A stretch of DNA of 24,623 nucleotides from a virus. The stretch covers positions 1 through 24,623 of IMG/VR virus record IMGVR_UViG_3300039159_000817; one strand, written 5' to 3'. The notes beneath the pieces are model-generated. The model made no database searches and was not told the origin of the DNA. It saw nothing but the letters and a program-made list of their open reading frames with translations. Of this stretch, positions 1-24,623 are shown piece after piece; positions within the stretch are counted from its first letter, which is position 1, and each line of letters opens with the position of its first letter. The position numbers and the translations under genes are program-made.

Positions 1-651
1 TCAACAGACCCTAGACTGAGTAACTCTTCGTGTCCGCCCCCAGTTCGCCACGATCAGCCCCGGCACGGCGTCATGCGTCCGCTCGGCATCCCGCGCAAGG
101 TCCAGCCGCTTCGGCAGCTTGACCTGCGGCACCAGCAGGAAAATCGGCGCGGTCACGATGCCCCGGCCTGTCTTCGACCGTGACGCCACTGCACGTCCCT
201 TGGTATTCAATCGCCCTTCGGCCACCAGCAGGCTGGGGCCCCTGCGGCGAAAGATGAAGCGAAGCCGCAGGCCGCTGCGTCGTTCCCATTCGCCGGGGGT
301 GATCCGGCCGCCGCAGGTGGATTTGCCCGCTGCTGGTGTGGGGATCGCCAGCCAGAAGCCATTCTTCGAGCGGATCAGGGGGCCGGAGTCATGCGCGCCA
401 ACGATCACCGGAGCATTGGACCAGACCAGCGCCGCCGCGTTCAGGCTTTCGCCGGACTTCGGGAAGCTGGCAAGGCGGATCGAGTTGGCGAGCCGCGTGC
501 CCAGACCGGCACCGGTGATCTGACTGCGCCAGGCAGACTTTAGGCCGGTTCCGGCCTCGCGCATGGCGGCTGTGACGGCGCGCTCCCCGGCTGCGACCTC
601 GGTAGCCATCATCGCGACGATGTCAGGATCTATGGCGAGCTTCAGTTTCAT
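1..651 (-). CDS. DUF6441-type phage structural protein (head-tail region)
   Basis: This encodes a 216-residue protein that I recognise as the DUF6441 type found downstream of head genes in Rhodobacterales prophages. Its role is unknown; its position suggests a head completion or tail-junction protein. The N-terminal third is alpha-helical with Ala/Glu-rich stretches (about residues 10-45). The middle is basic, with a conserved-looking GGRITPGEWE stretch (about 114-123), and a PIFLLVPQVKLPKRLDLARD segment lies near the C-terminus. The start ATG overlaps the stop of the upstream connector gene by 4 nt (ATGA), which implies translational coupling. The stop codon occupies bases 3-1, so the gene is just complete inside the window. 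The last dozen residues (after IVANW) look unlike what I remember of the family and may be a shifted tail end. Family assignment is from recall; function is inferred from position only. Confidence 0.85.
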   Translation of the reverse strand: MKLKLAIDPDIVAMMATEVAAGERAVTAAMREAGTGLKSAWRSQITGAGLGTRLANSIRLASFPKSGESLNAAALVWSNAPVIVGAHDSGPLIRSKNGFWLAIPTPAAGKSTCGGRITPGEWERRSGLRLRFIFRRRGPSLLVAEGRLNTKGRAVASRSKTGRGIVTAPIFLLVPQVKLPKRLDLARDAERTHDAVPGLIVANWGRTRRVTQSRVC

Positions 652-959
652 TCGGGCCTCAGATCGACCGTCCAGACGAGACGCTCGCGGTCACGGACGG
701 GCTCGCCCTGGATTAGAAAAGCATCACCGTCGATTTCGATCCGATCACCGGGACGCGGGTTCGGCACCTCGGCCACGCGCAGATCGACGCGCGTGGTTTC
801 CGACCAAAGCCGTGCATCGCCAAAGTTGGTCAACTCGTCCGGCCGCCTGACAACGGCGCGCAGCAGAACCGGCGCGCCGCCGTCGGCGATGTAAATTGCC
901 TCCACGCCGATGTTCGGATCGGCGAAGAGCATTTCAATGGCGGCATCAAAGGCAGACAT
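648..959 (-). CDS. head-tail connector (lambda FII-like, inferred)
   Basis: The product is 103 residues and follows the major capsid gene directly, where lambda-type phages carry the head-tail joining protein gpFII. Visible features are an N-terminal amphipathic stretch (MSAFDAAIEMLFADPNIGVE) and a beta-rich remainder including RPGDRIEIDGDAFLIQGEP (about 69-87), typical of small connector barrels. The start at 959 is chosen because its ATG overlaps the capsid stop (TGATG arrangement). A longer reading that extends upstream through the capsid gene in this frame is only capsid sequence out of frame. The 3' end overlaps the next gene by ATGA. The protein is encoded in the late operon and would act in the assembling head vertex. 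Function rests on gene order and general fold, not on a catalytic motif. Confidence 0.8.
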   Translation of the reverse strand: MSAFDAAIEMLFADPNIGVEAIYIADGGAPVLLRAVVRRPDELTNFGDARLWSETTRVDLRVAEVPNPRPGDRIEIDGDAFLIQGEPVRDRERLVWTVDLRPE

Positions 960-1972
960 CACGTCCGCCGCGCCGAACGCAGCACTTGCGGGCGGGTGCA
1001 GATCGGCAGCGGATTGCTTTCGATCTCCAACCGCACCCATTCGTCGCGATCCCGGTCGGGGATCATCCGGGCGTAGAGAGGCTGGCCGAGCGTGTTGACC
1101 GTCTCGAACGTGTCGGCGGGGGCGTGGTAGATCTCGAACAGCCCCTCGACAGCTTCGGGGTAGAATACCGCCTTGTCGGTTGCGACGCCAAAGCCCGCAC
1201 CGCCCCGATAGCGGCGGAAGGTGATGCCGCCGAAGCTGACTTCGTCGGCGATGCGCGACCGCAGATCGGCGGCCGCGGCGGTGTTCAGGTAGGTCTCGCG
1301 CACCTCCTTGTGCGCCACGAGATCGGCGAAGAAGGCCGAACCACATTCGGCGCGCAGCGCGATGGCACCGGTGGCAAGGCCACCCATCACATCCTCGACG
1401 CTTTCGATCAGTGCCTGGCAGCGCTTGCGCAGTGCGCCGGACGCCGGGGTGGCGTTGTCGAGGTCGAAGTCCACTTCCGCCGCCGGGGCGATGCCGAACT
1501 CGGTGAAGTAGTTGATCACCGTTGCGCCATCGCGCGGGTCCTTCACCAGCCCCTGGATGCCGTTGAAGAGGTGATATTCAAAGGTCGTCTCGGCGTCATT
1601 GCGCAGGCGGCCCAGCTTGCGGGCGACTTCCGCCTGCACCTGCTGGGTGGCGCTTTCGGAACCGAAGTCGCGCACCTGCTGGATTTCCGAGGCCCAGATG
1701 ACGTCCTGCTTCTTGAACTGGCGGCAGACGAAGGCGCGCACATCGCGGCGTTCGGAGGTCTGCTGATCGTAAGCCGAGCCGCGTTCCGAGAACGGGATCA
1801 GTGACAGCGTGCCGTCGCGGCTCTCGATGACGACGGTGCGCGAGCGGACGCCGCGTGGCCCGAACAGGTTTGAGCCCGACAGGGTAGCGGGCTTGTAGGG
1901 GATGTTCTCCAGCGCACGAGTGAGTTCGATGATCGAGAAGGCATCGCCTTCGAAGATGTCCATGGTGGCCAT
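959..1972 (-). CDS. major capsid protein (lambda gpE family)
   Basis: This 337-residue protein resembles the lambda gpE major capsid family, which forms the icosahedral shell. Supporting features are its length (lambda E is 341 residues), the N-terminal MDIFEGDAFSIIELTRALE segment seen in this family, and the position after protease and decoration genes. A helical segment near residues 110-135 (TQQVQAEVARKLGRLRNDAE) matches the long spine-helix region of HK97-fold capsids. The stretch FRRYRGG near residue 255 and TVNTLGQPLYARMIPDRDRD toward the C-terminus are also typical. The start at 1972 has a strong AGGAGG ribosome site at 1978-1983. A second in-frame ATG lies at 1963. The gene is separated from the decoration gene by 36 bp and runs into the connector gene. 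It should be among the most highly expressed late genes. Confidence 0.93.
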   Translation of the reverse strand: MATMDIFEGDAFSIIELTRALENIPYKPATLSGSNLFGPRGVRSRTVVIESRDGTLSLIPFSERGSAYDQQTSERRDVRAFVCRQFKKQDVIWASEIQQVRDFGSESATQQVQAEVARKLGRLRNDAETTFEYHLFNGIQGLVKDPRDGATVINYFTEFGIAPAAEVDFDLDNATPASGALRKRCQALIESVEDVMGGLATGAIALRAECGSAFFADLVAHKEVRETYLNTAAAADLRSRIADEVSFGGITFRRYRGGAGFGVATDKAVFYPEAVEGLFEIYHAPADTFETVNTLGQPLYARMIPDRDRDEWVRLEIESNPLPICTRPQVLRSARRT

Positions 1973-2008
1973 GGGGTGCCTCCTGATTTGGGGGTGTGGA
2001 CGTCCGGA

Positions 2009-2374
2009 TCAGCGGACGAGGATGCCGAGCGTAAGTAGCGCGGCGTGGGCTGCCGCGATCTGTGGCGCGGTGGGCGTGCCGGGGATGCTGATCTCATATT
2101 GGTTGACGATGGCGGGGCCGCGGATCAACACGACGGCATTCTTGTCACCGCCGCTGGCGTCGACGCTGTCCCACAGGATGGCGGCGGCCGTCTGTGTGCC
2201 GTTCGATGCCGCAGGATCATGGGCCGCATATTTGCCCGAGGCGGTGATCTTGCCCAGAATGGTGCCGGGCTGGAGGTCGCCCGAGGCGAGGATGACCGTG
2301 CTGCGGCAATAGTCGCGGAGCGCTTCCCAGACGAGGAAGCCGCCCGCATGGCGGGTTTCGGTGAGGGTTGGCAT
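2009..2374 (-). CDS. head decoration protein (lambda gpD family)
   Basis: The 121-residue product matches the bacteriophage lambda head decoration protein D type, which binds the three-fold sites of the expanded capsid and stabilises it. The diagnostic stretch is SGDLQPGTILGKITASGKYA (about residues 31-50), where members of the family read roughly LxxGtvLGxxTxSGKY. The length is close to gpD (110 residues). The gene lies between the protease and the major capsid gene, exactly as in lambda. An AAGGA ribosome site lies about ten bases before the ATG at 2374, and only 4 bp separate this gene from the protease stop. No unusual feature was noted. Confidence 0.92.
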   Translation of the reverse strand: MPTLTETRHAGGFLVWEALRDYCRSTVILASGDLQPGTILGKITASGKYAAHDPAASNGTQTAAAILWDSVDASGGDKNAVVLIRGPAIVNQYEISIPGTPTAPQIAAAHAALLTLGILVR

Positions 2375-2378
2375 GGGT

Positions 2379-3440
2379 CTATCCTTTCAGACGGAAGGTG
2401 CGGGCAATGACGTCGCCCCAAGGGCGCGCCCCTGACGGGCGGCCGGGTTGCGGATGGGCGGCGGAGATGTCGGGTTCCGTCTCGGCACGGTGGGCCAGGA
2501 GGGCGGCGCGGACCTCGTCGAGACCGGCGTCGCGCTCAAGGAACCGGCCTGCCATTTGCGGCTGCCTGGCGAGACGGCAGAGATCAACAACGGCACGAGC
2601 ATGAACCATTGCCTCGGCCCGGATGTTGGCGGCATAGAGAATGGGGGCAACATCGGCGGCATCTGGTGCCACCGGTGGCGCGCCGGGATCAGGGGGCGGA
2701 TCAGGCGCGGCAGCGCGTTGCCCTTCATTCACAGATACGTCGTTCCCCGCGACACCTTCCCCAGCGTCGTCAGGCTCAGACACCTCTGACGCATCCGCAG
2801 CGTCTGCCTCCTCATTGTCCGAGGGTTCATCGTCGGCCGCATCGCCCGCACCCTCGACCAGCACGGGCGGTGCATTGCGGAACCGCCCCACATCGAACCG
2901 CGCGGCGATGCGGACCGGCTCGATGATGCGGTCGGCAAAGCCAAGGTCCAGCGCATCCTTGGCATCGAGCCATGTTTCCGCCGCCATCAGGGGGGCAATC
3001 TCTTCCTGCAACCGTCCGGACTTGGCCGCATATCCCTGCAGCAGGCTGCCCTTGATCTTGTCCAGCGCCTCGGCCATCGCCCGCATGTCGATTGCGGTGC
3101 CCATGACCACCCCGGCCGGATCATGGATCATGAGGAAGGCGTTTTCCGGCATGACAATCTCGTCGCCCGCCATTGCAATGTAGGACGCAGCAGATGCCGC
3201 GATACCGTCGATCCAGACCGTTACCGTGCCAGTGTGGCGCTTGATCGCGTTGTAGATCGCGACCGCATCGAAGACCGAGCCGCCCGGGCTGTTCAGGCGC
3301 AACGCCAGCGGTGTGGCATCCGGCAGGGCGCCCAGTTCCGTCAGAAACCCCTTGGCAGAGACGCCGTAGGCCCCGATCTCGTCATAGATCACCACCTCCG
3401 CGCCAGTGCTTTGGGCGCGGATCGTGTACCAGCTGTTCAT
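2379..3440 (-). CDS. ClpP-like head maturation protease with C-terminal tail
   Basis: This 353-residue protein is a ClpP/S14-type phage protease, the equivalent of lambda gpC, which cleaves head proteins during prohead maturation. Residues 1-180 hold the fold: LRLNSPGGSVFDAVAIYNAI (48-67) provides the oxyanion glycines, IDGIAASAAS (77-86) carries the probable nucleophile Ser83, and NAFLMIHDPAG (100-110) carries the catalytic His106. Residues 196-265 form an acidic, Ala/Asp/Pro-rich linker. Residues 266-353 are helical and could serve as a built-in scaffold, as the C-terminal part of lambda gpC overlaps the Nu3 scaffold. I see no separate scaffold gene. The start at 3440 is supported by AGGAGG at 3450-3455; upstream codons in the same frame belong to the portal gene. 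The portal stop lies 4 bp upstream. Confidence 0.92.
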   Translation of the reverse strand: MNSWYTIRAQSTGAEVVIYDEIGAYGVSAKGFLTELGALPDATPLALRLNSPGGSVFDAVAIYNAIKRHTGTVTVWIDGIAASAASYIAMAGDEIVMPENAFLMIHDPAGVVMGTAIDMRAMAEALDKIKGSLLQGYAAKSGRLQEEIAPLMAAETWLDAKDALDLGFADRIIEPVRIAARFDVGRFRNAPPVLVEGAGDAADDEPSDNEEADAADASEVSEPDDAGEGVAGNDVSVNEGQRAAAPDPPPDPGAPPVAPDAADVAPILYAANIRAEAMVHARAVVDLCRLARQPQMAGRFLERDAGLDEVRAALLAHRAETEPDISAAHPQPGRPSGARPWGDVIARTFRLKG

Positions 3441-3444
3441 CGGC

Positions 3445-4932
3445 TTACGCCTCCTGTTCTGTCTCGGTTTCCGGTTTGCGGGTTGGAGTCGCCCGCGCCC
3501 CCTGCGTCTCGCCGGGGCCGGTGCGATAGGTGAGACCCATGTCCCCGGCACGTTTCGCATCGGCGGCGTTCTCGCGGTCGATTTCCTCGACGTCGTAGCC
3601 GGTGGCCTCGACCACCTTGCGACGCGAGATGATCCCCGCTTCCATCGCCAGCACCTGTGCCTGGATGTCCTTCAAGGGATCGACCCAATCCCAGCGCGGC
3701 GGGATCCAGTTCACCGGGCGATAGCGCGCGGGCGAACGGGCGAAGTCCGGCAGGTCCAGCGCCCCCGAGAGCACCGCGGTTTCCAGCCAGCGCGCCCAGA
3801 CCGGACGGCAGAGCTGATGCGCGATCACCCCATGCTGCAACTGCTCGACGCGGCGGCGGAACTCGACCAGTTCGGCGCGCAAAGACGAATAGTTGGCCTG
3901 CCGCACATCGCCAGTCACCAGATGGTATGGCAGCCCCAGCGAGGCCGAGACCGACAGCAGCGTCCGGTACTGGAACGCCTCGTAGCCGCCACCAACATCG
4001 GCGGGGCTGGAGAACTTCACATCCTCGCCGGGCAGCAGCACCTGCAAGGTCCCGGGCTCAAGACTAACGGTGGCACCACTGTCGTCGGTGGCCTCGATCT
4101 CGCCCATTAGTTGTTCTTCGGGCGCGGTCTTGGTGATGAAGCCCGCGAACATTGCCGCCGTCTTCTTCCGGTCAAGTTCGGCGTCGTCGTATTGGTCCAG
4201 CAGGAACAGCCGCACCATGGCGGGCGCCACATGTGGAAGGCCCCGGATTTGCCCCGCATCGATGGGTCGGTAGATGTGCAGGACATCCTCGGCCGGGACG
4301 CGGACCGTTTCCGGCGTGATTATCCCCTGATCGGTGCTGTCGCCCGGATGGCGGCGGCGGAAATGATAGGCGACCCGGCGGCCGATGGCATCGAACTCGA
4401 TGCCGCAGCGGATGCGATTGCCGTTGGCAGCGGCTTCAGTCTTTTCGAACGGCAGCATTTCCGATTGCAGCAGTTGCAGCTGGATCGGCACCAGCAGACC
4501 ATCCTCCGCCCGGCGCGGGCGCAGCCGCACGAAGCATTCGCCCGCCACGAACATCTCACGCGCCACCATCGCCTGCAGACCGTAGAAATCGGTCAGCCCA
4601 TCAGCATCCGCCTCATCGGTCCAGGCGAGCCAAAGCCGCTGCACCTGATCCCGCAATGCCGGATCCTCAATCAGCGACGAAGGCTTGATGCCGTCGCCGA
4701 CCAGGTTGGACGCAAAAGCCTCGCAGGCATTGGCGGCATAGCCATTGGTCACCACCAACTCCCGCGACCGCGCCAACAGACGCGGCCCGCCCGAGGCGAT
4801 CAGCGAGTTGATGTTTTCCAGCGGCGGCTGCCAGCCCCGCAACCGGCGCTGCGACATCGCCCCTTCCAGCCGGGCACGCACAACTTCAGGGCCGCCGTTG
4901 CCCCGGCGGCGAAAGGCATTCAGCCAGCCCAT
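3445..4932 (-). CDS. portal protein (lambda family)
   Basis: The 495-residue product is a lambda gpB-type portal protein, which forms the dodecameric ring at the DNA-packaging vertex. Family traits are the basic N-terminus, the segment VVTNGYAANACEAFASNLVG (about 64-83), the aromatic DEADADGLTDFYGLQAMVAREM region (about 111-132), and RPIDAGQIRGLPHVAPAM (about 231-248). Another is PYHLVTGDVRQANYSSLRAE (about 340-360), the conserved core of lambda-type portals. Length is slightly below lambda gpB (533). The gene follows the 71-residue joining protein with a 3-bp gap and has a purine-rich AAGGGG upstream of the ATG. The C-terminus (RKPETETEQEA) is acidic. It is expressed with the late operon. 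Confidence 0.94.
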   Translation of the reverse strand: MGWLNAFRRRGNGGPEVVRARLEGAMSQRRLRGWQPPLENINSLIASGGPRLLARSRELVVTNGYAANACEAFASNLVGDGIKPSSLIEDPALRDQVQRLWLAWTDEADADGLTDFYGLQAMVAREMFVAGECFVRLRPRRAEDGLLVPIQLQLLQSEMLPFEKTEAAANGNRIRCGIEFDAIGRRVAYHFRRRHPGDSTDQGIITPETVRVPAEDVLHIYRPIDAGQIRGLPHVAPAMVRLFLLDQYDDAELDRKKTAAMFAGFITKTAPEEQLMGEIEATDDSGATVSLEPGTLQVLLPGEDVKFSSPADVGGGYEAFQYRTLLSVSASLGLPYHLVTGDVRQANYSSLRAELVEFRRRVEQLQHGVIAHQLCRPVWARWLETAVLSGALDLPDFARSPARYRPVNWIPPRWDWVDPLKDIQAQVLAMEAGIISRRKVVEATGYDVEEIDRENAADAKRAGDMGLTYRTGPGETQGARATPTRKPETETEQEA

Positions 4933-4935
4933 GCG

Positions 4936-5151
4936 TCACAGCCCCTTGCTGGTGATCACGCGCACCTGCCGGATGATCTTGCGACCTTCGGCAGTCGCGA
5001 TCTCGCGGTCCAACACTTCGATGGCCCGGTCAATTTCGGCGATGCTGCGGTAATCCACGGTCTTGCCGTCGTAGCTCACGCGGGCCACACCGCTGGAGCG
5101 CTGCGCTGCCAAGGCATCGCGGCGAGTCTTCAGCTCTGCAGTTGTCGGCAT
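4936..5151 (-). CDS. gpW-like head-tail joining protein
   Basis: The 71-residue protein resembles the small lambda gpW-type proteins (68 residues in lambda) that plug the portal after packaging. It opens with a helical segment (TTAELKTRRDALAAQRSSG), has a short beta hairpin (ARVSYDGKTVDYRS, about 23-36), and then a second helix (AEIDRAIEVLDREIATAEG). This helix-hairpin-helix layout is typical of gpW. Its place just before the portal gene also fits. No convincing ribosome site precedes the ATG at 5151, and the neighbouring 52 bp separate it from a divergent plus-strand gene. Its natural upstream partner, the terminase large subunit, is displaced by that plus-strand cassette, so transcription presumably reads through from 6078. 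Confidence 0.82.
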   Translation of the reverse strand: MPTTAELKTRRDALAAQRSSGVARVSYDGKTVDYRSIAEIDRAIEVLDREIATAEGRKIIRQVRVITSKGL

Positions 5152-5203
5152 GGGGTTTTATCCGTTAGGTTTGGGGTGCCGCCGCAGGAAAACAACACCA
5201 GTC

Positions 5204-5818
5204 ATGAACGAACCCGTTGTCCGCATCCGCATTGAACTTGAAGGGACCGACCCGCAGGTCTGGCGCTTGGTCGATGTGCCTTTGTCTTCCACTCTGATGG
5301 CGTTGCACGACATCATTCAGGTCGCGATGCGCTGGCAGGGCGCGCATATGTTCGAATTTGTCGTCGGCGACCAAGTCTATGGCGAGCCTTATCCCGACGA
5401 CAGCGCCTGGGACCGCAAGGTGTTGCAAGCGAAGAGCATCCGCCTCAAGACGCTGGTCGAGCGCAGGGTTGATCGCTTCCTTTACGTCTACGATTTCGGC
5501 GACAACTGGCGGCATCACATCATTCTGGACAGCGTCCGGCAGGGTGAAGACCACACTGACTACCCGGCCTTCGTCGGCGGAGCCCGCCGCGCACCGCCCG
5601 ACGATGTCGGCGGCATCAGCGGTTTCGAGGCGTTTCTGGAAGCCGTGACCGATCCCCGGCATGAGGATCACGACCAGATGCTCGAATGGAGTGATGGGTC
5701 CTTCGATCCCGAAGATATCGATGAGCGCGATATCCGCATGATCGTCGGAAACTTTGCCGCCCGCCGTCGCGGCCCACTGATGAGCCATCGTCGCTCCGGC
5801 CGTTCAAAGCAGCAATGA
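5204..5818 (+). CDS. plasmid pRiA4b ORF-3-like family protein
   Basis: The 204-residue product has the signature of the pRiA4b ORF-3 / IS1096 TnpR-like family: an N-terminal RIRIELEGTDPQVWRLVDVP (about 6-25) and a helix MALHDIIQVAMRWQGAHMFEF (about 31-51). It also has YVYDFGDNWRHHIILDS (about 93-109) and a C-terminal acidic FDPEDIDERDIRMI segment. The biochemical role of this family is not established; members travel on plasmids, insertion elements and prophages. The start at 5204 is chosen because homology-like sequence begins there; upstream codons read MGFYPLGLG and lack family character. It lies antisense inside the late operon and overlaps the following GIY-YIG gene by 4 nt (ATGA), so the two form one unit. 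Ribosome site is weak (AGGAA about 14 bases upstream). Confidence 0.87.
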   Translation: MNEPVVRIRIELEGTDPQVWRLVDVPLSSTLMALHDIIQVAMRWQGAHMFEFVVGDQVYGEPYPDDSAWDRKVLQAKSIRLKTLVERRVDRFLYVYDFGDNWRHHIILDSVRQGEDHTDYPAFVGGARRAPPDDVGGISGFEAFLEAVTDPRHEDHDQMLEWSDGSFDPEDIDERDIRMIVGNFAARRRGPLMSHRRSGRSKQQ

Positions 5819-6090
5819 CCGGGTTCGTCTATGTCCTCGGCTGTGATGCCCCGGATGGCTATCGCACCTATGTCGGCTGGACCATCGATCTCGACCGCCG
5901 CCTAACCCAGCACAATTCGGGCACCGGTGCAAAGTCGACACGCGGCCGAGCTTGGTGCCTGATCTATGCCGAGCGCCTGCCATCGCGAACGGATGCCATG
6001 AGCCGCGAGTGGTACTTGAAGCGCGACCGTCCCTTGCGCCGACAATTGGCCCTGTCGGCGCAAGGCCATGCTTCTGATCACCGCATGTAA
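5815..6090 (+). CDS. GIY-YIG nuclease, UPF0213-like
   Basis: The 91-residue protein is a single-domain GIY-YIG nuclease of the UPF0213/YhbQ type. The diagnostic order is visible: FVYVLGC (4-10, the GIY-equivalent strand), TYVGWT (18-23, the YIG-equivalent), DLDRRLTQHNSGTGAKSTRG (25-44) with the catalytic arginine region, and REWYLKRDR (about 63-71) with the likely metal-binding Glu. Standalone members are small DNA endonucleases of poorly known role, and some phage GIY-YIG proteins are homing enzymes. Here there is no separate DNA-binding domain, so homing is not shown. The gene is coupled to the preceding pRiA4b ORF-3-like gene by ATGA. Its end overlaps the convergent end of the terminase gene by 13 bp, so insertion left the terminase C-terminus abutting it. 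Confidence 0.9.
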   Translation: MTGFVYVLGCDAPDGYRTYVGWTIDLDRRLTQHNSGTGAKSTRGRAWCLIYAERLPSRTDAMSREWYLKRDRPLRRQLALSAQGHASDHRM

Positions 6091-8084
6091 TTCGACGCCA
6101 CAGACCTGCGCCGCGCGGGACTGCGCACCGCTCGGATGGATCCCGCTGCGGTCTTGTCATGACCCCCGTCACCGTTGCCATCCCCGGCCACCTGCGTCTC
6201 CAGATCGAGCCAGCGCGCTTCGGACCACCGATCTACGCCGACGATCCAGGCGGCGGCGCGGGCGTAGACCCGGCAGTCCAGCGCCTCGTTGCGCTCGCGC
6301 AGTTTCTGCCATTCTAGTCGGGCGAAACCGCGCTTGGTGCGCACGGTGACCAATTCCTCGGCCACAAGCTGTTTCAGCCATTCGCTATCCACCCAATCCG
6401 GCAGATGCACAGTGCCGGGGGGAAACTGCACGCCCTCGGCCAGTTCCTCCTTGGTGGGGCGCGGCAGGCCAAGATGGCGGTAGGTCTCCGCCTTGAAGGT
6501 GGAAACCGCTACCGTCCAGAGCCGCGCGCCCCGGCGCAGGCGTTTGCCTGCGTCGGTCACATCGACGTAAGTGGGCCCCGACACCGGGGTGGAACGGTTG
6601 AACCCTTCGACACCCTTGACAGGGGCAACCTGCGCCACCCCTTGCCGCCGCGACCAGGCGTAGACGGCCGGAGCCTCATAGCCGGTGTCGATGGCGAGCT
6701 TGGCCAGCCGCAGATGCGCGCCGTTCTGATGGGTCCAGGTCCGGTCCAGAAGCTTTGTCAGCTCAGTCCACGCACTCTGATGGTCGGGTCCGCCGTCGAT
6801 GACGATATGATCGACCAGCCAGCTTGTCCCGCCCCTGCCCCAGGCCCAGACATCCACCTCGATCCGGTCCTTCTGCACATCGGCCCCGGCGGTCAGGAAC
6901 AACCCGCCTGCTGGAACGATGCCCGGCTTCCACGCTTCACGCCGGTCATAGAGCCGCGACCAGTCCGGTGCCTCCCCGGTTTCAACCCAAGTCTCGCCAA
7001 GGATGGTGTTCTTGAACGCCCGGATCGCCTCGTCCGAACCCTGCGCTGCCTCCCATGCCCGCACAATCCGCTCCCAGCTGAGCCAGCCGATCGGCGAGTA
7101 AAGCGCCGAGAGGTGATAGCCGACGGTGCCGGGATCCGCGGCTATAGCGGTCGCGCGCCATTCGCCTGCCTCCAGCATCGCCGTCTTGTGGTGTTCCGCG
7201 ATGGGGCGTTCGCAGCCCTCGCAGTGATATTCGGCCGCCTCGGGCCGCGCCTTTTCCCAGCGCAGCCGCTCGAACTTCAGCCACTGGAACTGGTGGCAAT
7301 GCGGGCATGGCACGAAAAACCGGCGCTGATCGCTGGCATCGTATTCCCGCTCGATCCGGCTCAGCCCCCGGATCGTCGGCGTCGAGACCAGAAACACCTT
7401 GCGCCGGTGGGCAAAGGTCAGCGAACGCGCCTCGGCAAGGCTGACCGGATCGCCTTCCTCGTCGGCCGACGCCGGATAGGCATCGACCTCGTCGAGAAAG
7501 ATGTAGCGCGCCGGGGTGGATCGCAGCCCGACGGCCGAGTTTGCCCCGGTCATGATCAGGATGCCGCCTGCAAACTCCTTGGACAGCATGGTGTTGCCCG
7601 CGTCGCGCGACCGCGCCGGTTTGACCCGTTCGCGCAGGGCTGCACTTTCTTCGATCAACGGGTCGATCCGCTGGCGCGAATTGCGCTTGGCCAGTTCCAC
7701 GGTCGGCTGCACCGCCAGCATCGGGCCCGGCGCCTGGTGGATCGCAAAGCCGATCCAGTTGTTCCCGGCTTCGGTAGCACCAACCTGTGCGGCCTTCATG
7801 AACACGATGCGCTGGACAGCCGAGCTGGGCGACAGCGCATCCATGATTTCGCGCATGTAGGGCGTGCGCGACGTGCGGTAGCGTCCCGGCTCGGCGCTGG
7901 CGCGCGACCCCAGCATCCGGTGCGCATCGGCCCATTGCGATACGGTCAGATCGGCATCGGGCCGGATGCCCCGGCCCCAGGACCGCAGCAGGTCTTCAGC
8001 ACCATCGAAGTCCGAAGGTCCGCCAATGGCATCAGCGAAGGTCGATGCGGACCTCGGCAAGGCTGTCGAGTTGGGCGCGGACAT
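6078..8084 (-). CDS. terL: terminase large subunit (GpA family)
   Basis: The 668-residue protein is the packaging motor and nuclease of the GpA terminase family. An ATPase domain carries a Walker-A-like KAAQVGATEAGNNW (about 98-110) and Walker B YIFLDEVDAY (194-203). A coupling region reads KVFLVSTPTIRGLSRIE. A zinc-ribbon-like CPHC...CEGC pair follows (FVPCPHCHQ, HCEGCERP). The C-terminal nuclease half begins around LTAGADVQKDRIEVDVWAWG, with the metal-binding aspartate, and continues to LAIDTGYEA. Length is close to lambda gpA (641). The start used (8084) gives a 53-nt overlap with the preceding gene; the conserved part begins near residue 40, so a later start is possible. The 3' end overlaps the convergent GIY-YIG gene by 13 bp. 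Confidence 0.95.
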   Translation of the reverse strand: MSAPNSTALPRSASTFADAIGGPSDFDGAEDLLRSWGRGIRPDADLTVSQWADAHRMLGSRASAEPGRYRTSRTPYMREIMDALSPSSAVQRIVFMKAAQVGATEAGNNWIGFAIHQAPGPMLAVQPTVELAKRNSRQRIDPLIEESAALRERVKPARSRDAGNTMLSKEFAGGILIMTGANSAVGLRSTPARYIFLDEVDAYPASADEEGDPVSLAEARSLTFAHRRKVFLVSTPTIRGLSRIEREYDASDQRRFFVPCPHCHQFQWLKFERLRWEKARPEAAEYHCEGCERPIAEHHKTAMLEAGEWRATAIAADPGTVGYHLSALYSPIGWLSWERIVRAWEAAQGSDEAIRAFKNTILGETWVETGEAPDWSRLYDRREAWKPGIVPAGGLFLTAGADVQKDRIEVDVWAWGRGGTSWLVDHIVIDGGPDHQSAWTELTKLLDRTWTHQNGAHLRLAKLAIDTGYEAPAVYAWSRRQGVAQVAPVKGVEGFNRSTPVSGPTYVDVTDAGKRLRRGARLWTVAVSTFKAETYRHLGLPRPTKEELAEGVQFPPGTVHLPDWVDSEWLKQLVAEELVTVRTKRGFARLEWQKLRERNEALDCRVYARAAAWIVGVDRWSEARWLDLETQVAGDGNGDGGHDKTAAGSIRAVRSPARRRSVASNYMR

Positions 8085-8634
8085 GGGCTTCCAGAACCTT
8101 CTGCATCATGGCGGGCTCCAGCACTCCGTGATCTGCGATCATCACCCCCAGTTCCGATGCCATCAGCGCTGCGGCCCGCGCGGGCCAGGTCACCCAAGCA
8201 TCGCGCTCCTCCCGCGCCAGTCGGAACACCAGCCCCACCGCGCGATTGCGGTCGATCAACTCGGCCTTCAATTGGGCGAGCTTCAGCTTGCGCTCCTGCG
8301 CCTTCAGCACCTCGTTGGCGGTCCTGGCCTGCAGGAAGGTGGTGCCACCGCCGCTGACCGGGGCGGGTAATCCTTCCTCGCGCAGCGTCTCGCCCACGGC
8401 CGATAGCGCGGTATCCGGCACAGGCTTCAGCTTGGGTGCCGGTGACAGTGCATTTCTCGCCTCGCCCCGTTGCTTGGCGGGGTCCGTCATCGCAGCCCGT
8501 CGCGCGTCAGAGGCTACGGCATCAATCGATCCATCGGCGTGTTGAACCAGCCGCCCAGTCTCCTTGGCCTTCTGGATGGCACCCCGCGACAGGCCGACAT
8601 GGGCGGCATATTGGCGCTCGCTCATCCCCTGCAT
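8032..8634 (-). CDS. putative terminase small subunit (Nu1/DUF1441-like)
   Basis: The 200-residue product has an N-terminal helix-turn-helix (SERQYAAHVGLSRGAIQKAK, about 5-24, followed by ETGRLV). That is the layout of Nu1-type small terminase subunits, which recognise the packaging site. A low-complexity linker follows (about 45-110), then a charged, probably coiled-coil stretch VLKAQERKLKLAQLKAELID and a helical C-terminal domain. It sits directly upstream of the large subunit and overlaps it by 53 nt. The ATG at 8634 is chosen because the helix-turn-helix begins immediately after; in-frame codons further upstream run into the divergent promoter region. A second ATG at 8625 is possible. Function is inferred from the fold and position. 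Confidence 0.82.
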   Translation of the reverse strand: MQGMSERQYAAHVGLSRGAIQKAKETGRLVQHADGSIDAVASDARRAAMTDPAKQRGEARNALSPAPKLKPVPDTALSAVGETLREEGLPAPVSGGGTTFLQARTANEVLKAQERKLKLAQLKAELIDRNRAVGLVFRLAREERDAWVTWPARAAALMASELGVMIADHGVLEPAMMQKVLEAHVRAQLDSLAEVRIDLR

Positions 8635-8747
8635 ATCTCGCCCCGCACCCTTGATAAAGCAATGATATTGCTTGGAAAAGAGTTGATTACACTCTGCAAT
8701 GGAGCGATTCTCGGAACAGGAAATCACCCCTGATCGGAGACCGGATC
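8635..8747. promoter_or_regulatory. divergent control region of late operon and plus-strand cassette
   Basis: This 113-bp gap separates the minus-strand terminase genes from the plus-strand accessory cassette, so both promoters should lie here. It is AT-richer than its surroundings. It holds a perfect dyad AAGCAAT-GAT-ATTGCTT (8657-8673) and a second inverted repeat AGAGT-7 nt-ACTCT (8679-8695). A GGAGA ribosome site (8736-8740) serves the plus-strand gene. I could not identify a convincing sigma-70 pair in either direction. A related 20-bp box (16 of 20 identical to 8656-8675) recurs at 9879-9898 in front of another cassette gene. Confidence 0.55.
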
Positions 8748-8969
8748 ATGACCATCGCGACCAAACCCGACCCCGCCGCACCGGAGGCGCTGATCCTCGA
8801 GATCGCCACCAGGCACTTCTTTGTCGAGACGCTGGAAACCCGCAACAGCGACAGCCTCGATTTCCACGATGTCGCCGTCTGGGCGATACGCACCGCCCTT
8901 GAAGATGCCTTTGAGGCCGGACGCATCGCCGGTGCCAAAGCCATGCTGACCGCCACCACCTCCCGCTGA
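8748..8969 (+). CDS. DUF6900 family small protein
   Basis: The 73-residue protein matches what I recall as the DUF6900 family, whose hallmark is the segment FVETLETRNSDSLDFHDVAV (about 25-44) followed by WAIRTALEDAFEAGRIAG. It is a compact helical domain with no predicted signal peptide or membrane segment, and no catalytic motif. The family has no known function and is common on alphaproteobacterial mobile elements. The ATG at 8748 has a GGAGA ribosome site seven bases upstream. It is the first gene of the plus-strand accessory cassette and lies 12 bp before the next gene, so they are probably co-transcribed. Confidence 0.85.
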   Translation: MTIATKPDPAAPEALILEIATRHFFVETLETRNSDSLDFHDVAVWAIRTALEDAFEAGRIAGAKAMLTATTSR

Positions 8970-8981
8970 AAGGATCAAACC

Positions 8982-9197
8982 ATGGCCACCACGACCATCC
9001 GCATCGACATCGCCACGCTGCCTGACCATCTGGACCGCAGCCGTCTGAACAGCGTCGCCGCCAGCATCGAGGAGGCGCTGAAGGAGGCAGGGATCAAGGC
9101 CGACTGTTCGGACCTGTTCTCACACATCAAGATCGAACTTCCGACCGTGCAGCTTGCCGCCGCCAGCGTCGTGCTGGCCGACCTACAACTGATCTGA
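8982..9197 (+). CDS. small conserved-looking protein of unknown function
   Basis: The 71-residue product is not recognised. It reads as an alternating beta and alpha pattern: TTTIRIDIATL, then the helix RLNSVAASIEEALKEAGI, then IKIELPTVQLAAASVVLADL. This suggests a small ferredoxin-like or swapped-dimer fold. It has no membrane segment, Cys cluster or signal peptide. A good AAAGGAT ribosome site precedes the ATG at 8982, and codon use is GC-rich like its neighbours, which supports a real gene. It sits second in the accessory cassette. Confidence 0.75.
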   Translation: MATTTIRIDIATLPDHLDRSRLNSVAASIEEALKEAGIKADCSDLFSHIKIELPTVQLAAASVVLADLQLI

Positions 9198-9206
9198 GGC
9201 AGGGCC

Positions 9207-9512
9207 ATGAGCACACGCGCGCAGATCGCCATCGAGATCAGGCCCGGAGAATGGGCGCAGGTCTACGTTCACTACGATGGCTATCCCAGCCACATGCTGC
9301 CTGCGCTGAAGCGCTGGAAGCCCAAGGAAATCCTCGCCGCCATTGAGATCCGGCAGGTCACAGCCGACGAGATCGAGGCCTTCGAGAGCCCCCGCGCCCC
9401 GCCAATCCTGCCGCGCCCGACGCGCCAGTTCTGCCACCTTTATGGATGGCAGGACGGGGCTTGGGCTGAACTCGATCCAGAGAAACATGCACTCGAAGGA
9501 ACCGCCCCATGA
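9207..9512 (+). CDS. uncharacterised cassette protein
   Basis: The 101-residue product begins STRAQIAIEIRPGEWAQVYV, then HYDGYPSHMLPALKRWKPKE. The HYDGYPSHM motif is a recognisable phage and plasmid hypothetical-protein signature, in which a YxHYDGYP stretch often follows an N-terminal beta strand. I know no function for it. A cluster of aromatics near the C-terminus (FCHLYGWQDGAWAELDP) suggests a compact beta-rich domain. The ATG at 9207 lies 9 bp after the preceding stop, and its stop overlaps the next start by 4 nt (ATGA). Confidence 0.8.
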   Translation: MSTRAQIAIEIRPGEWAQVYVHYDGYPSHMLPALKRWKPKEILAAIEIRQVTADEIEAFESPRAPPILPRPTRQFCHLYGWQDGAWAELDPEKHALEGTAP

Positions 9513-9874
9513 CCGATCTGTCTCTCAACTGCCTGCCTGAAGGCGAAACCCTCACCGATCTTGCCCGCCGCGAATGCGCCATCGGGTTCGATCTGCGCTT
9601 TTGCCGCAGTGTTGCCGTGCCCGAACATGACCGCGACACCGTCACCTGCGACCCGTCCGAGGCTGAATTCGCCACGCTACACGCCCTGACCGATCTCGGG
9701 GAGGCCATCGCCATCCATGATGCGAACCTGACCAACTCCGGTGCCGACGAGGTCGCCGCCGTCGCCCGTGCGCTATTCGTGGCCATGGTCAACGCCCGCC
9801 GCGATCCGCCCGACGCCGCCCAGCGCCACGAGGCGGAACAGGCGGCTTTGATCGACCATCACCGGATCGGGTAA
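9509..9874 (+). CDS. uncharacterised acidic cassette protein
   Basis: The 121-residue product is not recognised. It is acidic, has no membrane segment, and shows an N-terminal region with scattered Cys residues (NCLPEGETLTDLARRECAIG; later TVTCDPSEAEF). The C-terminal half is helical and Ala/Asp-rich (about residues 60-115). It is translationally coupled to the preceding gene by an ATGA overlap. Its stop lies 102 bp before the next likely start, where an inverted repeat is found. Confidence 0.75.
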   Translation: MTDLSLNCLPEGETLTDLARRECAIGFDLRFCRSVAVPEHDRDTVTCDPSEAEFATLHALTDLGEAIAIHDANLTNSGADEVAAVARALFVAMVNARRDPPDAAQRHEAEQAALIDHHRIG

Positions 9875-9878
9875 TCCG

Positions 9879-9942
9879 AAAGCAATCATATGGCTCTGAT
9901 TTACCTACACTTTCGGGCAGATCAGAGCGAATCTGATTGCAT
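9879..9942. promoter_or_regulatory. inverted pair of operator-like boxes
   Basis: Two copies of a bipartite sequence face each other. The left copy is GCAATCA-TATG-GCTCTGAT (9882-9900). The right copy is its reverse complement with a 5-nt middle, ATCAGAGC-GAATC-TGATTGC (9921-9940). All 15 arm positions match, and 20 bp lie between the boxes. The left box extends to AAAGCAATCATATGGCTCTG (9879-9898), which is 16/20 identical to the dyad region at 8656-8675. This looks like binding sites for one regulator in front of the gene at 9977. A hairpin in RNA is the alternative reading. Confidence 0.6.
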
Positions 9943-9976
9943 GATGACGACGCAACCCGACCAAGGAGCCAGCAAC

Positions 9977-10201
9977 ATGACCCGCCCTGCGACCGACAAT
10001 GCCAAAGCCCTCGATGCCTTCATGACCACCAAATCCCAGATCGACGCAATGCTGGAGCGCCTGAAGGCCCTGAGCGACGACCATTTTGCGACCCATCCCG
10101 ACGAGATCCACTGGGGGAACGTCGGGACCCTGAACCATTATGCCAGCCTTTTGCGCCGGATCACCGACAGCGCGTTTCGCGAGGGCGAACACGCCGAGTG
10201 A
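9977..10201 (+). CDS. small helical protein of unknown function
   Basis: The start is placed at 9977 because AAGGAG (9963-9968) lies 8 bases upstream; earlier in-frame ATGs overlap the inverted operator boxes. The product has 74 residues and is predominantly helical: DNAKALDAFMTTKSQIDAML, then ERLKALSDDHFATHP, then HWGNVGTLNHYASLLRRITD. The last stretch (GNVGTLNHYxxLLRxxxDxAF) resembles small hypothetical proteins of plasmids and phages, without a known function. It is the fifth short gene of the cassette and is followed by a structured 88-bp spacer. Confidence 0.78.
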   Translation: MTRPATDNAKALDAFMTTKSQIDAMLERLKALSDDHFATHPDEIHWGNVGTLNHYASLLRRITDSAFREGEHAE

Positions 10202-10204
10202 AGA

Positions 10205-10259
10205 CACCCTTTCCGGGACACGCCCGCCGCTTGGCGGGCTTGGCCTCGTAGAAGGGGTG
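10205..10259 (+). ncRNA. structured 5' leader element of the DUF3489 gene (candidate)
   Basis: Two nested stems are visible in the plus-strand RNA. The outer stem CACCCTTTC (10205-10213) pairs with GAAGGGGTG (10251-10259) over 9 bp with one G-U. The inner stem GCCCGCC (10222-10228) pairs perfectly with GGCGGGC (10233-10239) around a GCTT tetraloop. No U-tract follows, so it is not a canonical intrinsic terminator. It ends 19 bases before the AAGGAG ribosome site of the downstream gene. It could be a translational control leader, a processing site or an mRNA stabiliser. Confidence 0.45.
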
Positions 10260-10289
10260 CGGTTGTCGCGCCCCGATAAGGAGACGACG

Positions 10290-10802
10290 ATGACCCAGAT
10301 CCAGCTGACTGATACCCAATCCATCATCCTTTCAACCGCCTGCGGACGCGCCGACGGGATGGTGTTTCCCATCACGGCCAAGCTGAAAGGCGGAGCCGTG
10401 GGCAATGTGTGCAAGAGCCTCCTGAAACACGCGCTCCTTGAAGAAGTTGCTGCAACCGACCTGAACACGGTCTGGCGGCATGACGAAGAACGCGGATCGA
10501 TCACCCTGCGTGCGACGCCGCTGGCCTATTCGACGCTTGGGATCACCGACGATCCGACGCCCGCAAGTTCCACCCAAATCATGACCGAACCGCCGCACCG
10601 CCGCACCGGCACCAAGCAGGACACCCTGATCGCCATGCTGCGCGCACCTGAGGGTGCCACAATCGAGGAGATGGTCGCAGCGACGGGCTGGCTCAACCAC
10701 ACTGTCAGAGGCTCGATGTCCGGAGCGCTGAAGAAGAAGCTTGGCTTGACCATCACCTCGGAAAAGGTGGACGGTCGGGGAAGAGTTTACGCAATCCGCT
10801 GA
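10290..10802 (+). CDS. DUF3489 family protein, two winged-helix-like halves
   Basis: The 170-residue product resembles DUF3489 proteins. The N-terminal half (QLTDTQSIILSTACGRADGM, then KGGAVGNVCKSLLKHALLEE, about residues 3-52) reads like a winged helix with a beta wing around residues 55-80. The C-terminal half (TGTKQDTLIAMLRAPEGATI, EEMVAATGWLNHTVRGSMSG, KKKLGLTITSEK, GRGRVYAI, about 105-170) is the classic DUF3489 domain and again winged-helix-like. It is probably DNA-binding and may regulate the cassette. A strong AAGGAG (10278-10283) precedes the ATG. It is preceded by a hairpin-rich leader. Function is not experimentally known to me. Confidence 0.88.
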   Translation: MTQIQLTDTQSIILSTACGRADGMVFPITAKLKGGAVGNVCKSLLKHALLEEVAATDLNTVWRHDEERGSITLRATPLAYSTLGITDDPTPASSTQIMTEPPHRRTGTKQDTLIAMLRAPEGATIEEMVAATGWLNHTVRGSMSGALKKKLGLTITSEKVDGRGRVYAIR

Positions 10803-10814
10803 ACGCCCGACCTC

Positions 10815-10861
10815 TCGACGCGCATCGAAACAGGTGCTATATTCGCACCGAATTCGATGCG
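10815..10861 (+). promoter_or_regulatory. promoter with nested dyads, toxin-antitoxin operator
   Basis: A sigma-70-like pair is visible: TCGACG (10815-10820), 17 nt, TATATT (10838-10843). The -10 lies in the centre of two concentric inverted repeats. The outer arms are CGCATCGAA (10821-10829) and TTCGATGCG (10853-10861); the inner arms are GGTGC (10833-10837) and GCACC (10845-10849). Both share the centre at 10841. This is the expected layout for autorepression by a Phd/YefM antitoxin dimer. A GGGAGG ribosome site follows just before the ATG at 10878. Confidence 0.7.
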
Positions 10862-10877
10862 CGCCGGGAGGCCAGCC

Positions 10878-11153
10878 ATGAACATCACCAAGGACATCAC
10901 CCCGCTGACCGAGTTCAAGCGGGACTCGGCGCGTTTGATCGCGCACATCAAGGAAACCGGTCGGCCGCAGATCCTGACCGTGAACGGCAAGCCGTCGGTC
11001 GTCGTGATGGACGCCGCCGCTTGGCAGGAGATGCAGGACCAGCTCGACTATGCCGAGACCGTCGCCGGGATCCGCAAGGGATTGACGCAGGCCCGTGCCG
11101 GGGAAGGCACCGAGGCGGGCACGTTCTTCGACGGCCTTGCCCAGACGAAATGA
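10878..11153 (+). CDS. type II antitoxin, Phd/YefM family
   Basis: The 91-residue protein is a Phd/YefM-type antitoxin that neutralises the downstream toxin and autoregulates the operon. The DNA-binding N-terminal domain is recognisable: ITKDITPLTEFKRDSARLIA (3-22), then HIKETGRPQILTVNGKPSVV and VMDAAAWQEM (about 23-52). The C-terminal tail (about 55-91) is helical then Gly/Ala-rich, as expected for the toxin-wrapping region. The start at 10878 is preferred over an in-frame ATG at 10857 because GGGAGG lies 7-12 bases upstream and the family begins here. The stop overlaps the toxin start by 4 nt (ATGA). Nested operator dyads lie upstream. Confidence 0.94.
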   Translation: MNITKDITPLTEFKRDSARLIAHIKETGRPQILTVNGKPSVVVMDAAAWQEMQDQLDYAETVAGIRKGLTQARAGEGTEAGTFFDGLAQTK

Positions 11154-11461
11154 CCACCCGTTTGCCCGTGATCATCACGCCGAACGCGGCGGATGATCTG
11201 ACAGCGTCGTGGGTCTGGCTGCGCGAACGCAACCCGAGGGCTGCGGACGAATGGCTGGCTGGCATCCGGGAAACCATACTTGGTCTTGGAACGCTGCCAG
11301 ACGCTCATCCGATTGCCCCGGAGTCGCAGGATTTCGACCTCCCAATCCGTCGTGCGCTTTATGGCAAGGCAACTCGCTGGTGCATCTACTACGCCGTCAT
11401 CGACGAGGCAGTGCTGGTTCTGCATGTCCGCCATGGTCGCCGGAGCGACTGGAAACCATGA
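11150..11461 (+). CDS. type II toxin, ParE/RelE superfamily
   Basis: The 103-residue protein has the RelE/ParE toxin pattern. There is an N-terminal strand VIITPNAADDL (7-17), a long helical hairpin TASWVWLRERNPRAADEWLA and GIRETILGLGTLP (18-50), and the beta core IRRALYGKATRWCIYYAVID and VLVLHVRHGRRSDW ending the protein. Basic residues in the last strand (VRHGRR) match the active or partner-binding surface of the family. Whether the target is gyrase (ParE) or ribosome-bound mRNA (RelE) cannot be decided by eye. It is coupled to the antitoxin by ATGA. The pair may stabilise the prophage or abort superinfection. Confidence 0.94.
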   Translation: MTTRLPVIITPNAADDLTASWVWLRERNPRAADEWLAGIRETILGLGTLPDAHPIAPESQDFDLPIRRALYGKATRWCIYYAVIDEAVLVLHVRHGRRSDWKP

Positions 11462-11472
11462 TCCGCTCAAAG

Positions 11473-11487
11473 TCCCCTCGGAGGGGA
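11473..11487 (+). other. perfect hairpin after toxin gene
   Basis: TCCCCTC-G-GAGGGGA is a perfect 15-nt dyad lying 11 bp beyond the toxin stop. It could limit readthrough from the toxin-antitoxin operon, but no T-tract follows, so a standard intrinsic terminator is not shown. Confidence 0.4.
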
Positions 11488-11497
11488 TCGAGTGGCG

Positions 11498-11520
11498 CAA
11501 TTGACTTCTTGCCAATTGAC
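11498..11520 (+). repeat. tandem CAATTGAC direct repeat upstream of orphan gene
   Basis: CAATTGAC occurs at 11498-11505 and again at 11513-11520, with a 15-bp period. Each copy contains a TTGAC resembling a -35 element, but I see no well-spaced -10. The region from here to about 11966 is visibly AT-richer than the rest of the window. It probably holds the promoter of the orphan gene at 11641. Confidence 0.4.
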
Positions 11521-11640
11521 AAATCTTTGGCGGTTTATCAAGCGTAGAGAGAGGTCGTAGGAAAGGTCCAATCGAGGCTAAGAACATTAGTTCTATTGCC
11601 TATCGGGGGACTACCTCTACCAAAAGAAGAAGGTTGAACA

Positions 11641-11895
11641 ATGGCGCTCCGCGACATCGAATACTATGGACACTGGGCATATTATCATGCCGCAGGCTTT
11701 CCGGATGCGGAGAATCCGACGGACAGTCCACACCTTTTTCAATCCACGAAGTTGACCATAAACACGAACTATGTGGCTCAGATTGAAGAACTGACTCATG
11801 GGTGGATAAGGGTAGCGTTGGATTATGGCGGCGGATTTTCCAACCTCTATCTTCGTATGTCGATCGATCAGGCCAAAAGACTCTTTTCTAGTTAG
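11641..11895 (+). CDS. orphan small protein, AT-richer than neighbours
   Basis: The 84-residue product is not recognised. It is rich in aromatic residues (IEYYGHWAYYHAAGFP near the N-terminus) and alternates strands and turns (STKLTINTNYVAQIEELTHG, WIRVALDYGGGFSNLYLRMS). This suggests a compact beta-rich domain, followed by a short C-terminal helix. There is no membrane segment or signal peptide. An AGAAGG ribosome-like sequence lies upstream of the ATG. Its third codon positions are much less GC-rich than those of neighbouring genes, so it is probably a recent acquisition. It faces the early operon tail-to-tail, with 71 bp between. Real coding status is likely but not proven. Confidence 0.6.
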   Translation: MALRDIEYYGHWAYYHAAGFPDAENPTDSPHLFQSTKLTINTNYVAQIEELTHGWIRVALDYGGGFSNLYLRMSIDQAKRLFSS

Positions 11896-11927
11896 GTATC
11901 GATCCTGGACGATCCGATTACGAACTT

Positions 11928-11945
11928 GGAAGACGAATTTCTTCC
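11928..11945. other. hairpin between convergent genes
   Basis: GGAAGA-CGAATT-TCTTCC is a perfect 6-bp stem with a 6-nt loop in the 71-bp gap between the convergent genes ending at 11895 and 11967. Convergent position suggests a bidirectional terminator, but neither strand shows a clear U-tract. Confidence 0.35.
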
Positions 11946-11966
11946 TGATCGATCGGGATCGAACAA

Positions 11967-12182
11967 CTAACCTTTCCTAAACCGTTCGAACACCCGCCGG
12001 AGGACGTAAGACCGCGCGACGCTGACCACCGTGAACACCGCTCCCATCTTCAGGTTCTGCGCCAGCGTCGTGTGCAGCCCGAAAATCGGGAAGATCAGGA
12101 TCTGGGTGACAACCGCGACGGCGTAGCCGACGACGACGTTGGCCACCGCTTCAACCAAAGACATGGCGCGCGATTGCTTCAT
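11967..12182 (-). CDS. small membrane protein (DUF7220-like)
   Basis: The 71-residue protein has two predicted membrane helices, roughly residues 9-32 (VEAVANVVVGYAVAVVTQIL within) and 44-60 (KMGAVFTVVSVARSYVLRR), joined by IFPIFGLHTTLAQN. It ends in a basic tail (RRVFERFRKG). I recall this as the DUF7220 type of phage and plasmid hypothetical proteins; the function is unknown. The ATG at 12182 overlaps by 4 nt (ATGA) the stop of the alternative reading frame inside the cytosine methylase gene, not the stop of the methylase frame itself (12 bp upstream). It is the last gene of the early operon. Confidence 0.82.
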   Translation of the reverse strand: MKQSRAMSLVEAVANVVVGYAVAVVTQILIFPIFGLHTTLAQNLKMGAVFTVVSVARSYVLRRVFERFRKG

Positions 12183-13381
12183 GCTGGCGCCCCGTCATCC
12201 ATCGGCCAGCAATTCAGCCGCGAGAGTTCGGAGCGCATGCGCTGCAACCAAGGGGACCACGCCGTTGCCACAGAGGCGAAGCCGGTCCACCCGGTGGGCC
12301 AGCCCATCAGCACCTCGACGAACAGCGGGTTCAAGGTCCGGCGCACATCGCAGGTATCGCTCCCAACTGTCGGCGTCACCAGGACTTGGCGGCCAAGCAG
12401 CCCGTTGACCGGCGTATTCGCCAATGTCGTCGCGCCATCCTTGTGGTCCCGCGCCGTCGGCGTCATCCACATCCCCGCCACATGGGTCAGGTCGGCCGTC
12501 TTGCGGTTGCCCGCGCTCGGCTTGCATCCATCGTTCGCCATCGGCGTCGGCCAATCGCGCGCCAGACGGTCCAGACCCTTCTCGTCGCGCCGCTCGCCAC
12601 CCCGACTGCGGAAACTGTCGGTCTGCGGCGTCGGCCACATCGCGGCCGTCGTCGCGAGGTTCATCCCGTGCTGGCCCGCTTCCTGCGAAGGGGTCCGCTT
12701 TGTCTGCCGGTTCTCGTTCGCGCTGGCACGAGGCGTCGGCCACAGCCGCATCATTTCCGTCCTGTTCCCGCCACTCGACCGGGTCCCAGAGCAGGCGCGC
12801 GGGGTCGGCCAAGTCGTTGCCCTCCCGGATGGCGAGGATGAAGAGCCGTTCGCGCCGATGGGGTGCGCCGACTTCCGCCGCCGTAAAGAGGCCTGCCGCG
12901 ATGCGGTAGCCCATGCCGACCAATCCTGCGGCGACTTCGGGGAATCCGAGGCGGAGATGATGGGCGACATTCTCGAGGAAGACAAAGGGCGGCTCGCATT
13001 CACTGATGATCCGGGCGACGTGCGGCCAGAGGTGGCGTGGATCCTCGGTACCGAGGCGCTTGCCCGCGACCGAAAATGGCTGGCATGGATAGCCAGCACT
13101 GATGATATCCACTGCGCCGCGCCACGATCTGCCATCGAAAGTGGCAACGTCGTCCCAGACAACCGCTTGATCCATGGCCGCGTCTTCCATCCGCGCCACG
13201 AGAGTGGCTGCGGCGAAGGTTTCCCGTTCGACATAGCCCACAGCACGATATCCGGGGATGGCGATGGTGAGCCCGAGGTCGAGCCCGCCAGCGCCGGAGC
13301 AAAGGGAGAGGCCGAAGAGGCATGCGTCTGCGGTTCCGGAAGCGCGTCCGGAGGAAGGTAAAGCCAGGTCATGCATGTCAC
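12179..13381 (-). other. overlapping open frame with WPTP repeats (second coding frame in the dcm gene)
   Basis: This frame (+1 relative to the methylase frame) is open for 400 codons from a GTG at 13381 to a TGA at 12179. Codons 1-190 look like shadow. From codon 191 (12811) onward it carries WPTP-type repeats: WPTPRA, LWPTPRASA, MWPTPQTDSFRSRGGE, DWPTPMAND, WMTPTARDHKDG. It ends with LNPLFVEVLMGWPTGWTGF. I recall WPTP repeats and a final LNPxxVExLMGxPxGWT as the C-terminal half of many phage cytosine methylases; the last resembles motif IX. By hand count over 12637-12257, 20 of 127 codons here end in A/T, against 52 of 127 in the methylase frame. Both ends show 4-nt couplings: GTGA with the upstream stop and ATGA with the gene at 12182. 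It could be a separate protein (internal ATGs at 12754 and 12751), a frameshift product, or dual coding. Confidence 0.5.
12195..13376 (-). CDS. dcm: DNA cytosine-C5 methyltransferase
   Basis: This 393-residue frame encodes a cytosine-C5 DNA methylase using S-adenosylmethionine. Visible motifs are motif I FGLSLCSGAGGLDLG (21-35), motif IV SAGYPCQPFSVAGKR (93-107) with nucleophile Cys98, motif VI FLENVAHH (133-140), motif VIII GAPHRRERLF (170-179) and a motif X-like RLRLCGNGVVPLVAA near the C-terminus. Residues 187-330, where the target-recognition domain should be, are low-complexity with repeated ADA segments. Over that region a second frame is open and has stronger coding bias (see next entry). 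The start ATG is 1 bp after the methylase stop at 13378. No restriction enzyme gene lies nearby, so protection of phage DNA from host restriction is the likely role; that is inference. Confidence 0.92.
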   Translation of the reverse strand: MHDLALPSSGRASGTADACLFGLSLCSGAGGLDLGLTIAIPGYRAVGYVERETFAAATLVARMEDAAMDQAVVWDDVATFDGRSWRGAVDIISAGYPCQPFSVAGKRLGTEDPRHLWPHVARIISECEPPFVFLENVAHHLRLGFPEVAAGLVGMGYRIAAGLFTAAEVGAPHRRERLFILAIREGNDLADPARLLWDPVEWREQDGNDAAVADASCQREREPADKADPFAGSGPARDEPRDDGRDVADAADRQFPQSGWRAARREGSGPSGARLADADGERWMQAERGQPQDGRPDPCGGDVDDADGAGPQGWRDDIGEYAGQRAAWPPSPGDADSWERYLRCAPDLEPAVRRGADGLAHRVDRLRLCGNGVVPLVAAHALRTLAAELLADG

Positions 13382-14721
13382 GCGGCGGCTTCGGGTTGGG
13401 TTTCAGGCGCAGCCGGGGCGGCGTCGCCCAGCCGTTCAGCTTTCACGGCCGCGAAGGTCCGGCCATCGCCGTCGAGGATTGCGTCCCGACCGGTGTAGGC
13501 CTGCCAGCGTTCGACGGCCACATCGATGTAGGCCGGGCTGATTTCCATTGCGAAGACACGGCGGCCATTGGCCTCGCCCGCCATGATTTGCGATCCCGAG
13601 CCACAGAACGGCTCGTAACAGAGCCCACCCCGTGCCACATGCTGGCGCATTGGGATACCAAAAGCATCCAGCGGCTTGGGCGTCGGATGGTCCGGACGGT
13701 CATCCTTTGCGAAACTGGGCAGCGCCCATGTCGATGGTAGGGTTTCCTCGGCCACCTTCGGCGGGCGGTTCGGACGGCGCCAGCCCATGAAGCAGGGCTC
13801 GTGCTTCCAGAGGTAATGCGACCGGGTCAGAACCCCGCGGTCCTTCACCCAGATGATCTGCTGGTGCACGAAGGCCCCGGCCTTTTCCCAGCAGGCCTCG
13901 AGCATTGCCTGGCGACGGGACGCGTGCCAGCAATACCAAGCAGCGTTCTCGGCGATCGCTTCCGCCACAGCGGCTGCGATGAAGCCATCGTAAAGTTCAG
14001 CCCCCTGCGAACTGTCATCCCAGGTCGTGCCATAGGACGCCGACCAGTCCTTGTTACGCGTCGGGTGGTTCGAGCCGTCGTAGTCCACGAGATACGGCGG
14101 GTCGGTCGCAAACAGGATCGCCCGCTCACCATTCATCAGACGGCGTACGTCGACCGCGCTGGTGCTATCACCGCACAGCAACCGGTGGTCACCAAGGATC
14201 CACAAATCGCCTGTCCGCGAAGCAGGGTTGCGCGGCGGTTCGGGGATGATCACCGGTGGCACAGAGCCACCGGCGCCACCTTCTTGCCCGTCCCCTTCCG
14301 GCACGTAGGCCAGCAGCTTGTCCAACTCGCCGTCGGAGAAGCCGACCAGCGACAGGTCGAAGTCCTCGGCCAGAAGATCGTTCAGTTCCGCCGACAGCAG
14401 CGCCTCATCCCATGTCCCGAGTTCGGTCAATTTGTTGTCGGCGATGCGATAGGCCCGGCGCTGCGCCTCGGTCAGATGCCCAAGCACGATCACCGGCGCT
14501 TCGGTCAGCCCCAGCTGCGTGGCCGCCAGCACCCGGCCATGGCCCGCGATCAGCTCGCCGTCCTCGGCCACGAGGCAAGGCACGGTCCACCCGAACTCGG
14601 CCATGCTGGCGGCGATCTTCGCGACCTGATCCGCGCCATGCGCCTTCGCATTGCGGGCATAAGGCTGCAGGCGCGCGAGCGACCATTGCTCGATGCGCTC
14701 CGGGGCGAAGCTGAGGGTCAT
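13378..14721 (-). CDS. ParB-domain DNA methyltransferase (beta-class N6-adenine or N4-cytosine)
   Basis: The 447-residue protein joins two domains. Residues 10-130 form a ParB/Srx-type domain, with LIAGHGRVLAATQLG (57-71) and AYRIADNKLTELGTWDEALL (90-109), as in many phage ParB-methylase fusions. Residues 170-430 form an amino-methyltransferase with DPPY (207-210, catalytic motif IV) preceding FCGSG (372-376, SAM-binding motif I), the beta-class order. HPTPKPLDAF (345-354) lies between them. The target sequence cannot be read by eye. Ribosome site AGGA (14730-14733) fits the ATG at 14721. Upstream lies a 469-bp hairpin-rich gap, so this gene may have its own promoter and head a methylase sub-operon with the cytosine methylase. 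It is likely to protect phage DNA from host nucleases or to influence expression. Confidence 0.93.
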   Translation of the reverse strand: MTLSFAPERIEQWSLARLQPYARNAKAHGADQVAKIAASMAEFGWTVPCLVAEDGELIAGHGRVLAATQLGLTEAPVIVLGHLTEAQRRAYRIADNKLTELGTWDEALLSAELNDLLAEDFDLSLVGFSDGELDKLLAYVPEGDGQEGGAGGSVPPVIIPEPPRNPASRTGDLWILGDHRLLCGDSTSAVDVRRLMNGERAILFATDPPYLVDYDGSNHPTRNKDWSASYGTTWDDSSQGAELYDGFIAAAVAEAIAENAAWYCWHASRRQAMLEACWEKAGAFVHQQIIWVKDRGVLTRSHYLWKHEPCFMGWRRPNRPPKVAEETLPSTWALPSFAKDDRPDHPTPKPLDAFGIPMRQHVARGGLCYEPFCGSGSQIMAGEANGRRVFAMEISPAYIDVAVERWQAYTGRDAILDGDGRTFAAVKAERLGDAAPAAPETQPEAAA

Positions 14722-15190
14722 ATGGGGCGTCCTGTTGGAGGATGGGCTGGCTTCCGGGCTGGACCCCGGTTGAGGAATCCATGCCGGATTTCATCGACCG
14801 CAGGAGTCCAGAGGTATCCACCTCGGAGTCCACCAGCCAAGCGCCTGTTTTATTGTAATATCTCAGCGGTTTTCGGGTGGCTTCCCGAGGGGGAGGCTTC
14901 CCAAAAATCCGGCCCTGTCGCTAGCGATGTGCCGCGCTTCGCCCGCCAGCATACGTTTTCGGCCCGAAAGGAACCGGAAAACAATGACTTGACGGATCGG
15001 GCTGCCATCTGGCTCCGGCTGGACCCCGGTTCGAACTCTGGGGTCCACCACGGCATCCATCCCGAGACCGATTGCGCGAGCGGTCTCCCACACGCGCCTC
15101 TCCCGAGTATATCCAATTCATACCCTCGGGAGATGGTTTCTGTCTCAGCGAAAACTGTCCGGCGGACACTTTCCCATGTGGCGCGCAGGG
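14722..15190. other. 469-bp intergenic region rich in hairpins and short repeats
   Basis: No coding frame here is convincing. The stretch holds three consecutive dyads: GGACCCC-12 nt-GGGGTCC (15020-15045), GAGACCG-10 nt-CGGTCTC (15064-15087) and CTCCCGAG-17 nt-CTCGGGAG (15100-15132). There is also a 10-bp palindrome TCGCTAGCGA (14918-14927) and a 15-bp direct repeat GGCTGGACCCCGGTT (14757-14771 and 15017-15031). An AT-rich patch contains a -10-like TACAAT on the minus strand (14857-14852) without a good -35. Possible readings are promoter plus operator for the methylase genes, a noncoding RNA, or the remnant of a deleted gene. Confidence 0.55.
14757..15031. repeat. 15-bp direct repeat GGCTGGACCCCGGTT
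   Basis: The same 15 bases occur at 14757-14771 and 15017-15031, 260 bp apart, near the two ends of the intergenic region. The second copy forms the left part of a GGACCCC/GGGGTCC dyad. The repeat could mark a past insertion or deletion, or be two binding sites. Confidence 0.5.
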
Positions 15191-15619
15191 TTACGCGCCA
15201 CTGGCCAGTTCAATCACCCGTTCCTTCGACAGGTTGCGGTTGAACCGCCGCTTGTTGAGGGTCAGCGCGATGACGGAAATCCCGAATTGCCAGTGTTGAT
15301 GGGCTGCCGAGCGATGCAAACCGACGGCCCAGCAGATCTCCTTCCAGCGTTCGCCATGCGCCTTCATCCAGACGATCTTGCCGTCGACAGGCTCGAGGCA
15401 GGCCGTCCAGGTCAGCGTCTCCTCCATCCGGCTGATCGCCTGCGGCGAAGGCAGCACGCGCATCGGCTTCGGCTCCTGCCCCACCTTGTCTGCGAAGCTG
15501 TAGACAAACTCTGGCCAGGTGCTGAAGTAGCCCTGCCGCCGAGGCTCAGGCAGGCGCTTCAGAACATAGGCGGCTTCGGCCAGCCGTTCCTCGACCAGCG
15601 CGGGGGTCCAGATGGTCAT
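15191..15619 (-). CDS. DUF6362 family protein
   Basis: The 142-residue protein matches the DUF6362 type of phage proteins by recall: TIWTPALVEERLAEAAYVLK (2-21), then FSTWPEFVYSFADKVGQ (32-48), and GERWKEICWAVGLHRSAAHQ (89-108). The last stretch looks like a helix-turn-helix, and the C-terminus is basic (LNKRRFNRNLSKERV). Function is unknown; a DNA-binding role is plausible. The ATG at 15619 overlaps the preceding stop (ATGA) and has GGGAGG upstream. A longer in-frame reading extending to 15922 overlaps two other genes and is rejected. It is the last gene before the hairpin-rich gap. Confidence 0.87.
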   Translation of the reverse strand: MTIWTPALVEERLAEAAYVLKRLPEPRRQGYFSTWPEFVYSFADKVGQEPKPMRVLPSPQAISRMEETLTWTACLEPVDGKIVWMKAHGERWKEICWAVGLHRSAAHQHWQFGISVIALTLNKRRFNRNLSKERVIELASGA

Positions 15620-15822
15620 CGTTGCACCTCCCGCCCACTCATTGCCGTGCCGTAGAGTTTCTCGCCAAGCTGACGCACCAACTCCCGTTCCGGCCAGGTC
15701 AGACGGTGATCGTCGATGGCGACAGCCAGCAAGCCCTGTTCCCGCCAGCCGTCGCGCTTGACCTCGTCGGGATTGCGGCGATGGCCACCATAGCCTTTCG
15801 GCATGAAACGCATCCCGGTCAT
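15616..15822 (-). CDS. small basic protein of unknown function
   Basis: The 68-residue product is not recognised as a named family. It is basic and begins TGMRFMPKGYGGHRRNPDEV, followed by KRDGWREQGLLAVAIDDHRL. A helical C-terminal part reads TWPERELVRQLGEKLYG. The WPERELVRQLGEKLYG end resembles small phage proteins that follow RuvC-like genes. It overlaps the resolvase stop by ATGA and the DUF6362 start by ATGA, so it is embedded in a coupled trio. No membrane segment or Cys motif. Confidence 0.8.
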   Translation of the reverse strand: MTGMRFMPKGYGGHRRNPDEVKRDGWREQGLLAVAIDDHRLTWPERELVRQLGEKLYGTAMSGREVQR

Positions 15823-16358
15823 TGCAAGCCCCCCTTGGTCTCGAGCGCCCAGAACAGGATCGCGATGGCATCGGCCTCATTGTCGTCGGCGGGGCTGAAG
15901 CCACGGGCCCGGGCGGCGGCAATCATCGCATCCTTGTCGGCATTGCCCTTGCCGGTGGCGTGGCGCTTGATGGTGCCCACCGGGACGCCCTCGTAAGGCA
16001 CGCCGCGCAATTCGGCCCAAGCGGTCAGCGTGGCCATGAGGCCGCCGTAGACGTGGGCGGCGTCGGTGCCGGCATGACGACGGACCTCTTCGAACCAGAT
16101 GGCAGCGATGGGTCCGGACAGACGGTCCAACTCGCCCAGCCAGTTGGTGAACCGCAGGTAGCGCATGCCCCCACCATCGAACCGCCCCGGGCGGAAGGAC
16201 ACGGTGCCGCTGGTGATCAGACCATCGGCGCCATGCAGGGCCCAGCCAGTGGTGGTGCCGAGATCGAGCGCCAGGATGGTGCGTTGGCCCTGCGCTGGCA
16301 GAATAAGCGTTTTCTGGGTTGCGCCAAGATTGGCGTTGGCGAGAGTCGTATCAGCCAT
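15819..16358 (-). CDS. RuvC-like Holliday-junction resolvase
   Basis: The 179-residue protein has the RNase H-fold resolvase pattern of RuvC: TILALDLGTTTGWAL (27-41) with the first catalytic Asp32, IAAIWFEEVRRHAG (84-97) with Glu90/91, a basic VPVGTIKRHATGKGNADKDA (125-144), and FSPADDNEADAIAILFW (154-170) with the final acidic pair. Such phage enzymes cut branched DNA before packaging or during recombination. The start at 16358 is set by AGGAG at 16366-16370. The same frame stays open back to 16772 through a repeat array, but that part has no family similarity. It is the first gene after the array and is coupled to the next gene by ATGA. Confidence 0.9.
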   Translation of the reverse strand: MADTTLANANLGATQKTLILPAQGQRTILALDLGTTTGWALHGADGLITSGTVSFRPGRFDGGGMRYLRFTNWLGELDRLSGPIAAIWFEEVRRHAGTDAAHVYGGLMATLTAWAELRGVPYEGVPVGTIKRHATGKGNADKDAMIAAARARGFSPADDNEADAIAILFWALETKGGLQ

Positions 16359-16480
16359 GAGTGGTCTCCTCTTCTGGTTGGCTGCTCGGGTGGAAGACGA
16401 CGGTGGTTGATGCTTGCCGGTACCGGCCGCCGTCGTCGGATTGATCTCGGCCCACAACTTCGGCCCGAGAAGATTGCCCA

Positions 16481-16537
16481 GGGGTGGGTGGTGGACCTCC
16501 CACCTTGCGGGGGAGTCCACCCACCCCTTTAGGGGTG
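16481..16537. other. two competing hairpins upstream of the resolvase gene
   Basis: A long hairpin pairs GGGGTGGGTGG (16481-16491) with CCACCCACCCC (16517-16527), with an inner stem CTCCC/GGGAG (16497-16501, 16511-16515) and a 9-nt loop. A second dyad, CACCCCT-TT-AGGGGTG (16522-16537), uses the same CACCCC arm, so only one of the two can form at once. On the minus-strand transcript this lies between the primase gene and the resolvase. There is no U-tract. Confidence 0.5.
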
Positions 16538-16542
16538 CTATT

Positions 16543-16743
16543 TCCGTGTTCTGCGTTCTGACGTAAGCCATTGAACTTGATGGGAGATTTCCAGAACACG
16601 GATGAGCAAGTGGCAGACCGCAATCCGTGTTCTGCGTTCTGGCGTAACTCATTGGTTTTGTTTCGAGAATTCCAGAACTCAGAACACGGTGACGCAGAAC
16701 ACGGCCTGTGTTCTGGCCAGAACACGGACGATCCGTGTTCTGG
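16543..16743. repeat. array of CCGTGTTCTG boxes (candidate origin or operator)
   Basis: Seven exact copies of CCGTGTTCTG or its complement occur in 200 bp: plus at 16544, 16625 and 16733; minus at 16592, 16680, 16695 and 16718. An eighth with one mismatch is at 16706. Some are paired: GTGTTCTGG-CCAGAACAC (16708-16725) is a perfect 18-bp palindrome. CCAGAACACGGA-CGA-TCCGTGTTCTGG (16717-16743) is a perfect 12-bp dyad. Two copies belong to a longer direct repeat of about 31 bp (starting 16543 and 16624). The array lies between the stop of the primase-helicase gene and the resolvase. Clustered direct and inverted boxes next to replication genes are typical of phage origins and of multi-site operators. 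Confidence 0.75.
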
Positions 16744-16768
16744 AAAAGGCTCTTCTCAGATGCCAAAG

Positions 16769-19180
16769 TCATGCCTCACCCCCGTCCTGATCGACCCAGA
16801 CTTCCGGGTTCTCGACGGGCAAGAGCGCTCCGGATTGGGGGCACATGAAGTCGGACGGGAACACCCGAATGAAGGCCGGGCACACCTCGCCGGTCTCGTC
16901 GTCGACCACTTCGCGGTCGGTGCGAAGTCGCATGTCCCTGACGCAGAGATATCCAAACTTCGACCGGTCCCGCTTGAGGCCCAGTTCTCTGATCTGATCT
17001 CCTCGCACGAACTTCACGTAACCCTTGGTGGCCAGCACGTGCAGGCGATCCCGGATGCTGGTCTGGCCACCGAGACTGCCCTTGTTCTCAAAGCTGGCCG
17101 CGAACTGGCTGAGCGTGAACATCTTCCCCTGTTCAGCCTGCTCACTGATCATATGGACGATCACACCACCCTTTCGGTCTCGTTCCGCATCATGTTTTGC
17201 CCCCACCTCTGCCCGCACCAACCGCTCGTTCATGGGGTTGATTTCGACCCATTCGCCCTTGACCTTGTCGACGATCTTGGGTGCCAGCGCCGGTCCGTTG
17301 CGCAACTCGATCTCCAGCTTGCGCTGCGGGTTGTCCTCATCGGGGCGATGCAAGATCAGCCCGGAGGTGTAGAAGCCGCGCAGTGCGCTTGCCCCGGAAA
17401 GAGCCAGAAACGGGTCATCCTTGACCTGCTGTTTCGAGAGTTTCTTGGTGTGGTGAACGAGGATGACGCCACAGTCCGGGTTAATGTGATCGCGCAGGAC
17501 CTCGACCCGGTCCTTCAGAAAGAACATCATCGCGCCGTTGTCGTTTTCGCCGCCACCGTCGGGACCGCCGTCGAAAAGATTGCGGATCGGATCGATGCAG
17601 ATGATGTCAACGGGCTCAGAAGGAAACGCGGCCCGGATCGCATGGGCGACGCCCACGCTGCCCTCGACATCAAGCAGCATCTTCAGCTTCGGTGTGGCGA
17701 CGAGGTTGTCGCGGGCAGCAGCCAGCAGCTTTGGCGGCAGGGTGATCTGCTGCAGCCGCTCCCGCAGATAATCATACTGGATCTCTGCCTGAAGGTAGAA
17801 GATCCGTAGCGGACGGGGGGGCGCGAAGCCAAGGAAGGGCACGCCCGCCGCCATGTGCACGAGCCAGGAGATCAGCAAATCGCTCTTGCCGATCTTGGGC
17901 GCGCCACCCAGCACCAGCATGCCACCCGGGGTCAGCACGCGCGGCGCGATGATGTCGGCAGGCATGGGGCTCTGGTCGTCAAGCAACGCCCCAAGCGTAA
18001 ATGTGGGCAGTTCGTTTGGCACTGGGGCTGCGCTGTCGAGGCGGATCAGCGGAGGCCCGTGCTTTTCGACATGGATGGCCCAGAGACGTTCGGACTCGCG
18101 CTTGAGCCGCTCCACAGGCCACTGCGGTCGGAGCATCGCGGCGTTATAGCCGCAGATGCCTTCCCAGCCTTCGTCCTTCGACATCCGGCCTTCGTGGACC
18201 ATTCGGATGAAATAACCGATGGCCGCTGAAGCGCCCTCGAAGCGGGACCAGCCATCTTGGCCGCCTTCGCGCACGGGCGTGACGAGGACATCGGCAACAC
18301 CGGGCTTGTCTGACGAAGAGAAGTCGGGCTGCAGGGTGACCCCCGGCGCAGGCGGCATATCAGCCACTGCCTCGATGAATTCGCCCAGATCGCGTTCCAG
18401 CGTCGGGTTTAGCCCCACGATCCGGACCTGTGTCTTCAGGCCGTTCTTGTAATGGACCGAGCCCGCCACCCGGATCGGCTGGTGGGCGGAGCGGAAATGC
18501 ATGTCGCCGTCGACCTTGGCGGCAATGTCACCGCGCAGGCGGCAGAGACGACGGATGTCGTCACCCTCGGCGGGTTCGGTCAGTTTCCACCAGACATGCG
18601 CCTTCCGTTGGCCCTCAGGCGTGACCCCACCGCTTTCCACAACCATGGTGGGCGGGCCAAGGTGACGTTCAAGGTGGGCGCGCTTGGCAGCGATGTCGCC
18701 GCTGTCGATATCCACCACAACGGCCTGCATCTGCAGGATCTCGGCGGCCTTGGCCTGGCCGGGGGCAGCGACAGTGCCTGGGATCACATAGACGGCCGCG
18801 CCCTCGCGCGAGGCCCAAGTGGCGAAGGTGGCCATCTTGTAGGAGACGAACTCGCCCATCTCGATCCAGATGTTATGTGGTCGGCCGTCGATACCCTGCC
18901 CCTTGTCGATGAAACTGCGGACCGGGATCAGCCCGTCGCAGTAGCCAAAGACCACCTGCATGAACTGCGCGATCTGATCAGGGTCCGGCTCGTCGCCGAA
19001 CGGATCGATCTGCGGGGCGGCATCGTTGAAGTCGCGCCACGGATTGAAATGGACGATGTTCTGCAGCGGTGCTGCGGGCGGGAGGGGTGTGTCTTGCGCG
19101 GGTTTCTCGGGTTCGTTGCTCATGATCGTGACCTCGGGCGTGTCGAATGTGTCGGGCGGGTTCTTTGGGGCATCGCTCAT
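16769..19180 (-). CDS. primase-helicase: AEP primase-like domain fused to RepA-type AAA ATPase
   Basis: The 803-residue protein appears to combine priming and unwinding for phage replication. Residues about 70-260 resemble a RepB/AEP-type primase: AVVVDIDSGD (153-162) with the DxD pair Asp157/Asp159, VESGGVTPEGQRKAHVWWKL (181-200), and HQPIRVAGSVHYKNG (233-247). Residues about 410-640 form a RecA-fold ATPase: Walker A LGGAPKIGKSDLL (424-436), Walker B DIICIDPIRN (525-534), then VILVHHTKK (572-580) and LSGASALRGF. The C-terminal part (about 690-760) looks winged-helix-like. The start at 19180 gives an ATGA overlap with the nuclease gene. An alternative ATG at 19123 has a better GAGG ribosome site. 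No phage DNA polymerase gene is visible, so the host replisome is presumably recruited. Confidence 0.9.
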   Translation of the reverse strand: MSDAPKNPPDTFDTPEVTIMSNEPEKPAQDTPLPPAAPLQNIVHFNPWRDFNDAAPQIDPFGDEPDPDQIAQFMQVVFGYCDGLIPVRSFIDKGQGIDGRPHNIWIEMGEFVSYKMATFATWASREGAAVYVIPGTVAAPGQAKAAEILQMQAVVVDIDSGDIAAKRAHLERHLGPPTMVVESGGVTPEGQRKAHVWWKLTEPAEGDDIRRLCRLRGDIAAKVDGDMHFRSAHQPIRVAGSVHYKNGLKTQVRIVGLNPTLERDLGEFIEAVADMPPAPGVTLQPDFSSSDKPGVADVLVTPVREGGQDGWSRFEGASAAIGYFIRMVHEGRMSKDEGWEGICGYNAAMLRPQWPVERLKRESERLWAIHVEKHGPPLIRLDSAAPVPNELPTFTLGALLDDQSPMPADIIAPRVLTPGGMLVLGGAPKIGKSDLLISWLVHMAAGVPFLGFAPPRPLRIFYLQAEIQYDYLRERLQQITLPPKLLAAARDNLVATPKLKMLLDVEGSVGVAHAIRAAFPSEPVDIICIDPIRNLFDGGPDGGGENDNGAMMFFLKDRVEVLRDHINPDCGVILVHHTKKLSKQQVKDDPFLALSGASALRGFYTSGLILHRPDEDNPQRKLEIELRNGPALAPKIVDKVKGEWVEINPMNERLVRAEVGAKHDAERDRKGGVIVHMISEQAEQGKMFTLSQFAASFENKGSLGGQTSIRDRLHVLATKGYVKFVRGDQIRELGLKRDRSKFGYLCVRDMRLRTDREVVDDETGEVCPAFIRVFPSDFMCPQSGALLPVENPEVWVDQDGGEA

Positions 19181-19947
19181 CCTGCCTGCCCCCAGCAGCG
19201 CCCAGCGTGCGAGCAGAAGCGGCATTCGAAGAAGTCACGGTTGGCGGCGATGCGCGGCAACAGATCGCCTGCATCGGTGGCCTGAAGGATCCGCACCGCC
19301 CGGTCGGACATGCGCTGTGCGACGTCTGCATCGAAGGGCACCAACTCGTGGTACAATTCGGCAGTGTCTTTGTTGATCGCAGTGAACAGAGCGGGGGCTG
19401 CCGAAATGCCCGGAACCGAAGGTTCCATATAGGCCTGGTAGATCGCGATCTGCGCGGCATAGACCGGCTTGGAGACCGTGACCCCGTCCTTCACGCAGGC
19501 GCGCCAGTTCTTGGCGTTCATCGTCTTGCACTCCCAAAGTGCCGGGGTGCGCAGACCGAGTGATGAGGGGGCGTCGGCGATGATCCCGTCGACATGGCCA
19601 CGGATGCGGCCACCAGCGACGGAAAAGCCGAACTGTTCACCATCGGGCCGATTGCCCTTACGGGTGTAAAGGTCGATCCCGGCCGCACGCAGCCAGCGGA
19701 TCGCGAGATCCTCGAGCTGGTGGCCGATCTCGAAGATCCGCAGCGTCTGGCCGCCGAAATCCGCGCCTTCGTCCTTGGGCGCGCCCGCGAATTCGAACTG
19801 CAGGGCCCGTTCGCAGGCATACCCCAGCCGCGATGCGCCGAGATAGGTCCGGGGCGGCGTGGCCTCTCGCTCGGAGATAAGTGCGGCGTCGACCAATCCG
19901 TTGATCCGGTCGGCCATGGAGGGACGCGGGTTGAAATCCAGTGTCAA
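19177..19947 (-). CDS. Cas4/RecB-like PD-(D/E)XK nuclease with Fe-S cysteines
   Basis: The 256-residue protein shows PD-(D/E)XK nuclease residues: GHVDGII (117-123, Asp120) and ALWECKTMN (136-144, Glu139 and Lys141), with an upstream His76 in EIGHQLEDLA. It also has the cysteine layout of Cas4 and AddB iron-sulfur nucleases: Cys45 in GYACERAL, then Cys242, Cys245 and Cys251 in FECRFCSHAGRCW. Such enzymes trim DNA ends, here probably during phage recombination or replication. The start is TTG at 19947: GGAGGTG lies at 19959-19953 and the codon overlaps the upstream stop as TTGA. An ATG at 19917 is possible. There is no CRISPR array or cas gene nearby, so it should be read as a phage exonuclease. 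Confidence 0.88.
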   Translation of the reverse strand: MTLDFNPRPSMADRINGLVDAALISEREATPPRTYLGASRLGYACERALQFEFAGAPKDEGADFGGQTLRIFEIGHQLEDLAIRWLRAAGIDLYTRKGNRPDGEQFGFSVAGGRIRGHVDGIIADAPSSLGLRTPALWECKTMNAKNWRACVKDGVTVSKPVYAAQIAIYQAYMEPSVPGISAAPALFTAINKDTAELYHELVPFDADVAQRMSDRAVRILQATDAGDLLPRIAANRDFFECRFCSHAGRCWGQAG

Positions 19948-20360
19948 AACGGCACCTCCGATGATGCGGCGATGCGCGACATCTCAGCCCCATAGCCTTC
20001 CAGCACCTCCTCGATCAGCGCGGTCACGTCAGTGGCTGTGAGATCGCGGAGCCGCTTGTCCCAGCCAATCTGGTCCATCGTCTGGCCCAGCCGCTTCATC
20101 ACCAACGCGATGGCGAGACGTTCATCCTCTGTGGTTCCCTGCATGGTCAGTCCTTTGCGATGGTGAGCCGCGAACCATGCCTGGCAGGGCATCGAGCAGA
20201 ACCAGCGATGGTTGCGGGGGCGTGGTTTGGTCGGGTTGAAAAAGCCGAAGCCTTGCGCGGGTCGCAGGCAAACGGCGCAGGGTTGAAGGCGCGGGTGCCA
20301 GTGCCGCGCGGGGTCCGCAGTCGGTTCGGGTGGGGATGCGATGTATGCGCCATGGTTCAC
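19944..20360 (-). CDS. DUF6511-like zinc-ribbon protein
   Basis: The 138-residue protein carries a CxxC...CxxxC zinc-ribbon-like pair, PCAVCLRPAQGFGF (27-40) and HRWFCSMPCQAWF (51-63). A helical C-terminal domain follows with GTTEDERLAIALVMKRLGQT and LRDLTATDVTALIEEVLEGY. I recall this combination as DUF6511, a phage family of unknown function. The start is GTG at 20360, supported by GGGAGG a few bases upstream and by a GTGA overlap with the helicase stop. Its own stop overlaps the nuclease start as TTGA. Position between a helicase and a nuclease suggests an accessory of recombination or replication. Confidence 0.83.
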   Translation of the reverse strand: MNHGAYIASPPEPTADPARHWHPRLQPCAVCLRPAQGFGFFNPTKPRPRNHRWFCSMPCQAWFAAHHRKGLTMQGTTEDERLAIALVMKRLGQTMDQIGWDKRLRDLTATDVTALIEEVLEGYGAEMSRIAASSEVPF

Positions 20361-22048
20361 GCCGCCCTCCCAATGTCCGGGCTGGCCCGGCCGACGAGTT
20401 GGCGGATCTCGCGCTTGTTGAAACCGAAGGTCATCAACGCCGAGGCGCGATACCGGGTGAGGCCGTAATCCTGCCGGAATGCGGGCGGCAGATATTGCAG
20501 CTGCTTTTCGGTCGCGGCCTGCTTCAGCCAGCCCTTCGATTTGAAGGCGCTCTCGTCAGTCTCGTATTCGTTCAGCCAGTCATCGGCCTGTGCGAGACAG
20601 ACAGTCCGCTCGCCCACGCCCAGCAGCCGCGGCGCACGACCCTTCGATCCCCCCACGGCATGCCAGCGGCCATCGAGATAGAAGATCCCACCCCAGGCAT
20701 TGAAGCCGTTAGCCATAAGCGCCGCGTCATCGCCGAACAGATCGACCCATGCGAAACTCGACCGCTTCAGGAGGTCGATCTCGGACATGATGAAGCCCGA
20801 CAGCGGGGGGGCATCCGCACCATCGCCGGTCTCCGGGATCTCACGCGGGAAAGCTTCGCCGCACAGCGGGCATTCGGTGGCGGCGAGCGGAATTTCCGCA
20901 TCGCAGGCCGGGCAGGTCTTGGTGGGGGCGTCGCCGGGCTCAAGCTTGCCGTCCAGATCGACATCCTGCTCCAGTGTGCCGTGGATCAGGCTCGATGTCC
21001 CGAGATCCAGCACGATGCAGTCAGTCTTGACGATGCCGGGGTGTTCCTCGGGGTCGACCGTGCGCAAGCCTCGCCCGACCATCTGGATCATGGTCGATTT
21101 GTAGGAACTGGGGCGCAGCAGCACGACGCAGGAGGTGGGCGGATGATCCCAGCCTTCGGTCAGCACCGCGACATTGACGATGACGCGGATTTCGCCCGAG
21201 GCGTAAGCGGCAAGGATCCGGCGGCGCGTGCCAGCATCGAGATCGCCATGGATGACGGCTGCCGAAATGCCCGCGCCATTGAAAGCCGCCGCGACGTTTT
21301 CGGCATGCGCGACGGTGGAACAGAAGACCACGGTCGGCCGCTCGCTCGCCTTTTCCTGCCAGTGCCGAACCACCTCGTCGGTGACCGGCGCGCGGTTCAT
21401 GATCTGCGCGACCTCGGTCATGTCGTAGTCGGCGGCGGTCTTGCGCACGGCGCGCAACTGTTCCTGCACGCCAACGTCGATGATGAAGGTGCGCGGCGGC
21501 ACCAGATGACCCGACGCGATCAGCTCGCCCAACCGGACCTGATCACCGACATTGTCGAAAATCTCGCGCAGGCCCTTGCGGTCACCCCGGTTCGGCGTGG
21601 CGGTGACCCCGAAGATTTGGCAGGCGGGATTGGCATCCCGGACATGGTCGATGATCCGGCGGTAGCTGTCGGCCACCGCATGATGCGCCTCGTCGATGAC
21701 GAGCAGATCGAGCGTGGGCATCGCGGCTAGATTGGCGGGCCGCGTCAGTGTCGGCACCATGGCAAAGGTCGCCCGCCCGGCCCAGCTCTTGGTCTCGGCA
21801 TCGACCACCGAAGTGGAGATGTCAGGTGCGACCCGACCGAACTTGGTCTGGTTCTGCGCGGTCAACTCGTCGCGATGCGCGAGAATACAGGCCTTTGCGT
21901 CGCTGCCCTCCAGGGACTTTGCGACAACCGCCGACAGGGCGATGGTCTTGCCGAACCCCGTCGAGGCGATGCTGAGGGTGTTACCGTGATCGCAGAGCGC
22001 AGCAAGGCTGCGCTCCACGAACAGGCTTTGACGAGGGCGAAGGCGCAT
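20357..22048 (-). CDS. SF2 DEAD/DEAH-box helicase
   Basis: The 563-residue protein is a superfamily 2 helicase of the type III restriction/UvrB-like class, common in phage replication modules. Residues 1-190 hold domain 1: IASTGFGKTIALSA (27-40, Walker A), ILAHRDEL (55-62), LLVIDEAHHAV (115-125, DEAH) and FGVTATPNR (146-154). Domain 2 follows with VVFCSTVAHAENVAAAF, VIVNVAVLTEGWDHP and MIQMVGRGLR (motif VI). After the core comes a CPAC...CPLC zinc pair and a C-terminal domain containing WGGIFYLDGRWHAVGG. It resembles helicases that pair with RecA-like Sak4 and SSB proteins. GAGGG precedes the ATG at 22048; 11 bp separate it from the upstream gene. Confidence 0.93.
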   Translation of the reverse strand: MRLRPRQSLFVERSLAALCDHGNTLSIASTGFGKTIALSAVVAKSLEGSDAKACILAHRDELTAQNQTKFGRVAPDISTSVVDAETKSWAGRATFAMVPTLTRPANLAAMPTLDLLVIDEAHHAVADSYRRIIDHVRDANPACQIFGVTATPNRGDRKGLREIFDNVGDQVRLGELIASGHLVPPRTFIIDVGVQEQLRAVRKTAADYDMTEVAQIMNRAPVTDEVVRHWQEKASERPTVVFCSTVAHAENVAAAFNGAGISAAVIHGDLDAGTRRRILAAYASGEIRVIVNVAVLTEGWDHPPTSCVVLLRPSSYKSTMIQMVGRGLRTVDPEEHPGIVKTDCIVLDLGTSSLIHGTLEQDVDLDGKLEPGDAPTKTCPACDAEIPLAATECPLCGEAFPREIPETGDGADAPPLSGFIMSEIDLLKRSSFAWVDLFGDDAALMANGFNAWGGIFYLDGRWHAVGGSKGRAPRLLGVGERTVCLAQADDWLNEYETDESAFKSKGWLKQAATEKQLQYLPPAFRQDYGLTRYRASALMTFGFNKREIRQLVGRASPDIGRAA

Positions 22049-22059
22049 GGATCAGACCC

Positions 22060-22659
22060 TCACTGCGCCCAGGACGGACGACCGGGCACGCCCGCCGATG
22101 GCTGCGGTGCCGCAGCAGGTTGCTGGACGGCCGCCGCTGCGGGTTGCCCAGCAAAGGACGGTGCAAGCCCCATGTTCTGAGCGTAATCCCGGTGGTCCGG
22201 CGTCACGGCACTGCGGATCTCGTTCTTGTCGTCGCCGCTGGCATCGGTGCCGACGTCGATCCGGGCCAGGAATTCGATCCCGTCGAGATCCTTGAGCCCG
22301 TTGATCCGGCGCGCGGACTGCGCCTGCGGCGACTGGTCCTTGTCGGAAATCCCGCGCGCCGAGTTCAGCATGCCGCGCACAAGGCTGCGGCCCATGTTCG
22401 CCCAATCCGGTCCCTTCGGGCTGTACAGCCCGATCAGGGTGAAAATCTTGCGCCGGGCATACTGGCCCTCGGTGACGGTGAACTCGCCGTTCAGATAAAC
22501 CGCACCGGTCGAGCCGCGCGTGGCATAGCCACCGGTCCAGCCTTGCGCGGCATCGTCGAAGCCGCCCGGACGGATCGTCAGCCGCACCTTGGCCAGCGTG
22601 CCTTTCGGGATGAGGTTGGTGTTGCTCTGCGCGTCGTTGAAATCGTTCCAGGACCCCAT
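22060..22659 (-). CDS. probable ssDNA-binding protein of the recombination module
   Basis: The 199-residue protein begins GSWNDFNDAQSNTNLIPKGT and continues LAKVRLTIRPGGFDDAA. A beta-rich body follows (AVYLNGEFTVTEGQYARRKI, FTLIGLYSPKGPDWANMGRS), then IEFLARIDVGTDASGDDKNE. The C-terminal 30 residues are Ala/Pro/Gln-rich and probably disordered. The arrangement (a beta barrel followed by a flexible tail, next to a Sak4-like ATPase) fits a phage SSB, similar in layout to DUF669-type proteins. That assignment is inference. The ATG at 22659 has AAGGAGG immediately upstream. Its 16-bp leader and start are identical to those of the major capsid gene. Confidence 0.78.
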   Translation of the reverse strand: MGSWNDFNDAQSNTNLIPKGTLAKVRLTIRPGGFDDAAQGWTGGYATRGSTGAVYLNGEFTVTEGQYARRKIFTLIGLYSPKGPDWANMGRSLVRGMLNSARGISDKDQSPQAQSARRINGLKDLDGIEFLARIDVGTDASGDDKNEIRSAVTPDHRDYAQNMGLAPSFAGQPAAAAVQQPAAAPQPSAGVPGRPSWAQ

Positions 22660-22678
22660 GGGGTGCCTCCTTCTGTGA

Positions 22679-23545
22679 TCAGGATTGCGGGTGTTCGGGC
22701 GTGGCTGCCTCGACGTGCGGCTGATAGGTCAGCCGTTCGGTTGCCGGGGCGGCGGGCTTGCGGATCTTGGCCATCAGGCGGCCGAGATGGGGTTCTTCGA
22801 CCTGGCCAAGGCGGCCGGAGCGGTCTTTGGCCGGAAATCCCCAGGGGTTGATCGTCTGGCACACGAAAGCGCGGTAAGGATCGCCCCCCTCGGCCTTCAG
22901 TTCCGCCATGGTGATCACCTCATCGACGATCCCCGGCAGTTCGAGCCCAGTTTTTGATCCGTCGATCTGCGGCTGAAAGACCTTGCGATTGAAGTCATCC
23001 AGCTTCTCGTCAAGGATGCCGACGAACCAGACATTCTTGGCCCGCGTGTGCTGCAGATGCGTGAGCCATGCGATCATCTCGCGACCATGCAGCCCGTAGG
23101 CCCCGCGCACGTCCGGCTTGCCGGTCTTTTCCGACAGCGCCTCGGGCTGGCCCTTGCACCATTGAAAGCAGAGCCGCCCTGCGACGGTGATCGAGTCGAC
23201 GAAGATGGTGTCGTACCGGTCAAGCGCAGTAGGATCGCCGAACGTCTGGCAGACGGCGGCATGATGCGCCGGGCTGTAGGGTTGCTCGTCGCGCAGGCTG
23301 GGGTTTGCGCCACCGATGAACACCGCGAAATCCCGGCATTCCGCCCAAGTGCGCGGCCGGATGCTGTCGCCCGGCCAGCCTTCGATGGCGAGATCGCCCG
23401 CTTCCAGATCCATGAACAGCGTGCGAGCGGGATCCAGTGTCCAGAGCAACGAAGTTTTGCCAATTCCACTTTTCCCGAAAATGCAGCCTTTGATGCCGCG
23501 CGGTTCGGCCAGCCGCTGGTCGGCGGTGATGATGGGCAGGGTCAC
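22679..23545 (-). CDS. RecA-like AAA ATPase, Sak4-type (phage recombination)
   Basis: The 288-residue protein has a RecA-fold ATPase core: CIFGKSGIGKTSLLWTL (21-37, Walker A), FMDLEAGDLAIEGW (44-57), and DRYDTIFVDSITVAGRL (108-124, Walker B). Further conserved-looking parts are LTHLQHTRAKNVWFVGILDE (161-180) and LPGIVDEVITM (about 203-213). This is the Sak4/AAA_24 type, which anneals single-stranded DNA with an SSB partner in several phages. The tail after residue 255 is basic then acidic. The start is GTG at 23545, overlapping the previous stop as GTGA, with AAGGGGG upstream. It lies directly before the probable SSB gene. Confidence 0.9.
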   Translation of the reverse strand: MTLPIITADQRLAEPRGIKGCIFGKSGIGKTSLLWTLDPARTLFMDLEAGDLAIEGWPGDSIRPRTWAECRDFAVFIGGANPSLRDEQPYSPAHHAAVCQTFGDPTALDRYDTIFVDSITVAGRLCFQWCKGQPEALSEKTGKPDVRGAYGLHGREMIAWLTHLQHTRAKNVWFVGILDEKLDDFNRKVFQPQIDGSKTGLELPGIVDEVITMAELKAEGGDPYRAFVCQTINPWGFPAKDRSGRLGQVEEPHLGRLMAKIRKPAAPATERLTYQPHVEAATPEHPQS

Positions 23546-24030
23546 TGCGCACCCCCTTGCGGGAGAATTTCGACCTTGAGCGTCCCGGTCCGCACCGTGC
23601 GCGCGGGCTCGAAGCCCTGACGGATGGCTTCTGGCCAGGCGACATAGTTGCGCTCCGGAACCTTGAAGCTGATCTCGACATACTCAGCGGGGTCATCCCC
23701 GGCGGCTCGGATGCGCTCGACCATGGCGGCCAGCCGGTCCTGATCCCAATCCACCCGTTTCGGCAGATCGGCGACGATGGTGAAATCACCCTCGTCGAAA
23801 CGCACCGTGCCGGTGTCCTTGCCAGAGGCGCTGCGCACCTCGGCGGCGCGGGCGGCAAACCGGACTTCCAGCGCGGTGTTGAAGCGCGCGGTGACGGCCT
23901 TCATCTGCTTCGCGGCAGCGTCAATTTCGTGCTGCATGGCGGCCAGCAGGTCCACCGGAAGCAAGGCGATCTCGCCTGCAGGCAGGTTGATCAACTCGTC
24001 GATGCCGGGCGTGTTGTCGGGGAATGGCAT
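23542..24030 (-). CDS. conserved-looking phage protein of unknown function
   Basis: The 162-residue product has an N-terminal helical region (about 20-60), with LPVDLLAAMQHEIDAAAKQM and KAVTARFNTALEVRFAARAA suggesting a coiled coil. A beta/alpha domain follows: TVRFDEGDFTIVADLPKRVD (73-92), WDQDRLAAMVERI (93-105), DDPAEYVEISFKVPERNYVA, WPEAIRQGFEPARTVRTGTL. I recall this C-terminal part from phage early regions next to Sak4-like genes, but know no function. GGAGA precedes the ATG at 24030. The stop overlaps the next gene as GTGA. Position suggests a helper of DNA metabolism. Confidence 0.82.
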   Translation of the reverse strand: MPFPDNTPGIDELINLPAGEIALLPVDLLAAMQHEIDAAAKQMKAVTARFNTALEVRFAARAAEVRSASGKDTGTVRFDEGDFTIVADLPKRVDWDQDRLAAMVERIRAAGDDPAEYVEISFKVPERNYVAWPEAIRQGFEPARTVRTGTLKVEILPQGGAQ

Positions 24031-24057
24031 TTCGGTCTCCAGATTGGGGAATGGGGT

Positions 24058-24423
24058 TCAGGCGGCCTCGAGCAGGCGCACAGAGAGGGACGCTCCGGCC
24101 TGGCGGGGCTTGCGCCGGGCGATGGCGATGTAGGCAAATTGGTCGGGCCCGATCCGCGCCTGCACGAGATGGACGAGATCCTGTTCGGCAGCGCGCAGGG
24201 CGGCATCGGCGGTCCGACGCAGGGCTGAGCGGCGTTCGGGCGAAAGAGGCGAGGCCGAGCCAAAGGTATCGACGGCAAGAAAGCCGCGATGATAGACCAG
24301 CGTCTCTCCGGGTTCGGCTTGCGCGATCCAGGCTGACAGCCCGATTCCATCGAGAGCCGGACCGGCCGCGCCGAAGATCGACAGGACGCCGGTCGCGCGG
24401 ATTGCAGAATGACGGGCCATCAT
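24058..24423 (-). CDS. early-region protein of unknown function
   Basis: The 121-residue product is not recognised as a named family. The middle (IAQAEPGETLVYHRGFLAVD, about 33-52) forms a beta-rich stretch. An Arg/Ala-rich helix follows (SPERRSALRRTADAALRAAE, about 61-80), then LVHLVQARIGPDQFAYIAIA. GETLVYHRGFLAVD recalls small phage proteins next to AlpA-type genes, of unknown role. The start is ATG at 24423 (or the adjacent ATG at 24420); the first overlaps the upstream stop as ATGA. The stop lies 27 bp before the next gene. Confidence 0.8.
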   Translation of the reverse strand: MMARHSAIRATGVLSIFGAAGPALDGIGLSAWIAQAEPGETLVYHRGFLAVDTFGSASPLSPERRSALRRTADAALRAAEQDLVHLVQARIGPDQFAYIAIARRKPRQAGASLSVRLLEAA

Positions 24424-24623
24424 GCCGCGCCCCGCTCGGCGGTGCTGCGCCGCTGACGGGCCTGCTCATAGGCCAGCACATCCTCGAGGCGGTAGACCAC
24501 GCGACCGCCGATTTTCAGAAAGGCCGGACCATCACCGGTCCAGCGCCAGCGTTCAAGGGTGCGCGCCGATATCGTCCAGCGCGCGGCAAGTTCAGTCTGG
24601 TTCAGGCAGGTTCTCGTCTGCAT
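24420..24623 (-). CDS. AlpA/excisionase-like helix-turn-helix protein
   Basis: The 67-residue protein is a MerR-like helix-turn-helix of the AlpA/Xis type: CLNQTELAARWTISARTLER (6-25), WRWTGDGPAFLKIGG (26-40) and RVVYRLEDVLAYEQARQRRS (41-60). Such proteins act as excisionases or as transcription activators near the integration end of prophages. The ATG occupies the last three bases of the window, so an earlier start outside cannot be excluded. The stop overlaps the next gene as ATGA. It is the first visible gene of the early operon, suggesting that integrase and attachment site lie beyond the right edge. Confidence 0.9.
   Translation of the reverse strand: MQTRTCLNQTELAARWTISARTLERWRWTGDGPAFLKIGGRVVYRLEDVLAYEQARQRRSTAERGAA

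Follow-up and report, generated by a model that had tools for sequence, protein, structure and literature searches.

The window, by which we mean the whole 24,623-base stretch of phage DNA analysed here, carries on its minus strand genes for an HTH protein, a Sak4-like ATPase, a helicase, a Cas4-like exonuclease and a primase-helicase, then a box array and the gene for a RuvC-like resolvase, followed by a DUF6362 protein, methyltransferases and finally the terminase and structural genes. The array does separate the primase-helicase gene from the resolvase gene, as had been proposed from the sequence (Table 1). Elsewhere in the window, a cytosine methyltransferase adjoins a fusion of a ParB domain with an N6-N4 methyltransferase (12195-14721, minus strand; the fusion at 13378-14721), a Phd/YefM antitoxin and ParE toxin pair lies on the plus strand (10857-11461), whereas the majority of the phage genes are on the other strand, and a PRiA4 ORF3-like protein and a GIY-YIG nuclease are inserted between the portal/head genes and the terminase (5150-6090, plus strand).

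Table 1. Coordinates of the array, its boxes and the neighbouring features in the window
Feature	Position	Strand	Remarks
RuvC-like resolvase, 179 aa from MADTTLAN, right neighbour	15819..16358	-	phrog_159, E=2e-30
Hairpin, two exclusive pairings	16481..16537	-	X CACCCC (TAAA) X' GGGGTG - Y..Y' - X'' CACCCC; candidate primase loading site
Box array, 11 boxes	16544..16742	.	minus-strand (coding-strand) word CAGAACACGG
Box 11	16544..16553	-	exact
Box 10, CAGAACGCAG, tandem partner	16551..16560	-	two mismatches; position common to relatives
IHF-consensus-like site 2, GTTCAATGGCTTA	16564..16576	-	two mismatches here, at most one in many relatives; position 193/194 after stop codon
Box 9	16592..16601	+	exact
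Box 8	16625..16634	-	exact
Box 7, CAGAACGCAG, tandem partner	16632..16641	-	two mismatches; position common to relatives
IHF-consensus-like site 1, AACCAATGAGTTA vs WATCAANNNNTTR	16645..16657	-	one mismatch; position 112/113 after stop codon in most relatives
Box 6, CAGAACTCAG, tandem partner 7 bp from box 5	16673..16682	+	two mismatches; position common to relatives
Box 5	16680..16689	+	exact
Box 4	16695..16704	+	exact
Box 3, CAGAACACAG	16706..16715	-	one mismatch
Box 2, CAGAACACGG on +	16718..16727	+	exact
Box 1	16733..16742	-	exact
Primase-helicase, putative initiator, 818 aa	16769..19225	-	Pfam AAA_25, E=9.8e-20 (residues 416-596); PHROG DNA primase/helicase
C-terminal putative specificity domain, residues ~651-818	16772..17275	-	only part of the protein that tracks the word; model pLDDT 78

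The seven exact copies of CCGTGTTCTG and the single-mismatch copy counted in the preliminary description are all present, no further exact copy occurs in the whole record, and both dyads reported there are real (16708-16725, GTGTTCTGG|CCAGAACAC; 16717-16743, CCAGAACACGG-acgat-CCGTGTTCTGG). Three additional copies (boxes 6, 7 and 10) overlap a main box at a distance of 7 bp and keep the CAGAAC core intact, with their two mismatches in the tail, bringing the array to 11 boxes. Dense dyads occupy 16673-16742, and two pairs spaced by about 30 bp follow around the IHF-like sites. Allowing one mismatch, we counted 11 copies of the best 9-mer in 250 bp; 20 shuffles gave 2.1 on average and never more than 3, and a chance origin of this density is excluded. 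Eleven copies of a short word within 199 bp of intergenic DNA, directly after the stop codon of the putative initiator, are the layout expected of an iteron-type origin.

Several other readings of this stretch were tried and rejected. An open frame of 317 codons (15819-16772) runs through the array, its ATG overlapping the primase stop; however, gap lengths of 407-413 in relatives cover all values modulo 3, so the frame is not conserved. Comparison with known RNA families gave only sub-threshold chance matches, and a search for a promoter and an intrinsic terminator at the array found neither. In the alphaproteobacterial LexA box, GTTC repeats are spaced by 7 bases, whereas they are spaced by 3 here, and a LexA operator was therefore rejected.

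The predicted primase-helicase comprises an N-terminal archaeo-eukaryotic primase fold, a central RecA-type helicase resembling RSF1010 RepA (AAA_25) and a winged-helix-like C-terminal domain. The full-length model has moderate confidence (mean pLDDT 63, with residues 1-76 low), and it matches the S-2L PrimPol structure 6zp9 over the N-terminal primase fold (E=5e-9, TM 0.79 over the target) and RSF1010 RepA, 1olo (E=2e-4). The model of the C-terminal domain has a winged-helix-like core at about residues 680-764, with a putative recognition helix at 721-734 whose N-terminus carries GGQTSIR (719-725). Its best matches among solved structures are winged helices, and these matches are weak (Foldseek best E=0.017; VIA-align Z of 6.4 or less), so we take a winged helix as the likely reading of the model only. 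A sequence search of solved structures returned a single weak and irrelevant match. In relatives from Wolbachia phage WO, the matching protein of about 268 aa covers residues 393-659 only and lacks the C-terminal domain.

Scans of viral contigs and of genomes yielded 80 and 58 relatives, respectively, and 101 distinct loci, chiefly from Rhodobacterales but also from other alphaproteobacterial phages and prophages; the remote relatives belong to Acetobacteraceae, Micavibrio and one MAG labelled Nitrospirota. Downstream of the primase stop codon lies a non-coding stretch of about 410 bp, near-constant in length among close relatives. In 90 of the 101 loci it holds an array of a repeated word that exceeds all 20 shuffles, and the mean number of word copies is 7.7 per array compared with 2.6 in a slice of the primase gene. 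The word itself varies: CAGAACACGG, CAAAACACAG, CAAAAACCGG, CAGATTTCGG, CAGATTTGGC, CAGATTCCGG, CAGAATCCGG, CAGGAACTCG, CAGTTTCGG, ATGACAGAG, TGTTCGTCC and more were found. The remaining 11 loci, among them L051, L060, L061 and several from Micavibrio, have no clear repeated word. IHF-like sites and the hairpin are nevertheless present in the gaps of L051, L060, L061, L064 and L109, none with a clear word, and longer or degenerate sites may be in use there. A single genome, that of Aquibium sp. ELW1220, carries three prophage loci (L105, L106 and L113), two with the word CCGAAACTG and one with ATGACAGAG.

When the word changes, it changes in concert, with every copy in one array carrying the same change, and the box positions are base-exact between words. 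Loci with the words CAGAACACGG, CAAAACACAG and CAAAAACCGG have their boxes on the same bases and in the same orientations, at 27, 42, 54, 65, 80, 87, 128, 135, 168, 209 and 216 after the stop codon, and a second set of words has fixed positions of its own (22, 43, 55, 63, 81, 88, 138, 158, 170, 210 and 217). Within two word groups, box columns are 90% and 96% identical, as against 73% and 76% for the spacers. The two IHF-like sites are 81 bp apart and nearly all lie on one strand. Sites matching WATCAANNNNTTR with at most one mismatch occur in 75 of the 101 loci, mostly at 112/113 and 193/194, or 1.20 per array; shuffles have 0.24 and slices of the primase gene 0.13.

The hairpin between the array and the resolvase gene follows the scheme X-(TAA/TAC)-X'-Y...Y'-X'', in which the X' arm can pair with either X or X''. 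This X-loop-X'-...-X'' layout is seen in 76% of gaps, while shuffles show it in 7% and coding slices in 11%; these controls take account of the selection on pairing made during the search. Its stem sequences differ widely among relatives, with the loop, CTAA or CTAC (TAM), mostly kept, and the DNA fold of 16481-16537 has z=-3.3. The hairpin looks like a structural switch. Most relatives also have a conserved repeat, GACGACGGCGG...CCGCCGTCGTC, directly before the RuvC start (16385-16455 here); a second hairpin at this place was rejected, its stability being no better than that of shuffles (z=0.16). In L035, L049, L052 and L081, phages of several word groups, a small extra gene (Cys/His-rich, with an MHEGQRY-type motif) lies between the hairpin and RuvC.

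The word tracks the C-terminal domain alone, and not the primase, the helicase, RuvC or eight other phage genes. With near-identical phages left out, we asked whether the relative closest in a given protein stretch carries a comparable set of repeated 6-mers. Agreement was 61-75% for windows within residues 651-800, compared with 5-19% for windows within residues 21-680, 12-25% for RuvC, 1-21% for the eight other genes and a baseline of 9%. Placed on a tree of the C-terminal domain, the words need no fewer than 17 changes (minimum 15); trees of the N-terminal part and of RuvC need 40 and 39, and shuffled labels about 51. The word groups were obtained by clustering the words, so that the exact numbers vary with the threshold. 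Ranked by how much they tell about the word, the top 30 residue columns all fall within 691-818, and they include positions in the helix-turn-helix and the wing (705, 722, 723, 729, 743-753 and 766-771). Part of this covariation is linkage, as the C-terminal domain and the array are adjacent in the DNA; RuvC, about 0.2 kb beyond the array, serves as an imperfect linkage control.

The preliminary description would count it against its own reading if the box were absent at this locus from close relatives that replicate normally. The word is indeed missing from locus L011, whose phage is up to 97% identical to the studied phage over much of the N-terminal part, but an array of another word is found there, together with a different C-terminal domain, and box absence is therefore misleading as a refutation. 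DNA identity between the two phages is 73-97% upstream in the gene, falls to its lowest values, 44-73%, from about -460 to +240 bp around the stop codon, and reaches 93% again in RuvC, whereas L022, which has the same word as the studied phage, is most alike (86-90%) in precisely that stretch. It follows that the C-terminal domain and the array were exchanged together. The best reading of these data is an exchangeable cassette of about 0.7 kb: phages have traded it many times, and the primase, the helicase and the neighbouring genes stayed. A concern that the box might be common across the host genome was not borne out, as host DNA is not enriched. The box occurs 22 times in the genome of Salinihabitans flavidus, which has a prophage carrying this word; five copies belong to the array and the others are scattered, and other hosts, whose prophages have other words, have a comparable 7-22 copies per genome, likewise scattered; a host-wide site was rejected.

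Between the two functions originally suggested for the array, a replication origin bound by the primase-helicase and a multi-site operator, the comparative data favour the origin, although both binding and origin activity are matters that we infer. We consider it quite probable that the array is an iteron-cluster replication origin, that the primase-helicase encoded upstream is its initiator, and that the C-terminal domain and the array make up an exchangeable cassette; the box is very probably the docking site of the primase-helicase for the start of genome copying. Of 19 loci, 17 show a higher GC skew beyond the array, a small change in loci that are not independent (p=0.018), and the cumulative GC-skew minimum of the 24.6-kb record lies near 16 kb, which together are weak support for an origin. 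An operator array, through which the primase-helicase or another factor would repress or time the resolvase operon or the replication genes, would suit both the position upstream of the RuvC gene and the fact that winged-helix proteins are often regulators. We think it improbable: no sigma-70-like promoter was found in 16340-16900, no other gene tracks the word among the phage genes tested (the small HTH gene, with 7 loci, was left out), the domain that does track it is fused to a primase and a helicase, and eleven boxes with IHF-like sites and a hairpin are more than a usual operator contains.

It could also be argued that recombination simply carries the C-terminal domain and the array together, both being within one exchanged stretch of about 0.7 kb, and that the repeats are not read by the domain. 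However, boxes are kept while spacers diverge (0.90 vs 0.73 in class A), copies change in concert at fixed positions, and the word is not tracked by RuvC, whose distance on the opposite side is similar. Linkage alone is thus very unlikely, and the retention of boxes amid diverged spacers, together with the failure of RuvC to follow, argues for a functional link between reader and array. Iteron-like arrays also serve partition, and the window does encode a ParB-domain methyltransferase (13378-14721). A role in partition, as a centromere-like site, or in packaging, with another phage protein as the binder, was considered as well. We give this reading hardly any weight, since on the same loci word tracking is 0.21 for the ParB-methyltransferase and 0.71 for the C-terminal domain, and the terminase genes (6078-8727) are far from the array.

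On our best reading, replication would begin with the C-terminal winged-helix-like domain binding the 10-bp boxes, and IHF would bend the two gaps of about 30 bp, bringing the paired boxes together. The RepA-like ring would then open the DNA, and the fused archaeo-eukaryotic primase would start on the hairpin once this is single-stranded. Box recognition by the C-terminal domain, initiation at the array, binding of IHF and priming at the hairpin are all steps that we infer from the comparisons above, and their proposed order follows that of RSF1010.

Other systems offer partial likenesses. The alpha protein of satellite phage P4 also joins a primase, a helicase and an iteron-binding, DNA-binding C-terminus in one protein, although its primase is of the Toprim type and its helicase belongs to SF3; we know of no IHF involvement or word switching in P4. 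In the staphylococcal pathogenicity islands, Rep is an initiator helicase whose C-terminal DNA-binding part decides which island origin is used, but its helicase family differs from that of the studied phage. Lambdoid iterons differ in lying inside the O gene, and O is neither primase nor helicase. The likeness to lambdoid O is that iteron variety is paired with initiator variety, different iterons being matched to different initiators in the related phages lambda, P22 and L (PMC8022706). The P4 alpha protein has been compared in PMC4234260, as has ORF904 of pRN1, a primase-helicase-winged helix protein with an origin just downstream of its gene and a stem-loop conserved in form but not in sequence. 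The pRN1 system resembles the one proposed here in protein architecture, in an origin directly after the gene and in a stem-loop kept in form, but it has an SF3 helicase and no iterons.

Further parallels are with RSF1010 and the PrimQH proteins. RSF1010 (IncQ) has RepC, RepA and RepB', iterons and the ssiA/ssiB hairpins. Common to it and the studied phage are iterons with a hairpin close by, a ring helicase of the RepA family and an archaeo-eukaryotic primase; the order of events in RSF1010, with its separate RepC, RepA and RepB' proteins, has been described (PMC4234260, PMC4434180). In contrast, the studied phage has all three functions in one 818-aa polypeptide, its boxes are about 10 bp long, point in either direction and have IHF-like sites among them, and its relatives change the word. 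Since one protein carries all three domains, we suggest that it works like an RSF1010-type replicon without being a member of that group. In its predicted domain layout (AEP, helicase and putative winged helix) the protein is like a PrimQH fusion. The C-terminal winged helix of PrimQH-type phage primase-helicases has been suspected of origin recognition (Kazlauskas 2018, PMC5862659, on PrimQH and related phage and plasmid archaeo-eukaryotic primases); we found no binding sites reported for it, whereas here there are DNA words and their covariation with the protein. No description of the array, the word families or their match to the C-terminal domain was found in the open-access papers searched. 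Each part has a precedent, but the combination and the word switching look new.

We tentatively suggest, as a possibility that we would not yet favour, that the word acts as a fast-evolving "replication identity code", in which one replication engine is kept and a 0.7-kb reader-plus-array cassette is swapped. If so, the code would keep co-resident or co-infecting relatives from firing, titrating or parasitising each other's origins, in the manner of plasmid incompatibility groups. Apart from this suggestion, the word groups, about 16 in number and each paired with a protein variant of its own, provide a natural data set from which a residue-to-base code could be read and tested, and the origins of many uncultured alphaproteobacterial phages would become predictable from sequence alone. 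They also offer a clear example of phages exchanging replication specificity as a module.
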